The translations under genes and the position numbers were made by a program. A stretch of DNA of 64,000 nt from Actinopolymorpha alba DSM 45243 (GTDB lineage: Bacteria; Actinomycetota; Actinomycetes; Propionibacteriales; Actinopolymorphaceae): contig NZ_KB892766.1 in the NCBI RefSeq assembly GCF_000373925.1, positions 179 through 64,178 of the forward strand. Reading direction: 5' to 3'. Under the pieces are notes generated by a model. It saw only the letters and a list, made by a program, of their open reading frames with translations, searched no databases and was not told the origin of the DNA. Positions 1 to 64,000 of the stretch are shown one piece after another; position 1 is the stretch's first letter, and each line of letters starts with the position of its first letter.

Positions 1-559
1 TGTGCTGTCAAGTACCGGTTGCGGTGGGCTTTCTCCTCATCGCGCTGATGCCCATCAGGATCCAGAACCTGTCGCAGGTATTTACCGGCGCGCGCGACCT
101 TCTCCACCGTCGAAAACTCATCGCGAGCCAGATTCAGCAGTGTCTCTTCGGCCACCCGGGCGGCATCATCGTTTTTCAGGACGTCGACGGCCGCGGTGAT
201 CGCGGTGGCCATGCCGTAGGAGATCGCTCCCGCAGCCAACGCCGCCGTCGTCGCCTGAAGCCGCCGGAATTGCTTGCCGTTGCGTTGATGCACCGAGGCG
301 GCGTACGAATTCATCCGCCCACCCGCGCGAAGCCACGCCGACGTCGACGAAAATCCCGCCGCCTTCGCTTCCCTAACGCGTGCACCACACCAACGCGAGT
401 GTCGAACGCGAGCCGCACCAGATCAACAACCCGCATCAGCCGATCCGCCTGCTCCAACGCCGCCGCACCAGAATCCGGCACCGGCAACTCCAGCACCGCA
501 CGGGCGGCCGACTCCAAAGAAGTAAGCGTCGACTCGGCAACACTCCCCGTCGAACTCAT
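1..559 (-). pseudogene. DUF222 (13E12-repeat) HNH endonuclease-type protein, frameshifted, 3' part outside window
   Basis: The ATG at 559 opens an 82-codon frame with a DUF222-like N-terminus (ALEQADRLMRVVDLVRLAF). After HALG it turns into arginine-rich nonsense and stops at 311. A one-base shift near position 370 restores the expected continuation (AKAAGFSSTSAWLRAGGR), and that frame stays open to base 1 (SYGMATAITAAV, DAARVAEETLL). DUF222 proteins usually carry a C-terminal HNH nuclease domain, which would lie beyond the window edge. They are abundant, often degenerate, actinobacterial genes of uncertain role. The single-base break could be real decay or a sequencing error. Family assignment is good; functionality is doubtful. 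Confidence 0.75.
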
Positions 560-868
560 ATTCGAATGATAGGGCCCAGTGATCCATTTCGCTAGCGAAG
601 AAGCGGCTAAATTCGTCAGGCTCTAATCCGCAGCCTGTATCCACATGGCCTGAGCTCGCAGCGCGAAATCCACAGCCTGGATCCACAAGAGATTCCACAG
701 TTCGTAGCTCGTCGAAATCGACGATGGAATGAATATCCACAGTCATGGGGTGAACTATCGATTGAGGAGGTCCTCCGACTTTCGGACCGAGAGTTGGTGC
801 AGTCGGTAGGAGTGTCCCGGCAAAGAAGGCGCCGCACCTTCGCCAGGTCGGGGCGTGCCGCGGGCGGC

Positions 869-994
869 GTCTCGCATTGTGTACGCCTTCTCTGGTGCGA
901 GGCGGGGCATGTTCCCACCAGGCAAGGCAAATTTGCCTAGTGAGGTGGGGACTTGCCGCGTGAGGTCCACCAAAGGGTGTACACAATGTGAGAC
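869..994. repeat. 126-bp repeat with 19-bp terminal inverted repeats (copy 1)
   Basis: The left end GTCTCGCATTGTGTACGCC (869-887) is the inverse of the right end GGTGTACACAATGTGAGAC (976-994) at 17 of 19 positions. The centre holds the palindrome AGGCAAATTTGCCT. The reverse complement is about 90% identical to 26873-26996 by eye. The element has no coding capacity and looks like a MITE or repetitive extragenic palindrome. No flanking target-site duplication is evident. A further 19-mer GGTGTACGCCATTCGAGAC at 1028-1046 follows after a 33-nt spacer, and this layout is also preserved in the 26.8-kb island. Confidence 0.8.
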
Positions 995-1068
995 AGAGGC
1001 CTGGTTTCTCATTATCCGATACGGCCGGGTGTACGCCATTCGAGACGGCTGCTGTACTTCAGTAAGAC

Positions 1069-1110
1069 CGTGGAAACTCCGGGGTGTTATAGCACCCCGG
1101 AATCTCCACG
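1069..1110. repeat. hairpin with 18-nt arms
   Basis: The arms CGTGGAAACTCCGGGGTG and CACCCCGGAATCTCCACG pair at 16 of 18 positions around a 6-nt loop. No T-tract follows, so a classical intrinsic terminator is unlikely. It lies between the full and the partial repeat copies of island 1. Confidence 0.7.
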
Positions 1111-1170
1111 ATCGCAGATGACCCGCCCACCACGAGGCTGCCGCGCCGCGCGGTGCAGCGAGCCGTCAAC

Positions 1171-1240
1171 GCGGCAATTTGCCTTGCATGGTGGGACCAT
1201 GCCTCGCCTCGCACCGCAGAAGCTATACGCAATGTGAGAC
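1171..1240. repeat. partial copy of the 126-bp repeat
   Basis: This segment matches the inner right half of the reverse-complemented copy at 869-994, including GCGGCAA-TTTGCCTTGC, the TGGTGGGA block and CGCCTCGCACC. It ends in GCTATACGCAATGTGAGAC, a degenerate terminal repeat. The other half is not recognisable. Confidence 0.65.
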
Positions 1241-1260
1241 GGGTCGGCCCGCCTCGATTG

Positions 1261-1312
1261 AACCTGAGTAGATGCCCACTTTCGACCCAGAACTGGGCAT
1301 CTACTCAAGGTT
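1261..1312. repeat. GAGTAGATGCCCA hairpin (copy 1 of 3)
   Basis: The left arm AACCTGAGTAGATGCCCA pairs with TGGGCATCTACTCAAGGTT, with one base missing in the left arm. The loop is about 15 nt. Equivalent hairpins lie at 17910-17962 and 27049-27101, each next to the other repeat modules, so this is a regular member of the composite repeat. Confidence 0.8.
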
Positions 1313-1373
1313 CGGTGGAGCTCACCCCCGGGCCGTCCACATTTCGGACGGCTTACCGGACGACTTGCAGCTC

Positions 1374-1447
1374 GTTCATGATCAACTTGCGGAAAACGCC
1401 CACGAATCGCGCGAACGGTGGGCGACTTCCACAAGTTGATCATGAAC
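1374..1447. repeat. long inverted repeat, 16-bp perfect outer arms
   Basis: The outer arms GTTCATGATCAACTTG (1374-1389) and CAAGTTGATCATGAAC (1432-1447) pair perfectly. The inner sequences continue the pairing with a few mismatches, giving about 31 paired positions around a short loop. I saw no second copy in the window. There is no T-tract and no ORF. Confidence 0.75.
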
Positions 1448-1673
1448 CGGCCCGAAGATCGCTCACTATGCGAGATTGGCCACCAACGTAAACCCTGACG
1501 TGGCGGAGGAGCCTCCGCAAAGAAGCCGACGCACTTCAGCCACGTTGGCGCCCGCCCGCCCCACTCAGGCCGCGAGGGTTGTGCATAAGCCTGACGGTGG
1601 CCGCGGTCGCCGGTCGACGCCGCGCGCTTCTCCAACGCGTAAGGAACGGCACGGCGGTGTGATCGGTCTGGAC

Positions 1674-2204
1674 TCAGAGGTGCTTCACCATGGTGTCGGC
1701 GTCCTTGTCCCCACCAACGATCTCGAAGCCCTCCGCGGTGTAGAGGCCGGCCGCCGCGGCGTTCGCGCGTTCGACGCTCAGACTGATCCGCGTCAGACCC
1801 GCCGCCCGAGCTTGATCAAGGAGGGCCCGGAGGAGCGCTCGTCCGACCCCTCGCCCGCGCCAGTCCGCGGCGATGGCGAGAGTGATCTCGGGTACGTCGG
1901 CCGCGACGAAGCCGTAGCCCGGTCGCTCCGCGGGGAAGTAGCGCCACCAAGCCGCACCGACCAGCGCGCCCGACCCGTCGGTGTTGGTCGCCTCGGCGAT
2001 GGTTCCCTGCTCGCCCGCTGCCGGCCAGCCGTCGACGTACTTCCACAGCTTCGGGTCCGCGCGCAGCTTCGCCAGCGTGAACCCCGGCCACGTGGGGTCC
2101 CAGTTGAACGCCGCCAGCAACATCTCGCCCAGGTACCCGGCATCGGCCGCGGTCGCGGGCCGCAGGGAGTAGGAAGGGTGCTCAGGAGATCTCGTCTCGC
2201 TCAC
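1674..2204 (-). CDS. GNAT family N-acetyltransferase
   Basis: A 176-aa protein with the GNAT fold layout. The N-terminal strand carries YSLRPATAADAGYL, and the acetyl-CoA binding motif A (ITLAIAADWRGRGVGRALL) lies near residues 106-124, followed by helix and strand SLSVERANAAAAGLYTAEGF typical of motif B. It would transfer an acetyl group from acetyl-CoA to an unknown amine. It is divergent from valS, with a 65-bp gap that must hold both promoters. The substrate cannot be inferred. Confidence 0.9.
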   Translation of the reverse strand: MSETRSPEHPSYSLRPATAADAGYLGEMLLAAFNWDPTWPGFTLAKLRADPKLWKYVDGWPAAGEQGTIAEATNTDGSGALVGAAWWRYFPAERPGYGFVAADVPEITLAIAADWRGRGVGRALLRALLDQARAAGLTRISLSVERANAAAAGLYTAEGFEIVGGDKDADTMVKHL

Positions 2205-2256
2205 GCGCAGGAGTCTGACCCCACACCGCCCGCAGCACCAGCGATTAACCGATCCC

Positions 2257-2262
2257 TAAACT
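2257..2262 (+). promoter_or_regulatory. candidate -10 box, leaderless valS transcript
   Basis: TAAACT lies 7 nt before the valS ATG and no Shine-Dalgarno sequence is visible. This spacing suits a leaderless mRNA starting at the A of the start codon. No clear -35 is seen. Confidence 0.4.
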
Positions 2263-2269
2263 GCACCGC

Positions 2270-4966
2270 ATGAGTGCCCAGCGTCCCGAACCATCCGCGC
2301 CCGAGCTGCCGCAGACCTTCACCCCCGGCGAGGTGGAAGGAAAGCTGTACGAACGCTGGGTGGAGGCGGGCTACTTCGCGGCCCGGGGTCGCGCCGGCAA
2401 AGACGCAGGGACGCCGTCGGGCGAGCCGGAAGCGACGCCGTTCTCGATCGTGATCCCGCCGCCCAACGTCACCGGATCGCTCCATGTCGGGCACGCGCTG
2501 GACCACACCATCCAGGACATCCTGGTCCGCCGGCGCCGGATGCAGGGGTTCGACACGCTTTGGCTGCCCGGCATGGACCACGCCGGGATCGCCACACAGA
2601 ACGTCGTCGAACGCGAGCTGGCCAAGGAGGGCCTGTCCCGCCACGATCTTGGCCGGGAGGCGTTCGTCGAGCGGGTCTGGCAGTGGAAGGTCGAGTCGGG
2701 CGGCCGGATTCTCGGCCAGATGCGCCGGCTCGGCGACTCGGTCGACTGGAGCCGCGAGCGGTTCACGATGGACGAGGGCCGCTCCAAGGCGGTCCGCACG
2801 ATGTTCAAGCGGCTGTACGACGACGGGCTCATCTACCGCGCCGAGCGGATCATCAACTGGTGCCCGCGTTGCCTCACCGCGCTGTCTGACATCGAGGTGG
2901 AGCACTCCGACGACGACGGCGAGCTCGTCTCCATCCGGTACGGCGAGGGTGACGCGTCTGTCGTCGTCGCCACGACCCGACCCGAGACGATGCTCGGCGA
3001 CACGGCGGTCGCCGTCCACCCGAGCGACGAGAGGTACGCCCACCTGGTGGGCGCCGAGGTGGAGCTTCCGTTGACCGGGCGGCGGATCCCGATCGTCGCC
3101 GACGTGCACGTCGACCCGGAGTTCGGGACCGGTGCGGTGAAGGTCACCCCCGCTCACGACCCCAACGACTTCGAGATCGGCCAGCGGCACGGCCTGCCGA
3201 GCATCACGATCATGGACGAGCACGGTGTCATCACCGCGCACGGGATGTTCCAGGGCCTCGACCGGTTCGAGGCGCGGCCAAGCGTGGTCGCGGCGCTGCG
3301 GGCGGAGGGGCGGATCGAGAAGGAGGTCCGGCCGTACCGCCACGCGGTCGGGCACTGCCAGCGGTGTGACACGGTCGTCGAGCCCCGGGTGTCGCTGCAG
3401 TGGTTCGTCAAGGTGGAGCCGCTGGCCCAGGCCGCGAGCGACGCCGTACGCGAGGGCCGGATCGCGATCCACCCGCCCGAGATGGCCAAGCGCTACTTCT
3501 CCTGGGTCGACAACATGCACGACTGGTGCATTTCGCGCCAGTTGTGGTGGGGACACCGCATTCCGGTCTGGTACGGCCCCGCCGGCGAGGTGGTCTGCGT
3601 CGGACCCGACGAGGAGCCGCCGTCCGGGGAGGGATGGACACAGGACGAGGACGTCCTCGACACGTGGTTCTCCTCCGGACTCTGGCCGATGTCGACCCTC
3701 GGCTGGCCCGACGAGACCGACGATCTCGCCCGCTATTACCCCACCAGCGTGCTCGTCACCGGCTACGACATCCTGTTTTTCTGGGTGGCGCGGATGGCGA
3801 TGTTCGGCCTGTACGCCATGAAGGATCGCGGGCCGGTCGACAGCGTGCCGTTCAGGGAGATCGTCCTGCACGGCATGGTCCGTGACGCGCACGGCAAGAA
3901 GATGTCGAAGTCGTTCGGGAACGTCGTCGACCCGCTGGACTGGATCGACCGGTACGGCGCCGACGCGACCCGGTTCACGCTGGCCCGCGGCGCCAACCCC
4001 GGCTCCGACGTGCCCGTCAGCGAGGAGTGGTGCCAGGGTTCGCGCAACTTCGCGACGAAGCTCTGGAACGCCACCAGGTTCGCGTTGATGAACGGCGCCT
4101 CCGCGCAGCTGCCGGTCCCGCCGGCGGAGCAGTTGTCGAGCGCCGACCGCTGGATCCTGTCCCGCCTGCACCGGGTGATCGCCGACGTCGACGCGTCGTA
4201 TGAGGGCTACGAGTTCGCCAAGGCATGCGAGGCGATCCAGGCGTTCGCGTGGAGTGAGTTCTGCGACTGGTACGTCGAGCTTGCCAAGACCTCCTTGACG
4301 GCGGGCGGGGAGGCCGCGGATGCCACCCGCGCGGTCCTGGGGCATGTGCTCGACCGGCTGCTGAGGCTCCTCCACCCCGTGATGCCGTTCGTGACTGAGG
4401 AGCTGTGGCTCGCGGTGACCCGCGGTCCGTCTGGGGTTGCCCCCGGCGAGGCGGAGTCGCTGGTCGTCGCCGCGTGGCCGACCGCTGAGCCGGCGTACGT
4501 CGATCCGGCCGCGGAGGCGGAGATCACCGCGCTGCAGCGACTGGTCACGGAGGTCCGGAGGTTCCGGTCCGACCAGGGCCTCAAGCCGGGCCAACGGGTG
4601 CCGGCCCAGCTCGTGGGGATCGAGGAGACCGTCCTCGCCCCGCACGAGCCGGCGATCCGGTCGTTGCTGCGGCTCGACCCGGCCGGCACCGCGTTCACCC
4701 GTACCGCCTCCCTCCTGGTCGAGCAGGTCACCGTGGAGTTCGACACCGCCGGCACGATCGACGTGGCCGCCGAGCGGAAGCGGCTGGAGAAGGACCTCGG
4801 CAACGCCCAAAAGGAGAAGGTCCAGGCCGAACGCAAGCTGGGCAACGAGGAGTTCCTCGCCAAGGCGCCGGCGCCGGTGGTGGAGAAGGTCCGGGGCCAG
4901 CTCGCGGCCGCCGAGGCCGAGATCGCCCGGCTCGAAGGCCAGCTGGCCGGTTTGCCCGGATCCTGA
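2270..4966 (+). CDS. valS: valyl-tRNA synthetase
   Basis: Class Ia aminoacyl-tRNA synthetase of 898 aa that charges tRNA-Val in the cytoplasm. The HIGH-type signature appears as [12 protein letters not shown] (residues about 64-75) and the KMSKS loop as [13 protein letters not shown] near residue 543. Between them lies the CP1 editing domain ([17 protein letters not shown]), which removes mischarged threonine. The anticodon-binding domain follows, and the last 70 residues form the charged coiled-coil arm typical of ValRS. Length is normal. The order valS-folC-DUF4233-ndk is conserved in actinobacteria. The plus-strand neighbour folC starts about 150 bp downstream behind a hairpin. Confidence 0.98.
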
Positions 4967-4986
4967 CGGGCGGGAACGATTGGGGC

Positions 4987-5042
4987 GACATCCCTCACCG
5001 GACTGCTCGCAGGCTCGCTTTGACGTCTCGGTGAGTGATGTC
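4987..5042 (+). terminator. hairpin between valS and folC
   Basis: GACATCCCTCACCG (4987-5000) and CGGTGAGTGATGTC (5029-5042) are inverse at 13 of 14 positions around a 28-nt loop. No T-run follows. It may mark the 3' end of valS mRNA or attenuate read-through into folC. Confidence 0.4.
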
Positions 5043-5115
5043 GTCCAATCGCTCCCGCGATCGGCCCCCCAGGGCGAACCCCCCTTGCGCGGCCGTCATC
5101 CGGCGGGGCGGAACA

Positions 5116-6540
5116 ATGTGCGGGGTGGACGACGATGCAGAGTCGAGGGCGCTGATGGCAGGGCGGGAAGCGGCGGACGGGGCGCGGGCGCGTTCCACTG
5201 AGGCGGCGTACGTCGAGACCGAGCGGGCGCTGCTCGGCCGGCTGCCGGAGCACAAGTCCGTCGAAGGGGCCTCGCTCGAGCCGATCCGCCTGCTCTGCGA
5301 ACTCCTCGGCGATCCCCAGCAGGCCGCGCCGGTCATCCACCTCACCGGCACCAACGGCAAGACCACCACGGCTCGGATGATCGACTCGCTACTGGTGGCG
5401 TTCGGGCTCCGGACCGGTCGGCTCACCAGCCCGCACCTGGCTGAGATCCGCGAGCGGATCACGCTGTCCGGGGAGCCGATCTCGCCGGAGCGGTTCGTCG
5501 AGATCTACTCCGAGGTGATGCCGTTCGTCGACCTGGCCGATCAGCGGTTGGGCCGGCCGATGTCGTTCTTCGAGGTCGTGACCGGCCTGGGGTTCGCGGC
5601 GTTCGCCGACGCACCTGTCGACGTGGCCGTGCTGGAGGTCGGGCTCGGCGGCACCTGGGACACCACCAACGTCGCCGCCGGCAAGGTGGCGGTCGTGACC
5701 CCGATCGCGGTGGACCACACGAAGTACCTCGGCGCGACGCCGGTCGAGATCGCGGGTGAGAAGGCCGGCATCATCAAGCCCGGTGCCATCGCGGTGATCG
5801 CCCAGCAGGAGCTGGAGGTGGCCGAAGTGCTGATGCGGCGGGCCGCCGAGGTGGGCGCGACCGTCGCCCGCGAGGGGCTGGAGTTCGGGGTCGTCGACCG
5901 GGAGCTCGCGGTCGGCGGGCAGCAACTCGCCCTCAAGGGACTCACCGGCACCTACGACGGGATCTACCTCCCCCTCCACGGGGTCCACCAGGCACACAAT
6001 GCGGCCTGCGCGCTCGCCGCGGTCGAGGCGTTCCTCGCCGGCGGGGTCGTCGAGGGCGAGGGCCTGGACGCCGACCTGGTACGCGAGGGCTTCGCGAACG
6101 TCAGCTCACCTGGCCGGCTCGAGGTTGTCCGCCGTAGCCCCACCGTCATCCTCGACGCCGCTCACAACCCGCACGGTGCGGCCGCGGCCGCGGCGGCGAT
6201 GACCGAGGCGTTCGTGTTCGAGCCTCTCATCGGTGTCGTCGGCATGATGCAGGACAAGGACATCGAGGGTGTCCTCGAGGCGTTCGAGCCGGTCATGGCC
6301 CGGATCGTCTGCACCCAGAACTCCACCCAGCGCGCCATGCCGGCCGCCGAGCTCGCGGAGCTCGCGATCGACGTCTTCGGCGAGGACCGGGTGGATATTG
6401 CCGCCCGGCTCGACGACGCGCTGGACCTCGGCGTCCGGCTCGCCGACGAGGGGAGTACGGCGATGGGGAGCGGCGGCGTACTCGTCACCGGCTCCGTGAT
6501 CACCGCCGGTGAGGCGCGGGTCCTTTTCGGAGGCCGGTGA
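5116..6540 (+). CDS. folC: folylpolyglutamate synthase / dihydrofolate synthase
   Basis: Mur-ligase family enzyme that adds glutamate to dihydropteroate or folates using ATP. The ATP-binding loop is HLTGTNGKTTTARMI, followed by TSPHLAEIRERI and the metal-binding region FFEVVTGLGFAAFADAPVDV. VGLGGTWDTTN and the C-terminal domain (LDAAHNPHGAAAAA) are also present. From the ATG at 5116 the protein is 474 aa, within the family range. The frame is open upstream to a GTG at 5035, and an ATG at 5155 is an alternative with GAGGG ahead of it, so the exact start is uncertain. The gene ends 7 bp before the DUF4233 gene. Confidence 0.95.
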   Translation: MCGVDDDAESRALMAGREAADGARARSTEAAYVETERALLGRLPEHKSVEGASLEPIRLLCELLGDPQQAAPVIHLTGTNGKTTTARMIDSLLVAFGLRTGRLTSPHLAEIRERITLSGEPISPERFVEIYSEVMPFVDLADQRLGRPMSFFEVVTGLGFAAFADAPVDVAVLEVGLGGTWDTTNVAAGKVAVVTPIAVDHTKYLGATPVEIAGEKAGIIKPGAIAVIAQQELEVAEVLMRRAAEVGATVAREGLEFGVVDRELAVGGQQLALKGLTGTYDGIYLPLHGVHQAHNAACALAAVEAFLAGGVVEGEGLDADLVREGFANVSSPGRLEVVRRSPTVILDAAHNPHGAAAAAAAMTEAFVFEPLIGVVGMMQDKDIEGVLEAFEPVMARIVCTQNSTQRAMPAAELAELAIDVFGEDRVDIAARLDDALDLGVRLADEGSTAMGSGGVLVTGSVITAGEARVLFGGR

Positions 6541-6547
6541 GGTTACG

Positions 6548-6892
6548 GTGCGTTCTGTCCTGTCCGCGATCCTGGTGTTCGAGGCGATCATCATCGGACT
6601 CGCGATCCCCGTGGCGATCACGCTGGGCGAGGTGCCGTCGGCACTCGCCGGCGCGGTCGGCGGGGCGGCGGCGGTCACCTGCCTGGTGGTGACGGGGCTG
6701 CTGAGGTTCCCGGTGGGCAAGGTGCTGGGATCGGTGCTGCAGGTGGTGGTGTTCGGCCTGGGGTTCGTCGTACCCCTGATGTTCGTTCTTGGTGTGATCT
6801 TCGGCGTGATGTGGTTCGGGTTCCTGGTGCTCGACCGGCGGATCGCGGCGTCGAAGGCAGCGCACGATCAGTCGGCCCCGCCCGCCGACTAG
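6548..6892 (+). CDS. DUF4233 small membrane protein
   Basis: A 114-aa protein with about four hydrophobic helices (for example AILVFEAIIIGLAIPVAITL and VLQVVVFGLGFVVPLMFVL), matching the DUF4233 proteins that sit between folC and ndk in many actinobacteria. The GTG at 6548 is chosen because TGAGG lies a few bases upstream and the folC stop is at 6540. A longer frame from 6509 would overlap folC. Function is unknown. Co-transcription with folC is likely. Confidence 0.85.
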   Translation: MRSVLSAILVFEAIIIGLAIPVAITLGEVPSALAGAVGGAAAVTCLVVTGLLRFPVGKVLGSVLQVVVFGLGFVVPLMFVLGVIFGVMWFGFLVLDRRIAASKAAHDQSAPPAD

Positions 6893-7030
6893 CGGGAGGG
6901 CAGCGCGGGCGATGCGCGACCACACTCCGCCAACACGAACCGTGACCGGCTACGCTGCGCGGGCGGTTCGTACCCCATCTGTACGGGGTCGGCCGTGCCT
7001 CGCCTGACCTCGCACCTTGAAGGAGTTCGC

Positions 7031-7441
7031 GTGTCCGAGCGCACACTGGTCCTGCTCAAGCCCGACGCTGTCAGCCGTGGCCTGGTGGGGGAGATCCTGA
7101 GCCGCTACGAACGCAAGGGTCTCACGCTGGTGGCGATGGACCTGCGCACCATCGACGGCGAGATGGCTGACCTGCACTACGCCGAGCACGTGAGCAAGGC
7201 GTTCTATCCGCCGCTGCGGGAGTTCGTGACGAGCGGCCCGCTGGTCGCGGCGGTGCTCGAAGGTGAGGAGGCGATCGAGGTCGTCCGCCTGCTCAACGGC
7301 GCGACCGATGCGCGCAAGGCGGCCGCCGGCACGATCCGGGGTGACCTGGCGCTGTCCAACCGGGAGAACCTGGTCCACGGTTCAGACTCGCTGGACGCGG
7401 CCAAGCGCGAGATCGCGCTGTGGTTCCCCCACCTGGCCTGA
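7031..7441 (+). CDS. ndk: nucleoside diphosphate kinase
   Basis: A 136-aa enzyme that transfers the gamma phosphate between nucleoside di- and triphosphates through a phosphohistidine. [20 protein letters not shown] opens the fold, and [12 protein letters not shown] contains the active-site histidine. The GTG at 7031 is preferred because AGGAG lies 6 nt upstream. Length is normal for the family. The gene is convergent with the CPBP gene and ends about 30 bp from it, with a shared hairpin. Confidence 0.97.
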
Positions 7442-7465
7442 GAGCCCAGGGTCAGGAAGGTCGCC

Positions 7466-7490
7466 GTCTTCAGCCGGTGAGGCTGAAGAC
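7466..7490. terminator. bidirectional hairpin between ndk and the CPBP gene
   Basis: GTCTTCAGCC-GGTGA-GGCTGAAGAC forms a perfect 10-bp stem with a 5-nt loop. It overlaps the last codons of the CPBP gene and lies 25 bp after the ndk stop. There is no strong T-tract on either strand. Confidence 0.5.
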
Positions 7491-8273
7491 CACGGGCAGA
7501 ACGCCGAACGGCAGGTTGGTGAGGAAATGCGCCACGATCAACGGCAGCAGGCGTTTCTGCCGCTGGTAGACGAGTCCGGCTGCCCCACCCCATAAGACGA
7601 ACGCGAAGAAGTAGGTCACGGCTCCGGCGAGGCTGGCGGCGAAGAGAATGTGCTGGAGCCCGAAGCCGAGCGCCGCGATGGCGATCCCCACGGAGAGTCG
7701 CCCGGTCGCCGCCGCGAGCCGGGGCTGCACCCACCCGCGATAGTGCAGCTCCTCGACCGGCGCGTTGAGGAACGGGAAGCTGACCCCGACGATGATGCCC
7801 AACCACGCGGGTATGGCGTTGGTGGTCTGGAGGTCGGCGTACAGACCGGTGAAGGTCTGCGCGTACGCCGCCTGGAACTCCGCGGCGGTCGTGGGCTGGA
7901 AGATCGCCAGGGGCACCAGGACCAGAGGTATGACGAAGAGCGCATAGAACGCGAACAGCCAGACAAACCCCCAACCGACGTCTCGCGCGAGTCGGGTCCG
8001 GTTGAAGCCGATGAGCGCGCGGACACGCCGACCTTCGCGGTGGAGCAGCCGCCGGAGCAAGCCAAGGTTGACGACGTTGGTCACGGTGACGGCGATCGTC
8101 GACGTGGTGGCGGCGAGGGGGAGCGCGTCGGGATAACCGCGGGCCACGAACACCACGAAGGCGACACTCATGCCCAGCAGGATCAGCGGGGTACGGACGA
8201 ACGCCATGGCCAGCGGTGTCGTGACCCGCGGGGTGGTCCCCGCGTCGGCGTCCGTGCGGATGGTCACGTTCAC
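7470..8273 (-). CDS. CPBP family intramembrane glutamic metalloprotease
   Basis: A 267-aa integral membrane protein with about seven hydrophobic segments. The CPBP (Abi) motif EELHYRG (EExxxR, residues about 173-179) is present, followed by the later motif LGFGLQHILFA with its metal-binding His. Members act as CAAX-type prenyl proteases or in bacteriocin self-immunity and protein processing; the substrate here is unknown. It starts 25 bp after the end of the upstream glutamyl-tRNA synthetase gene on the same strand, so the two may form one transcript. Confidence 0.88.
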   Translation of the reverse strand: MNVTIRTDADAGTTPRVTTPLAMAFVRTPLILLGMSVAFVVFVARGYPDALPLAATTSTIAVTVTNVVNLGLLRRLLHREGRRVRALIGFNRTRLARDVGWGFVWLFAFYALFVIPLVLVPLAIFQPTTAAEFQAAYAQTFTGLYADLQTTNAIPAWLGIIVGVSFPFLNAPVEELHYRGWVQPRLAAATGRLSVGIAIAALGFGLQHILFAASLAGAVTYFFAFVLWGGAAGLVYQRQKRLLPLIVAHFLTNLPFGVLPVVFSLTG

Positions 8274-8297
8274 CCCACCAGGCTGTCCGCGTAAACC

Positions 8298-9959
8298 TCA
8301 GCCGGCGAGCGCACGCACCCGACGCAGCACCTCGTCGGTGCCGAGCGCGTGGGCGACGGCGAAGAGATCCGGGCTCCGGGTGGAGCCGGTCAACGCGACC
8401 CGGATCACCTGCGCGGCCTCGCGGATCGAGCCGGGGTAGGCATCGGGGTCGCGTTTGTACTCCTTCGCGTTCTTGGCGAAGCCGTGCCGGCCCGCGAGGT
8501 CGCGGATCTGCCCGAACCACTCCTGCGGGTCGTCCAGTGGTTGGTAGCTGCCGGCGAACTCCCGCGCGAGCGTACGGACCAGCTCCGGCGCGAGCCCTCC
8601 GAGCCGCTCGTCGGACGGATCGTCCACGACCGGGAACAGCTCCGGGAAGAAGAATGCGTACGCCGGCCGGAAGTCGGACCACTTGCGGAGGTCCTTGCGG
8701 GGGTTCTCCACGCCCTCACGCTCGACCGCGAGCGCCCGGAGCGCGAGGTCCCGCTCGTCCCGCAGGATTCGCACCAGCTCAGCGTCATGGTCGGAAGCCC
8801 ATCCGGAGATCTCCTCGATGATCGTCTCGCCGGCCAGGGTGGAGACGTAGTCGCCGCTGATGTCCTCCAGCTTCACCAGGTCGACCAGAGGTCCGGCGAC
8901 CCCGAACTCCTCCAACCGGATCGGCTCGGCGAGCGCCTCCGCCAGCGGGAGGTCGGCGAGCCGGCCGTTGGCCAGACCCCGCAGGTAGTAGTCGACGGCA
9001 GGTGCGGGGTAGCCGACCTCCATGTAGTAGTCGACCGACGCCTCGGGGTCCTTGCGCTTGGACAGCTTGCGCTTGCTCCCGCCCTCCTGCTTGGTGAGCG
9101 GCGCGATGTGGGCGAACTCCGGAACCTCGAAGCCCAACGCCTCGAACAGCTGCAGGTGCAGCGGGACCGAGGAGATCCACTCCTCGGCGCGGATGACGAG
9201 GTTGACCCGCATGAGGTGCTCGTCGACGGCGTGCGCGAAGTGGTACGTCGGCAGCCGCGGCTCCTGGTCGGAGGACTTGAGGATCACCACGTCGTTGCGG
9301 TTGGACTCGTGCTCCAGCTCGCCACGGATGGCGTCGACGAAGCGGGTACGGCGGCCCTGCTCGCCGGGCGAGCGGAACCGCACGACGTACGGCTCGCCGG
9401 CCTCGAGTCGGGCCCGGACGTCTTCGGCCGACGCGTTCCGCCAGATCGCCCAGCGGCCGTAGTAGCCCGTCGGCAGCTTCGCCTTCTGCTGCGCCTGGGT
9501 GATCTGGGCGAGCTCGTCCTTGGTGGCGAAGCAGAGGTACGCCTTGTCCTCGCGCAGCAGCTCGCGGACGTAGGTCATGTAGATCCGCGACCGCTGCGAC
9601 TGCAGGTAGGGGCCGTAGGCGCCGGCATCCCGGGATTCACTCGGCTCGACCCCGAAGTAGGCGAACGCCCGGTCGAACTGCGCCAGCGCTCCCTCGACCT
9701 CGCGGGACTGGTCGGTGTCCTCGACCCGCAGGAAGTAGACGCCGCCGGACGTGCGCGAGATGTCCTGGTCGATCATCGCGACGTAGATCAGACCGATATG
9801 CGCGGACCCGGTCGGGGACGGCGCCACCCGGACCACCTTCGCGCCCTCGGGCAGCTGCCGGGGCGGGTACTGCTCTTCCCAGTACGCCGGGTCGGGCAGG
9901 TCAGCGGGAAAGAGGGAGTCGATGGTGGCGCGGTCGAGCATCGGTGGTTGTCCCCGCAT
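8298..9959 (-). CDS. gltX: glutamyl-tRNA synthetase, divergent (clostridial-like) form
   Basis: Class I aminoacyl-tRNA synthetase of 553 aa. The HIGH region reads RVAPSPTGSAHIGLIYVAMI (about residues 44-63), followed by FLRVEDTD, and the KMSKS loop is KLSKRKDPEAS. The N-terminal lead-in PPRQLPEGAKV, the block SGGVYFLRVEDTDQSREVEG and GYYGRWAIWRN resemble the roughly 550-aa GluRS of Clostridia more than the usual actinobacterial GltX, whose motif is closer to RFCPSPTGxPHVGL. It is therefore probably a second GluRS. Whether it is discriminating or also makes Glu-tRNA-Gln cannot be read here. The ATG at 9941 is an alternative start. Confidence 0.9.
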   Translation of the reverse strand: MRGQPPMLDRATIDSLFPADLPDPAYWEEQYPPRQLPEGAKVVRVAPSPTGSAHIGLIYVAMIDQDISRTSGGVYFLRVEDTDQSREVEGALAQFDRAFAYFGVEPSESRDAGAYGPYLQSQRSRIYMTYVRELLREDKAYLCFATKDELAQITQAQQKAKLPTGYYGRWAIWRNASAEDVRARLEAGEPYVVRFRSPGEQGRRTRFVDAIRGELEHESNRNDVVILKSSDQEPRLPTYHFAHAVDEHLMRVNLVIRAEEWISSVPLHLQLFEALGFEVPEFAHIAPLTKQEGGSKRKLSKRKDPEASVDYYMEVGYPAPAVDYYLRGLANGRLADLPLAEALAEPIRLEEFGVAGPLVDLVKLEDISGDYVSTLAGETIIEEISGWASDHDAELVRILRDERDLALRALAVEREGVENPRKDLRKWSDFRPAYAFFFPELFPVVDDPSDERLGGLAPELVRTLAREFAGSYQPLDDPQEWFGQIRDLAGRHGFAKNAKEYKRDPDAYPGSIREAAQVIRVALTGSTRSPDLFAVAHALGTDEVLRRVRALAG

Positions 9960-10017
9960 TCGGTTGGGACTGGCTTCGGTTGGCTGGCCAGCTGGCCACG
10001 TCGGGGTCGAGGATACT

Positions 10018-10556
10018 TCAGCGTTGACTTCCTCCCGGGCCTAAAGGCCCGGGATTCCCGCCTGCGACCCACACGAGCCGTGTGGGTCGCCTCGGGCGGG
10101 TTCCTGCTTCACTGCGCTGCGCCGGTACGGGTACCGGTCTTACCTGCGCTCCACAGGCTGACACCGCCAGTCCGGCGGCCCGGCCAATGTTCACGGCCGC
10201 ATTGACGTCCCGGTCCAGGACCGCCCCGCACGCCTCACACGTCCACGTACGGACGTGCAGGTGGTTGGGGCCGTCCTTCACGCCGCACGCCGTGCACACC
10301 TGAGAGGTCGGTTCGAGCCGGCCGATCCTCACGAAGGTGCGCCCGTACCGGGCGGCCTTGTACTCCAGCATGTTCACGAACGCCGACCATCCGGCGCCGT
10401 GGCCCGCTCCGGGCCCTTCTTCGCTGCCGTGAGGCGCTTCGACAGCTCCGCCGAGGTGACGAACGGCAGCCCCGCCGCGCGGGCCTCCTCGCGGACGCGA
10501 AGCTGACCGGCGCTCGGGTACAGGCGGAAGCTGTACCGAAGCTGCATCGCGATCAC
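10018..10556 (-). pseudogene. tnpB: tnpB relic (IS605 RNA-guided nuclease family), internally deleted
   Basis: The N-terminal piece (from 10556) begins MQLRYSFRLYPSAGQ, then jumps to REEARAAGLPFVTSAELSK and stops. The C-terminal piece (10377-10018), in another frame, has LEPTSQVCTACG, the second zinc-ribbon knuckle CEACG and the final RuvC segment RDVNAAVNIGRAAG. The central part of the usual roughly 400-aa protein, holding the first RuvC Asp and the Glu, is missing, so the nuclease cannot be active. The downstream right-end region, which would encode the guide (omega) RNA, is still present up to about 10020. Confidence 0.85.
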
Positions 10557-11105
10557 TCTACCATTGGCCTATGTCACCACGATGGGAACCGAACCCCGAT
10601 ATCCGCAGGGGTCGAATAGTCGTCTACAACCTGCATGCACACTTGGTGTTCGTCACGAAGTACCGGCGCGGAGTCATGAACGACGAGATGCTGACGCGCT
10701 GCGAAGAGGTCATGCGCAAGGTCTGCGAAGACTTCGGCGCGGAACTGAAGGAGTTCAACGGCGAGACCGACCACGTCCACCTGCTCGTGCACTACCCGCC
10801 GAAGGTCGCGCTCGCCAACCTGGTGAACAGCCTCAAGGGCGTCTCGTCCCGGCGTCTGCGGGCGGAGTTCACCGGCCGGGTCAACCGGGCGATCATGCAC
10901 GGCCGCTTCTGGTCGCCCTCGTACTTCGCGGGCTCGTGCGGCGGCGCACCGCTCCAGGTGGTCAAGGACTACATCGCTCAGCAGAAGCGGCCGGACTGAG
11001 CGCGGGCAGCCGTGGGCGCGGGTGGACAGTGCGGATGCCCACGGCCAAGGTCGGAGCGGACAAGGGATGCGATTCACCCCCGGCCTGAAGGCCGGGGCAC
11101 TCTCG
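10020..11105. mobile_element. IS200/IS605-family element
   Basis: A roughly 1.08-kb element bounded by G+C-rich subterminal hairpins: CCCGGGCC-TAAA-GGCCCGGG at 10034-10053 and CCCCGGCC-TGAA-GGCCGGGG at 11078-11097. Inside are a plus-strand tnpA and a divergent minus-strand tnpB relic separated by 14 bp. There are no terminal inverted repeats or target duplication, as expected for Y1-transposase elements. It lies between the gltX start and the 3' end of the ABC exporter operon. Exact ends are approximate. Confidence 0.85.
10571..10999 (+). CDS. tnpA: IS200/IS605 TnpA, Y1 HUH transposase
   Basis: A 142-aa single-strand DNA transposase. The HUH metal-binding motif is DHVHLLVHYPP (residues about 68-78), and the catalytic tyrosine sits in VVKDYIAQQKRP near the C-terminus. 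NLHAHLVFVTKYRRGVM is the typical first strand. Length matches IS200 TnpA, all key residues are visible and no stop interrupts it, so it could mobilise this element and related ones in the genome. Confidence 0.95.
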   Translation: MSPRWEPNPDIRRGRIVVYNLHAHLVFVTKYRRGVMNDEMLTRCEEVMRKVCEDFGAELKEFNGETDHVHLLVHYPPKVALANLVNSLKGVSSRRLRAEFTGRVNRAIMHGRFWSPSYFAGSCGGAPLQVVKDYIAQQKRPD

Positions 11106-11110
11106 CAAGA

Positions 11111-12901
11111 TCAGCGGTAGCCGTTGGCCTGGAGGCTGTAGAGGTCGGCGTAGAGACCGTCGCGCCGGATCAGCTCCTCGTGGCTTCCCGACTCCGCGAC
11201 GCGGGCACCGTCGAGCACGACGATGAGGTCGGCGCCGCTGACCGTGGAGAACCTGTGCGACACCAGGACGGTGACCATGCCGTACGCCGATCCTGACCGG
11301 GCGGCGTCGGCGTACCGCTCGAACAACGCGTGCTCCGTCGGCGCGTCCAGGCTCGCGGTGGGCTCATCGAAGAACACCAGCAGCGGGTTGGCCCGCATGA
11401 GCGCCCGGCCGAGCGCCAGCTTCTGCCACTGCCCGGTCGACAGGTCGACGCCGCCCTCCCAACTCGCCCCGAGCTGGGTCGCCGTACCGTCCGGCAGGGT
11501 GGGTACGACGTCGGCGGCACCGGCGCGGTCGAGGGCGGCGAATACCGCGGCCTCGTCGTCACGCCGGGGCAGGTCACCGACACCGACGTTCTCGCGGGCC
11601 GCGAACTCCAGCCGGGCGAAGTCCTGGAACGCCGCGGACAGCCGGGCCCGCCAGCGCTCCACGTCGAGATCGGCGAGGTCTATGCCGTCCACGAGGATGC
11701 GGCCCTCGGTGGGTTCGTACATGCGGGTCAACAGCTTCACCAGCGTGGTCTTGCCGGCGCCGTTCTCACCGACCAGAGCGGTCACCGAGCCGGCCGGGAT
11801 CGTCAAGGAGAGGTTGCGCAGCACCCACCGCCCGCTGCCGGGATAACAGAACGACACGTTGTCGAAGACGATTCCGGAGGCCAGGCGTCCGGGGAGCGGA
11901 CGGCCGGCTTCCCGGCGAGCCAGCGGTGCCCGCTGCGCCGCGGCGTAGTCCTGCAGCCACAGGAGCCGGCCGGCCGCGCGGAGGGAGGTGCCGAACCTCG
12001 CGAGCTCCATGACCGGCCACAGCACGTACATCTGGACCTGCTGGCACAGGACGACGGTCGCGACCACCGCCCCCACCGTCGCCTCGCCGCGGGTGGCCTG
12101 CCAGAGCATGAAGAGGATCGCGCCGCCGAGCCCCACCGAGAAGATCACGTCCCGCGCGCCGTTGGCCAACGCCCCGCGCCGGGCAGCGAGGAGCGCGGGC
12201 CGCCGCGAGGCGAGCCAGGAACCCCGGACCCGGGACGCGATCTCCTCCCGCAGGCCGAAGACCCGGATCTCCATGCCGGCATCCCGGTCGTACGCGAGCC
12301 GCCGCAGGTGTCGGGCCAGCCGGCTCGGCGCGGCGGACTGCTCCTCGGCGGCCTTCTGCCAGCGCTGGTTCCAGACGGCGACCAGTGGCCCCGGGATGGC
12401 GAACAGCGCCAGGCCGAGCAGCAGGGGATTGAGGTAGGCGACGGCGACGAGCGCGCCGACCGCGCCGATGAGCGCGTTGGCGGTGTTGACCAGGCTGTTC
12501 ATCGAGCCACCGAGGACACCCTGGTTCTGCCGGAGCAGCTCCAGCCGGTCCTGGTAGTCCGCGCGTTCATGGTGGTCGAGGCCGGGCAGCGTCGCGCTCA
12601 GGCGGGCGATCTCGTGGTCGAACGCGAACCCGACCTTCTCCGACAGCGTGATCCGCAGGTCGCTGCCGAGGAACGTCACCACCCAGAAGACCGCCTGCGA
12701 GGCGAGGATCGCCACGATGGCGACTGTGGCGGCACGAGCGTCCCCGCGGATCGCGGCGTCCAGGAGCAGGCCGACGAGGATGGCGAACAACGGGTTGACG
12801 AGCCGGCCAAGAGGTTCGAGGAGGGTACTCACCATCAGCCAGCGTCCGGTGCGGAACGCCGTTCCCAGCAGGAGTTTCAGGCCACGCCGCTGCTCACGCA
12901 T
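11111..12901 (-). CDS. ABC exporter half-transporter (TMD-NBD)
   Basis: A 596-aa fusion of a six-helix transmembrane domain (about 1-310) and an ATPase domain (about 345-590). Walker A is GENGAGKTTLVKLL, the signature is LSTGQWQKLALGRAL (S-T-G-Q variant) and Walker B is LLVFFDEPTASLD; the H-loop is VSHRFST. It overlaps the upstream exporter gene by 8 bp, so the two very likely form a heterodimer. Such QWQK-signature pairs are often peptide or lipid exporters, but no precursor peptide gene is evident nearby and the substrate is unknown. Confidence 0.93.
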   Translation of the reverse strand: MREQRRGLKLLLGTAFRTGRWLMVSTLLEPLGRLVNPLFAILVGLLLDAAIRGDARAATVAIVAILASQAVFWVVTFLGSDLRITLSEKVGFAFDHEIARLSATLPGLDHHERADYQDRLELLRQNQGVLGGSMNSLVNTANALIGAVGALVAVAYLNPLLLGLALFAIPGPLVAVWNQRWQKAAEEQSAAPSRLARHLRRLAYDRDAGMEIRVFGLREEIASRVRGSWLASRRPALLAARRGALANGARDVIFSVGLGGAILFMLWQATRGEATVGAVVATVVLCQQVQMYVLWPVMELARFGTSLRAAGRLLWLQDYAAAQRAPLARREAGRPLPGRLASGIVFDNVSFCYPGSGRWVLRNLSLTIPAGSVTALVGENGAGKTTLVKLLTRMYEPTEGRILVDGIDLADLDVERWRARLSAAFQDFARLEFAARENVGVGDLPRRDDEAAVFAALDRAGAADVVPTLPDGTATQLGASWEGGVDLSTGQWQKLALGRALMRANPLLVFFDEPTASLDAPTEHALFERYADAARSGSAYGMVTVLVSHRFSTVSGADLIVVLDGARVAESGSHEELIRRDGLYADLYSLQANGYR

Positions 12902-14888
12902 CGGCGGCCTCCCCAGCCGTACCGGCTACCGCGAAGCGGCTGGCCTGGAGCGTGAACATCCGTGCGTACGCGCCGTCGTCCGCCATCAGTTGCGCGTGGG
13001 TCCCGTCCTCGGCCACCCGTCCGCCGGCGATCACCACGATCCGGTCCGCGTGCCGCACACTGGCCAGCCGATGCGAGACCAGGATCGTCGTGACGTCGCG
13101 GGTCAACTCAAGGAACCGGTCGAACAACTCTGTCTCGGCGCGCACATCCAAGGCGGCGGTGGGTTCGTCGAGGATCAGCAGGCCGGCGCCGCCGCGGACG
13201 GCCGCCAGCGCGCGGGCGAGCGCGACCTTCTGCCACTGGCCGCCGGACAGATCCTGGCCGCCGTCGTAGCCGCGGGAGAGGACGGTGCCCCAACCAGACC
13301 GCAGCTCTGCCAGCAGGTCCGAGCCGCCGGCGTCGCGGAGCACCGCCTCCAACGCCGCGTCGTCCGCTGTCAAGGCGAGGTTGCCGAAGGCGACGTTGTG
13401 CCGCAGCGAAAGCTCATAACGTACGAACTCCTGGAAGATCGCGCCGATCCGCTGCCGGGCGGCCTCGGGATCGCCGCCGTCGTCGAGCAGGATCCGTCCG
13501 GCCGTCGGCTCGTACAACCCACACAACAACTTGATCAGGGTGGTCTTGCCGGCGCCGTTCTCCCCGACGATCGCCAGCGACTGACCCGGAGGGACGGTCA
13601 GGTCGAGGCCGTCAAGGACAGGTTGCGGCCGACCCCGATAGCCGAAACGGACGCCGTCGAACCGTATGCCGATCGGCCGCCGCGGTGGTCGCCCGTTGAC
13701 GGTGGCGGTGGCCGCCGGCGCCGGTTTCCGGGACGGCGGTGGCGGTTTGGGGGACGGCCGTGGCGCCAGCCGGCGTTCCAGGTCGAGCACCTGACTGGAC
13801 GCCACGAGCGCGCGGCCGGTGGCCCACTGAATGTCTCCGAGTACGCCGAACCCGCTGGTGTTGAGAATCGCCTGCGCGTACACAACGACGAGGGCCGGTG
13901 ACAGCCCCGCGTACACCACCGACCAGCCGAGCCAGCCGAAGACCAGGCCGAGCGCCGCGACCAGTACGCCAACGGAGACGATGATCCGCCCGGACGCGTG
14001 CCGGCGGCCCTGCCAGATCTCGCGCATCGTGGCCGTCCAGGTGTCGGCGTATCTGCCGACCAGCCAGTCCGCGAGACCGAACACCCGGATCTCCTTGGCG
14101 GCGGCGGGTTCGACGGCGAGGTTGCGTACGTAGCGGGAACGCCGCATCCGCGTGGCGCCCAGCTTCGCTCCCAACTCCGCACCCTTCTCCACCCACCGCA
14201 CGAATCCCGAGGTGAGCACGACCCAGCCGGTGAGGAGTACGAACGGCGCCCACCAGGCGAAGGTGAACACGACGACGGCCGCCGCGACACCGCCGATGCG
14301 GTACTCGAGCACACCGCGGAGGTTCTGGGCGGTGGTCAGGTGACCGTCGGCCCGCTCGACCTCTTCCAGCGCGGCGATCTCGCCCGCGACCGAGGGGTCC
14401 TCGAGCGCCTCGATGGTGCGGGTCCGCACGGTGGCGTTGACGACGGCCTCGTGGACGGCGAGCGCGTAGCGGTCGTCCAGGGCGCGCGCGGCGTAGTCGG
14501 CGAAGGCACCCACGACCGAACCCGCGGTGAATCCCGCGACCACCAGACTCAGCGCGAGGAGGGCCTGCCGCCCGGCGGGGGATTCGAGACCGTCGCGGAT
14601 CGCGTCGGGTAGAGCCGCGGCGAGCAGTCCGGTGGCGAGGACGATTCCGGTCGGGAGCAGGCCCTTGAGGAGGATCAGTGCGGCCAGGCCGGCGGTGCGC
14701 CAGCGCCCGGCCCGCCAGAGCAGCGTGCCCAGCGCACACCACCGGCGCAGGCTCGTCCTGCGGGCAGCCAACCAACGGGTGGACCGCTGCCGGGCGGCGG
14801 GTTCTGGCCGGCTGGTGTGCTCCTCGCCGGTGCCGTCCCGCACGTCCGCGTTATCCCGCATGTCCGAACCCTCCCGTCGTTCGCGCAC
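12894..14888 (-). CDS. ABC exporter half-transporter (TMD-NBD), partner
   Basis: A 664-aa fusion protein: a variable charged N-terminal extension of about 50 residues, a transmembrane domain to about 365, a proline-rich linker (RPSPKPPPPSRKPAPA), then the ATPase domain. Walker A is GENGAGKTTLIKLL, the signature LSGGQWQKVALARAL, and Walker B GLLILDEPTAALD with VSHRLAS. Its 3' end overlaps the next exporter gene by 8 bp. An internal ATG at 14861 could be the true start. It is divergent from the DinB gene across 150 bp. Confidence 0.92.
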   Translation of the reverse strand: MRERREGSDMRDNADVRDGTGEEHTSRPEPAARQRSTRWLAARRTSLRRWCALGTLLWRAGRWRTAGLAALILLKGLLPTGIVLATGLLAAALPDAIRDGLESPAGRQALLALSLVVAGFTAGSVVGAFADYAARALDDRYALAVHEAVVNATVRTRTIEALEDPSVAGEIAALEEVERADGHLTTAQNLRGVLEYRIGGVAAAVVVFTFAWWAPFVLLTGWVVLTSGFVRWVEKGAELGAKLGATRMRRSRYVRNLAVEPAAAKEIRVFGLADWLVGRYADTWTATMREIWQGRRHASGRIIVSVGVLVAALGLVFGWLGWSVVYAGLSPALVVVYAQAILNTSGFGVLGDIQWATGRALVASSQVLDLERRLAPRPSPKPPPPSRKPAPAATATVNGRPPRRPIGIRFDGVRFGYRGRPQPVLDGLDLTVPPGQSLAIVGENGAGKTTLIKLLCGLYEPTAGRILLDDGGDPEAARQRIGAIFQEFVRYELSLRHNVAFGNLALTADDAALEAVLRDAGGSDLLAELRSGWGTVLSRGYDGGQDLSGGQWQKVALARALAAVRGGAGLLILDEPTAALDVRAETELFDRFLELTRDVTTILVSHRLASVRHADRIVVIAGGRVAEDGTHAQLMADDGAYARMFTLQASRFAVAGTAGEAADA

Positions 14889-15026
14889 TGGGCACGGTAG
14901 ACGGTTGCCCGGCCGCCCGCGATCGGGCTGGGGATGTGGACCAAATCCGGACAGTCCGGTCGGGAAGGCGGAGCTGGGGAAAGGCGGTGCGAAGAATCGC
15001 GGACAGAATCTGTCCGTGATGAGGTC

Positions 15027-15032
15027 TAGCGT
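15027..15032 (+). promoter_or_regulatory. candidate -10 box before DinB-like gene
   Basis: TAGCGT is placed 6 nt before the ATG at 15039 with no Shine-Dalgarno sequence, fitting a leaderless transcript. Confidence 0.4.
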
Positions 15033-15038
15033 GCCCGC

Positions 15039-15578
15039 ATGGACATCAAGCGCGATCTGATCGCCCTGTCAGACTTCGCCTGGCAGCGGCTGCGGAGTCG
15101 GATGGAAGGGCTCGCCGACGAGGAGTTCCTCTGGGAGCCTGTGCCCGACTGCTGGACGGTCCGGCCGGCGGAGGATGGTTCCTACCGCGCAGACGGGGGG
15201 CTGCCCCAGCCCGAGCCGCCGCCGTTCACGACGATCGCCTGGCGGACCACTCACCTCATCTGGGTGCTGCAGGCCGAACGCACCGCGACCTGGCTCGGTG
15301 TTCGACCGGACCCCGCCGACGGTGAGCCGGTGGTGCCCGGCACGGCGACGCAGGCGCTGGACGCCCTCGACCAGGCGTACGCCGCCTGGCACCGGCGACT
15401 GACGGTGGCGACAGCGGACCACCTGGCCGAGCCGATGGGCGAGATCGCGGGGGTGTACGCCACCGAAAGCGGAGCGGGGTTCGTCCTCCACATCCTCGAC
15501 GAACTCATCCATCACGGCGCCGAGATCGGTGTCGTACGCGATCTCTACCGAGCCACCCGCGCAGAGGCCACACGTTGA
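15039..15578 (+). CDS. DinB-like (DUF664) four-helix protein
   Basis: A 179-aa protein of the DinB/YfiT-like fold. TTIAWRTTHLIWVLQAER and FVLHILDELIHHGAEIGVV supply the histidines that usually bind one divalent metal in this superfamily. Members include thiol-dependent transferases that use mycothiol or bacillithiol; the exact reaction is not predictable. The start at 15039 is supported by a TAGCGT box 6 nt upstream. It stands alone, divergent from the ABC exporter genes. Confidence 0.85.
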   Translation: MDIKRDLIALSDFAWQRLRSRMEGLADEEFLWEPVPDCWTVRPAEDGSYRADGGLPQPEPPPFTTIAWRTTHLIWVLQAERTATWLGVRPDPADGEPVVPGTATQALDALDQAYAAWHRRLTVATADHLAEPMGEIAGVYATESGAGFVLHILDELIHHGAEIGVVRDLYRATRAEATR

Positions 15579-15673
15579 CCCGACGTACCAGCGGACGCCG
15601 CTGGGATGGGCGGAATTCTTCGGGCACGGAACGGTGGTGGACTACCTGGCGGCCCGTTCATAGGGGACCTGGG

Positions 15674-15877
15674 TCACGCACCAGGAAGGACGGTGCGGGT
15701 CACGATCACCGGAACACTGAGCGCGACAGTGTCGGTGTTTTCGTCCGCCAGCGGTGGCTCGCCGATGTGGACCGGGGCGTCGTCAGGGGCGCCAAGGGTG
15801 CGGGCCCGGGAGACCCAGGCTTCGACGTCGGCAAGCGTGAGACCCGAGCCGGTTGGTAGCAACAAGAACGCGGCCAT
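15674..15877 (-). CDS. small hypothetical protein
   Basis: A 67-aa frame starting with ATG at 15877 (MAAFLLLPTGSGLTLADVEA). It has normal amino-acid composition for this genome, with a short hydrophobic start and a helical segment LADVEAWVSRARTLGAPDD. I do not recognise the family. It is divergent from the broken ATPase gene, whose frame starts about 60 bp away, and could belong to the same former locus. Being short and without homologues I can name, it may be spurious. Confidence 0.4.
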   Translation of the reverse strand: MAAFLLLPTGSGLTLADVEAWVSRARTLGAPDDAPVHIGEPPLADENTDTVALSVPVIVTRTVLPGA

Positions 15878-15937
15878 GGCGACTATCGTGCCACCCGGGC
15901 TCGCGGCCCGTGACGGCAGGCGGGCTCACGTGGCGAC

Positions 15938-17210
15938 GTGGCGTTGTCGATCAGGCTGCGGCAGCAGGAAACGCCGCCGCCATGGTTGCGGTGGGTGACC
16001 GACCGGCTGAGGGGATACGCGCGGGTGTGGGAGTGGCTTGGCGGCGCGGAGGCGGCCCAGTTGGTCGAGGCGCCGCGGCGGGTTGATGACCAGCGAGCCA
16101 CTTCCGCGCCGGCAGGGGACGGTGATCCGCAGCGGCTCGCCTCCATCACCGCGGCCTACCACGCCCAGGGGCGGACCGGTTTGGCATTTGTCTGGCGGCG
16201 TCCCGCGGTCGGCGCGCCGGTCGAGGTGATCGCTGCCGGTTCGGCACCGCTGCCGCCGGGCCCGCGTACGTCGTGCCTCCCAGCCGGTGAGCTCCTGGGT
16301 CGGCTGCGCGACTTCAGTTGCTGGTCGTCGATCTCGGTCCGCCACGACGGGCTCCGCAGCGTCGAGGCTGACGGGCAACGGAGCCGTTCCCACCCTCGGG
16401 CGCCCGCTCACACCTCCACCGCGACGCTCGAGTCCGGCCTGCTCAGTGTGTGGGAGGGGCCGTTCGTCGTCGCGGTGTTGGCGACGCCGGTGCCCGCGCC
16501 GGAATTCGTGCGCCGGAATTCGTGCCCCTGGTCGAGGAGGCCGCGGACCTGGCCCGCCAGGCGAAGGCTCGGGCCGACTCCTCGCCGGACCATGCGGTGG
16601 CGTACGACCGGGCTCGGGCCTGGCACCGCGAGCTCCGCGGCGCGGAGAGTCACGGGCTGTGGCGGGTGGGGGTGCTCGCCGGTGGCACCGACGAGCGGGC
16701 CGCCCGGTCGCTGGCTGGGCTCGTGGTGGCGTCCTTCGACCTAGGCGATCAGGCGTACACGCTGGTTCCCGGCCTCTCGGTCGGGGGCTTCCCCGCGGAC
16801 GGTGGTCTCCCCGCGGTCGGCGCGGGCGACGACGCAGACCTGGTGGGATCGCAACTGTTGGCCGCCTTGACCAGGCCGCCGGCGGTGGAGATTCCCGGGA
16901 TCCGGCTGACCGTCCCGTTCGGCGTTCGATGTCACTCCCGAGCCGATCGAGGACCCGGCGTCGGCCGGCAACGGTGCGGTGAACGAACGCATCTGGCTCG
17001 GCACGGTGCTCGATCGGCAACGCCGGCCGGCGTTGCCGATGACGCTCGCGTTGCCAAGCCTGAACCGCCACACGTTCGTCTGTGGCGCGACCGGTGCCGG
17101 CAAGTCACAGACCGTCCGAAGTCTTCTCGAGCAGGCGACCGCGGCCGGCATCCCGTGGCTGGTCGTCGAACCCGCGAAGGCGGAGTACCGCCGGATGGCC
17201 GTTGCCGAGC
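15938..17210 (+). pseudogene. HerA/DUF87-type ATPase gene, frameshifted and truncated
   Basis: Three successive frames carry parts of one protein. Frame 1 (15938 to about 16510) ends in VPAPEF. Frame 2 (about 16510-16922) resumes with PEFVPLVEEAADLARQAKA. Frame 3 (about 16922 onward) holds the P-loop FVCGATGAGKSQTVRSLLEQ and LVVEPAKAEYRRMA. The first break is a perfect 14-bp tandem duplication (GCGCCGGAATTCGT twice, about 16495-16522). Homology to DUF87-type ATPases is lost after EYRRMA near 17205, where a protease remnant begins. Such ATPases usually pump or translocate DNA or work with nucleases; this copy is dead. Confidence 0.8.
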
Positions 17211-17579
17211 GCGGCTATGACCGACTCGGCAAGGGCGGCAACGAATGGGCTATCTCTGAAGCGCTCGGTCAGCTCACCGGCCGACGTGCAGGTGTGATCA
17301 CACTGGACGCGACGCCTGGCGCAGAAGCCAAGACCGAGGCAACTCTTCGTGATCTCCTCGATCACGGTAAACCAGTGATTCGTCGGAACAATTCCGAGTG
17401 CCGATCGACACAACAAGTTGCCGAACAGGCTCTTCGGTGCCCACGCGTATGAGGTTACGGAGGTCAACAATGGACAGGTTGAGCTACGTAACCCGTGGGG
17501 CGATTATCATCCACACCGCAGGAGCACGAGCGATTTTCTCGCGTATACGCGCGGGATGGTTGCGACCCTTAAGGACTAG
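17211..17579 (+). pseudogene. calpain-like (C2) cysteine protease, C-terminal remnant
   Basis: Directly fused in frame to the ATPase remnant is a segment reading GYDRLGKGGNEWAISEAL, GQLTGRRAG and TLRDLLDHGKPVI. A +1 shift at about 17380 leads into VGTI, then LFGAHAYEVTEVNNGQVELR and NPWGDYHP, ending at the TAG at 17579. HAY and NPWG are the calpain His and Asn active-site motifs. The N-terminal half with the catalytic Cys is absent, so the product cannot be an active protease. A deletion that joined two neighbouring genes explains the arrangement best. The 89-aa gene follows 23 bp later. Confidence 0.7.
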
Positions 17580-17602
17580 AAGTACACCGGAGGAAGCACA
17601 TT

Positions 17603-17872
17603 ATGACCCAGCCCCCGTTGGGGACGAAGCTCAAGCTTAGTCGTGGCACGATCGATCACTCCAGGCTCGCCAGTTTGGCAGTCCTTCGGCTGCTGCCTGC
17701 GGAGCAGGGCATCAAGAGCAGAGGGGCGGAACTCCTTGTGGTGGTGGACAAGGAAGAGCAGGAGGTCCAAGTCAACGTCGGCGAGACGTTCCAGGTGCGC
17801 GACCAGGTGTGGCGGCTGGATTCGGTTGTGAATGAGGCGGAGTTCGCCGCGACGATCAGCCGCATTTACTGA
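17603..17872 (+). CDS. hypothetical 89-aa protein behind the calpain remnant
   Basis: An intact small soluble protein (MTQPPLGTKLKLSRGTIDHS...) with a predicted beta-rich C-terminal half: GAELLVVVDKEEQEVQVNVG, then ETFQVRDQVWRLDSVVN. GGAGGAAG lies a few bases before the ATG, so translation is well supported. I do not recognise the family with certainty. It follows the protease relic closely and was presumably its operon partner, possibly an inhibitor, immunity protein or substrate adaptor; that is inference from position only. Confidence 0.65.
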   Translation: MTQPPLGTKLKLSRGTIDHSRLASLAVLRLLPAEQGIKSRGAELLVVVDKEEQEVQVNVGETFQVRDQVWRLDSVVNEAEFAATISRIY

Positions 17873-17909
17873 CGTGAGTTCGGGGGAGATCCGCCTCGGA
17901 GTCTCGTCG

Positions 17910-17962
17910 AACCTTGAGTAGATGACCAGTTTCGCGGGAAAAGTGGGCATCTACTGAAGGTT
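17910..17962. repeat. GAGTAGATG hairpin (copy 2 of 3)
   Basis: AACCTTGAGTAGATG-CCA pairs with TGG-CATCTACT-AAGGTT around a loop of about 15 nt. It is closely similar to 1261-1312 and 27049-27101. Confidence 0.8.
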
Positions 17963-18033
17963 CGACGCGGCACTGCCTGGTTCTGCCCGCGATATGAGAC
18001 AAGGCCGGGATTTCTCGGCATCCGGATAGCCGA

Positions 18034-18156
18034 GGTGTACGCCATTTGAGACAGCCCGAACCCCACGCGCTAATTCCCCACCAGGCAAGGTGAATTCAGC
18101 GCGCTTCGTGGAAAGTTGCCACGTGAGGCGGCGACCTGTCTCGAATGGCATACACC
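18034..18156. repeat. second repeat module with inverted 19-bp ends
   Basis: GGTGTACGCCATTTGAGAC at 18034-18052 and GTCTCGAATGGCATACACC at 18138-18156 are mutual inverse repeats, pointing the opposite way to the ends of the 126-bp element. The right part (18079-18156, starting CACCAGG) is about three-quarters identical to 26762-26838. Upstream, ATATGAGACAAGGCCGGG at about 17992 recalls the end of the 126-bp element and its spacer. Confidence 0.7.
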
Positions 18157-18315
18157 CTGCCATCCGGATTCTGAGACGTGCGGGTCCTCGCCGCAGAGAT
18201 CGCAGACTTGTCCGAAAGATCGATACCCGCGCGGAGCACCTCCGGACAAGTCGCGCACGCACCCGCCGGCAGCCGAGCCGCCGTAGCCCGGCCTCCTCCA
18301 CGCAGCTCCACGCCC

Positions 18316-19005
18316 CTACGGCTCGAAGCGATAACCCATGCCGGGTTCGGTGATGAGGTGGCGCGGGTTCGCCGGATCGGGTTCGAGTTTGCGGCGCAGC
18401 TGCGCCATGTAGACGCGAAGGTAGTTGGTCTCGGTGGTGTAGCCGGGTCCCCACACCTCCTGCAGCAGTTGGCGTTGCCCGACGAGCCGGTTGGGTGCGC
18501 GTACCAACGTCTCCAGGAGGTGCCACTCGGTGGGGGTGAGGCGTACGTCCGTCCCGTCGCGGGTCACCCGCTTGGCGGCGAGGTCGACGGTGAACGCCTC
18601 CGTCGTGACGACGGGCTCGCCGTCCCCGCCGGGCTGGCCTCGGCGCACGGCCGCCCGGAGCCGGGCGAGGAGTTCGTCCATCCCGAACGGCTTGGTCACG
18701 TAGTCGTCGGCGCCCGCGTCGAGGGCGCTGACCTTCTCACCTGAGGAGTGCCGAGCGGACAGCACGATGATCGGGACCTGGCTCCAGCCGCGCAGCCCGC
18801 GGATGACGTCCATCCCGTCGATGTCGGGCAGTCCCAGGTCGAGTACGACGACCTCCGGACGGGCGCGGGCCGCGAGGTCCAGCGCGCTGCGACCGTCGGC
18901 GGCGACATCCACGGCGTACTGCCGGGCTCGTAGGTTGATCGCGAGGGCCCGGGCGAGTTGGGGTTCGTCCTCGACGACGAGGACCCGCACCGCGTGGCCG
19001 CTCAC
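18316..19005 (-). CDS. kdpE: KdpE response regulator
   Basis: An OmpR/PhoB-type regulator of 229 aa that should activate the kdp operon at low potassium. The receiver domain has VLVVEDEPQLARAL at the start, the phosphoacceptor Asp in VVVLDLGLPDIDG, and the conserved Lys in DDYVTKPF. The C-terminal winged helix carries RDGTDVRLTPTEWHLLETLV and EVWGPGYTTETNYLRVYMAQ. It overlaps kdpD by 4 bp (ATGA) and is the last gene of the kdp operon. Confidence 0.97.
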   Translation of the reverse strand: MSGHAVRVLVVEDEPQLARALAINLRARQYAVDVAADGRSALDLAARARPEVVVLDLGLPDIDGMDVIRGLRGWSQVPIIVLSARHSSGEKVSALDAGADDYVTKPFGMDELLARLRAAVRRGQPGGDGEPVVTTEAFTVDLAAKRVTRDGTDVRLTPTEWHLLETLVRAPNRLVGQRQLLQEVWGPGYTTETNYLRVYMAQLRRKLEPDPANPRHLITEPGMGYRFEP

Positions 19006-21542
19006 ATTGTCACCTCGGCTGGAACCTCCGCGAGTTGATCAGCACCAGGACCTGTCGCCGGCAGGGACAACACCATGGTGAGCCCGCCTCCCGGCGTGTC
19101 CTCCGCGGACAGCGAACCACCCACCGCCTCGGCGAAGCCGCGCGCGACCGCGAGGCCGAGCCCGACCCCGGTGCCGCCGGGAACGTCGCCGAGCCGCTGG
19201 AAGGGTTCGAAGATGCGATCCTTGTCGCTGTCGGGTACGCCGGGTCCGCGGTCGATGACCCGGATCTCCAACCGGTCGCGGAGGGCGCTGGCGGTGAGCA
19301 TGACCGGCGGGCCGGGCGGGTTGTGGCGTACGGCGTTCTCCACGACGTTGGCGACGGCGCGCTCGACCAGCCCAGGGTCGACGCGGACCGTGGGGAGTCC
19401 TTCGGGCAAGGTCACCTTGACAGTATCCGCGGGTACGCCGATCAGCGCGGCGGGCACAACCTCCTCGACACTCACGTCGCGCAGCAGCGGCGTGACGGCC
19501 TCGGCCTGGATCCGGCTCATGTCCAGCAGATTGGTGACGAGCCGGTCGAGACGGTCAGCGGACTCTTCAATGCCGGCGAGGAGTTCGGCGCGGTCATCCT
19601 CGGACAGCTCGACGTCGGTCTGGCGCAGGCTGCTCACCGCCGCCTTCACGCCGGCGAGGGGCGTGCGCAGGTCGTGGGAGACCGCGGCGAGCAGGGCGGT
19701 ACGGATGCGGTTGGCCTCGGCCAGCTTGCGTGCGCTGGCGGCCTGCTCGGCCAGCTTCTGGCGTTCGAGAACGACGGCGGTGTGACCGGCGAACGCCTCG
19801 AGCACCCGCCGGTCGGCGGCGGGGAGGACCCGGCCACGCAGGACGAGCATGTAGGTGTCACCCACCGCGGCGTCGACATCGGCCTCAGCCGGCCTGCTGG
19901 GTGGATCGGCGCCGACACTTCCGATGGCCTTCCATTCCTCGCTCTCGCCCTGGCGTTCGAGGAGCGCGACCGAGGTCATCCCGAAGGTCTCGCGGACGCG
20001 TTCGAGCAGGGCCTCCAGACCGTGCTCGCCGCGCAGCACACTGCCCGCGAGGGTCGACAGCGTCGCCGCCTCCGCGCGGGCGTGCGCGGCCTGGCTGGTA
20101 CGCCGGGCGGCGAGGTCGACGACGGACGCCACTGCCGCGGCCACCAGGACGAAGATCAGCAGGGCGAGCGCGCTTTCTGGATTCGCGATCGTCAGCGTGT
20201 GCAGCGGCGGCGTGAAGTAGTAGTTGAGCAGCAGCGACCCGAACAACGCCGACACCAGCGCCGGTAGGAGGCCGCCGACCAGGGCGTTGGCCACCGAGAG
20301 TGTGAGAAACAGCAGCATCTGCGTCGACTGGCTGGTGGAGTCCGGGAAGGTCGCGAGCAGGGCGGCCAGGGCTGGCGCGCCGAGCAGGGCCAGCAGCCAG
20401 CTCACCAGCAGCCGGCGGCTGCCGATCGTCCGCCGCAGCGTCGGCAGCCGGGCCGGAGCATGCTCGTGCGGAACGATGTGGACGTCGATCTCACCCGCGA
20501 GGCGCGGCAGGATGGTGCCCACGCCCGGCCGGATCAGGTGCTGCCAGCGGTTGCGGCTGCTGCTGCCGAGGACGAGTTGGGTGGCGTTCACCGCCCGGGC
20601 GAACTCCAGCAGCGCGTCGGGTACGTCGTCGCCCACGACCTGGTGGAAGGTCCCGCCCACGCTCTCGAGCACGGCGCGCTGCCGGGCCAGAGTCGTCGGT
20701 GAGGCGCCGGCGAGCCCGTCGGACCGGATGACGTGGACGGCGAGGAGCTCGCCACCGGCACCGCGGGCCGCGATCCGCGCCGCGCGCCGGATCACCGTGT
20801 CGCCCTCGGGGCCGCCGGTGATAGCCACGACCACCCGCTCGCGGGCCGGCCACTGGGCCTCGATGTCGTGGTCGGCGCGGTACTTCCGCAGGCCTTCGTC
20901 CACCCGGTCGGCCACCCAGAGCAGGGCGAGTTCGCGCAGGGCGGTCAGGTTGCCCGTACGGAAGTAGTTGCCAAGCGCCGCGTCGATCTTCTCCGGCGCG
21001 TAGACGTTGCCGTGTGCGAGCCGCCGCCGCAGCGCCTCCGGAGACATGTCGACCAGCTCGATCTGGTTGGCCCGGCGGACGACCTCGTCCGGGACGGTCT
21101 CGCGTTGCCTGACGCCGGTGATCGACTCCACGACATCGTTCAGTGACTCGAGGTGCTGGATGTTGACGGTGGTGATGACCCGGATGCCGGCGTCGAGGAG
21201 TTCCTCCACATCCTGCCAGCGCTTCTCGTTACGCGAACCCGGCACGTTGGTATGGGCGATCTCGTCGACGAGCACGACCTCGGGCCGGCGGCGCAGGATC
21301 GCGTCCACGTCCATCTCGGTGAACGTCTTGCCGCGGTAGTGGATCCGGCGTCGCGGGACATGCTCCAGACCCTCGGCCATCTGCTCGGTGAGCACCCGTC
21401 CATGGCATTCGACCAGCCCGATGACCACGTCGGTGCCCCGGTCAGCCCGCCGGTGCCCTTCGCCGAGCATGTCGTACGTCTTGCCGACACCAGGCGCGGC
21501 GCCGAGGTAGACGTGCAGCTTTCCACGCGCCATGCCTCCCAT
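19002..21542 (-). CDS. kdpD: KdpD sensor histidine kinase
   Basis: An 846-aa membrane sensor. The N-terminal KdpD domain (about 1-210) contains the P-loop YLGAAPGVGKTYDML. It is followed by a universal-stress-like domain (about 230-360), four membrane helices (about 375-480, DUF4118), a GAF-like region, the dimerisation H-box LLAAVSHDLRTPLAGVKAAV and the ATPase motifs VVENAVRHNPPG and GVGLGLAVARGF. It phosphorylates KdpE. The ATG at 21542 is used; MARGKLHVYLG from 21533 is an alternative, and the frame stays open upstream to 21602. It follows kdpC by 85 bp. Confidence 0.95.
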   Translation of the reverse strand: MGGMARGKLHVYLGAAPGVGKTYDMLGEGHRRADRGTDVVIGLVECHGRVLTEQMAEGLEHVPRRRIHYRGKTFTEMDVDAILRRRPEVVLVDEIAHTNVPGSRNEKRWQDVEELLDAGIRVITTVNIQHLESLNDVVESITGVRQRETVPDEVVRRANQIELVDMSPEALRRRLAHGNVYAPEKIDAALGNYFRTGNLTALRELALLWVADRVDEGLRKYRADHDIEAQWPARERVVVAITGGPEGDTVIRRAARIAARGAGGELLAVHVIRSDGLAGASPTTLARQRAVLESVGGTFHQVVGDDVPDALLEFARAVNATQLVLGSSSRNRWQHLIRPGVGTILPRLAGEIDVHIVPHEHAPARLPTLRRTIGSRRLLVSWLLALLGAPALAALLATFPDSTSQSTQMLLFLTLSVANALVGGLLPALVSALFGSLLLNYYFTPPLHTLTIANPESALALLIFVLVAAAVASVVDLAARRTSQAAHARAEAATLSTLAGSVLRGEHGLEALLERVRETFGMTSVALLERQGESEEWKAIGSVGADPPSRPAEADVDAAVGDTYMLVLRGRVLPAADRRVLEAFAGHTAVVLERQKLAEQAASARKLAEANRIRTALLAAVSHDLRTPLAGVKAAVSSLRQTDVELSEDDRAELLAGIEESADRLDRLVTNLLDMSRIQAEAVTPLLRDVSVEEVVPAALIGVPADTVKVTLPEGLPTVRVDPGLVERAVANVVENAVRHNPPGPPVMLTASALRDRLEIRVIDRGPGVPDSDKDRIFEPFQRLGDVPGGTGVGLGLAVARGFAEAVGGSLSAEDTPGGGLTMVLSLPATGPGADQLAEVPAEVTM

Positions 21543-21627
21543 TGTCCGCCCGGGGCGGCGGGGGTTCACGTTCCGCCCCGGGCGGCGGCCGGACCAGCTC
21601 ACTCCGTCCCGCTCAGCTGGTGCCGGT

Positions 21628-22227
21628 TCATCTGGTCCCGCTCAGTCGCGCCAGCGCGAGATTGAGCTCGACCACGTTGACGCCCGGCTCGCCGAGGAAG
21701 CCCAGCGAGGGGTGGTCGGTGTGCTGGGCCACGAGTGCCCGCACCTGCGCGGGGGAGAGCCCGTTGGCCCTGGCGACCCGATTGACCTGGATGTCCGCGT
21801 ACGCCGGGGAGATGTGCGGGTCGAGCCCGCTGGCGCTCGCCGTGACCGCGTCCGGGGGTACGGCGGACTCGGGCACGCCGTTCTGCCGGGCGACCTCAGC
21901 CTTGCGTTCCTTCACGAGCTTGACCAGCTCGGGGTTGGTGGGACCAAGGTTGCTCCCACCGCTGGCGAGCCCGTCGTACGGGGTGGTGGCGGTCGCTGAC
22001 GGCCGTGAGTGGAACCACCGGGTGCCGCTGAACTCCTGCCCGATCAGCTGGGAGCCGACCACCTGGCCGTTGCTGTGGATCAGCGAGCCGTTGGCCTGAT
22101 CACGGAAGCCGATCTGGCCGATCGCCCAGACGGCGAGGGGATAGATCAGGCCGAGGAGCACGGTCATGACGAGCAGGAAACGCAGGCCCGTGCCGAGTTG
22201 TCGCAGTAGTGCGGTCACGGCTGTCAT
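21628..22227 (-). CDS. kdpC: KdpC subunit of potassium-transporting ATPase
   Basis: A 199-aa subunit with a single N-terminal membrane helix ([20 protein letters not shown]) and an external domain including [19 protein letters not shown] and the conserved [20 protein letters not shown]. It stabilises ATP binding in the KdpFABC complex. The ATG at 22227 is chosen because it overlaps the kdpB stop by 4 bp (ATGA) and gives the family's normal N-terminus; the longer frame from 22314 lies inside kdpB. Confidence 0.96.
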
Positions 22228-24329
22228 CCAATTCCGGGAATATGCGAGATGAGCAGGTCGATGAGTTTGATGCCGATGAACGGCGCGATGATTCCGCCGA
22301 GGCCGTAGATCCACAGGTTGCGCCGCAGCATGGCCGAGGCGGAAGTCGGGCGATAGCGCACACCGCGCAGCGCAAGCGGAATCAGCGCGATGATGACCAG
22401 GGCGTTGAAAATGACCGCCGAGAGGATCGCGGATTCCGGTGTCGCGAGCCGCATGATGTTGAGGGCCCCGAGCCCGGGATAGACCGCCGCGAACATCGCC
22501 GGAATGATCGCGAAGTATTTCGCCACGTCGTTCGCGATGGAGAACGTCGTGAGCGCACCCCGGGTGATCAGCAACTGCTTGCCGATTTCGACGATCTCGA
22601 TGAGCTTGGTCGGGTTGGAGTCGAGGTCGACCATGTTGCCGGCTTCCTTCGCGGCCGGCGTTCCGGTGTTCATCGCGACGCCGACGTCGGCGGCGGCCAG
22701 CGCAGGTGCGTCGTTGGTGCCGTCGCCGGTCATCGCGATGAGCTTGCCGCCTTCTTGTTCCCGGCGGATGAGGGCCATCTTGTCTTCGGGTTTGGCCTCA
22801 GCAAGGAAGTCGTCCACGCCCGCCTCGTCCGCGATCGCCTTGGCGGTAAGCGGATTGTCGCCGGTGATCATGATCGTACGGATACCCATGGCGCGCAGGT
22901 CGTCGAAGCGATCGCGCAAGCCCTCCTTGACGATGTCCTTGAGGTGGATGACCCCGAGCACCTGGGCCTTACCGTCACGGCGTTCGGCCACCACCAGCGG
23001 CGTACCTCCCGTGCTCGAGATCTCGTCGACGACCTCGGCGGTGTCGCGCGGGATCGTGCCGTTGTGCCGTTGGACCCAGCGCGCGACGGCGCTCGCGGCT
23101 CCCTTGCGGATCTCGCGGCCGTCGGGTTGGTCTACGCCGCTCATCCGGGTCTCGGCAGTGAACGGAATGACCGACGCGCCGGTGAGTTCCCGGCCGCGCA
23201 GGTCGTACTTCTCCTTGGCGAGAACGACGATGGAACGTCCCTCGGGTGTCTCGTCGGCCAGGCTCGCCAGCTGCGCGGCGGCCGCAACGTCCTCTCGACG
23301 GCTGCCACCAACGGGGAGGAAATCGACCGCCTGGCGGGCGCCCAGGGTGATCGTGCCGGTCTTGTCCAGCAGGAGGGTCGACACGTCACCGGCGGCCTCG
23401 ACCGCCCGGCCGGACATCGCGAGTACGTTGCGCTGGACCAGGCGGTCCATCCCCGCGATCCCGATCGCGCTGAGCAGAGCGCCGATCGTCGTCGGGATCA
23501 GGCAGACCAGCAACGCGACCAGGACCACGACGCTTTGCTGCTGGCCGGAGTACCCCGCCATCGGCTGCAGCGTCACGACCGCGAGCAGGAAGATGATCGT
23601 GAGGCTGGCCAGCAGGATCGTGAGGGCGATCTCGTTGGGAGTCTTCTGCCGGCCGGCACCCTCGACGAGGGCGATCATCCGGTCGAGGAAGGTCTCGCCG
23701 GGTTCGCTGGTGATGCGTACGACGATCCGGTCGGAGAGCACCTTCGTGCCACCGGTCACGGCGCTGCGGTCACCACCGGACTCGCGGATGACCGGCGCCG
23801 ACTCGCCGGTGATCGCGGACTCGTCCACGCTGGCGATCCCGTCGATCACCTCGCCGTCACCCGGAATGAGGTCGCCGGCCTCGCAGATCACCACGTCGTC
23901 GACATGCAGTGAGGTCGCGGGGACGCGTTCCTCCTTGCCGTCCGGCCGCAGCAGCCGGGCCTCCGCCTCCGTCTTGGCGCGGCGCAGAGTGTCGGCCTGA
24001 GCCTTACCGCGCCCCTCGGCGACTGCCTCTGCCAGATTGGCGAACAGCACCGTGAGCCAGAGCCACACGACGATCAGCCAACCGAACAACGTCGACGTGG
24101 CGATTGTCAGGATGGTGGTGAGGACAGCACCTACCTCGACCACGAACATCACGGGCGACTTCACCATGCTGCGTGGATCAAGCTTGCGGAAGGCGTCCGG
24201 CAGCGAGCGGACCAGTTGCCGCGGGTCGAACAGACCTCCCGAGATGCGATGGGGCGCAACCGGTAGGGCGAGCGACTCAGGCGCCAGGTGAGGCCGGGTC
24301 GCTCCGGTCCGGGTGGGCGTGCGGGTCAC
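22224..24329 (-). CDS. kdpB: KdpB catalytic P-type ATPase subunit
   Basis: A 701-aa P-type ATPase that hydrolyses ATP to drive potassium uptake through KdpA. The phosphorylated Asp is in [12 protein letters not shown], the actuator loop TGES is in [18 protein letters not shown], and the hinge reads [20 protein letters not shown]. Membrane helices flank these domains. It overlaps kdpA and kdpC by 4 bp on either side, showing translational coupling. Length is typical (about 680-700 aa). Confidence 0.98.
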
Positions 24330-25987
24330 AGGAGTCCTTCCGCGATGGGTCCGAGCGCGAGTGCGGGAAAGAACGTCAGTCCGGCGACGATGATCGCGAC
24401 ACCGGCGAGCATGCCGACGAACAACGGTGATTGGGTGCGCAGCGTGCCGGCCGTCTCCGGCACCGGTTTCTGGCTGGCCAGCGAACCAGCCAGCGCGAGG
24501 ACGAGCACCATCGGTACGAAACGTCCGAAGAGCATCGCGAGCCCTAGTGCGGTGTTGTAGAACGGCGTGTTCGCACTGAGCCCCGCGAACGCCGAACCAT
24601 TGTTGTTGGACGCGGAGGTGAAGGCGTACAACACCTCGGAGAGGCCGTGCGGTCCGGGATTCAGGATCGACGAGCGACCAGCCGAAAGCGCAAGGGCGAG
24701 GCCGGCCCCCATGAGCACGAGCGCCGGTGTCGTCAGGATATAGAGGGAGACCAGCTTCATCTCCCGGGCGCCGATCTTCTTGCCGAGATATTCCGGCGTA
24801 CGACCGACCATCAGGCCGGCCACGAAGACCGCCACCACAGCAAGGATGAGCATGCCGTACAACCCCGAGCCGGTGCCGCCGGGCGCCACTTCACCGAGCA
24901 CCATGTCGAAGATCGTGATCCCACCGCCGAGTGCGGTGTACGACGAATGCATCGAGTTGACCGCCCCGGTCGAGGTGAGCGTGGTCGATACCGCGAACAA
25001 CGGCGACGACGAGACACCGAGCCTGGTTTCCTTTCCTTCCAGTGCGCCACCCGCCGCCTGGAGTGCGGCACCCGGGTGGGCGAACTCCACGGCGTACATC
25101 GCCACCACGGCACCGATCCAGATCACGCCCATGGCGGCGAGAATCGCGTAACCCTGCTTGAGGTTTCCGACCATCCGGCCGAAGGTCGCCGGCAGCGAGA
25201 ACGGAATGACAAGGAGCAGGAAGATCTCGAAGAGGTTGGTAAAACCGGTCGGGTTCTCGAACGGGTGCGCGGAGTTGGCGTTGAACGGCCCGCCGCCATT
25301 CGTGCCGAGATCCTTGATCGCCTCCTGCGAGGCGACGTTCCCGCCCGGCAGGTGTTGGGTGGCGCCGGCGAGGGTGTGCACCGTTGTCGGATCCGCGAGA
25401 TTCTGGATCACGCCGTTCGCGAGCAGGATGATCGCGGCGACGAACGAAAGCGGCAGCAGGATGCGAAGAGTCGTGCGGGTGAGATCAACCCAGAAGTTGC
25501 CGAGTTCCCGGGTCTTGCGCCGCGCGAAGCCGCGGACCAGCGCGATGGCGACCGCCATGCCGACCGCCGCGGACAGGAAGTTCTGGACGGTGAGCCCCGC
25601 CATCTGGGTGAGATAACTCATCGTCGACTCGCCGGAATACCACTGCCAGTTGGTGTTGGTGACGAACGACACCGCCGTGTTGAACGCGCCGTCCGGCGGG
25701 ACTGGCTTCATCCCGACTGACCACGGCAGGAATGACTGGAGGCGTTGCAGGAGATAGAGGAACAACACCGAAACAATGGAGAACGCCACCAGGCTGGCGG
25801 CGTAGATGGTCCAGCCTTGCTGGGACCGCGGATTCACGCGAACCGCGCGGTAAAGCCAGCGTTCGACCTTGAGATCCTTCTCGCTGGTGTAGACCCATGC
25901 CATGTAGTCGCCGAAGGGACGGTGTACGACGGCGAGCAGGGTGACCAGGACCGCGACCAGCAGGACGGCCGTAAGACCCGGACTCAT
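24326..25987 (-). CDS. kdpA: KdpA potassium-translocating subunit
   Basis: A 553-aa membrane protein of the potassium-channel-like superfamily that forms the selective pore. The selectivity-loop repeats are recognisable ([47 protein letters not shown]). About ten membrane helices are predicted. The start codon directly abuts the kdpF stop, and the end overlaps kdpB by 4 bp. Confidence 0.98.
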
Positions 25988-26077
25988 CTAGAACCTTTCC
26001 GGATGGATGAGGGCGACGATCAGGTAAATGATCAGCAGCACGGCGAGCACCAGCCCGACGATGTTCTCGACGCTCAC
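25988..26077 (-). CDS. kdpF: KdpF small membrane subunit
   Basis: A 29-aa single-helix peptide (core VGLVLAVLLIIYLIVALIHP) starting at GTG. KdpF stabilises the KdpABC complex in the membrane. Its stop TAG touches the kdpA ATG, and its start overlaps the preceding 27-aa ORF in a GTGA arrangement. Position, size and sequence all fit. Confidence 0.93.
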   Translation of the reverse strand: MSVENIVGLVLAVLLIIYLIVALIHPERF

Positions 26078-26157
26078 AGCCGGGCCACCCCCCGCATGAC
26101 GGCGACGACGACGCCGAAGGCGACGATCGTCAGGAGGACGAAGATGACGTCGGCCAC
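26074..26157 (-). CDS. 27-aa hydrophobic peptide at the head of the kdp operon
   Basis: A GTG-started peptide (MADVIFVLLTIVAFGVVVAV then MRGVARL) with one membrane helix and a basic tail. GGAGTG lies 7 nt upstream, and its stop overlaps the kdpF start by GTGA. I recall similar MADxxFVxLTxxxF peptides before kdpF in streptomycetes, but could not check this. It may be an extra small subunit of the Kdp complex. It is the first gene of the operon. Confidence 0.75.
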   Translation of the reverse strand: MADVIFVLLTIVAFGVVVAVMRGVARL

Positions 26158-26389
26158 AATGGGTCACTCCTTAGCGAGACGGGCGGATGCCGCGGGTGAG
26201 GGTGATGGGTCGGATACGACGGACGGGTCGCCGTCTGTGGATCTTGATGCCCAGGCTTGGCACGTACCATGCGGCATGCCCGCTCTTCCCTTCTCGTCCC
26301 CGAAGTCATCAATTGATTTCTGGGGCAGACGTCACCGTCCGGCCCTGCGGTCGTTCCCAGTGAAGGGGAGAATGGGCGCGATATGTACC

Positions 26390-26433
26390 CCCGTTAGCAG
26401 CCCTCTAACGGGCCTCGCCGTGGTCTTAACGGG
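26390..26433 (-). promoter_or_regulatory. candidate operator upstream of kdp
   Basis: Read towards the operon, CCCGTTAA (26433-26426) and CCCGTTAG (26412-26405) are direct repeats spaced 21 bp apart. An inverted copy CTAACGGG follows (26397-26390). Direct repeats two helical turns apart suit an OmpR-type dimer such as KdpE. The site lies about 230 bp before the first operon codon. Confidence 0.45.
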
Positions 26434-26667
26434 CCCTTGACGCGGTCGAGATGCGCGGCTTTCGGTGGCACAGATTCAGCACAAGTTCCGACTCTTCTCA
26501 CCCGCCACGGATCAGACGGCCCGTAGGCCGCAAGCCGTCACGGTTGGCCCGCACCCGGACCCTGCGTCCGCCTCTGATAGTGGGCGGGCCTGTGCCGTCG
26601 AGGCAGGATGGCTCACACGCTCAACGATCTCGAGCTGAACGAGTTTGGTGGCTCTTGAGCTTGCCGA

Positions 26668-26713
26668 GTTGTCACAGGTTTCTCGGCTAAGAGACCGAGA
26701 AACCTGTGACAAC
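26668..26713. repeat. perfect 19-bp hairpin
   Basis: GTTGTCACAGGTTTCTCGG and CCGAGAAACCTGTGACAAC pair without mismatch around the 8-nt loop CTAAGAGA. There is no T-tract after either arm. It is the left border of the repeat island. Confidence 0.8.
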
Positions 26714-26761
26714 CCGCAGTGCGGATGTGAGGCCAGTTCGGGTTCTCCTGTGCCGAGCCGT

Positions 26762-26838
26762 CACCAGGAAAGGCGAATTCAGCGTGTTTCCTGGGGAGAT
26801 GCCGCGTGAGGTGGCGGCTGTCTCGAATGGCGTACACC
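26762..26838. repeat. second repeat module (copy in island 3)
   Basis: It starts CACCAGGAAAGGCGAATTCA, ends GTCTCGAATGGCGTACACC, and resembles 18079-18156. A 34-nt spacer with TATCGGATAGTGAGA separates it from the 124-bp element. The same end and spacer, reversed, follow the copy at 869-994. Confidence 0.7.
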
Positions 26839-26872
26839 CGGTTGTATCGGATAGTGAGAAGGCGGGCCTTTT

Positions 26873-26996
26873 GTCCCACATTGTGTACACCTTTGGTGGA
26901 CCTTACGCGGCAAGTCACCACCTCACTAGGCAAATTTGCCTTGCGTGGTGGGGAGATGCCCCGCCTCGCGCCACGAAGGTGTACACAATGTGAGAC
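26873..26996. repeat. 124-bp repeat with 19-bp terminal inverted repeats (copy 2)
   Basis: The ends GTCCCACATTGTGTACACC and GGTGTACACAATGTGAGAC differ from perfect inversion at one position. The body, including TTTGGTGGACCT, CACCTCACTAGGCAAATTTG and ATGCCCCGCCTCGC, is nearly the same as the reverse complement of 869-994. Confidence 0.8.
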
Positions 26997-27048
26997 AACG
27001 CCCGCCTTGTCCCACATCGTGCCCAGAGCCGAGGATGCCGCGGCGCGA

Positions 27049-27101
27049 AACCTTGAGTCGATGCCCAGTTCCCGCGCAAAAGTGGGCATCTACGCAAGGT
27101 T
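27049..27101. repeat. GAGTCGATGCCCA hairpin (copy 3 of 3)
   Basis: AACCTTGAGTCGATGCCCA pairs with TGGGCATCTACGCAAGGTT with minor mismatches. It is homologous to 1261-1312 and 17910-17962. Confidence 0.8.
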
Positions 27102-27351
27102 CGGCGAGCACAGGCACCCGGGCCGCCGCATCGTCACCACATCGTCGCCAGGTCCCACCCCGGCCGCCCTTCAGCAAGCTGCCAGGCGCGACGGGTTTTT
27201 GAAGAAGCCGCTAACGGGTCGGTGGCGGGCGGCGTGGTCGGCGTTCGCGTCGGTGGGCGTAGATCCACTCCGAGCCCCAAATCATCAGCGCGAATCCGCC
27301 CAGGAGCAGGAGCGCCAGGCCGGCTCGGCCAGACGCCGCAGCACGTCTCGC

Positions 27352-27738
27352 TCATCGAACTCCCTGACCGGTGGGCTGGCGGCTCCGCCGGGCCCACAGC
27401 GACCCGGCGACCGCGGCGATGATGCCGAGGGCGGCGACCCGCGCGACGGCACCGTTGACACTGGCCGCCGTCATCGACGCCGTCCCGGCGTAGAACACCT
27501 CGAGGAGTACGCCGTTCAGCGCGGCCGCGACCACGCCCATTACCCGCGGTAGGGCGGTCACCATGATCACGGCCACGACGACGAGAACCCCGAACGGGAC
27601 GGCCAGCGGCATGTCCGTGGCGCGGCTGAACCCCACGGCCATCAGGCCGGCGACCAGGGAATGGCCGACGATCATCGGCCACGGCTGGGAGCGCACGGCT
27701 CGGCGTGTGGTCCGCGCGAGATCAAACGGCTTGTGCAA
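27352..27738 (-). CDS. hypothetical small membrane protein
   Basis: A 128-aa protein with about four hydrophobic segments (MIVGHSLVAGLMAVGF, VPFGVLVVVAVIMVTALP, VVAAALNGVLLEVFYAG and VARVAALGIIAAVAGSLWA) and basic ends. I do not recognise the family. After its TGA the same frame stays open for 46 codons to 27211 and encodes one more plausible membrane helix (AGLALLLLGGFALMIWGSEW), but without a usual start codon. That part could be a separate frameshifted gene or a lost C-terminal extension. It is divergent from corA. Confidence 0.6.
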   Translation of the reverse strand: MHKPFDLARTTRRAVRSQPWPMIVGHSLVAGLMAVGFSRATDMPLAVPFGVLVVVAVIMVTALPRVMGVVAAALNGVLLEVFYAGTASMTAASVNGAVARVAALGIIAAVAGSLWARRSRQPTGQGVR

Positions 27739-27954
27739 TGCGAGGTCCCCCTCACACGTCCTTCGCTAGGCGCGGTTGATCTCCCCAGTGCAACGCCTCC
27801 GAGCGACCCCTGTCACGCCTCTTGACGACTCTCTTACGCCTCGGTGAGTACCTTGACGTGCTCCTGACCTGCCGATCCGGAATCATGCTGGCAGCTCTCG
27901 TGGGCCGACGTACTTCTCGCGGGAGGTCGGACGTGTGGCGGAAGGGAGTCCGCG

Positions 27955-28968
27955 ATGGCCGTGGTGGACAGTGCGATCTATGTCGACGGTCGCCGGATCG
28001 AGCCGGAGTCGCTCGAACTCACGTACGAACTCCTCCGTGAGCGCGGTGGGTTGGGCTGGATCGGCCTGTACCAACCGAGCGAGGAGGAGCTCGCGTCCGT
28101 CGCGCGGGAGTTCGGCCTCCACGAGCTCGCGGTTGAGGACGCGGTCCACGCTCACCAGCGCCCGAAGCTGGAGAGGTACGGCGACACGTTGTTCGTGGTG
28201 CTGCGCCCGGCGCGGTACGTCGACTCGAACGAGGTTGTCGACGTCGGCGAGCTCCACGTCTTCCTCGGCCCCGACTTCGTGGTGACCATCCGGCACAGCC
28301 CGACACCGGAGCTCAGCCCGGTTCGTAAGCGGCTCGAGGCGCATCCGGAGCTGCTGAAGTGCGGGCCTGAGGCGGTGTTGTACGCCATCCTCGACCGCGT
28401 GGTCGACGACTACGTGCCGGTCCTGCGGGGTCTCAGCGTTGACATCGAGGAGATCGAGGCGCAGGTTTTCAGCGGTGAGTCCGGTGTCTCCCGGCGCATC
28501 TACGAACTCTCCCGCGAGGTGATCGAGTTCCAGCGGGCCACCCAGCCCCTGCTCGACGTCCTCGACGACCTGAACGTCGGCTTCGACAAGTACGGCGTCG
28601 ATGTCGAGCTACGACGCCAACTCGGTGACGTCCGCGACCACGCCCTGCGGGTGGTCGAACGCGTCGAGGCGTTCCGCCAGCTGCTGGCGAGCGTCCTCAC
28701 CGTCAACGCGACGCTGGTGGCGCAGCGCCAGAACGAAGAGATGACCCGGCTCACGGAGGCGACGTTCAAGCAGAGCGAGGAGGTGAAGCGGATCTCCTCC
28801 TGGGCGGCGATCCTCTTCACTCCGACCCTCGTCGGCACGGTCTACGGCATGAACTTCGATCACATGCCGGAGCTGCACTGGGCGATGGGCTATCCGTACG
28901 CGCTCGCGTTGATGCTCCTGACCGGCGTGATCCTCTACGTGGTGTTCAGGTTCCGCGGCTGGTTGTAA
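27955..28968 (+). CDS. corA: CorA-family magnesium/cobalt transporter
   Basis: A 337-aa protein of the CorA channel family. A large cytosolic N-terminal domain with a long helix (about 200-270) precedes two C-terminal membrane helices. The signature YGMNFDHMPEL carries the GMN filter motif. The C-terminus ends with basic residues (RFRGWL), as in the family. The ATG at 27955 gives a normal N-terminus. Whether it prefers Mg, Co or Zn cannot be read from the sequence. Confidence 0.93.
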   Translation: MAVVDSAIYVDGRRIEPESLELTYELLRERGGLGWIGLYQPSEEELASVAREFGLHELAVEDAVHAHQRPKLERYGDTLFVVLRPARYVDSNEVVDVGELHVFLGPDFVVTIRHSPTPELSPVRKRLEAHPELLKCGPEAVLYAILDRVVDDYVPVLRGLSVDIEEIEAQVFSGESGVSRRIYELSREVIEFQRATQPLLDVLDDLNVGFDKYGVDVELRRQLGDVRDHALRVVERVEAFRQLLASVLTVNATLVAQRQNEEMTRLTEATFKQSEEVKRISSWAAILFTPTLVGTVYGMNFDHMPELHWAMGYPYALALMLLTGVILYVVFRFRGWL

Positions 28969-28998
28969 GCGCTCCCGTGCGGCGACGGCGGGGCCAGC

Positions 28999-30111
28999 TC
29001 AGCCGGATGCCTCGGCTCCACACCACCGGCAGGCAGGGCGGGTCTGGTCGAGGTAGGACAGCGCCGCGATCCCCAGCCCGACTCCCCAGAGCACGTAGGC
29101 GGTCATGGCGGTCCACAGGAAGGCCAGGGAGTACTCCCCGCTGCCAGCGGCCTGGCCGGGATCGCTCAGCACCTGGACGAGTCCCGTGCCGAAGTACGCC
29201 GTCATGCCCACCGAGACGACAAGCGCCGGGCCGAGCACCAGCCAGCGCGGCACCCTCCGACCGGAGAGGACGAGGGTCCAGCGCGGCCAGATCAGCCCCC
29301 ACCGGTGGACCAACGCCAGCGGGAGTACGGTCCCGGCGAGCGCGACGCCGACCAGGAAGGCCAGCCCCGACACGACGGTCACGGTGCCATTGGAGTCGTC
29401 GAGCAGTCCCCCGAAGCCCAGCGCGGCCTGGGCGGCGAACCTGACGACGCAGCCGGCGACCGCGAGGTAGGCGCCGGTCCAGGCCCACCAGGGTGGGGCC
29501 GCTCGCCCGGCGCACCACGTGCTCACACCCTGCTGGCCGGCGGCGAGCGGCCGGGAGTCGTGCCGACGGCCGCAGGAGGCGCACCCGTCGCGGAGTCGGC
29601 GTTGGTACGCCAAGGCCGTCGCCCCCATCGCGAGGCCACCCACCAGGCAGCCGGCCCGGCTGAGGATCGGGCCGGGGTAGAGGGGCATGCCCGCGCCGAG
29701 GAGGAGCAGGCCGATGGCGTCCAGAAGGACGAGGCAGGCCGCCGCGACGATGCCGGCGGCCACGCACCAGGCGACGGCGACGAGGCCCCACGCCAGCAGC
29801 CGGTGGGCACCCGCCGCGGGTGGCGTCACGCGCGGACCGACCAGCCAGGCGAGCAGTCCGGTGACCGCGACGGTGGCGGCGCAGAGCCCGACGATGCCCC
29901 ACCCGGAGAACGACAGAAGATCCGCCCCGAACGGCGGGAAGTTCGGACGGCTGTCGGTCACCGTCCAGTACGCCCGCAAGGTGCCGTAACCCAGGCCCCA
30001 CGCGAGTGCGGCGGCAGGCGCGTATGTCGCGAACCACGGCGGTCTGATCCCTGTCGCGGACCTGGGAAGGGCGGGGGCGTTCGGGTCGGCTGGCGGGCCA
30101 CCTGTGGTCAT
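28999..30111 (-). CDS. hypothetical polytopic membrane protein
   Basis: A 370-aa protein with about nine hydrophobic segments and two short cysteine motifs, CASCGRRH in the middle and CRWCGAEA near the C-terminus, which might bind a metal. No family is recognised. The ATG at 30111 is used because the membrane-protein composition begins there; the frame is open further upstream into the opposite-strand radical SAM gene. It is divergent from that gene, with about 150 bp between start codons. Confidence 0.7.
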   Translation of the reverse strand: MTTGGPPADPNAPALPRSATGIRPPWFATYAPAAALAWGLGYGTLRAYWTVTDSRPNFPPFGADLLSFSGWGIVGLCAATVAVTGLLAWLVGPRVTPPAAGAHRLLAWGLVAVAWCVAAGIVAAACLVLLDAIGLLLLGAGMPLYPGPILSRAGCLVGGLAMGATALAYQRRLRDGCASCGRRHDSRPLAAGQQGVSTWCAGRAAPPWWAWTGAYLAVAGCVVRFAAQAALGFGGLLDDSNGTVTVVSGLAFLVGVALAGTVLPLALVHRWGLIWPRWTLVLSGRRVPRWLVLGPALVVSVGMTAYFGTGLVQVLSDPGQAAGSGEYSLAFLWTAMTAYVLWGVGLGIAALSYLDQTRPACRWCGAEASG

Positions 30112-30268
30112 GCCACGAGCCTCGCGCCGAACCCGCACTCCGCACATCGGCCCTTCGGCGGAGTGGGGCGGGCAGGGCACCGACATACTCTGCCGTCCGG
30201 CAGACGCGATAGAGGTGGTTACCCTGGTGCCTTTCTTCACACGAACCCGACCGAAGGTGTACGACGAT

Positions 30269-32200
30269 ATGGCCGTGGAGTCGCTGTTCCCCCGGTTGGA
30301 GCCGCTGCTGCCGCTCGTGCAGAAGCCGATCCAGTACGTCGGCGGCGAGCTCAACTCGACTGTCAAGGACTGGGACGCGACGCGGGTCCGCTGGGCACTG
30401 ATGTATCCCGACGCCTACGAGGTCGGCCTGCCCAACCAGGGCGTGCAGATCCTGTACGAAGTCCTGAACGAGCGCGACTGGATCCTGGCCGAGCGCACCT
30501 ACGCGGTGTGGCCCGACATGGAGAAGGTGCTCCGGGAGCACGAGATCCCGCAGTTCACCGTCGACGGGCACCGTCCGGTCGGGGCGTTCGACGTCCTGGG
30601 GGTGTCGTTCGCGACTGAGCTCGGCTACACCAACCTGCTCACCGCCCTCGACCTCGCGGGTATCCCGCTGGAGGCGCGGGACCGCACCGACGAGCATCCG
30701 ATCGTGCTGGCCGGCGGCCATTCGGCGTTCAACCCCGAGCCGATCGCCGACTTCCTCGACGCGGCGGTGCTGGGCGACGGCGAGGAGATCGTGCTCGCGA
30801 TCAGCGAGGTGATCCGGGAGTGGAAGGACGAGGGCTGCCCCGGCGGCCGGGACGAGCTGCTGATGCGGCTCGCGGCGTCCGGCGGTGTCTACGTCCCGAG
30901 GTTCTACGACGTCGAGTACCTCCCCGACGGGCGGATCAAGCGGGTCGCACCCAATCGCAGCGGCGTTCCGTGGCGGGTCGTCAAGCACACCCTGATGGAC
31001 CTCGACCAGTGGCCGTACCCCAAGAAGCCGTTGGTGCCGCTGGCCGAAACCGTGCACGAGCGGTTCTCGGTGGAGATCTTCCGTGGCTGCACGCGCGGCT
31101 GCCGGTTCTGCCAGGCCGGGATGATCACCCGCCCGGTCCGCGAGCGCAGCATCACCACCATCGGCGACATGGTGCGCAGCGGCATCGACGCGTCCGGTTT
31201 CGAGGAGGTCGGGTTGCTGTCGTTGTCCAGCGCCGACCATTCCGAGATCGGTGAGGTGGCCAAGGGGCTGGCGGACCGGTACGACGGCAGCAACGTCTCC
31301 TTGTCACTGCCGTCCACCCGGGTTGACGCGTTCAACATCACGCTCGCGAACGAGCTGTCCCGCAACGGCCGGCGTTCCGGCCTGACCTTCGCGCCCGAGG
31401 GTGGCAGCGAACGCATGCGCAAGGTGATCAACAAGATGGTCACCGAGGAGGACCTGATCCGTACCGTCGCGACGGCGTACGCCAACGGTTGGCGACAGGT
31501 CAAGCTCTACTTCATGTGCGGGCTTCCGACCGAGACCGACGAGGACGTCCTCGCGATCGCCGACCTCGCGCGCAAGGTGATCGCGACCGGGCGGGAGGTG
31601 TCGGGTCGACGCGACATCCGGTGTACGGTGTCGATCGGCGGTTTCGTTCCCAAGCCGCACACGCCGTTCCAGTGGGCCGGCCAGGCCGCGTGGGAGACCG
31701 TCGACGAGCGGCTGGCCAAGCTCCGCAAGGCGATCCGCGCCGACCGGGAGTACGGCAGGGCGATCGGGCTCCGCTACCACGACGGGCAGCCGTCGGTGAT
31801 CGAGGGCCTGCTCTCGCGCGGCGACCGCCGGGTCGGCCGGGTGATCCGCGCAGTCTGGGCCGCCGGAGGTCGGTTCGACGGCTGGAGCGAGCACTTCTCC
31901 TACGACCGCTGGGTGAAGGCGGCGGGGGAGGCGCTCGCCGAGGAGCCGGTCGATCTCGACTGGTACACCATCCGCGATCGCGACGCGGCCGAGGTCCTGC
32001 CCTGGGACCACCTCGACGCCGGCCTCGACCGGGAGTGGCTCTGGGAGGACTGGCAGGACGCCCTCGACGAGGTCGAGGTCGAGGACTGCCGGTGGACGCC
32101 CTGCTACGACTGCGGTGTCTGCCCACAGATGGGCACCGAAATCCAGATCGGTCCGACCGGGCAGAAGCTCCTACCGATCGCCGCCGTCTCCCACAGCTGA
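30269..32200 (+). CDS. radical SAM protein, TIGR03960 family (B12-binding-like domain)
   Basis: A 643-aa protein. An N-terminal B12-binding-like domain (about 30-190; VLGVSFATELGYTN, LAGGHSAFNPEP) is followed by the radical SAM core with the cluster motif CTRGCRFCQ and the downstream TFAPEGGSERMRKVINK. The C-terminus has more cysteines (CRWTPCYDCGVCPQMG). The family sits next to DUF2344 and rne/rng in many bacteria and its chemistry is uncertain. The ATG at 30269 gives AVESLFPRLEPLLP, the usual start; a GTG at 30227 is possible. Confidence 0.92.
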   Translation: MAVESLFPRLEPLLPLVQKPIQYVGGELNSTVKDWDATRVRWALMYPDAYEVGLPNQGVQILYEVLNERDWILAERTYAVWPDMEKVLREHEIPQFTVDGHRPVGAFDVLGVSFATELGYTNLLTALDLAGIPLEARDRTDEHPIVLAGGHSAFNPEPIADFLDAAVLGDGEEIVLAISEVIREWKDEGCPGGRDELLMRLAASGGVYVPRFYDVEYLPDGRIKRVAPNRSGVPWRVVKHTLMDLDQWPYPKKPLVPLAETVHERFSVEIFRGCTRGCRFCQAGMITRPVRERSITTIGDMVRSGIDASGFEEVGLLSLSSADHSEIGEVAKGLADRYDGSNVSLSLPSTRVDAFNITLANELSRNGRRSGLTFAPEGGSERMRKVINKMVTEEDLIRTVATAYANGWRQVKLYFMCGLPTETDEDVLAIADLARKVIATGREVSGRRDIRCTVSIGGFVPKPHTPFQWAGQAAWETVDERLAKLRKAIRADREYGRAIGLRYHDGQPSVIEGLLSRGDRRVGRVIRAVWAAGGRFDGWSEHFSYDRWVKAAGEALAEEPVDLDWYTIRDRDAAEVLPWDHLDAGLDREWLWEDWQDALDEVEVEDCRWTPCYDCGVCPQMGTEIQIGPTGQKLLPIAAVSHS

Positions 32201-32248
32201 CGGCGACGCTCGGGCCGCCGGTGTGTGCGCGCTAGGGTCGACGCCACC

Positions 32249-33043
32249 ATGAGCCGTACGCCGACGCCACCAGACCGCCATACGCCGCCGACCGTCCAGC
32301 GGCTCCGTCTGCGGTACTCCAAGCGGGGGCGGCTGCGGTTCACCAGCCACCGCGACTTCCAGCGCGCGCTCGAACGCGCGATCAGGCGGGCTGGGCTGCC
32401 CATCGCCTACTCCGCCGGGTTCAGCCCGCATCCGAAGATCTCCTACGCCGGTGCGGCACCCACGGGTGCGGCGAGCGAGGCGGAGTACGCCGAGCTCGGG
32501 CTGTCCGCGCGCCGCGAACCCGAAGCCGTACGCGTCGAGCTGGACGCGGCATTGCCCGACGGGCTCGACATCCTTGAGGTGGTGGAGGCCAGCGGCAGCT
32601 CGCTGGCCGACCAGCTCGAGGCGTCCACCTGGGAGATCGTGGTGCCGGCGACGGCCCAGGCGGAATTCGCGGCCGCGGCTTCGACGTTGTTGTCGACAGG
32701 GTCGGTCGAGGTCGAGCGCCTCACCAAGAATGGTCGCCGGGTGTTCGACATCAGAGGCTCCGTGGTCCGGCTCGAGGTTCATGATCCAGATGTGGTCACG
32801 GCGGGGCGAACCAACGCTTCGGAGGGATTCAGCGAACCCTGTGCGATACTGCAGGTGGTCGTCCGGCATGGAACGCCCGCTGTACGACCCGACGACGTCC
32901 TCGCTGGGCTCCGCCTAGTGTCTGGGCTCGAGCTACCCCGGCCGCTTCGTGCGACCCGGCGGGAGCAGGGGCCATGGGACGCGGAGTGCGGCACCGTGGG
33001 CGACCCGCTGGCGCCCGACCGCGACGCTGCCGTCACAGGATGA
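32249..33043 (+). CDS. DUF2344 / TIGR03936 family protein
   Basis: A 264-aa protein beginning with a short disordered stretch, then QRLRLRYSKRGRLRFTSHRD and AYSAGFSPHPKISYAGAAP, hallmarks of DUF2344. The family always accompanies the TIGR03960 radical SAM protein and may be its substrate-binding partner, with a proposed RNA link; this is not established. The ATG at 32249 is 48 bp after the radical SAM stop. A TAGGGT box at 32233-32238 might allow separate transcription. Confidence 0.9.
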   Translation: MSRTPTPPDRHTPPTVQRLRLRYSKRGRLRFTSHRDFQRALERAIRRAGLPIAYSAGFSPHPKISYAGAAPTGAASEAEYAELGLSARREPEAVRVELDAALPDGLDILEVVEASGSSLADQLEASTWEIVVPATAQAEFAAAASTLLSTGSVEVERLTKNGRRVFDIRGSVVRLEVHDPDVVTAGRTNASEGFSEPCAILQVVVRHGTPAVRPDDVLAGLRLVSGLELPRPLRATRREQGPWDAECGTVGDPLAPDRDAAVTG

Positions 33044-33246
33044 CGGGAGCCGTTACCGCGGTTGGGTCGACCGCCTGGGGTCGTGGCGCTGCTGGCGATG
33101 GCGCCGTCGCAGGTGCGAGCGAGATGGGATCTCGCGGTCGGACCTGACGAATACGACTTACGTCGGCGCTGCTGGGCTGCAGCGCAGGCGACCGACAGGG
33201 GCCCTCGCGCGGCTTGCGAGCCCGAGGGCTGAAGGAGACAGACTGC

Positions 33247-36105
33247 ATGCTCGAACACGAGCAAGACGCGGACACGAGCGTCAAACCCGAACAGAACACT
33301 GAGTTGTCAGCGGAGCCGGCCGGCTCCGAGCAGGCCGCACCACCCGCCGCGGGCCGCAAGACTACCCGGAAGCGGACGAGCAGGACCAAGTCCATTAAGG
33401 AGCCCGCCGAGACCTCGGCGGAATCCGCCAGCGCGAGCCCGGCCGCCTCCAACGGCACCGAGGGGGCTGAAAGCGGGTCGAACGGCACCAACCCGGTCGA
33501 GGCCCCGCGCAGGCGTAGCCGCACCCGCAAGGCCACCGCTGCGAGCCGGCGCAAGGGTGTCGAGCCCGACGATTCCGGTCAGCCCGAATCCAGGCCATCC
33601 GTACCTCCTGACACCGATGCTCCTGGTGACACCGATGCTGCTGGTCTCGACGCGGCATCCGAACCACTCCAGGACGAAACCCCCCACACCGACGCGAGTG
33701 GCGCGCCCGGGAGCGACGTGCCCCCCGTCGAGTCGCGCCGTGCACCGGCGGTTCCGGTCGTGGCCTTCCAGCCGCCGACAGTCCTGTTCCAGTCACCCGC
33801 GATCGAGGCCGCCCAGCCGGAGAAAGAAGAGGACCGGGGCGAACCCTCCGCCAGCCGGCGCCGGCGTGGCCGTTCTGGCGGTACGCCGGAGGCCGACGAG
33901 TCGCCGGTCACGGTGACGGAGGCCGAGGAGCCCCAGGGCGAGCCGGAGGCCGAGGTCGGCACCGACGACGACGGCGACGGCGACGGCGACGAGGGTGGCC
34001 GCCGCCGGCGGCGCCGCCGGGGTGGTCGGCGCAGGAACAAATCCGGCGGTGACGAGGAAGCCGCCGACGAGCGGGACGAAGACGCCCACGAGGCGGACGA
34101 GGAGGCGGCCGGCACTGAGCGGGCCGACGACGGCGACGTCGAGGCCGGTGAGGCGGACGCGGACACCGGCGCGGGTGAGGACGAGGACGAGGACGAGGCT
34201 TCGACCGGATCGCGCCGTCGCCGGCGGCGTCGTAGGCGGCGCGGTGAGTCCGTCGAGCCGTCGCCCGACGACCCGGAGGTCACGGTCGTCAAGGTGCGCG
34301 AGCCGCGCAAAGCCGACGACGAGGTCACCATCCTGGAGGGGTCGACCCGGCTGGAGGCCAAGAAGCAGCGCCGCCGCGAAGGGCGCGAGGCTGGCCGCCG
34401 CCGCCCGCCGATCCTCACTGAGGCGGAGTTCCTTGCCCGCCGCGAGGCGGTCGACCGCACCATGGTGATCCGGCAGCACGGCGACCGTACCCAGATCGCC
34501 GTTCTCGAGGACGACGTTCTCGTCGAGCACTACGTCACCCGCGAGTCCCAGTCGTCGATGATCGGGAACGTCTATCTCGGCCGGGTCCAGAACGTCCTGC
34601 CCAGCATGGAGGCGGCGTTCATCGACATCGGGCGCGGCCGTAACGCCGTCCTGTACGCCGGCGAGGTCGACTGGAACGGCCTGGGCCGCGAGGGGCATCC
34701 CAAGCGCATCGAGGCGGCCCTGAAGTCCGGCCAGCCCGTCCTCGTCCAGGTGACGAAGGACCCCGTGGGCCACAAGGGCGCCCGGCTCACGAGCCAGATC
34801 AGCATTCCTGGCCGTTACCTCGTCTATGTCCCGCACGGCTCGATGAACGGCATCAGCCGCAAGCTCCCCGACGTGGAGCGCAACCGGCTCAAGCAGCTCC
34901 TCAAGGAGATCGTTCCCGACGAGGCTGGCGTCGTGGTCCGCACCGCCGCCGAGGGAGCGAGCGAGGAAGAGCTGTCCCGCGACGTCTCCCGGCTGCAGGC
35001 ACAGTGGGAGGCGATCGAGAAGAAGGCCACGAACGGCCAGGCCCCGAACCTCCTCTACTCCGAGCCCGACCTGCTGATCAAGGTCGTGCGTGACCTCTTC
35101 ACCGAGGACTTCAGTCGGCTCGTGGTGGCTGGCGACGAGGCCTGGGACATGGTGGAGGGGTACGTCGACCACGTGGCTCCGCATCTCGCGGACCGGCTCG
35201 AGCGGTGGAACTCCCCTCAGGACGCGTTCACGACGTTCCGGATCGACGAGCAGATCATGAAGGCGCTCGACCGCAAGGTCTGGTTGCCCTCCGGCGGGTC
35301 GCTCATCATCGACCGCACCGAGGCGATGACCGTCATCGACGTCAACACCGGGAAGTTCACCGGTGCCGGCGGCAACCTCGAGGAGACGGTCACCAAGAAC
35401 AACCTCGAGGCGGCCGAGGAGATCGTCCGCCAGCTGCGCCTGCGCGACATCGGCGGGATCATCGTCGTCGACTTCATCGACATGGTGCTGGAGTCCAACC
35501 GCGACCTCGTCCTGCGCCGCCTCGTCGAGTGCCTCGGTCGAGACCGCACCAAGCACCAGGTGGCCGAGGTGACGTCGCTCGGGCTCGTCCAGATGACCCG
35601 GAAGCGGATCGGCACGGGACTGCTGGAGTCCTTCAGCGAACCCTGCGAGGCCTGCAACGGGCGGGGTGTGAAGGTACGCGTGGAGCCCGCCGCGGCGAGC
35701 GCCCCGACCCCGGCCCCGGCCGAGGAAGACGGCCACCGCCGGTCGCGGCGGCGTCGTCGTGGTGGCGGCGGAGGCTCGGCGGGCCACCCCGAGGCAGCGG
35801 AGTCGGAGTCCGAATCGCCCGCGGTGCCCGAGGCGCCGGAGGGCGGCGAATCGCCCGATCTCGTGGCATCCGCGTCGACCGCGGTCGAGCAGGGCGGCAC
35901 GTCAGAGGACGGCACGACTCCTCCGGAGGGTGCCGAGCAGATCAGCCCGCGCGAGGGGGACGCGTCCGCGAGCGTGGTGGACGCGCCCGAACCCGCTGTC
36001 GAGCCGGTGGAGCCGGAGCCGACGGCGGAGAAGCCGGGCGCGGGCTCCGGCGAGCGAAGCTCACGGCGCCGCGGCCGTAGGCGCGCGGTCTCCGTCGAGC
36101 AGTGA
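33247..36105 (+). CDS. rne: ribonuclease E/G
   Basis: A 952-aa endoribonuclease for RNA maturation and decay. The first 370 residues are low-complexity, alternating acidic and arginine-rich blocks (for example [12 protein letters not shown]). The catalytic part has the S1 domain (IGNVYLGRVQNVLPSMEAAF), the metal site IDVNTGKFTGAGG, VVDFIDM, and the zinc-link CEACNGRG. A disordered C-terminal tail follows. The N- and C-terminal extensions are the usual actinobacterial form. AAGGAGAC lies just before the ATG. It precedes rplU. Confidence 0.96.
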   Translation: MLEHEQDADTSVKPEQNTELSAEPAGSEQAAPPAAGRKTTRKRTSRTKSIKEPAETSAESASASPAASNGTEGAESGSNGTNPVEAPRRRSRTRKATAASRRKGVEPDDSGQPESRPSVPPDTDAPGDTDAAGLDAASEPLQDETPHTDASGAPGSDVPPVESRRAPAVPVVAFQPPTVLFQSPAIEAAQPEKEEDRGEPSASRRRRGRSGGTPEADESPVTVTEAEEPQGEPEAEVGTDDDGDGDGDEGGRRRRRRRGGRRRNKSGGDEEAADERDEDAHEADEEAAGTERADDGDVEAGEADADTGAGEDEDEDEASTGSRRRRRRRRRRGESVEPSPDDPEVTVVKVREPRKADDEVTILEGSTRLEAKKQRRREGREAGRRRPPILTEAEFLARREAVDRTMVIRQHGDRTQIAVLEDDVLVEHYVTRESQSSMIGNVYLGRVQNVLPSMEAAFIDIGRGRNAVLYAGEVDWNGLGREGHPKRIEAALKSGQPVLVQVTKDPVGHKGARLTSQISIPGRYLVYVPHGSMNGISRKLPDVERNRLKQLLKEIVPDEAGVVVRTAAEGASEEELSRDVSRLQAQWEAIEKKATNGQAPNLLYSEPDLLIKVVRDLFTEDFSRLVVAGDEAWDMVEGYVDHVAPHLADRLERWNSPQDAFTTFRIDEQIMKALDRKVWLPSGGSLIIDRTEAMTVIDVNTGKFTGAGGNLEETVTKNNLEAAEEIVRQLRLRDIGGIIVVDFIDMVLESNRDLVLRRLVECLGRDRTKHQVAEVTSLGLVQMTRKRIGTGLLESFSEPCEACNGRGVKVRVEPAAASAPTPAPAEEDGHRRSRRRRRGGGGGSAGHPEAAESESESPAVPEAPEGGESPDLVASASTAVEQGGTSEDGTTPPEGAEQISPREGDASASVVDAPEPAVEPVEPEPTAEKPGAGSGERSSRRRGRRRAVSVEQ

Positions 36106-36148
36106 AGCCAGCAGTAGATCGAAGTAGTGCGCTGGCGGTAGGCCTGGT

Positions 36149-36178
36149 TTGGCCGCTCCGCCGGTGGTTGGGTAGTCT
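36149..36178 (+). promoter_or_regulatory. candidate promoter of rplU-rpmA
   Basis: TTGGCC (36149-36154) and TAGTCT (36173-36178) are 18 nt apart. A G+C-rich hairpin, GGCGCGGGGTCCGCGCC, follows at about 36187 in the putative leader. Strength of the match is modest. Confidence 0.35.
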
Positions 36179-36268
36179 TTACGGTCGGCGCGGGGTCCGC
36201 GCCGTCTGTCGTGCGTCCGCCCCGAAGCTGACGCGCTCCTGAACGTTCCGAAGAGAGTGAGACCAGCG

Positions 36269-36583
36269 GTGTACGCGATCGTGCGTAGTGGCGGCCTTCA
36301 GCACAAGGTGGCTGTGGGCGACGTGCTCGAGGTCAACCGGCTGGCCGAGGAGACCGGTGCGACGGTGGAGCTCCCCGCCGTGCTTGTCGTTGACGGCGGG
36401 AGCGTCACCTCCGACGCCGCGGCGCTCGCCAAGGTCTCGGTGACCGCGGAAGTCCTCGGTGACGCCAAGGGCCCCAAGATCAACATCCTGAAGTTCAAGA
36501 ACAAAACCGGCTACCGCCGCCGCCAGGGTCACCGCCAGAAGCTGACCCAGGTGAAGGTGACCGGCATCAACAGGCAGGGCTAG
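36269..36583 (+). CDS. rplU: 50S ribosomal protein L21
   Basis: A 104-aa ribosomal protein that binds 23S rRNA. The GTG at 36269 gives the universal N-terminus [14 protein letters not shown]; the GTG at 36257 would add four residues. Near the C-terminus the family motif [16 protein letters not shown] is present. It is followed by rpmA after 48 bp, the standard pairing. Confidence 0.97.
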
Positions 36584-36631
36584 TTCCAGGGCCCCCCTGG
36601 ACTCCCAAGATCCACAACCGAGGGCTGACAG

Positions 36632-36886
36632 ATGGCACACAAGAAGGGCGCTTCGTCCTCCCGGAACGGGCGCGACTCCAACTCCCAGCGGCTCGGCGTC
36701 AAGCGTTTCGGCGGCCAGCTTGTCAACGCGGGCGAGATCATCGTCCGGCAGCGAGGCACGCACTTCCACCCCGGCGTCAACGTCGGACGTGGCAAGGACG
36801 ACACGCTGTTCGCGCTCTCGGCTGGCGCCGTCGAGTTCGGTAGCCGGCGCGGCCGTCGGGTCATCAACATCGTCCCGAGCGAGTGA
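36632..36886 (+). CDS. rpmA: 50S ribosomal protein L27
   Basis: An 84-aa ribosomal protein near the peptidyl-transferase centre. [20 protein letters not shown] and LGVKRFGGQ are classical, and the N-terminus is uncleaved, as in most actinobacteria. GAGGG precedes the ATG. A strong terminator follows. Confidence 0.98.
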
Positions 36887-36910
36887 CGCCGCATCCCTGA
36901 GCAGAGTGAG

Positions 36911-36945
36911 GAGGGGCGGGCCGGAGGGCCCGCCCCTCTTTCTTT
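36911..36945 (+). terminator. intrinsic terminator after rpmA
   Basis: GAGGGGCGGGCC-GGAG-GGCCCGCCCCTC forms a perfect 12-bp stem, followed by TTTCTTTC. It separates rplU-rpmA from obgE, whose start is at 36973. Confidence 0.85.
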
Positions 36946-36972
36946 CGAAAACCAGACAGAAGGAGGTGTGCC

Positions 36973-38334
36973 GTGGCGGTTCCCACGTTCGTTGACCGTG
37001 TCACGCTCCATGTCGCGGGCGGCGACGGGGGGCACGGTTGTACCTCCATCCGGCGGGAGAAGTTCAAACCGCTCGGCGGACCCGATGGCGGCAACGGCGG
37101 CCGTGGCGGGAGCGTGATCCTCGAGGTCGATCCCGGACTCACCACGCTGGTCGACTACTACCACGCACCACACCGCCGCGGCGGCAACGGCAAGCAGGGG
37201 CAGGGCAGCAACCGCTCGGGCGCCGACGGTGCCGATCTGATCCTCCGCGTTCCCGACGGCACCGTCGTGAAGACGTCGGACGATGAGGTGCTCGCCGACC
37301 TGGTCGGGGTTGGGACGTCGTACGTCATCGCCGCCGGTGGCCACGGTGGTCTTGGCAACGCGGCGCTAGCGTCCGCGCGCCGCCGTGCTCCCGGATTCGC
37401 GCTCCGCGGGGAGCCCGGAGACCAGCGGACGGTCGTCCTCGAACTCAAACTCGTCGCGGACGTCGGCCTGGTCGGATTCCCGAGCGCCGGCAAATCCAGC
37501 CTCATCGCCGCCGTCTCCCGAGCCCGTCCCAAGATCGCTGACTATCCCTTCACCACGCTCGTCCCCAACCTCGGCGTCGTGACGGCGGGGGACACGACGT
37601 TCGCGCTGGCCGACGTGCCGGGCCTGATCGAGGGAGCGAGCGAGGGACGCGGCCTGGGGCATGAGTTCCTGCGGCACCTCGAGCGGTGCAGCGCCCTGTG
37701 CCACGTCATCGACTGCGCCACCCTCGAGACCGGCCGTGATCCGCTCTCCGACCTCGACGTCATCGAGGCCGAGCTCACCGCGCATGGCGGGTTCGACGAC
37801 CGCCCGCGGCTCGTCGCGCTCAACAAGGTGGACGTTGCTGAGGCGCGCGAGCTCGCCGATCTCGTACGCCACGAGCTGGAAGCGCGCGGGTTCGATGTCT
37901 ATGAGGTGTCGGCGGCGACCCACGAAGGGCTCGCGTCCCTGACGTACGCCATGGCCCGGTTGGTGCGGCAGCGTCGGGCGGCCACGCCGCCACCGGAGCC
38001 GACCCGGATCGTGTTGCGGCCGCGCGCTGTTGACGAGGAGGACTTCACCGTCACGCGCGAGCGGGACCTGTGGCGGGTGCGGGGAGGCCGGCCGGAACGC
38101 TGGGTACGCCAGACCGACTTCGGCAATGACGAGGCCGTCGGGTATCTCGCGGACCGGCTCAACCGGCTCGGCGTCGAGGCCCGGCTGCTCAAGCTCGGCG
38201 CGGAGCCCGGTGATGCGGTCGTCATTGGGGAGGAGGAGAACGCCGTGGTGTTCGACTTCGACCCGACGGTGGAGTCGAGGGCTGAGATGCTGCGCGGCCC
38301 CCGCGGCACCGACCGCCGCCTGGAGGGTCGGTGA
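36973..38334 (+). CDS. obgE: Obg-family GTPase (CgtA)
   Basis: A 453-aa GTPase involved in 50S ribosome assembly and stress response. The glycine-rich Obg domain occupies about 1-160 ([16 protein letters not shown]). The G domain has [11 protein letters not shown] (G1, near residue 167), [16 protein letters not shown] (G3) and NKVD (G4). A C-terminal OCT domain follows (about 345-430). AGAAGGAGGTG lies before the GTG start. Its last 4 bp overlap the proB start, so the two are translationally coupled. Confidence 0.97.
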
Positions 38335-39491
38335 GCGGCCGGAAGCCGGAGTCGCGCGGAGATGTGACACGCGCTCAGCGGGTCGTCGTCAAGGTCGGAT
38401 CGTCCTCGCTCACGACGTCTCGCGGTGCCATCGACCCGCACCGGATCGATGCCCTGGTCGAGGTGCTCGCCGACCGTCGGGCCACCGGCATCGAGATCGT
38501 TCTGGTCTCGTCCGGCGCGATCGCGACGGGGATCGCCCCGCTTGGTCTGCGGAGTCGGCCGCGGGACCTCGCCACCCAGCAGGCGGCGGCCAGCGTGGGC
38601 CAGGGCCTGCTGGTCGCGAGGTATACGGAGGCGTTCGGCCGGCACGGGTTCCGGGTCGCCCAGGTCCTGTTGACGGTCGACGACGTGACCCGGCGGTCGC
38701 ACTACCGCAACGCCTACCGCACGTTCGCCCGCCTGCTCGAACTCGGCGTCGTACCCATCGTCAACGAGAACGACTCGGTGGCGACCGAGGAGATCAGGTT
38801 CGGCGACAACGACCGGCTCGCCGCGCTGGTTGCCCACCTGGTCCATGCGGATCTGCTGGTCCTGCTCTCTGATATCGACGGGTTGTACGACGGTGACCCG
38901 CGCCGGCCCGGCACCCAGCTGATCTCGGAGGTCCGCGGGGAGGAGGACCTGCGCGACGTCGTGATCGGCAAGGCGGGCAGGTCCGGCATCGGCACGGGCG
39001 GCATGGTCACGAAGGTGGAGGCGGCCCGGATCGCCACCGCCGCCGGCGTGCCGGTCGTTCTCGCGCAGGCGTCTGACGCGGCGGCCGCACTTGCTGGGCA
39101 GGTGGTCGGCACGCACTTTCACCCGACGGGGCGGCGTCGACCCACCCGGCTGCTGTGGCTGGCCCACGCGACGACGCCGCGAGGCCGGCTACGGCTGGAC
39201 GCGGGTGCCGTTCGCGCGGTCTGTGAACGCCGGGCGTCCCTTCTCCCGGCGGGGATCCTTGAGGTAGATGGAGACTTCGCAGTAGGGGATCCGGTGGATC
39301 TCGTTGATCCTGAAGGACGTACTGTCGCTCGCGGCCTGGTCAACTTCGATGCTCAGGAGCTGCCTGGTCTGCTTGGCCGATCGACGCGTGAGCTGGCGCG
39401 TGAGCTCGGCCCGGCGTACGAGCGTGAGGTCGTGCACCGCGACGATCTCGCGCTGGTCACCCAGCGGCGTCACGACGGCGCGCGGGACTAG
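38331..39491 (+). CDS. proB: glutamate 5-kinase
   Basis: A 386-aa enzyme that phosphorylates glutamate for proline synthesis. The kinase domain has [44 protein letters not shown] and [19 protein letters not shown]-terminal PUA domain (about 285-370) is present. The GTG start overlaps the obgE stop (GTGA). The partner gene proA lies 6 kb downstream; genes inserted between them split the usual pair. Confidence 0.97.
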
Positions 39492-39503
39492 AGGAAGGCG
39501 GCG

Positions 39504-39869
39504 GTGGTGAGCCACGAGGACGAGCCACGCATGTGGCACATCACCGTCACGGTCGCCGGCCAGGCGCACGACCTGGACGGGGTGCGTGCCGGGCTGGAAC
39601 GCCTGGTCGAGGAGCGGCCGTTCCTGCTGACCGTGCGCTATCGGGCCGACCGTGCGGAAGTTCGCTACTGGGAACAGGCGACGGACATTCTCGATGCGGC
39701 GTCGCTGGCGCTACGGCTCTGGAACGAGCACCGGGGTAGCACCGGGCTTCCTCAGTGGGAAGTCATCGGCCTGGAAGTGCTTGATCGCGAGACCTTCTCG
39801 ATGCGGGTGGACGAGGGGACGGCCCCGCCGCCGTTCGCCGGGATCGGCGGAGCCGTCCGAAGGTTCTGA
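39504..39869 (+). CDS. conserved hypothetical protein after proB
   Basis: A 121-aa soluble protein (WHITVTVAGQAHDLDGVRAG, FLLTVRYRADRAEVRYWEQA, ALRLWNEHRGSTGLPQWEVI). It has an alternating strand-helix composition. I recall comparable proteins next to proB/proA in other actinobacteria, but the family has no function I can name. It starts at one of two adjacent GTG codons 12 bp after proB, with AGAGGAAGG ahead, so co-transcription is likely. Confidence 0.8.
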   Translation: MVSHEDEPRMWHITVTVAGQAHDLDGVRAGLERLVEERPFLLTVRYRADRAEVRYWEQATDILDAASLALRLWNEHRGSTGLPQWEVIGLEVLDRETFSMRVDEGTAPPPFAGIGGAVRRF

Positions 39870-39942
39870 CCAGATGGTCTCCAGAGGGGCCGGGCCGCTG
39901 AGGCGTTTTGCTGACCCCGCCGGGTGTGGCCGCCCATCCGGA

Positions 39943-42545
39943 TCAGGAGCCTCGACGCCAGAACGTCCGTCGGTGCGATCCGCCCGGGCCGCGCGAGGGC
40001 TTGGACCGTGGGGGCTTGGACGTGACCGTCGGCTGGTTGCCGGATGGCCAGTCATTGACGGCGACGAACGCTCTGAACACGTCGAGCACCCGCAGCCACA
40101 GTCGCTCGGCCTCCACGGCGTTTGTGGGGGTCTCCCGCGCATAGCTCCGCAGGTCTGCGAGCAGGTCGCGGAGTGGCAGGAGCGCAAAGCTGTCGACGCC
40201 CGCTGATTCCAGCCTTGCCAGCAACTCGGCCAGCCGTGGCGCCAGGTCTGCGAGGTGTTGCGGGCGTTTGGAGGCGGGCGCCTGCTCCAGCCGGGCGAGT
40301 TCGTCGTTGAGAGCACGGCGTACGTCGGCGACCTCGCTGGGCTCGAGCCGCTCGCGCCCAGCGAGGTCGGGCTGAGCGGAGAACTCCTGGGCCGCGCTCT
40401 CGGGCATGCCCGTCATGTCCCGAGCTGGTGCCGCGGGCCGCAGCCGGGCGCGGCGTGGTCCGGCGAATCCGCCACCCATCGGGCCCGCACTCGCCATCAG
40501 CGCGGCTCCTCCTCCAGGCATCAGACTGGCGGTGCCAAAGGTGGACTCTCTGTCCCAACCCTGTGGGAACTCGACCGGCTGGGTGACCCGGCGCGGTGTG
40601 CCGCCGTCGGTGACGATGCGGGAGTCGATCGCGACGTACGCCGTGAAGCGGCACAGGACTCCGAACCGCAGCGAGGTCGCGATGATCTGGCTCTCCAACG
40701 CCTTGGGATCCTCACCTGCCAGCGGGAGCTGGCTCGAACCTGTGACGTAGCGGTCTTCGAGGTCACGGAGCCGGCCGCGAGCCCACACCGCCGCGAGCGC
40801 GGTGTTGGTGCCCGGCGTCACCGGCATCTGTGTCGACCAGTCGGAACCGCCGGCCGCTTGGCCTTTGACCGTAACGGCACCGGTGGGGGTTCCGCGGTAG
40901 CGACCCATCACGAGGAGCGGAGCGCCCGCATAGAGCGCCGGAAGCGGAGTCGGCGTGAGGGATTCGGGCAGGATGTCGAGACCCGCCGGTATGAACCGCA
41001 GGTCCGTGACGAGTGGTGTGCCGACCCTGCGGTGGATGGCCTCCATGGCGGAGTCCAGCTGATCCTCGGACTCCACCAGCTCGTAGTGACCTCCTCCGAG
41101 CGCGGCGATCCGGCGTAGAAAGGCTTCGTTGACAGCGACGTCGATGCCGACGGCGTGGACGCGGATGCCTGGTAGCTGGGGCGCGAGCTCGTGCAGGATC
41201 TGGTCTTCGTTGCCTACCTGGCCGTCGGTGACGAGCACCAGGACCCGATCCCGCTCGCGGTCCGCGGAGTCGGTGTCGCTGCCCTCGCGGAGGAGCGCGG
41301 CCGCACGGACCAGCGGGGCGAGCATCTCGGTGCCGCCGCGGGCTTCGAGACGGGCGAGGTGCTCGATCGCCCGGAAGCGGTTGCGGTCAGTCGCCGGCAC
41401 GAGCCCTTCCGGCAGCGTGGGGGCTGTCTCGATGGTGTTGTCGAACGCCAGCACCGAGAACCTGTCCGCGCCTGACAGGGTGTCGACGATCCGGGCGGCG
41501 GCCCGCCGGGCAGTGACCATCTTCCAGCCGCCCATGCTGCCGGATCGGTCGAGCACAAAGACAACATCGCGGGCACGTGCTGGTCTGGTCGAGGAGGGCG
41601 GGAGCACGGTGAGGGCAAAGGTCCCGTCGCCGTGATCCTCCGGCGGCCGGGAGTGGGGATCCTCGCCGGGCTGAGTGTCATCCAGGGGGCTCCCGCGGTG
41701 GCCCGCTCGTCGGGAATGACGACGAGTGCGCTGCTGATCGCGTCGGCGGAGCCGAGGCCGAGCCGCAGGATGAAGTCACGGTCGGCGCGTTCGCCGGGGT
41801 GTACCCGCACCCGTAGCCGACCGCCGTCCAGCTCGTCGACGGCGACGGCATGCAGGCTGGACGCCACCTCGGTCACGGGCAGGCCCGCCGGATCGATGTC
41901 GACCTCGATCGACAGAGCCACAGGTGAATGGCAGCCGGGCAGCAACACGGGTGGGGTGATCCTGGACGCGTCTGGAACGGCGTCCGTGTCAGGGCTGACC
42001 CCACTGCCGACCGGCTCGTCGTCCAGGGGATGGCCCGGGATGTAGCGGGGCGCGACAACGAGCGGGAACCGCAGCGTGGCGGTGCCGTCGTCGAACGCCA
42101 GCTGGCCCGCGAGGGTGAGTCGCACGGTGACCCGTTCGCCGGGCAGGATGTTGCCGACCCGCATGGTGAAGACGCCCGGGCGCTCCTCCTCGGCGATCGA
42201 GGCGCGCTTGCCCTCGCTCACGGCCTGGTCGTAGTCGGCGCGGGCGCGTTCGCGTTCGCGGAGCACCCCTTCGACGATGCGGTCATCGGCTTCCATCTGG
42301 AGCGCGGTCAGTGCCGCCCGGTCGGGCAGCGGAAAGATGTAGGTGGCCTCCAGGGGTTCCGGGTAGGGGTTGCGGAAGCGCTGGCTGAGGTGGGTGCGCA
42401 CCGCGAGTCCGGTGGTCGTGAGCCGAACGTCGAGCGCTTCGAGTGGGAGGTTGCCGCGCTCCGTCGCGAGCGTCCCGAAGCCCTCGTCCGCGGACGGTTG
42501 CGGTGGTGCTGCGGTCGTGGGTAGCTGGCTGACAGAGATGCTCAT
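39943..42545 (-). pseudogene. VIT and VWA domain protein, interrupted by one frameshift
   Basis: The N-terminal frame (from ATG 42545) encodes a VIT domain (EALDVRLTTTGLAVRTHLSQ, ATYIFPLPDRAALTALQM). After GAPW, near 41690, it loses sense. The next frame continues DDTQPGEDPHSRPPEDHGDG and the VWA domain with its metal site DVVFVLDRSGSM and VTDGQ, then runs to 39943. The break coincides with a run of five G (plus strand, about 41687-41691), so it may be a sequencing error, a recent mutation or slippage. Such secreted or surface VIT-VWA proteins often mediate adhesion or metal-dependent assembly. A MerR gene lies directly upstream on the same strand. Confidence 0.8.
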
Positions 42546-42621
42546 GCGCGTCCTCGCTTCGCTCCGGGCGCGCATGAGGCACCAGGCGCGCTGTATTGAA
42601 TGATTCGCTCGCTGCGCTCGC

Positions 42622-43338
42622 TCATGCCTGCTCCTTGGCGGTCGGGGAACGTCGGGTGGCGTCCGGAGTCGGATCGGTCAGTCGCGCCGGAGGCAGCAGA
42701 CCAAACTGCTGGAGCCTGTCAACCAGGGGTTGCGCCGCTTCGTGAAGTGCGGCGACCTCTGCGGCGTCGGGTGTGCGCGGGAGCCCGTCGAGGATGAGGA
42801 GAACGCCGTCTGCCAGTCGTACTCCCGCAACGGCGTCGGCCGGCCGCTGGTCAGCGACCTCGGCGACCTCGGCGACCTCGGCGACGGTGGCGTGGGCGGA
42901 GACGCTCGCCCGTGCTGGACCCGCCCAGAATCGCGTACGAGCCGCGGCGCCACTGGGGACGTGGAGATCGGCGGTCAGCCCGCGATCCTGCCCGGACGGC
43001 AGCTCCGAAGACAGCTCGAGAGGGATGGGCACCTCGGCGATCCGGGCGAGCGTCTCGTCAGAGGCCCCGGCGAGGTCGGCCTGGATGTCTGAGAGTGCGA
43101 GGCCGCGTCCCTGGAGCTTCTTGATCGCGAGCACCTGGAGGAGGTGGCGTACGCCGTAGCTCGCGGACCGGCCCCGCATCTGTGGTCGGTCGACGAGCCC
43201 GGTCGTTTGGTACCACCGAATGGTGCGGGCGTCGGGAACCTCCCGGACACGACCGCTGGCCTGAGCGGATGACGCGGCGGAGAGTGCCGCGGCCACCTGC
43301 TCAGACAGCTCGCTGATCGTCCAGGGATCTGTCGCCAT
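42622..43338 (-). CDS. MerR-type transcriptional regulator
   Basis: A 238-aa protein. The winged-helix N-terminus has DARTIRWYQTTGLVDRP, then RHLLQVLAIKKLQGRGLALS, matching MerR family regulators. The effector domain is unusual and contains a short repeat VAEVAEVAEVA encoded by a 9-bp tandem repeat near 42853-42886. It lies immediately upstream of the VIT-VWA gene on the same strand and probably controls it. Confidence 0.85.
   Translation of the reverse strand: MATDPWTISELSEQVAAALSAASSAQASGRVREVPDARTIRWYQTTGLVDRPQMRGRSASYGVRHLLQVLAIKKLQGRGLALSDIQADLAGASDETLARIAEVPIPLELSSELPSGQDRGLTADLHVPSGAAARTRFWAGPARASVSAHATVAEVAEVAEVADQRPADAVAGVRLADGVLLILDGLPRTPDAAEVAALHEAAQPLVDRLQQFGLLPPARLTDPTPDATRRSPTAKEQA
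42853..42886. repeat. 9-bp tandem repeat inside the MerR gene
   Basis: The unit CGACCTCGG (plus strand) is repeated three to four times. Being a multiple of three, changes in copy number would keep the frame and vary the VAE spacer. Confidence 0.7.
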
Positions 43339-43405
43339 ACGGCCATGCTGTCACTGTCACATAACACTGTCAAAATGGTCTGGCGGATCTGCCGGGTCCA
43401 CCGCG

Positions 43406-44455
43406 TCACGGTGTGAGTGAGGCGGAGGCCAGCGCCCGGTCGAGGTCGAGGCGCCAGAGGAGGATGGCGGCGGGCCGGGTCACGCGGCGCCCGCCCGGGA
43501 TCGCGTACACGTACCCGTTGGTGGCGTTCCCGCCGAGGAGGATGAGGGGCGTGGACGCCGGCTTCGCCGTGGCTCCATGGGCCGTCAGATAGACGCTGAC
43601 CGAGCCGCGCGTCGGCGTGAACGTCAGCTGTTCGAGGACGACCAGCTGGTTGCCGTCCGGCCAGGTGACCAGGCGGGCCGTTCCGCTGAGCTGGTGGCCG
43701 ATGCCGACCAGCTGTGCTCGGGAGAGCTCGAGGGTTCCGGACGGATGGCTCGAGGTGGTCACCTCGCCGCGTGGGGCCGGTGTCTGGCTTGGCTGGCTGA
43801 GCGCCACGCCCGCTTTGGTCGTCGGGGCCGGCGTGGCCGTGAGTGGTGCGGACGTCGGCACGCGCCTCGATGTCGGATGGATCGCGATCCGCGGACGAAC
43901 CGCACGGTCAGGTCGCGGCTGGTGGCTCGGCGCGAAGCCGGCCGGGTGGGTCGGCGACGGGGTGGGCGAGGGTCGCGGCAGCGCGGACGCGATCCGGGCG
44001 TCGCTCGTTGGTCGCGGCGACGGCCCCGCGACGGGGTTCACGACGTACGGCGAGGTCGCGTCGGTCCAGGTGGGGCTCTGCATCGCGGGGGCGAGGAGGA
44101 TGCCGGCCGCGGCCAGCGGGATGGCCGCCGGTGCGAGGATGCCCGCAATCCGGGAGCCGGTCGCGACATGGACGGCGGCACCCGTCGCCGCGACCAGAAG
44201 GGCGAGAACGCCGATGACGGGCGTGGTCGATGCGGTGAGGGCGTTCGTGACGAGGTCGGGGCGCTGGGTGTACGTGAGGCCGATCAGGGCGGTGGTGACG
44301 ACGACGGGCGTCAACGCGCGTGCCGCGCTCTCGACTGCGCTGCGGAGCCCAGGTCTTTCCCGATGCCGCGCCAAGGATCGGCTCCTCTCGTAGAGGTGTC
44401 GCGAACCGAGAGCGAGCGTACATAGCATGCTGACGCTGAGTAAAGAGGTCAGCAC
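43406..44455 (-). CDS. membrane protein with a DM13-like C-terminal domain
   Basis: A 349-aa protein. Three hydrophobic helices (TPVVVTTALIGLTY, VIGVLALLVAATGAAV, IAGILAPAAIPLAAAGILL) are followed by a proline/threonine-rich linker (about 130-225). The final domain runs GTLELSRAQLVGIGHQLSGT, SVYLTAHG, LGGNATNGYVYAIPGG and ILLWRLDLDRALASASL. This order resembles DM13 domains, but the usual cysteine is replaced (LLWR). DM13 is thought to take part in electron transfer, so the role here is uncertain. It is divergent from the DUF4097 gene. The start could be the ATG at 44428. Confidence 0.7.
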   Translation of the reverse strand: MLTSLLSVSMLCTLALGSRHLYERSRSLARHRERPGLRSAVESAARALTPVVVTTALIGLTYTQRPDLVTNALTASTTPVIGVLALLVAATGAAVHVATGSRIAGILAPAAIPLAAAGILLAPAMQSPTWTDATSPYVVNPVAGPSPRPTSDARIASALPRPSPTPSPTHPAGFAPSHQPRPDRAVRPRIAIHPTSRRVPTSAPLTATPAPTTKAGVALSQPSQTPAPRGEVTTSSHPSGTLELSRAQLVGIGHQLSGTARLVTWPDGNQLVVLEQLTFTPTRGSVSVYLTAHGATAKPASTPLILLGGNATNGYVYAIPGGRRVTRPAAILLWRLDLDRALASASLTP

Positions 44456-44480
44456 GATAAGAGAGCGTCTGGCGGCCCAC

Positions 44481-44486
44481 TAGTCT
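44481..44486 (+). promoter_or_regulatory. candidate -10 box, leaderless DUF4097 gene
   Basis: TAGTCT lies 6 nt before the ATG at 44493; no ribosome binding site is visible. Confidence 0.45.
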
Positions 44487-44492
44487 GCCGGC

Positions 44493-45278
44493 ATGTCTGT
44501 TTCCGGGAACGTCGCCAAGACCTGGGGCGTGCTTGTCCTGAGCGCCGCCACGCTCGCCACAGCGACCGCCTGCGGGTTGGTGAGCAAACGTCTGGAGATC
44601 GCCCGGACCGAGCCGGTGCGGATCACCCGCATCACGCTCGAACCCGGTGCGGGCGACATCACCGTCCGCACCGCCGCGGTGTCCGACGTGGAGATCACGT
44701 CCAGAGTCCGCCACCGGGGTGTCGCGCCGGAGGAGACCTACCGGATCGATGGCACCGAACTTCTCCTCGACACCAACTGCGGGCGGCGCTGCAGGGTGTC
44801 GTACGACGTCGTCGCGCCGGAAGGTGTCGCCGTAGGCGGTGAGAACGGCTCCGGCGACGTCGACCTGACCGGCGTGGACGCGGTGGACATCGAGCTCGGC
44901 TCCGGTGACCTCACGGTGAACGGCGCGTCGGGGGTCGTCCATGCGCGCACCGGGTCCGGAAACCTCACGGTCAACGACGTGTCCGCGGCGGTCGAGGCTC
45001 GAACCGGCTCCGGGAACATCCGTGGGGACGAGTTGGCCGGACCCGTGACCGCCCAGGCCGGTTCGGGAGACATCCGCCTGGCCCTCGACGCGCCGGAGTC
45101 TGTCCGGGCGAGCGCGGCCAGCGGGTCCGTCGACCTCGTGGTTCCGGAGGGAAAGTACCGCGTACGCCAGCGGAGCGGATCCGGCAGCGGCGACATCACG
45201 GTCGAGGACGACCCGACCGCCACCGCGCTGCTCGACGTGCGGACCGGCAGCGGGAACATCAAGATCCAGCAGGACTGA
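44493..45278 (+). CDS. DUF4097 beta-repeat protein, exported
   Basis: A 261-aa protein with an N-terminal hydrophobic signal (WGVLVLSAATLATATACG) whose Cys may be lipidated, although the lipobox is weak. The rest is a beta-helix-like repeat built on G-SGD/N units (ELGSGDLTVNGASG, RTGSGNLTVNDVSA, RTGSGNIRGDEL), typical of DUF4097/DUF4098 proteins. Function is unknown. The start is set by the TAGTCT box. Confidence 0.88.
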   Translation: MSVSGNVAKTWGVLVLSAATLATATACGLVSKRLEIARTEPVRITRITLEPGAGDITVRTAAVSDVEITSRVRHRGVAPEETYRIDGTELLLDTNCGRRCRVSYDVVAPEGVAVGGENGSGDVDLTGVDAVDIELGSGDLTVNGASGVVHARTGSGNLTVNDVSAAVEARTGSGNIRGDELAGPVTAQAGSGDIRLALDAPESVRASAASGSVDLVVPEGKYRVRQRSGSGSGDITVEDDPTATALLDVRTGSGNIKIQQD

Positions 45279-45367
45279 GCACCGGCCACCCCACCAGCGC
45301 GGCGGCTCTGCCTGCTGGCGCGCCGGGTGGTGCGGGTTGGAGGAGCACCTCGGTCGGCGGGCGGTCC

Positions 45368-45373
45368 TAGGAT
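45368..45373 (+). promoter_or_regulatory. candidate -10 box, leaderless proA
   Basis: TAGGAT is followed after 6 nt by the proA ATG at 45380. This would make proA independently transcribed from proB. Confidence 0.5.
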
Positions 45374-45379
45374 CAAGGC

Positions 45380-46663
45380 ATGACTGGTCACGCGTCCGAC
45401 GCCCACTCCTCTGATCAGGACGCCGTTCTCGACACTGCCCGGCGTGCCCGCGAGGCTGCCGTCGACCTCGCCATCCGTTCGCGCGCTGACAAGGACGCCG
45501 TCCTCCAGGCGATGGCCGAGGCGCTGGAGTCGCAGGCTCCCGACATCGTCAAGGCCAACGCCGGCGACATCGAACGCGCCCGTGCGGCCGGCACCTCCGA
45601 TGCCATCATCGACCGGCTGCGGCTCGACGACACGCGCGTGCGGGGGATGGCGGACGGTCTGCGCCAGGTCGCCCAGCTCACCGACCCGGTGGGCGAGGTG
45701 GTTCGCGGCTACACCCTTCCCAACGGTCTCGAGCTTCGTCAGGTGCGGGTGCCGTTCGGCGTCGTCGGCATCATCTACGAAGCCCGACCCAACGTCACCG
45801 CCGACGCCGCCGGGCTCTGCGTCAAGAGCGGCAACGCCGTACTCCTCCGCGGCTCCTCCTCCGCCCGGGAGTCCAACGCCGCGATCGTCGCGGCGTTGCG
45901 GGATGCCCTTGCGGCCAAGGGTTTTCCGGCCGACGCGATCCAGCTCGTTCCGGGCGAGAGCCATGACTCGGTCAAGCACCTGATGCGGGCCCGCGGACTC
46001 GTCGACGTGCTCATTCCTCGTGGGGGAGCCAGTCTGATCCGTAGCGTCGTCGAGCAGTCGACGGTGCCGGTGATCGAGACCGGCGTCGGCAACTGTCACG
46101 TCTACGTTGACAGTGACGCCGACATCGAGATGGCCCTGTCGATCCTGTTGAACGCCAAGACCCAGCGGCCCAGCGTCTGCAACGCGGCCGAGACCGTGCT
46201 CGTGCACCGCGACGCCGCCGACGCGTTCCTGCCCCGCGCGCTCGCGGCGCTGCGGGAGGCGGGCGTGACCGTGCATGGTGATGAGCGGGTCCAGGCATAC
46301 GCCGACGACGTGGTCGCCGCGACCAACGAGGACTGGACCACGGAGTACCTCTCGCTCGACCTCGCCGCAGCCGTGGTCGACTCGCTCGACGATGCCGTAC
46401 GCCACATCCGGCGGCATGGCTCGGGGCACACCGACGCGATCATCACCCGGTCGCAGGCGGCGTCGCGGCGGTTCGTCCAGGCCGTCGACTCCGCGGCCGT
46501 CGTGGTCAACGCGTCGACGCGGTTCACCGACGGCGGGGAGTTCGGGTTCGGGGCTGAGATCGGCATCTCGACGCAGAAGCTGCACGCCCGTGGACCGATG
46601 GGGCTGCCGGAGATGACGTCGACCAAGTACGTCGTCGTGGGTGAGGGCCAGATCCGTACCTAA
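45380..46663 (+). CDS. proA: gamma-glutamyl phosphate reductase
   Basis: A 427-aa NADPH-dependent enzyme of the aldehyde-dehydrogenase superfamily that reduces the product of ProB to glutamate semialdehyde. The catalytic Cys is in [14 protein letters not shown]. Other hallmarks are [20 protein letters not shown] and [32 protein letters not shown] near the C-terminus is diagnostic. The leaderless-type promoter fits its separation from proB. Confidence 0.98.
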
Positions 46664-46707
46664 CACCCGACAGCCAGGCTCGCGTCGGCCGGGTAAAGGC
46701 GCCCAGG

Positions 46708-46713
46708 TAGGCT
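46708..46713 (+). promoter_or_regulatory. candidate -10 box before small membrane gene
   Basis: TAGGCT ends 7 nt before the ATG at 46721. Confidence 0.4.
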
Positions 46714-46720
46714 GCCCGGC

Positions 46721-46864
46721 ATGGAGTCGTTCGTCCTTCTCGCGCAGGAGACTCACCACGAGCTTCCGGTCCCGGCGCCGGTGATCGGGTTCGTGGCGTT
46801 CGTGCTCCTGTCGGTGTTGTTGCTGATCACGCTCGCCATCGGCAAGGGGCGTCCGCACGTCTGA
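46721..46864 (+). CDS. 47-aa single-helix membrane protein
   Basis: A short frame ([20 protein letters not shown], then [20 protein letters not shown] and GKGRPHV) with one membrane helix and a short basic tail. The TAGGCT box and its location between proA and nadD support it as a real gene; similar one-helix proteins precede nadD in other actinobacteria as far as I recall. Function is unknown. Confidence 0.75.
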
Positions 46865-46913
46865 GTTCGGTGATCCGGATGTACGCGAGTGGGGCGCAGC
46901 ACCGGGAGGTGCC

Positions 46914-47513
46914 GTGACGGCGCGACGGCCGCGGATCGGGGTGATGGGCGGTACCTTCGACCCGATCCATCACGGACACCTTGTGGCCGCCAGCGAGGTG
47001 CAGGCGTCGTTCGATCTGGACGAGGTGATCTTCGTCCCGACCGGCCGGCCCTGGCAGAAGGGCGACCGCGAGGTCTCACTCGCCGAGGACCGCTACCTGA
47101 TGACGGTCATCGCGACCGCGTCCAACCCCAGGTTCTCGGTGAGCCGGGTCGACATCGACCGGCCCGGCCTGACGTACACCGTCGACACCCTTCGAGACCT
47201 GCGCAAGGAACGCGGTCCCGATGCGGAGTTCTACTTCATCACGGGCGCGGACGCGCTCACCCAGATCCTCACCTGGCGCGATGTCGACGAACTCTTCGAG
47301 ATGGCACATTTCGTCGGGTGCACCCGCCCCGGGCACGTGATCGAGATCGATCAGGTTCCCAAGGATGTCGTGACCCTGCTGGAGATCCCGGCCCTCGCGA
47401 TCTCGTCGACGGAGGTGCGGCAGCGGGTCGCCACCGGGCACCCGATCTGGTACCTCGTGCCCGACGGGATCGTTCAGTACATCAACAAGAGGCATATGTA
47501 CCTCGAGCCGTGA
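46914..47513 (+). CDS. nadD: nicotinate-nucleotide adenylyltransferase
   Basis: A 199-aa nucleotidyltransferase that makes deamido-NAD from nicotinate mononucleotide and ATP. The N-terminal [20 protein letters not shown] has the HxGH site, and near the end [19 protein letters not shown] carries the ISSTxVR motif. The GTG start at 46914 has GGGAGG 5 nt upstream. It begins the nadD-rsfS-phosphatase run. Confidence 0.97.
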
Positions 47514-47589
47514 GATCCTGGAGAGGTTAAGTACGCCGAACACCCACGACGGGCCTGCGGTATGTCCTGGTTCGTCGAGAAAGGATCTC

Positions 47590-48015
47590 GTGCCCGCAAC
47601 GACTCAGGCCGTCGAGCTGGCACGGCTGGCCGCCCGGGCCGCTTCTGACAAGCTGGCCCGCGACATCGTCGCTTTCGACGTATCCGAGCGGCTCGCCATC
47701 GCCGACGTGTTCCTCTTGTGCTCTGCTTCCAACGACCGTCAGGTCGGTGCCATCGTCCAGGAGATTGTCGACCGGCTGGGAGCAGCCGGCGTGAAGCCCC
47801 TTCGCCGCGAGGGCGACAGGGACAACCGCTGGGTGCTCCTCGACTACGGCGATCTCGTCATCCACGTCCAGCACGTCGAGGAGCGCGCGTTTTACGCCCT
47901 CGAACGCCTCTGGCGGGACTGTCCCGAGATTCCCCTCCCCGAAGCGGTGTTCGCTGGCGGGCAGCCTGGCGATGGTTTCGCCGAAGGTGCCCGACCCACC
48001 GGGACCGACGCGTGA
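47590..48015 (+). CDS. rsfS: ribosomal silencing factor RsfS
   Basis: A 141-aa protein that binds L14 and blocks subunit joining in starvation. Its core reads ARAASDKLARDIVAFDVSER, FLLCSASNDRQVGAIVQEIV and WVLLDYGDLVIHVQHVEERA, the standard RsfS pattern. It starts at GTG with AAAGGA upstream. Its stop overlaps the next gene's GTG (GTGA). Confidence 0.96.
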   Translation: MPATTQAVELARLAARAASDKLARDIVAFDVSERLAIADVFLLCSASNDRQVGAIVQEIVDRLGAAGVKPLRREGDRDNRWVLLDYGDLVIHVQHVEERAFYALERLWRDCPEIPLPEAVFAGGQPGDGFAEGARPTGTDA

Positions 48016-48650
48016 GCGCCGGCCGGTTGGTGGTCTGGCGACACGGTCGGACGAAGTGGAACCTGGACGCCAAATTCCAGGGCCAGACCGACATTCCACT
48101 CGATGAGGTGGGAGTCGCCCAGGCTAAGGCCGCGGCGGCCCGGCTCGCGGCGTTGCGTCCGGCCGCGATCGTGTCGAGCGACCTCCAGCGGGCCGCTCAG
48201 ACGGCGGCGGAGTTGGCCCGGCTCACGGGGCTCGAGGTCACCTACGACCCTGACCTGCGGGAGATCCACGTCGGGTCGTGGGCGGGCCTGACGCAGACGG
48301 AGTTCCAGGCCCGATTCCCCGACATCCATGCCCGCATGGACGCCGGCGAGGACGTCCGCAGGGGTGGCGACGGCGAGACCGCCGCCGAGCTCGCCGCGCG
48401 GGCTGAGAAAGGCCTCCTTCGCGCGGTCGACGTGGTCGCTGACGGCGAGACGGTGGTCGTAGCCTGCCACGGGATGGCGGCCCGGGTCGGTATCAGCCGG
48501 TTGGTCGGATTCCCGCCCGCTCACTGGAGCGCCTTCGGTGGCCTCAGCAACTGCGCGTGGGTCGTGTGCGAGCCCGGACGCCGGGGTTGGCGGATCATCG
48601 AGTGGAACGCCGGGACGCTGCCCGAGCCGGTCCTCAGCGACGATCGCTGA
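48012..48650 (+). CDS. histidine phosphatase (phosphoglycerate-mutase-like)
   Basis: A 212-aa protein. The RHG motif VVWRHGRTKWNLDAKFQG and the second catalytic His in VVVACHGMAARV are both present, with SSDLQRAAQTAAELA and REIHVGSWAGLT between. Members of this branch dephosphorylate small metabolites such as 3-phosphoglycerate relatives or glucosyl-3-phosphoglycerate; the substrate is unknown. It is the fixed neighbour of rsfS in actinobacteria and is translationally coupled to it. Confidence 0.93.
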   Translation: MSAGRLVVWRHGRTKWNLDAKFQGQTDIPLDEVGVAQAKAAAARLAALRPAAIVSSDLQRAAQTAAELARLTGLEVTYDPDLREIHVGSWAGLTQTEFQARFPDIHARMDAGEDVRRGGDGETAAELAARAEKGLLRAVDVVADGETVVVACHGMAARVGISRLVGFPPAHWSAFGGLSNCAWVVCEPGRRGWRIIEWNAGTLPEPVLSDDR

Positions 48651-48749
48651 TCTTCGGGTAGGCGTCGGCTGAAGGTGCCAGCCGGGGGGTGCCCTGGTTT
48701 CACTGTCTGTACGTCGACCCGATATGCTCGCTGAGCCCGCGAGGGCGAA

Positions 48750-48825
48750 GGGGCTGTAGCGCAGCTGGTAGCGCACCTCCATGGCATGGAGGGGGTCAGG
48801 GGTTCGAGTCCCCTCAGCTCCACCA
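48750..48825 (+). tRNA. tRNA-Ala (GGC)
   Basis: A 76-nt cloverleaf: acceptor GGGGCTG/CAGCTCC, D-arm GCGCAGCTGGTAGCGC, and anticodon stem CCTCC/GGAGG with loop ATGGCAT (anticodon GGC). The T-arm is CAGGGGTTCGAGTCCCCTC... and the CCA end is encoded. It lies 100 bp after the phosphatase gene and marks the change from the housekeeping block to accessory genes. Confidence 0.97.
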
Positions 48826-48845
48826 GAGAAACCGCAGGTGAGAGG

Positions 48846-48878
48846 CGCCGACCACGAACGTGGCCGGCGTTTCTTTCT
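48846..48878 (+). terminator. intrinsic terminator after tRNA-Ala
   Basis: CGCCG-A-CCACG-AA-CGTGG-C-CGGCG forms a stem of two 5-bp parts with an internal mismatch, followed by TTTCTTTCT. Confidence 0.8.
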
Positions 48879-49116
48879 GTCAGATGAGAGCGGAGATCGC
48901 TCAGGACGCCCCTGGTCGCCCTCCCCGCGGCAGGTCAGAAACACTTACTGGTGCGCCTCCGGAACAACGCGCTAGCCGAGTGGCGCAGTGACTTGGAGAG
49001 GGTAGGAAGCCCCGCGCATGCTTACCCGTCACACCACTTGTAACTCCTATTTCCGTAGGTCAGAGCCGCTTGAGTGACAGGCGAGACGGCGTAGTCAGGT
49101 CCATGCGTCATACGCA

Positions 49117-49144
49117 CTCACACACCGACCCGTAACCAGGGTTA
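49117..49144. promoter_or_regulatory. palindromic site GTAACC-AG-GGTTA (copy 1)
   Basis: CTCACACA.. followed by CGTAACCAGGGTTA matches 52157-52184 at 23 of 28 positions and contains the same near-palindrome. It lies about 140 bp beyond the chrA stop and could be a relic of a duplicated control region. Confidence 0.5.
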
Positions 49145-49180
49145 AACAAACGGCTGGATCCTTGGGGAACGCGTCGAGAG

Positions 49181-49210
49181 GCACGAGCCCGTACGAGCCC
49201 GCACGAACCC
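49181..49210. repeat. three tandem 10-bp units
   Basis: GCACGAGCCC, GTACGAGCCC and GCACGAACCC follow each other without spacer, in non-coding sequence. Confidence 0.7.
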
Positions 49211-49285
49211 GGCCAGGTTTAGCCGGATGTGAGGTCCCGCATGGCTGAGGCTGGATCTTGGCTGGGACCGACGATCCGACGTTGG

Positions 49286-50752
49286 TCATGTCAGGGCTGT
49301 TTGGGTAAGCCCGCTTGCCAGCCCGAGAACGGCGCTGACTCCAAGGACATGGAGAACCGGCCATTTCAGCTTGAAAGTGAGCGCGACGGCGATGACGGTG
49401 ATGCCGGCGGGGATGGGCTGGATCGTGGCGAGGTCCGGCAGTTGAAGGTCGAGTGGCCCGGTGGTGATGTCGTGGCTGCGGGTGAAAAGGGTGTTGACGG
49501 CGAAGTAGAGGCCGAGGTTGGCGATGACGCCAACGACCGCGGCTGTGATGCCGGTCAATGCGGCGGACATGGCGTGGTTGCTGCGGAGTCGTTCGACGTA
49601 AGGGGCGCCGAGCAGGATGAACAGGAAGCAGGGGACGAAAGTCACCCACGTGGTCAATAGTGAGGCGATGATGCCGGCTGCCCACGGGTTGAGTAGGCCT
49701 GGGTGGTGGTAGGCGCCGAGGAATGCGACGAACTGCACGACCATGATCAGCGGTCCGGGTGTGGTTTCGGCGAGGGCGAGGCCGCGCACCATGTCGGTTG
49801 CAGACAGCCAGGTGTAGTGCTCGACGGCGCGTTGGGCGACGTAGGCGAGGACGGCGTAGGCGCCGCCGAAGGTGATCACGGCAGTGCCGGAGAAGAACAC
49901 GCCTTGCTGGGTGTAGATACTGCCGACCCCAGTGGCGAGGGCGACTACAGCGACTGGCGTGAACCATGCCAGCAGGCCGATCGTGAGGATCGTCACCGCG
50001 CGGCGTGCGGAAGGCTGGTCGTGGTGGAGCACGTCGTCGGGGATCAGCGGGGCCGACCCATCCGAAGCGGCGTTGTCGCCATGGCTGTTCGCGGCCGTGA
50101 GCGAGGGTCGAAGCCGGTGCAAGGCCCAGCCTGCGGCTGCGGCGACGGTGATGACGATCGGGAACGGTATCCCGAACAGCGCGAGAGCGGCGAACGCGGC
50201 GAGGGCGAATCCGAGGAGCGCCCTGTTGGCCAGGGCTCTTCTACCGACCCGCCAGACTGCCTGCGCCACGATCGCGACCACGGCGGGAGCCAGACCGGCG
50301 AACAGTGCGGTAACGATCGTGGTGTCACCGTAGCGTGCGTAGATGCCTGACAGCGCCAAGAGTGCAGCCATGCCAGGTAGTACAAACAAGGTTCCGGCAA
50401 CCAGGCCACCGCGAACGCCGTTGAGCAGCCACCCGATATAGATCGCCAGTTGCTGGGCCTCCGGACCCGGCAGGAGCATGCAGTAGTTCAACGCGTGCAG
50501 GAAGCGGCGCTGCCCGATCCAGCGCCGCTCGTCGACCAGATGGCGCTGCATGACCGCAATCTGCCCCGCGGGCCCGCCGAAGGTCTGCAACGAGATCGCA
50601 AACCAGGCCCGCACAGCCCGGCGAAACGGAATCACATCCCGCACCGGCTCGCTGGACCGCAACGACTCGGCGGCTGTGCCCGCCGCTGCCGTGCCCGGAC
50701 GGCTGGTGCCGGGCGTAGTGCCTGGGACTGGGCCTAGGTTGTGTCCGGTCAC
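49286..50752 (-). CDS. chrA: chromate efflux transporter ChrA
   Basis: A 488-aa membrane protein of the CHR family, long two-domain form. The first half has FGGPAGQIAVMQRHLVDERR and LLPGPEAQQLAIYIGWLLNG; the second half has TFGGAYAVLAYVAQRAV and AETTPGPLIMVVQFVAFLG. It exports chromate using the proton-motive force. A 40-residue alanine/threonine-rich N-terminal extension precedes the domain. It is the last gene of a minus-strand run with chrB parts and the phosphatase-like gene. Confidence 0.95.
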   Translation of the reverse strand: MTGHNLGPVPGTTPGTSRPGTAAAGTAAESLRSSEPVRDVIPFRRAVRAWFAISLQTFGGPAGQIAVMQRHLVDERRWIGQRRFLHALNYCMLLPGPEAQQLAIYIGWLLNGVRGGLVAGTLFVLPGMAALLALSGIYARYGDTTIVTALFAGLAPAVVAIVAQAVWRVGRRALANRALLGFALAAFAALALFGIPFPIVITVAAAAGWALHRLRPSLTAANSHGDNAASDGSAPLIPDDVLHHDQPSARRAVTILTIGLLAWFTPVAVVALATGVGSIYTQQGVFFSGTAVITFGGAYAVLAYVAQRAVEHYTWLSATDMVRGLALAETTPGPLIMVVQFVAFLGAYHHPGLLNPWAAGIIASLLTTWVTFVPCFLFILLGAPYVERLRSNHAMSAALTGITAAVVGVIANLGLYFAVNTLFTRSHDITTGPLDLQLPDLATIQPIPAGITVIAVALTFKLKWPVLHVLGVSAVLGLASGLTQTALT

Positions 50753-50809
50753 CGTATCTCCCGGGATCTGTTCGAGGTCCTTGACTGGTGGCCGGTTCCG
50801 GTGCCGTGG

Positions 50810-51241
50810 TTAGGCAGGTTCGTGGCCGAGCATCAGGCCGCGTCGGTGGTATTCGTACAGTCCGTCGAAGACTGGGCCGGTCAGTTCGAGGACACGATCG
50901 TCGTCGCAGACCATCGACAGGCCACGCAGCATGACGTCCATACCCGGGGCTTCGGGGGCGTCGAAGCGTTCGTCGTCCAAGTCGGCCTCATGGACGATCT
51001 CGGCGAGCTTCCACAGCACCGGGTCGGTGAGTTCGTAGCGGCGCAGGATCGTCTCGAAGCTGCAGTCCCCGGAGTGGTGGCCCAACTCCACCCCACGCAT
51101 GTCGAACGGTGTCGCATTGGTGGGCACCTCGGCGGGATCGGCGGCGAAGACAAACTCCGCGTCGCGGTCGATGTGGCGGCGGATCAGCCACGCGCACGCT
51201 GCCCGGTCGATGTGCACCCCGGGGCGGGTCGCCCACTTCAT
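50810..51241 (-). CDS. ChrB C-terminal domain protein
   Basis: A 143-aa protein (MKWATRPGVHIDRAACAWLI, FDMRGVELGHHSGDCSFETI) equivalent to the C-terminal half of the chromate-resistance regulator ChrB. The His and Cys residues in GHHSGDCSFE may bind metal or chromate. It is separate from the N-terminal domain gene, overlapping it by 4 bp (ATGA), so the pair probably acts as one complex. It lies between that gene and chrA. Confidence 0.9.
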   Translation of the reverse strand: MKWATRPGVHIDRAACAWLIRRHIDRDAEFVFAADPAEVPTNATPFDMRGVELGHHSGDCSFETILRRYELTDPVLWKLAEIVHEADLDDERFDAPEAPGMDVMLRGLSMVCDDDRVLELTGPVFDGLYEYHRRGLMLGHEPA

Positions 51242-51741
51242 AGCTGTTCCTGTGGGGTCGCGGTCTCGGGTGTGGGGGTGAGTGCCTCGACGGCGGCGCG
51301 GGCCTGGTCGCGTTCGGGCGGTGGGAAGTAGTCCCGTCTGGCCACCCTGCGTAGTTCTGCCCGTAGCCGGCGTTGGGTTCGTTCTCTTCCTGCCTGTCCA
51401 AGGCTGGAGGTGGTGGCGGCCGTTTCGGCTTCGGCGCGGATGGCGTCGTACTCGGCGGCGCGGGCGCCGGCCATGCCGGCCGCCAGGTCGCGTTCCTGTG
51501 CGGCAGTGGCAGGTCGGGCCACCCACACTCCCGCGGTGCCGGCGGCCTCGATGATCTCCTCGGCGAGCCAGTCGAACTGTTCGCGCGTACGAGCGTCAGC
51601 GGGCAGGGCGACCAGCCCGTCAGCTAGCTGGGCCACCCCGAGGCGTTTGAGCTTGCGCCACAGGCTGATCCGAGGGCGGGACGGTTCGCGGGGCAGCCGA
51701 TAGCACAGCAGCACCCACTCACCGGGCCTACGGACAGACAT
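51238..51741 (-). CDS. ChrB N-terminal domain protein
   Basis: A 167-aa protein matching the N-terminal half of ChrB: WVLLCYRLPREPSRPRISLW, LKRLGVAQLADGLVALPADA, REQFDWLAEEIIEAAGTAGV. In other bacteria ChrB is a single protein of about 300 aa that senses chromate and controls chrA. Here the gene is split cleanly, with an ATGA overlap to the C-terminal part. It overlaps the end of the phosphatase-like gene by 14 bp. Confidence 0.9.
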   Translation of the reverse strand: MSVRRPGEWVLLCYRLPREPSRPRISLWRKLKRLGVAQLADGLVALPADARTREQFDWLAEEIIEAAGTAGVWVARPATAAQERDLAAGMAGARAAEYDAIRAEAETAATTSSLGQAGRERTQRRLRAELRRVARRDYFPPPERDQARAAVEALTPTPETATPQEQL

Positions 51742-52144
51742 CGGCGAGTTCCTTCGCCAGATGCGCTGCCCGGCTGCGCAGCTCGTTGCTCATCGCCTCG
51801 CCAAGCGTGTTCGCCGCAAGATCCCACCGATCGGCGCCGGACACCGTGCAGTTGATCGCGATCGTTCGAGTGCCTGTTGCCTGGGCCATCGGCCGCGGCC
51901 GGGCATGGTCGAGGTAGGTCTCGGTCGGGCTGCCGGCGACCAACGCGACTGCGACTGCGCTGACCGCTTCCGCCGGCTCGAGCCCGGCAGATGTCGCCTG
52001 CCAGCCGACCGGCGCGACCTCGTTGAAAAACGCGGCAGCCAGCCGGCTCATCCCCGCGCCGTGAGGACAGATGAACACCACCGTATTCACGGTCTCAGTC
52101 ACCGGTATCGACCCTTTCATGGCAAACCTTCCGTTCTCCTCCAT
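51728..52144 (-). CDS. low-molecular-weight phosphatase/arsenate-reductase-like protein
   Basis: A 138-aa protein with the start of a P-loop, VVFICPHGAGMSRLAAAFFN, where the Cys-to-Arg spacing (C-x7-R) is longer than the C-x5-R of active enzymes. The later part, TSAGLEPAEAVSAVAVALVA, resembles the LMW-PTP fold. It is therefore a homologue whose catalysis is doubtful. It heads the chr gene run. An ATG at 52120 is an alternative start. Confidence 0.75.
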   Translation of the reverse strand: MEENGRFAMKGSIPVTETVNTVVFICPHGAGMSRLAAAFFNEVAPVGWQATSAGLEPAEAVSAVAVALVAGSPTETYLDHARPRPMAQATGTRTIAINCTVSGADRWDLAANTLGEAMSNELRSRAAHLAKELADVCP

Positions 52145-52156
52145 GAAGAACCAGGC

Positions 52157-52185
52157 CTCACACAGAGTACCGTAACCATGGTTAC
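52157..52185. promoter_or_regulatory. palindromic operator GTAACC-AT-GGTTAC (copy 2)
   Basis: A perfect 14-bp palindrome at 52172-52185 in the divergent region between the phosphatase-like gene and fetA. With its flank it repeats 49117-49144. It is well placed to control both transcripts, possibly by the ChrB proteins, though no direct evidence exists. Confidence 0.55.
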
Positions 52186-52216
52186 AGGCTTTGTTAGAGT
52201 GGAGGCGTACGCGGAG

Positions 52217-52921
52217 ATGCTCACGAACGGGGCCGAGGTGTTTGGCCTGGAGCAGGTGACGGTACGGCGCGGCGGAGCGGTGTTACTTGAGGCTGTGACG
52301 TGCCAGATCCCGACGGGCGCGTGCACCGCGCTGGTCGGTCGGTCCGGTGCGGGCAAGTCCACACTTCTGCGGCTACTCAACCGGCTAGAGGAGCCCACCG
52401 CCGGTACCGTCCGCTTCCACGGCCAGCCCTTACCCGAGATTGATGTTCTGGCCCTCCGGAGCCGGGTCGGGCTGGTCGCCCAGCAGCCGGTCTTGCTCAC
52501 CGAGACCGTGCGAGCCGATCTGCAGGCCGGCTGTCCCGAGCTGGACGACGACGCTGCGGCCGGATTGCTGGACCGGGTGGGCCTGCCTGAAGCGATGCTC
52601 TCCAGATCCACGGCCGGACTGTCCGGCGGAGAAGCACAGCGGATCTGCCTGGCCAGAGCGTTGGCGGTCGAGCCGGAAGTGCTCCTATTGGACGAGCCCA
52701 CCTCCGCACTCGATCCGCACAGCGCAAAAGCCATCGAGACGATCATCAGCGAGCTGTCTACCGCGGGCCTGTCGGTGGTGGTGGTCAGTCACGACGCAGC
52801 ACAAGCACGTCGGATCGCTGCTCAGGTCCTCGTCCTGCACGCAGGGCGGCTGGTCGCCGCCGGCCCCGCCGACCAGATCGACTACCTCAACCAGATCGAC
52901 TCTCACAGGGAGCGCACATGA
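52217..52921 (+). CDS. fetA: FetA-like ABC transporter ATPase
   Basis: A 234-aa ATPase: Walker A GRSGAGKSTLLRLLNRLEEP, signature LSGGEAQRICLARAL, Walker B VLLLDEPTSALDP, and VVVVSHDAAQA. It overlaps the permease gene by 4 bp (ATGA), which with the partner identifies it as the FetA/YbbL type, an exporter of iron or other metals. The ATG at 52217 is preferred because the upstream ATG at 52178 lies inside the palindromic operator. The upstream start would add 13 residues. Confidence 0.88.
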   Translation: MLTNGAEVFGLEQVTVRRGGAVLLEAVTCQIPTGACTALVGRSGAGKSTLLRLLNRLEEPTAGTVRFHGQPLPEIDVLALRSRVGLVAQQPVLLTETVRADLQAGCPELDDDAAAGLLDRVGLPEAMLSRSTAGLSGGEAQRICLARALAVEPEVLLLDEPTSALDPHSAKAIETIISELSTAGLSVVVVSHDAAQARRIAAQVLVLHAGRLVAAGPADQIDYLNQIDSHRERT

Positions 52922-53709
52922 GCCCGTCCGTTCCCAGCTGGGCAGGTGTCGCCGCCTCGCTGACCCTGGTCGCATTTGCCGCCATGGTGGCATGGCGACA
53001 GAGGCTGCGCCTGACCCGCGAGATCACCCTCGCCGCGCTGCGTGCCGGCGTACAGCTGGCCGCTGTCGGCGCGATCCTGCTGCTGGTCTTCACCCACACC
53101 GGACTCGCCGGAGCGGCAGGCTGGCTCGCCGTGATGGTGCTCATCGCCGGCCAAGTCGCCGCCCGACGCGCGTCCGGGCTGCGCCACGCGCTGCCCATCG
53201 CCACCACGGCGATCGCCGCTGGCACCGCGACGACCATGGGCACGCTGCTTGCGCTCGGTGTGATCGCCACCCAGGGCCGGGTCGTGATCCCCGTCGGCGG
53301 CATGGTCGTCGCTGGCGCAATGCAGGCCACCGCCCTCGTCCTGGTGCGGCTGCGCGAAGAGGCTCGCACCGGCCGCCCAGCCATCGAAGCCCGCCTCTGC
53401 CTCGGCCTGTCCGCCTCCGCCGCCTTCGCACCCCACCTACGCACCACCTTGCGCACCGCACTGATCCCCGCCATCGACTCCACCAAAACCGTCGGCCTCA
53501 TCAGTCTGCCCGGTGCCATGACCGGCCTCATCCTCGCCGGTGTCGCCCCCCTCACCGCCATCCGCTACCAGATCGTGGTGATGTACATGCTGCTCGCCGC
53601 AGCAGCGCTCGCCGCCCTGACTGCGGCACGCCTCACCGAACGCGCTCTCTTCGACGACGCCCACCGGCTACACCCACCAACCGCTGAAATCCAACATGCC
53701 CACCCATAA
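52918..53709 (+). CDS. fetB: FetB-like ABC permease (UPF0014)
   Basis: A 263-aa membrane protein with about seven helices. The family signature PAIDSTKTVGLISLPGAMTG and IRYQIVVMYMLLA is unmistakable for FetB/YbbM. FetAB in E. coli exports iron and increases resistance to oxidative stress. Placement beside chromate genes suggests a shared metal or oxidative stress response; that is inference. Confidence 0.92.
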   Translation: MSPSVPSWAGVAASLTLVAFAAMVAWRQRLRLTREITLAALRAGVQLAAVGAILLLVFTHTGLAGAAGWLAVMVLIAGQVAARRASGLRHALPIATTAIAAGTATTMGTLLALGVIATQGRVVIPVGGMVVAGAMQATALVLVRLREEARTGRPAIEARLCLGLSASAAFAPHLRTTLRTALIPAIDSTKTVGLISLPGAMTGLILAGVAPLTAIRYQIVVMYMLLAAAALAALTAARLTERALFDDAHRLHPPTAEIQHAHP

Positions 53710-53811
53710 GCGGAAGCACCCCACCAACGGCCCAGCCTCATCCCCGGACCCACCCGAGGATCGAACCATGCTCGACTGGAGCCCTGGAGTGCCCGAGTTC
53801 TTTCCGACTCT

Positions 53812-54363
53812 TCAGACCGCGGGTAGATCCTCAACCGGCGACTGGCTTGCCCTCGGCCCAGATGCCGGCAGCTGCTTGACGTAGTACACGAGCGTCCAGT
53901 GCCATTCTGGCCGGGTCTCGCGGCCCACCTCGATGTAGCCGAGGCCTTCGTAGAAGGACATGGCAATGGGCATGTTCGTGGCCGTGTCGAGCCATGTTTC
54001 CTTGAACCCGCGCCGCGCCGCTCCAGCTTCCACTGCTGTCATCAACTCGCGGCCGATCCCGCGTCGTCGCAGGGCTGGGTGGACCCGTACATGCACGACC
54101 TCGACCCGGGCCGGGAGGCTGGTCGGGCGGAACCCTGCCATGCCGACAAGATGGCCGTCCGTCTCGGCCACGAAGAAGTCACCACCCACCCCGAGGATGG
54201 TGGAGAACGGATCGGCGAGGTCGGGGAACTGTTCCGGCGCAGAGCAAGCGGTGGGCAGTGGGATCGGGACTGATGGATCGGCGGTAGCGCCTATGTGAGG
54301 CAGCACGGCCATCGCCCACAGGACCGGCAGGTCTTCGGGCTCCACGACTCTAACTGTCACCAT
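53812..54363 (-). CDS. GNAT family N-acetyltransferase
   Basis: A 183-aa protein. VTVRVVEPEDLPVLWAMAVL opens the fold. The acetyl-CoA motif is VVHVRVHPALRRRGIGRELM, followed by TATNMPIAMSFYEGLGYIEV. The ATG at 54363 is chosen because typical GNAT sequence begins there. The substrate is unknown. It is a single gene in the accessory region, convergent with fetB. Confidence 0.9.
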   Translation of the reverse strand: MVTVRVVEPEDLPVLWAMAVLPHIGATADPSVPIPLPTACSAPEQFPDLADPFSTILGVGGDFFVAETDGHLVGMAGFRPTSLPARVEVVHVRVHPALRRRGIGRELMTAVEAGAARRGFKETWLDTATNMPIAMSFYEGLGYIEVGRETRPEWHWTLVYYVKQLPASGPRASQSPVEDLPAV

Positions 54364-54439
54364 CACAGCAGCCTGACATCTCTTGCTCGGACAGCACACG
54401 CCGAATTGCTGGCGATGCCCCTGCTGTGCCCCCGAACGT

Positions 54440-54640
54440 CCCTTGCTTACCCTCAAGACAGACAACGTGGAAGCCGTGGTCAGACGTCTCGAAGCCCTGG
54501 GGAGACCCGCTACGACCACCAGAAAGAACACGGCTACGACTTCTGGGTCATGCGCAACCCCTGGGGTAACGAGTTCTGCGTCCTGCAAACCGTCTTCCCC
54601 GAACTCCTGGCGCAGCGCCAGCCATGGCCTGACCAATGTC
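54440..54640 (+). pseudogene. VOC (glyoxalase-like) protein, C-terminal fragment
   Basis: One frame reads LTLKTDNVEAVVRRLEALG (about 54445-54500). A shift at about 54500 leads into ETRYDHQKEHGYDFWVMRNP and WGNEFCVLQTVFPELLAQRQ. Together they match the last third of a VOC-superfamily protein of the bleomycin-resistance type. The N-terminal two thirds are missing. It lies upstream of the next gene on the opposite strand. Confidence 0.75.
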
Positions 54641-54743
54641 GTGTCTCAGTGCCGCGGTCGCCGATCCCGATCGCCATCGTGGTCCCGAAGAACAAGACGG
54701 CGATGGTCCGCCGGGATGAATCGGATCGTCAACCGGGCGCTGG

Positions 54744-55397
54744 TTAGGTGCTGATCCGGCCGATTCGCACGAGGGTGTCCTCATCCGCAAAGGAAAACAT
54801 CTGCATGCCTGGCTCAAAAGGCCGGGGCTGAGTTGTGAGTCGGTGACGACCGATGCCGAATCGTTCCTCCGCTCGGTCGGTGGTCCAGACCTCGCGGAAG
54901 CCATGCCGGTCGAACGCGGTGAGGGCCGTGTCCCAGAGTCCAGGCGCGGCACGGTTTGCTGTCCAGACGACTTGCGCGTTGGGCGACGACAGGGTTGGTA
55001 GCAGTCCGACAGTCCGATCAATGTCCTGGTCGGTGAGGCTGCCAAACACGCCGCAGGCAAGGATAAGGTCTGCCGGGACCATCCCTTTGTAGACGTCAGT
55101 AACGCCGGCGTCGGCGGCTTTCAGCCTGATACCTGTCAAGGACGCGTCGGCGATTCGTCGTCGAGCTGCTTCGACGTTGCGCTCGTCCAGCTCGACGAGT
55201 AGTGCCTCGACATCCCTGCGGCGATCGAATCGTTGAAGCGAGCCAACGATGTCGTGACCTTGGCCGGCGCAAATGCTGATGACACGGATCGGGCTCTCGG
55301 TCATCGTGGCCAGCGCAGCGTCGATCTGAGTCTGGACCACTTGGAGTCGGCCACCCGACGGACCGTCGTATCCGTCATGCCAGCTGTACCAGTCCAT
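54744..55397 (-). CDS. class I SAM-dependent methyltransferase
   Basis: A 217-aa protein with the Rossmann SAM site RVISICAGQGHDIVGSLQRF (motif I), the acidic loop ALLVELDERNVEAARRRI and motif IV DLILACGVFGSLT. Similar proteins occur scattered in actinobacteria, with unknown substrates. The ATG at 55397 gives MDWYSWHDGYD, which is a typical start for this group. Confidence 0.88.
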   Translation of the reverse strand: MDWYSWHDGYDGPSGGRLQVVQTQIDAALATMTESPIRVISICAGQGHDIVGSLQRFDRRRDVEALLVELDERNVEAARRRIADASLTGIRLKAADAGVTDVYKGMVPADLILACGVFGSLTDQDIDRTVGLLPTLSSPNAQVVWTANRAAPGLWDTALTAFDRHGFREVWTTDRAEERFGIGRHRLTTQPRPFEPGMQMFSFADEDTLVRIGRIST

Positions 55398-55479
55398 GCC
55401 CTCACACAGTAGTTACATTGAAATACCACCGTGGCAAGGGCACGTACATCGACTCAGGCTGCCGAACCGGGCCAGTGTC

Positions 55480-55525
55480 AAGCATCAGCCGAGACACGAC
55501 TGCCAAGCGTCACCCGAGATGGGAC
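55480..55525. repeat. tandem degenerate 21-mers, IS-end-like
   Basis: AAGCATCAGCCGAGACACGAC (55480-55500) and AAGCGTCACCCGAGATGGGAC (55505-55525) are adjacent related units. A third, AAGCATCACCCGAGACACGAC, lies at 56892-56912. Such subterminal repeats recall IS481/IS3-type element ends, but no transposase is present. Confidence 0.45.
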
Positions 55526-55551
55526 CCAGTGCCGATGACCAAATCCCTGGT

Positions 55552-56238
55552 CTAGGGCGACCCCCAGGCACCCGGAAGAAGGTGGGCGTGGTCGTTGTAC
55601 CGAACTAGTCGAGCCTTCATCTGGAGCTGCTCGGGTAGCCAGCCGTCGGCGACCCACTCGGTGATTCCGGTGTCGGTGATCTCTGGATAGAGGAAGGACG
55701 CGTGGAACGGAAGGCCGAGAAAGTTCCACAGACTCGCCCGCAGCGGCACGGTCTGGGTGATGATCACAACGGTCCCACCCTTGTTGGCCAGGACAGTCTC
55801 GATGAATGCCCTGGCGGCGCGCTCAAGTGCCACGCGGTAGGACTCACCGCCCGGCGACTTAGGGGCGTAAGGGGACCAGTTCGCCTTCCGCTCCTCGCCA
55901 AGTGTGGCGAGCCACTCCTCGACGACCATGCCTTCGCACTCACCCGCATGCGGCTCGCAGAACCCGCAGTCGGACTCCGGTTGCAGATTCCCGAGGGCAG
56001 GGGAGATGACCTGCGCGGTCTCGATACATCTACGCGCGTTGCTGGACAGCAGGCGGGTAGCGCCGGCCAGCTCCCCGGTAGCAGCCAACCGATCCCGTAA
56101 CCGCTCCGCCATTCGGCGGCCTTCGTCTGACAACCCCAGGTCGTCGTGGTCGATCAGGCGTGGGGGTTCGTGGTAGCGCTGAATGCCGTTCCTGATCAGG
56201 ACCAGTCGGGTACTCGGAAGCTCGCGCAGCTCAGCCAT
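55552..56238 (-). CDS. histidine-phosphatase-fold protein lacking the catalytic His
   Basis: A 228-aa protein. The fold is clear (RLVLIRNGIQRYHE, LSDEGRRMAERLRDRL, LLSSNARRCIETAQVI, FCEPHAGECEGM), but the RHG motif reads RNG and the second His motif reads VVIITQTVPLRA. Both histidines required for phosphotransfer are missing, so it is probably not a phosphatase and may bind rather than cleave a phosphorylated ligand. The ATG at 56238 is preferred over earlier frame positions, which overlap the ankyrin gene. Confidence 0.8.
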   Translation of the reverse strand: MAELRELPSTRLVLIRNGIQRYHEPPRLIDHDDLGLSDEGRRMAERLRDRLAATGELAGATRLLSSNARRCIETAQVISPALGNLQPESDCGFCEPHAGECEGMVVEEWLATLGEERKANWSPYAPKSPGGESYRVALERAARAFIETVLANKGGTVVIITQTVPLRASLWNFLGLPFHASFLYPEITDTGITEWVADGWLPEQLQMKARLVRYNDHAHLLPGAWGSP

Positions 56239-56408
56239 GCCGGCGATCTTCGCAGCCTCGCCAGGCCGCACCGGTCCGGTAACCCAACGGCGCATCCAAA
56301 CTGGCCACCACCACACGAGCCGAGGGCGCCGACCAAGGCCAGGTCGCCAGAGGGAGAGCCGTGGTGTACGGCAGAGAAGTACAGCGTTGGACGAGCTGCG
56401 AGGCGCAT

Positions 56409-56801
56409 ATGGACTTTGCTGGACGGACACCGATGCACTACTGCGCCCTGAACAACGAGGTCCTTGAGGTACGCCGTCAGCTCCACGATGGCCTCGACCC
56501 GAACGCGGCCGACTCCCACGGGTTCACTCCTCTCCACTTCGCCGCCCAGGAGTACGCCGTTGACTGTCTGCGGGAGTTGTTGGCGTCAGGCGCAACTGTC
56601 GACGCCCGGAACTGCTATGGCAACACGCCGCTGTTCACGGCCGTCATCAACTCCCGCGGACGCGGCGAGGTCATCGAGTTGCTTCGGGCCCACGGAGCCG
56701 ACCCGCTGGCACGGAACCAGTCGGGACAGACGCCGCTCGGGTTGGCACGCCTTGTTGCCAACTACGACGTCGCTCGCTACTTCGCGGATGTCGAAGGCTG
56801 A
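56409..56801 (+). CDS. ankyrin-repeat protein
   Basis: A 130-aa protein made of about three to four ankyrin repeats: GRTPMHYCALNNEVLEVRRQ, HGFTPLHFAAQEYAVDCLRE, YGNTPLFTAVINSRGRGEVI and SGQTPLGLARLVANYDVARY. It has no signal peptide. Such small single-domain ankyrin proteins mediate protein contacts; the partner is unknown. It is divergent from the histidine-phosphatase homologue. Confidence 0.9.
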   Translation: MDFAGRTPMHYCALNNEVLEVRRQLHDGLDPNAADSHGFTPLHFAAQEYAVDCLRELLASGATVDARNCYGNTPLFTAVINSRGRGEVIELLRAHGADPLARNQSGQTPLGLARLVANYDVARYFADVEG

Positions 56802-57242
56802 ACCGCGCCGTGGACGTCGCGGCCAGCGATCGCACCGAAGCTGGACTCGACATGCAGCCGACGGTGGCACTCGCGATGGCAACCCTCTCTTAAGCATCAC
56901 CCGAGACACGACAGCATGGCCTGATGGGCTGTGGGTCGGTGGTCGCCGATGAAGTAGACGTCGGTCGGGCTGGGGTCGACGGGCCGCACCCATCACGAGG
57001 TGACTTCAACACGTTCCTTCAACTGCAATTGCAGGGTTTTGCTCAGTCAACAGGCTCGGACACGAGGGTCCCGATAGCTGAACCTTCCAAGGTGCATCAA
57101 CCCGATACGTTGTCGACGTCGCCGGTTGTCGCGAGGAGTGGATCGGAACTGGCGCGGGAGTGACAGGCACCTGATCCAACACGGGCGAGTTGTTGTCGCC
57201 CACGACGACGCTGTAGCTGACTCTCACAGATGGGAGCGTTGA
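56802..57242. other. gap with no recognisable gene
   Basis: About 440 bp. It carries one IS-end-like 21-mer (56892-56912) and an AACTGCAATTGCAG palindrome at about 57018. Short frames here lack any recognisable family. Confidence 0.5.
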
Positions 57243-58127
57243 ATGCTCGACGACGAGCTGGTCCGCGTCATGCGTTCCGTGGGATTGGATGGCGATGTCG
57301 AGGCCATCAACCTGTCGGGCGGCGCGTCTGGGTCAGGTGTCTATCGCGTGCAGATCGACGAAGACGAAGCGGTGCTGAAGGTGACCACTGCCGGCTACGG
57401 GCAGAAGAACGCCAGGCGAGAGCTCGCCTTCTATCGGACGCTGGCCGACCGGGTGCCGGTCACGACACCGAGGCTGCTTCGGTCCGCCGACAACGAGGAG
57501 TTCACCGCGGTACTACTGTCTGCTCACGCCTCCGCACTGCCTGCGCGGGATTGGGGCCGGGCATCGTGGCTTGAGGTGACAAGGCAACTGGCGGCGCTGC
57601 ACTCGATGCCGCCGCCTGACGAGGCTCCCTGGATCGATCAACCATGGCACCGGCAGGTTCCTTACCAGCCACCAACTGACCTTGCTGAGAACTACTGGTC
57701 CAAGACTGACGCGGCCGACAGCGTACGACCGTTCCTCGACGCCCCGGACGACCTGGCGAAAGCACTCAGGGCCATACCGGACAGCTTCCTCCACGGCGAC
57801 TGCCACGTCGAGAACCTGCTGCGCGATGGCCCGCAGATCGTGTGGACGGACTGGCAGGTAGCCGGAGTCGGATGTCCTGCCGGCGAGCTGGCGTTCCTCT
57901 GGTCCCGCGCTGGCGTTGATGGTGCCGACGTGCCGTACGACGAGATGCTGCGCGAGTACGTCACACATCGCGACATCGATCTCGCTCTGTTGCGCCCCGC
58001 TGTGGTCGCAGCCGAGATCAACCTCCTGCTGTTCGCCTGGCCACACTTCGCCCCCTCTTGCACCCCGGACGAGCGAGACCACCTAACGCGCCGACTTCTT
58101 CAACTCATAGAGGACTGGCATACGTAG
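57243..58127 (+). CDS. aminoglycoside-phosphotransferase-fold kinase
   Basis: A 294-aa protein. The kinase-like fold shows LSGGASGSGVYRVQIDEDEA, ARRELAFYRTLADRVPVTTP, the catalytic loop FLHGDCHVENLL and the metal-binding Asp in IVWTDWQVAGVGCP. The APH family phosphorylates antibiotics or small metabolites such as homoserine or fructosamine; this one cannot be assigned. AGATGGGAG lies just before the ATG. Confidence 0.88.
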   Translation: MLDDELVRVMRSVGLDGDVEAINLSGGASGSGVYRVQIDEDEAVLKVTTAGYGQKNARRELAFYRTLADRVPVTTPRLLRSADNEEFTAVLLSAHASALPARDWGRASWLEVTRQLAALHSMPPPDEAPWIDQPWHRQVPYQPPTDLAENYWSKTDAADSVRPFLDAPDDLAKALRAIPDSFLHGDCHVENLLRDGPQIVWTDWQVAGVGCPAGELAFLWSRAGVDGADVPYDEMLREYVTHRDIDLALLRPAVVAAEINLLLFAWPHFAPSCTPDERDHLTRRLLQLIEDWHT

Positions 58128-58287
58128 GCGGCCTAGCGCACTTGTCCCAGCCAGTGCCGCCAGCTGTCGGGTGTCTGATTCTGGGGAGCGGAATGGGGCC
58201 GGAGATCGTTCCCGACGCCTTGTCGTTGCAGCTCTCTGTCGCTATCGCGGTCTAGGGTGACCGCGACCACGGCGGAGGGATCCGATC

Positions 58288-58884
58288 ATGGATGCGACCG
58301 AACAGATCACGATGATCAAGAACGCGCTGCACCGGTCTCTGCAAGATGCCAGGAGAAGCGTGCTGGGCAAGCTGACCGGGCTGGGTGAGCACTCGCTACG
58401 CCGACCTATGACACCGACCGGCACCAATCTGCTCGGCGTTGTGAAGCACCTTGGAAGTTTGGAGTACGGCTACCTCGGTGAGGTCTTCGGACGCCCGGCG
58501 CCCGAGCCGATGCGTTGGAACGAGGACGGCTCGGTCTGGCACAACGGTGACATGTGGGCGCGCGCCGATGAGTCCAGTGCCTACATCCTCGGCTTCTACC
58601 GTCGGGCCTGCGCCCACGCTGACGAGACTGTCGCCAGCCTCGACCTTGACGCGCCAGGATCGGTGCCCTGGTGGGACGAGACGATGCGGGAGACGACCCT
58701 CGGCGCGATACTGATCCACATGCTGGACGACACCCTCCGGCACGCCGGGCACATCGACATCGTGCGCGAGCTCATCGACGGGCGTGCCGGCACCGACGTG
58801 GCCGACGTCGGGAATGAGCAATGGTGGCGAGAATACGTCTCGCAGCTTCATGCTGTCGCCGACGCATTCGAGGACCATTCGTGA
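58288..58884 (+). CDS. DinB-like (DUF664) protein
   Basis: A 198-aa protein. NLLGVVKHLGSLEYGYLGEV and ILIHMLDDTLRHAGHIDIVR contain the metal-binding His pattern of DUF664, and the mid-part has SVPWWDETM. Unlike the smaller DinB relative at 15 kb, it is part of a short operon; its stop overlaps the start of a truncated HAD gene (GTGA). CGGAGGGA precedes the ATG. Confidence 0.88.
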   Translation: MDATEQITMIKNALHRSLQDARRSVLGKLTGLGEHSLRRPMTPTGTNLLGVVKHLGSLEYGYLGEVFGRPAPEPMRWNEDGSVWHNGDMWARADESSAYILGFYRRACAHADETVASLDLDAPGSVPWWDETMRETTLGAILIHMLDDTLRHAGHIDIVRELIDGRAGTDVADVGNEQWWREYVSQLHAVADAFEDHS

Positions 58885-58995
58885 ACCACGTGCTGCGCGC
58901 TGTCCTGTTTGATCTCGACGACACGCTTGTGGACCAGGCCTCGGCGGCAGGGGTGGCGGTGAGTGCCTGGTCCACGGAGCGCGCGGCGGGTGAGT
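58881..58995 (+). pseudogene. HAD-family hydrolase, N-terminal stub
   Basis: The GTG at 58881 overlaps the previous stop and starts NHVLRAVLFDLDDTLVDQAS, the HAD nucleophile motif DxDxT. Homology ends after about 30 residues (VAVSAW), and the frame runs on into the end of the opposite-strand FMN reductase gene. The catalytic remainder is deleted. Confidence 0.75.
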
Positions 58996-59577
58996 TCAGG
59001 CGACTGGCTGCGCCAACGTCCCAGCTCGCACCGAGCGCAGTGCCTCAGCCCAGCTGAGTACCTCGTCCAGCATCGTCTTGAGCGTCGCCTCGTGCCGCGG
59101 GTCGGGTTGGAACTCGCTGAGGTTCACGAAGTCGGTCCACAGCGACAGCGCCACCTGCGGTCCCACGTCAGCCACCTTGAGGTGGGCCATCACCTGCCGG
59201 ATCTGCTCGATGGCGCGGATGCCGCCGTCGACGCCGTAGCCGACGAAACCGGCCGCCTTGTGGTTCCATTCGGCGTACACGAAGTCGAGGGCCGTCTTCA
59301 ACACACCCGGCATCGAGTGGTTGTACTCGGGCGTGACGAAGATGAACGCATCGAGTGCGCGTACGGCGTCCGCCCAGCGTTGGGTGTGCGGATGGGCGTA
59401 CTGTCCCGCCGCCGCCGGGACGGCCTCGTCCAGATGCGGGAGATCGAACTCCGCCAGGTCGACGACGTCGTACTCCGCCCCGCCGTGCTGGCTCGCGAGC
59501 TCGTGGACCCAACGGGCCACGGCCTCGCCGTTCCGGCCCGGACGGGTGCTTCCGATGATGATTCCCACTTTGGTCAT
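58996..59577 (-). CDS. NADPH-dependent FMN reductase
   Basis: A 193-aa flavodoxin-like reductase. The FMN phosphate loop is GIIIGSTRPGRNGEAVARWV and the second site is FVTPEYNHSMPGVLKTALDF, followed by FVGYGVDGG. Members reduce FMN or quinones and azo dyes. The ATG at 59577 is fixed by the N-terminal strand. It is divergent from an AraC-type regulator, which likely controls it. Confidence 0.93.
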   Translation of the reverse strand: MTKVGIIIGSTRPGRNGEAVARWVHELASQHGGAEYDVVDLAEFDLPHLDEAVPAAAGQYAHPHTQRWADAVRALDAFIFVTPEYNHSMPGVLKTALDFVYAEWNHKAAGFVGYGVDGGIRAIEQIRQVMAHLKVADVGPQVALSLWTDFVNLSEFQPDPRHEATLKTMLDEVLSWAEALRSVRAGTLAQPVA

Positions 59578-59681
59578 GAGTCCCGACCGTACGAGCGGTG
59601 ACGAAGACGTCCCATGCGTAGAAGTCTCCGGACTATACGTCAGCGTCTTCGTCTGGTCGGCCTGGAAGGACGCGGGGAAGG

Positions 59682-59687
59682 TACTCT
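59682..59687 (+). promoter_or_regulatory. candidate -10 box of AraC-type gene
   Basis: TACTCT lies 7 nt before the ATG at 59695, with no ribosome binding site. The remaining 59578-59681 would hold the divergent reductase promoter. Confidence 0.35.
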
Positions 59688-59694
59688 GGCCGCC

Positions 59695-60723
59695 ATGGAC
59701 GTCCTCAGCCACGTGATCACGGCGATGCGGACCGGAGAGCCCCGGTCGTTCCTGGTCGCGTGCCGTGCTCCGTGGGGCCGTTCGTACGCCCCCGTTCAGG
59801 GTGCGGGCTTCCACGTGATCCTCCAAGGGTCCGCGGTGTTGATCCCTGCCGACGGCGACCCGATCCCGCTCGGCGTCGGAGACGTGGTGTTCCTACCGCG
59901 TGGCGCGCCGCACGGCTTGGCCGACAGTCCCACGACCCCTCTCGCCGCCACGGACCCGGCAGAAGACGCGTGCCAGCCGGAGGGGCACACGATCACGATC
60001 GGGCCGGACCAGCCGTACGGCTCCACCAACGGTTCCGCAGCGGGCCAGCCGAACGGCGCCGGGGCATCCACCGTGATCCTCTGTGGGGCGTACCGGCTTG
60101 ACCGTTCGCGGGTTCATCCGCTGCTGCAGGACCTTCCCGAGGTCATCCATCTCCCGGCCCGGCTCGGCCATCATCCTTCGCTCCGGGCGGCCATCGACCT
60201 CCTGGGCGGCGAACTCGAGGATCCCCGCCCAGGATCCGACGCGGTGGTGCCGGCGTTGCTCGACATGCTGCTGCTCTACATCCTTCGGGCGTGGACGGAG
60301 GACCAGCCCTGCGACGAGTCGAGCGGATGGGCCGCCGCGCTCAGGGATCCCGTGGTCAGCGCGGCGTTGTGTGCGATCCACCGCAGCCCCGAGCACCCCT
60401 GGACAGTCGAGAGCCTTGGCGCTCAAGCCGGGTTGTCCCGGGCCGCGTTCGCCCGCCGGTTCACGATGCTCATCGGGCAACCACCGCTCGCCTACCTCAC
60501 CTGGTGGCGGCTGACGACCGCGGCACGCCTGCTCCGCGAGACCGACATCTCGCTACATTCGGTGGCCCAGCGGGTGGGCTATGCCTCGGAGTTCGCGTTC
60601 GCCAACGCGTTCAAGCGGGCCTTCGGAACCGCACCCGGTGCCTACCGTCGGCAACACTCCGGCGAGGCCCGGCGATCAACGGTCAGCAGCGGTCACATGG
60701 CTGGCCATCCTCCACCTGCGTGA
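59695..60723 (+). CDS. AraC-family regulator with cupin N-terminal domain
   Basis: A 342-aa protein. The N-terminal cupin-like domain (about 1-190) includes GRSYAPVQGAGFHVILQGSA and VGDVVFLPRGAPHGLAD. The C-terminal double helix-turn-helix has VESLGAQAGLSRAAFARRF and TDISLHSVAQRVGYASEFAF, ending with FGTAPGAYRRQ. This is the common regulator type placed divergently from a reductase or oxidase gene. Here the target is likely the FMN reductase. Confidence 0.92.
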   Translation: MDVLSHVITAMRTGEPRSFLVACRAPWGRSYAPVQGAGFHVILQGSAVLIPADGDPIPLGVGDVVFLPRGAPHGLADSPTTPLAATDPAEDACQPEGHTITIGPDQPYGSTNGSAAGQPNGAGASTVILCGAYRLDRSRVHPLLQDLPEVIHLPARLGHHPSLRAAIDLLGGELEDPRPGSDAVVPALLDMLLLYILRAWTEDQPCDESSGWAAALRDPVVSAALCAIHRSPEHPWTVESLGAQAGLSRAAFARRFTMLIGQPPLAYLTWWRLTTAARLLRETDISLHSVAQRVGYASEFAFANAFKRAFGTAPGAYRRQHSGEARRSTVSSGHMAGHPPPA

Positions 60724-60785
60724 GCCAGACGCCAAGCGCGCCATACGCGGCGACGTTCCTGGTTGGTCCGGAGTACCAAGGCAGG

Positions 60786-61409
60786 ATGGTGCCCATGTCA
60801 AACGTCGTCACGCTCGCCACCAAACCGACCTTGCTTGGCGACCTCGTACTGCTGCGTCCGGTCAGTGTGGCCGACGTCGACAGTGCGGCTGAGATGGTCA
60901 CCGATCCAGAGACCGTACGCCTCACTGGCAGTCATGCGGCGTTCAACCGGGACCGGCTGGAATGGTGGTATGCGACCCGGGGCGAGCGGGATGACCGCCT
61001 CGATCTCGCTGTCGTGGAGCGGGCCACGGGGCGGTACGTCGGTGAAGTGGTCCTGACGCAGCTCGATCGGGACAACCGATCGTGCTCGTTTCGGATCGCG
61101 TTGATCGGCGCTCATGCGGTGGGACGCGGGATGGGCACCGAAGCGACTCGGCTTGTGTTGGCGTACGCCTTCGAGACCATCGGCCTGCACCGTGTCGATC
61201 TGGAAGTCTTCGCGTTCAACCCTCGGGCCCGACACGTCTATGAGAAGGTCGGCTTCGTCTATGAGGGAACCAAACGTCACGCTCTGCGCTGGGACGAGGC
61301 CTGGATCGACGCCGGCATCATGGCAATTCTCGCTGACGACTGGGCCGCCCATCGAGGTTGGCCGGGCCTCGATGAGCCTCGGAGAAGTGAAAAGCCGGTG
61401 GCGGGGTGA
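60786..61409 (+). CDS. GNAT family N-acetyltransferase (RimJ/RimL-like)
   Basis: A 207-aa protein. LLGDLVLLRPVSVADVDSAA opens the fold. The acetyl-CoA loop is in GAHAVGRGMGTEATRLVL, and HRVDLEVFAFNPRARHVYEK and VGFVYEGTKRHAL are typical of RimJ/RimL-type enzymes. The ATG at 60795 (MSNVV) is an equally plausible start. The gene follows the AraC gene by about 60 bp. A long palindrome terminates it. Confidence 0.9.
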   Translation: MVPMSNVVTLATKPTLLGDLVLLRPVSVADVDSAAEMVTDPETVRLTGSHAAFNRDRLEWWYATRGERDDRLDLAVVERATGRYVGEVVLTQLDRDNRSCSFRIALIGAHAVGRGMGTEATRLVLAYAFETIGLHRVDLEVFAFNPRARHVYEKVGFVYEGTKRHALRWDEAWIDAGIMAILADDWAAHRGWPGLDEPRRSEKPVAG

Positions 61410-61432
61410 GCCGATCGGCTCACCCCGCCACC
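61397..61432. terminator. 36-bp perfect palindrome, bidirectional terminator
   Basis: GGTGGCGGGGTGAGCC and GGCTCACCCCGCCACC surround a central GATC, giving an uninterrupted palindrome. It includes the GNAT stop codon and lies 17 bp from the end of the convergent PhoX-like gene. There is no T-tract on either side. Confidence 0.6.
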
Positions 61433-61448
61433 AATCAACGCTGCGGAA

Positions 61449-62843
61449 TCAGCGGACGGGCTGGGCCGGTGGGACGTTCAGCACCAGCAGCTGACCCTTC
61501 TCGACGAGCTCACCGTCGGTGAGCTTCGTGTGGTTCTGCACGTCGAGTAGATATTTCCCGGCGCCGAGGAATGGCGCGGGGATGATGCCCGAGGACTCCT
61601 CGTCGACGGTGTCGAAGACCGGTCCGCCGGGCAGGAACCGCTCTGGATCGTGGTCAGCGATCCGACGGATCACGCCGGTGGCGATGTCGTACTGGTAGAC
61701 CCCCGCAAGGTAAGGGTTACCACCCGGGTCTTCCTGGATGAGGACCTGGCCGCGGTCGTTGACGGTGATGTTGTCCATCATCCGCGGACCGCCCGTGCCG
61801 CCGGCCGGACCTTCGACCAGCAGTTCGACGGTGCCGCCCTTCGTGGGGTCGGTGATGTCGTTGAACCTCGCCCGCCACAGCCGGCTGTGCTTGTCCATCG
61901 ACCCTGTGGTCGCGAAGTAGAGGTCATTCGGGTTCTTCGGGTCCCACGCGGCATCCTCCGGGCGGTCCCAGGCCGTGCCCCCGGACGTAGCCAGCGTGAA
62001 GGGCTGCGGACCGGCAGGAACCGGCTTTGCGCCGTCCTCCGTGGCCAGGCCCGCGACGGAGATGCTGTAGCGCTGACCGCCGGTCAGGCCCGCCTTCTCC
62101 ACCGGGTTGCCGGTGGTCTTCTTGTCGCCGACGTAGAGGTAGATACCGCCGCCGCCCGCGTCGCTGGTGCCGGCCACGACGGTCTTGTCGCCGGTCCCGG
62201 GGTTGGCGACGACGTTCTCGAACGACGCCGTGCCAAGGTCGGCGAGCTGGTAGCTTTCGCCGGAGTCGACGACGTGCGCGAAGGCGCGGCCGCCGCTCGT
62301 CTCCTCACCATTGGTGAAGATGCGGCCGTTGTACCCCTTGCCGGTGGACGCGTTGTAGAACGCGCTCGCCGCGGGCAGGTCGGCCGAGCAGAAGCGGTTG
62401 AAGACGACTCCGGGGGTCTCGGTGAACGCGCCTCCGGAGGACAGGAAGACCTTCTGGATCAGGTCCTTACCGGACTTCACCTCGAGGGTCTTCTTGTCGA
62501 TGACCCACTTCGACACGAAGGCGCCCGCGCCGCCGTGCGCGCGTCGGACGCCGGCGTTGTTCGCGAGCTCGTGGTTCATGAGCACGGTGAACGTGCCGTC
62601 GCCATTGTCGTAGGCGCCAAGACCGTCGGGGATCCCGGCCATGCGGTAGCCGCCGACCGCGTTACCGGTGGTGAGTACCGACGTGAAGGTGACGCCGGGG
62701 GTGTGTCGTACCAAGTACGGCGCGTCGCTACTGCTCGGTCCGGTCGAACCGCCGGGGGCCGCGGAAGCCGTGCCGGCGGACAAGGCCACTGCGGCGATGG
62801 TCGACGCCGCGGCTACCAGCCGGCTTCTGGTGGTGGTGCGCAT
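61449..62843 (-). CDS. secreted PhoX-like (DUF839) phosphatase homologue
   Basis: A 464-aa protein with a Sec-type signal peptide (RSRLVAAASTIAAVALSAGT then ASAA). The mature part is beta-propeller-like and shows PhoX features: NGEETSGGRAFAHVVDSG, RPEDAAWDPKNPNDLYFATT, LWRARFNDITDPT and VNDRGQVLIQEDPGGNPYLA. PhoX enzymes are calcium/iron-dependent alkaline phosphatases. The conserved cofactor ligands were not checked one by one, so enzyme activity is likely but not certain. AAGGAAC lies before the ATG. Confidence 0.8.
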   Translation of the reverse strand: MRTTTRSRLVAAASTIAAVALSAGTASAAPGGSTGPSSSDAPYLVRHTPGVTFTSVLTTGNAVGGYRMAGIPDGLGAYDNGDGTFTVLMNHELANNAGVRRAHGGAGAFVSKWVIDKKTLEVKSGKDLIQKVFLSSGGAFTETPGVVFNRFCSADLPAASAFYNASTGKGYNGRIFTNGEETSGGRAFAHVVDSGESYQLADLGTASFENVVANPGTGDKTVVAGTSDAGGGGIYLYVGDKKTTGNPVEKAGLTGGQRYSISVAGLATEDGAKPVPAGPQPFTLATSGGTAWDRPEDAAWDPKNPNDLYFATTGSMDKHSRLWRARFNDITDPTKGGTVELLVEGPAGGTGGPRMMDNITVNDRGQVLIQEDPGGNPYLAGVYQYDIATGVIRRIADHDPERFLPGGPVFDTVDEESSGIIPAPFLGAGKYLLDVQNHTKLTDGELVEKGQLLVLNVPPAQPVR

Positions 62844-63125
62844 GGGTTCCTTCCGATAAGCCGCCCCGTGCGGGTGTCTGTGGAACCGGCCTGATGAGCC
62901 GGGTGCGGCGGCTGTCCGGTGGAGACGTAGCTGTCACCGTCGAACAGTTCGTTACACGCGCCGGACGGTAGTGCTGGAATTCGAACACGAGGTGTCCAGC
63001 AGACCTCAACTTGCTGGACTCTCGAAGCGCGAGCGCGTCGTCACCGAGCGAGGCGCGGGGAGCCGACGGCACGGACGGGGCCCGGCACGGGGCGCCTGTT
63101 GGGTGGGCGTCAGCCCAGCGATCAA

Positions 63126-63131
63126 TAATCT
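63126..63131 (+). promoter_or_regulatory. candidate -10 box of PIG-L gene
   Basis: TAATCT lies 4 nt before the ATG at 63136. The spacing is short, so a leaderless start is uncertain. Confidence 0.3.
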
Positions 63132-63135
63132 GGCG

Positions 63136-63885
63136 ATGGCGACTGTGGTGGCATTTCATGCGCATCCTGACGATGAAACGCTCCTCACCGGCGGGACCAT
63201 CGCCCGCGCTGCCGCGGAAGGGCATCGGGTAGTGATCGTGGTGGCCTGCGACGGGCTGATGGGGCCAGTCCCGCCGCAGGGGACCGAGCGCCTGGAGGAG
63301 CTACGTGCGAGTGCGGCCATTCTGGGGGCACATCGCGTGGAGCATCTGGGGTACGCCGACAGCGGGCACGGCCAGACTCTCTACCCCGACCCGCCAGACC
63401 GGACCCGTTTCGTCCGTGCGGCCACCGACGAGGCGGCCGAGCGACTCGCCGCCATTTTGCGCGAGGAGAACGCCGACGTACTCCTGAGCTACGACCCCAA
63501 CGGCGGCTACGGGCACCGCGACCACGTCAAAGTGCACCAGGTCGGCAGGCGCGCCGCGGAACTCGCGGGAGTACGACGCGTACTGGAGGCGACCATGCCG
63601 CGAGAGGTCGTCATGCGTTTGGCACGCCTCATCCGCCTGCTGCGTATTCCGCTCCGCTTCGACGACGCCGCACTATGCACCGCGTACAGCCCGTCCTCGG
63701 CCATCACCCACCGCGTGAACGTCCGCCCCTTCGCCCGGCAGAAGCAGGCGGCGCTCGCGGCGCACCGCTCCGAGGTGAACGGAAGCGGCAGAATCGCCGT
63801 TCTCATGCGCGTCCTCACCCGCCTGCCGGTACCGATCTTCGGACTACTACTCGGCCGTGAATGGTTCGCCGAGCCCGAGGCGTAA
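63136..63885 (+). CDS. PIG-L family deacetylase
   Basis: A 249-aa zinc deacetylase. The metal motif is FHAHPDDETLLTGGTIARAA and the third ligand appears in GGYGHRDHVKVHQVGRRAAE. The family includes the mycothiol enzymes MshB and Mca and the N-acetylglucosaminyl-PI deacetylases. This one is shorter than MshB and its substrate is open. The frame extends upstream to 62971, but the ATG at 63136 gives the usual N-terminus. Confidence 0.92.
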   Translation: MATVVAFHAHPDDETLLTGGTIARAAAEGHRVVIVVACDGLMGPVPPQGTERLEELRASAAILGAHRVEHLGYADSGHGQTLYPDPPDRTRFVRAATDEAAERLAAILREENADVLLSYDPNGGYGHRDHVKVHQVGRRAAELAGVRRVLEATMPREVVMRLARLIRLLRIPLRFDDAALCTAYSPSSAITHRVNVRPFARQKQAALAAHRSEVNGSGRIAVLMRVLTRLPVPIFGLLLGREWFAEPEA

Positions 63886-63895
63886 CGTCGCGCGT

Positions 63896-64000
63896 TCAGG
63901 GCTGAGCGAGTAGCTGATTCAGGGTGGCGGTCGCGGTCCTTAATCCTTGGCCGTCGAGCAGTTCGCGGCCCCAGTCCAGCAGGGGTTGTCGGGCTCGGCG
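63896..64000 (-). CDS. C-terminal end of an unidentified gene (partial)
   Basis: On the minus strand the frame closing at 63896 reads RQPLLDWGRELLDGQGLRTA and TATLNQLLAQP to the stop. It is open to the window edge and has normal helical composition. The piece is too short to assign a family. Confidence 0.5.
   Translation of the reverse strand, partial: RRARQPLLDWGRELLDGQGLRTATATLNQLLAQP

What the first reader, a model, noticed from the sequence alone, without database searches (positions are those of the whole stretch)
17211..17872. ATPase-calpain fusion relic with an intact small partner gene
A DUF87/HerA-type ATPase gene loses homology just after its P-loop region and continues in frame into the last third of a calpain-like cysteine protease (HAY...NPWG). 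An 89-aa gene with a strong ribosome binding site follows 23 bp later. This may be the remains of an ATPase + calpain protease + small partner system, such as a toxin or defence module, with the small gene still kept.
Basis: partly seen in the sequence, partly recalled or inferred. Interest (0 to 1): 0.6.

Follow-up and report, generated by a model that had tools for sequence, protein, structure and literature searches.

The report
Dead toxin cassette, intact immunity gene
In a soil actinomycete (probably Actinopolymorpha), a broken motor-protein gene runs into a broken protease gene and is followed by an intact small gene; relatives show this is the wreck of a swappable protease-toxin cassette whose likely immunity gene (Pfam DUF6406, function unknown until now) is still whole.

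Summary
A HerA-like (DUF87) ATPase gene breaks off at 17201-17212 and continues in frame into the middle of a calpain-like (C2) protease. A further frameshift at 17379-17402 puts the HAY...NPWG end in another frame. Two more frameshifts lie upstream. The 89-aa gene (17603-17872) is intact and belongs to Pfam DUF6406. Intact ATPase + calpain + DUF6406 operons exist: in all nine ATPase-calpain loci found, DUF6406 follows the calpain, usually within about 60 nt. Outside the ATPase context, DUF6406 also follows WXG-type and giant proteins with a C-terminal calpain domain. The same ATPase family elsewhere precedes other toxins (ADP-ribosyltransferase, Scabin-like, DddA-like deaminase, glutamine deamidase), mostly behind a Pro/Glu-rich leader, and close relatives swap them. 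Best reading: a dead polymorphic-toxin cassette (HerA ATPase, calpain toxin, DUF6406 immunity protein) with an orphan immunity gene. I found no earlier report of DUF6406 as calpain immunity or of this ATPase as a constant toxin partner, but only an open-access library was searched. ATPase-driven export is inferred, not shown. Intactness of the small gene is not by itself evidence of selection (P about 0.59 by chance).

The parts
15995..16500 (+). HerA-like ATPase relic, N-terminal region (frame of 15902)
   Evidence: tblastn to G018 ATPase and to A. pittospori orthologue; no stops in this frame
16496..16523 (+). 14-bp tandem duplication GCGCCGGAATTCGT x2 that shifts the frame
   Evidence: located by script and by alignment to the intact orthologue L083
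16504..16915 (+). ATPase relic, second frame (frame of 15901)
   Evidence: 67% identity to L083 orthologue over 138 aa
16916..16922 (+). 1-nt insertion, second ATPase frameshift
   Evidence: nucleotide alignment with L083
16924..17200 (+). ATPase relic, third piece, with Walker A motif GATGAGKS at 17084-17107
   Evidence: 63% identity to L083 orthologue; PF01935 7.6e-08
17201..17212 (+). deletion junction: ATPase joined in frame to the middle of the calpain gene (about 2.2 kb missing)
   Evidence: ATPase homology ends and calpain homology (GYDRLGKGGNEW...) begins here
17213..17378 (+). calpain-like protease relic, middle part, in the ATPase frame
   Evidence: aligned column by column to 17 calpain homologues
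17379..17402 (+). frameshift inside the calpain relic
   Evidence: homology changes frame between PVI and ADRHNKL
17403..17579 (+). calpain-like protease relic, C-terminal part with catalytic His (HAY) and Asn (NPWG), and stop codon
   Evidence: alignment; PF00648
17590..17595 (+). ribosome binding site GGAGGA ahead of the small gene
   Evidence: sequence
17603..17872 (+). intact 89-aa DUF6406 gene, predicted calpain-toxin immunity protein (now an orphan)
   Evidence: PF19944 1.8e-11; follows the calpain gene in other genomes; all-beta model, mean pLDDT 83.7
18316..19005 (-). kdpE-like response regulator, conserved flank of the cassette site
   Evidence: 80.6% nt identity from here on to A. 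pittospori L083, where an intact ATPase orthologue lies at the same place

Best explanation
The locus is the wreck of a polymorphic-toxin cassette. In the intact form a HerA-like ATPase is encoded just ahead of a toxin with a disordered Pro/Glu-rich leader and a C-terminal toxin domain, here a calpain-like cysteine protease, and then of an immunity gene, here DUF6406. Proposed working: (1) the ATPase recognises the leader and threads or loads the toxin for export (inferred); (2) the calpain domain cleaves proteins of a competing cell (inferred from the conserved Cys-His-Asn triad and domain position); (3) DUF6406 binds the calpain domain and keeps the producer and its kin safe (inferred from strict pairing, tandem copies, and lipoprotein forms next to other calpains). 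In this genome a deletion of about 2.2 kb fused ATPase to calpain, three frameshifts broke the reading frames, and only the immunity gene remains readable, as an orphan that may still protect against related strains.
For: Triads in G018, G302 and seven further ATPase-calpain loci, all nine with DUF6406 after the calpain; gaps of -4 to +57 nt where measured. DUF6406 directly follows the 2,502-aa protein with a C-terminal calpain (G428) and WXG-like + calpain proteins (G349, G282, G079, G009), in tandem copies in three of them. DUF6406-like lipoproteins follow calpains in G412, G462 and G355, and a non-lipoprotein form in G512. The same ATPase family precedes ADP-ribosyltransferase (3.5e-28, 3.8e-29), Scabin-like (3.3e-37), DddA-like deaminase (6.6e-18) and glutamine deamidase (1.3e-06) proteins. 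Toxin swap: S. scabiei and S. stelliscabiei ATPases are 91% identical but carry a Scabin-like versus a calpain toxin. Catalytic Cys, His and Asn kept in all aligned calpains except one G018 copy. Orthologous site in A. pittospori has an intact ATPase and no calpain or DUF6406; four other genomes of the genus lack the cassette. No other copy of this ATPase in this genome.
Against: No experiment shows toxicity, protection or export. Many DUF6406 proteins have no calpain neighbour (22 of 28 loci in the class sample), so the domain is not exclusively an immunity protein. Many calpains (Frankia-like and others) lack a detectable DUF6406 partner. The predicted DUF6406 fold matched no known protease inhibitor, which is inconclusive. 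The intact small gene could survive by chance: P about 0.59 at the local frameshift rate. The membrane partner candidate is not tied to the ATPase in this family.
Confidence: 0.72

Rival explanations
1. It is a relic of an intracellular defence (abortive infection) module like HerA-Sir2 or HerA-DUF4297: the ATPase senses phage and switches on a calpain that kills the own cell, and DUF6406 is a regulator.
For: The ATPase scores against PADLOC HerA models and mad8 (2.7e-18) and its nearest solved relatives are HerA-type proteins.
Against: The calpain, DUF6406 and the 700-aa partner have no PADLOC match. Calpain-DUF6406 also exists without the ATPase in WXG-type proteins or with lipoprotein partners, and the ATPase partners carry classical secreted-toxin domains with disordered leaders and variable C-termini.
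Confidence: 0.15
2. DUF6406 is a chaperone, export adaptor or activating subunit of the calpain rather than its inhibitor.
For: It is coupled to the toxin gene (overlap of 4 nt in two loci); small partners of T7SS toxins can be export factors (general knowledge).
Against: It is retained as an intact gene next to dead toxins (window; G281; G018, whose two calpains are one lacking Cys and His and one frameshifted), occurs in tandem copies, and has lipoprotein forms, all typical of immunity proteins.
Confidence: 0.15
3. The small gene is simply a not yet decayed part of a dead operon, with no present function (compatible with the best explanation for what the cassette once was).
For: At the local frameshift rate the chance of no hit in 270 bp is about 0.59; A. 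pittospori and S. scabiei hold DUF6406 fragments in decay.
Against: Ribosome binding site, family-invariant residues and full length are all kept. Not decisive.
Confidence: 0.45
4. The frameshifts are assembly errors and the gene is a working ATPase-calpain fusion.
For: The genome is a draft of 127 contigs.
Against: A 14-bp tandem duplication and the loss of most of the ATPase and of the calpain Cys half are not base-call errors; the fusion would lack the catalytic Cys.
Confidence: 0.03

Closest known systems
[quoted passage not shown] 2012, PMC3482391)
   Same: Variable C-terminal toxin domains, adjacent immunity gene, leader at the N-terminus, cassette turnover and decay.
   Different: The constant partner is a single HerA-like ATPase; the held text has no calpain toxin, and it ties FtsK/HerA motors to T7SS rather than to a stand-alone route.
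Bacterial calpains, peptidase family C2 (Rawlings 2015, PMC4631099)
   Same: Calpain domain with Cys-His-Asn, some with WXG100 domains suggested to be T7SS toxins.
   Different: No operon or ATPase neighbour is mentioned in the text (term counts 0).
HerA defence pairs (HerA-Sir2, HerA-DUF4297)
   Same: HerA-type ATPase next to an effector enzyme.
   Different: Here effectors vary, carry disordered leaders and are followed by immunity genes; no PADLOC match for the effector.
Orphan immunity gene arrays of T6SS (Vibrio cholerae, PMC5361080)
   Same: Loss of the effector with retention of its immunity gene after cassette displacement (from the abstract).
   Different: Different delivery machinery and an actinomycete host; only one immunity gene left here.

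Membership tests
Polymorphic toxin system | constant N-terminal part with interchangeable C-terminal toxin domains | tested here: met
   ATPase-adjacent proteins share Pro/Glu-rich leaders (MSEL...) but end in calpain, ART or Scabin-like domains; deaminase and amidase members have more divergent N-termini. Tested on relatives; the window copy has lost its leader
Polymorphic toxin system | immunity gene directly downstream of the toxin gene | tested here: met
   DUF6406 after the calpain in 9 of 9 ATPase-calpain loci and in the window; immunity function itself not tested
Polymorphic toxin system | toxin exported and active on other cells | not testable with these tools
   needs experiment
Peptidase family C2 (calpain) | catalytic Cys, His and Asn | tested here: not met
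   window relic keeps His and Asn but the Cys half is deleted; relatives have all three
HerA/DUF87 ATPase | Walker A motif and HerA central domain | tested here: met
   GATGAGKS at 17084-17107, PF01935 7.6e-08; the rest of the domain is deleted in the window
DUF6406 (PF19944) | score above Pfam's gathering cut-off | tested here: met
   44.5 bits against 26.9
Type VII secretion (ESX) toxin locus | WXG100/LXG domain and EccC-type multi-domain ATPase in the locus | tested here: inconclusive
   none noticed beside the ATPase in the window or triads, but not searched with models; WXG-like calpains with DUF6406 exist in other genomes
HerA-effector defence system | known defence effector as partner | tested here: not met
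   PADLOC finds only the HerA part
Known protease inhibitor folds (e.g. chagasin, cystatin) | structural match of DUF6406 | tested here: inconclusive
   best matches are CcsBA and S-layer beta domains, Z about 10; no inhibitor among the rows

The most novel reading that the evidence does not exclude
A HerA-like ATPase, often encoded near a conserved, probably membrane-anchored 650-700-aa protein, forms an undescribed export route for polymorphic toxins in Actinomycetota, with disordered Pro/Glu-rich leaders as the signal; DUF6406 is a new immunity family that inhibits its calpain toxins.
Probability: 0.35. Interest if true: 0.78.

Novelty: new variant of a known kind. Interest (0 to 1): 0.52.

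Why it matters
It gives a Pfam family of unknown function (DUF6406) a testable role as immunity protein of calpain-type protease toxins, and ties a HerA-like ATPase family of Actinomycetota to a changing set of toxins. If the ATPase proves to be the exporter, it would be a further delivery route for polymorphic toxins in Streptomyces and relatives.

Tried and rejected
A single-sequence scan with the 89-aa protein found nothing in genome contigs; the ATPase alignment worked. Weak DUF6406 hits inside 1500-aa proteins at order level are below the cut-off and were ignored. Foldseek/VIA gave no protease inhibitor for DUF6406; top matches are CcsBA and CcmF beta domains and S-layer DUF1608. That partner is present once in every Actinopolymorpha genome checked, with or without the ATPase, so strict co-inheritance was rejected for this family. 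Purifying selection on the window gene could not be tested: the nearest homologue found is only 49% identical. Literature: no paper in the library mentions DUF6406; calpain with polymorphic toxin appears in three papers, none describing this operon from what was read.

Full report
What is in the window. The window lies in contig 60 of an 8-Mb draft genome. From about 15995 the plus strand encodes pieces of a HerA-like ATPase in three successive frames. Against the intact orthologue in A. pittospori the breaks are a 14-bp tandem duplication (16496-16523) and a 1-nt insertion near 16918. The Walker A motif is at 17084-17107. At 17201-17212 ATPase homology stops and calpain homology starts in the same frame; relative to G018 about 530 ATPase residues and 212 calpain residues are missing. 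A further frameshift at 17379-17402 puts the HAY...NPWG end in another frame, ending with TAG at 17577-17579. Twenty-three nt later, behind GGAGGA, an intact 89-aa gene follows (17603-17872), a member of Pfam DUF6406.

Do intact loci carry the three genes together? Yes. G018 (same family, another genus) has ATPase (884 aa), two calpains and DUF6406 in a row; the first calpain lacks the catalytic Cys and His, the second has both but is frameshifted. G302 has ATPase (927 aa), calpain (489 aa) and DUF6406, the last two overlapping by 4 nt. A scan of genome contigs with the ATPase alignment returned 79 loci. Seven of these have a calpain next to the ATPase (Microlunatus speluncae and six Streptomyces), and all seven have DUF6406 behind it; Streptomyces sp. 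A012304 has two calpains and three DUF6406 copies.

DUF6406 follows calpains outside the ATPase context too. In G428 it overlaps the end of a 2,502-aa protein with a C-terminal calpain; in G349, G282, G079 and G009 it follows proteins with a WXG-like N-terminal part (my reading of the sequence) and a calpain C-terminus, twice over in three of them. With a profile, DUF6406-like domains were also found in lipoproteins directly behind calpains in G412, G462 and G355, and in a non-lipoprotein form in G512. That position is where immunity proteins sit. The pairing is not exclusive: only 6 of 28 DUF6406 loci in the class-level sample have a calpain within 1.5 kb (one of them a relic), and many calpains have another or no partner.

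The ATPase is a constant partner of changing toxins. The gene after the ATPase often starts within a few nt of its stop and encodes a Pro/Glu-rich leader followed by a different C-terminal domain: calpain, ADP-ribosyltransferase (3.5e-28 and 3.8e-29), Scabin-like (3.3e-37); DddA-like DNA deaminase (6.6e-18) and papain-fold glutamine deamidase (1.3e-06) proteins follow other members at 100-200 nt. S. scabiei and S. stelliscabiei have ATPases 91% identical, yet one has the Scabin-like toxin plus DUF6406 debris and the other a calpain plus DUF6406. This is direct evidence of cassette exchange. Other members of the ATPase family have neighbours that are not recognisable toxins, for example a DUF1361 membrane protein in Actinomadura, so the family is not solely a toxin partner. 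A 650-700-aa protein with an RLGW motif lies within 10 kb in 58 of 79 loci, but in this bacterial family it is mostly a stand-alone gene.

History of the site. Next to kdpE, A. pittospori has the intact ATPase orthologue, then an IS630-type element (named from its sequence) and other debris, with no calpain or DUF6406. Four other genomes of the genus have no such genes there. The relic is the only copy of this ATPase in the window's genome. The system is therefore dead in this strain. Retention of an intact DUF6406 gene beside broken toxins recurs in G281 and G018, which recalls orphan immunity genes left by effector displacement in T6SS (PMC5361080, abstract). In this one locus it is not statistically meaningful: at the local rate of frameshifts the chance of none in 270 bp is about 0.59.

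Mechanism. Shown: families, order, pairing, triad conservation in relatives, toxin exchange, lesions. Inferred: protease toxicity, inhibition by DUF6406, export driven by the ATPase. A model of the window's DUF6406 is an all-beta domain (mean pLDDT 83.7) without a convincing inhibitor match. Defence-type rivals are weaker because the effector partners look like secreted toxins and only the HerA part matches defence models.

Known or new. Polymorphic toxins, bacterial calpains and orphan immunity genes are known. I found no report of DUF6406 as calpain immunity or of this ATPase family as a constant toxin partner, within the limits of an open-access library.

Noticed in passing
L114 and L117 (Streptomyces scabiei 87.22 and S. 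stelliscabiei): ATPases 91% identical at the same locus, but the toxin gene differs (Scabin-like versus calpain); S. scabiei keeps DUF6406 debris. A natural toxin swap.
   Followed up: partly
58 of 79 ATPase loci, e.g. L097:6215-8347, L086:6314-8224; own genome G000:C43:16002-17840: A conserved 650-700-aa protein (LFxPGQRLGWxYRD, long N-terminal helices, no Pfam match) lies near the ATPase; AlphaFold model made (mean pLDDT 76.8) but not searched.
   Followed up: partly
L032:9422-10390: A calpain homologue in G018 with catalytic Cys changed to Gly and His to Thr, beside a second, frameshifted copy with the triad: a likely pseudoprotease or dead toxin.
   Followed up: no
L063, about 6140-6430 (G302): Between ATPase and calpain lies a fused scrap: a toxin leader (VSELYGTD...) joined to an end (NPGSSASVAIPASDL) that resembles the end of a small gene downstream of the toxin in S. 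scabiei; probably an older toxin-immunity pair lost by deletion, as in the window.
   Followed up: no
L033:7400-9400 (A. pittospori, second ATPase locus): ATPase followed by a protein with a C-terminal membrane segment, two paralogous small genes of the kind seen in L134, and a DUF6406 fragment: possible immunity array.
   Followed up: no
L198:10520-10903 and L088:13957-14358: Similar-looking 128-134-aa proteins (no Pfam match) follow ADP-ribosyltransferase toxins; candidate ART immunity family.
   Followed up: no
Actinomadura ATPase loci, e.g. L099:6401-7063: The gene after the ATPase is a DUF1361 membrane protein instead of a toxin.
   Followed up: no
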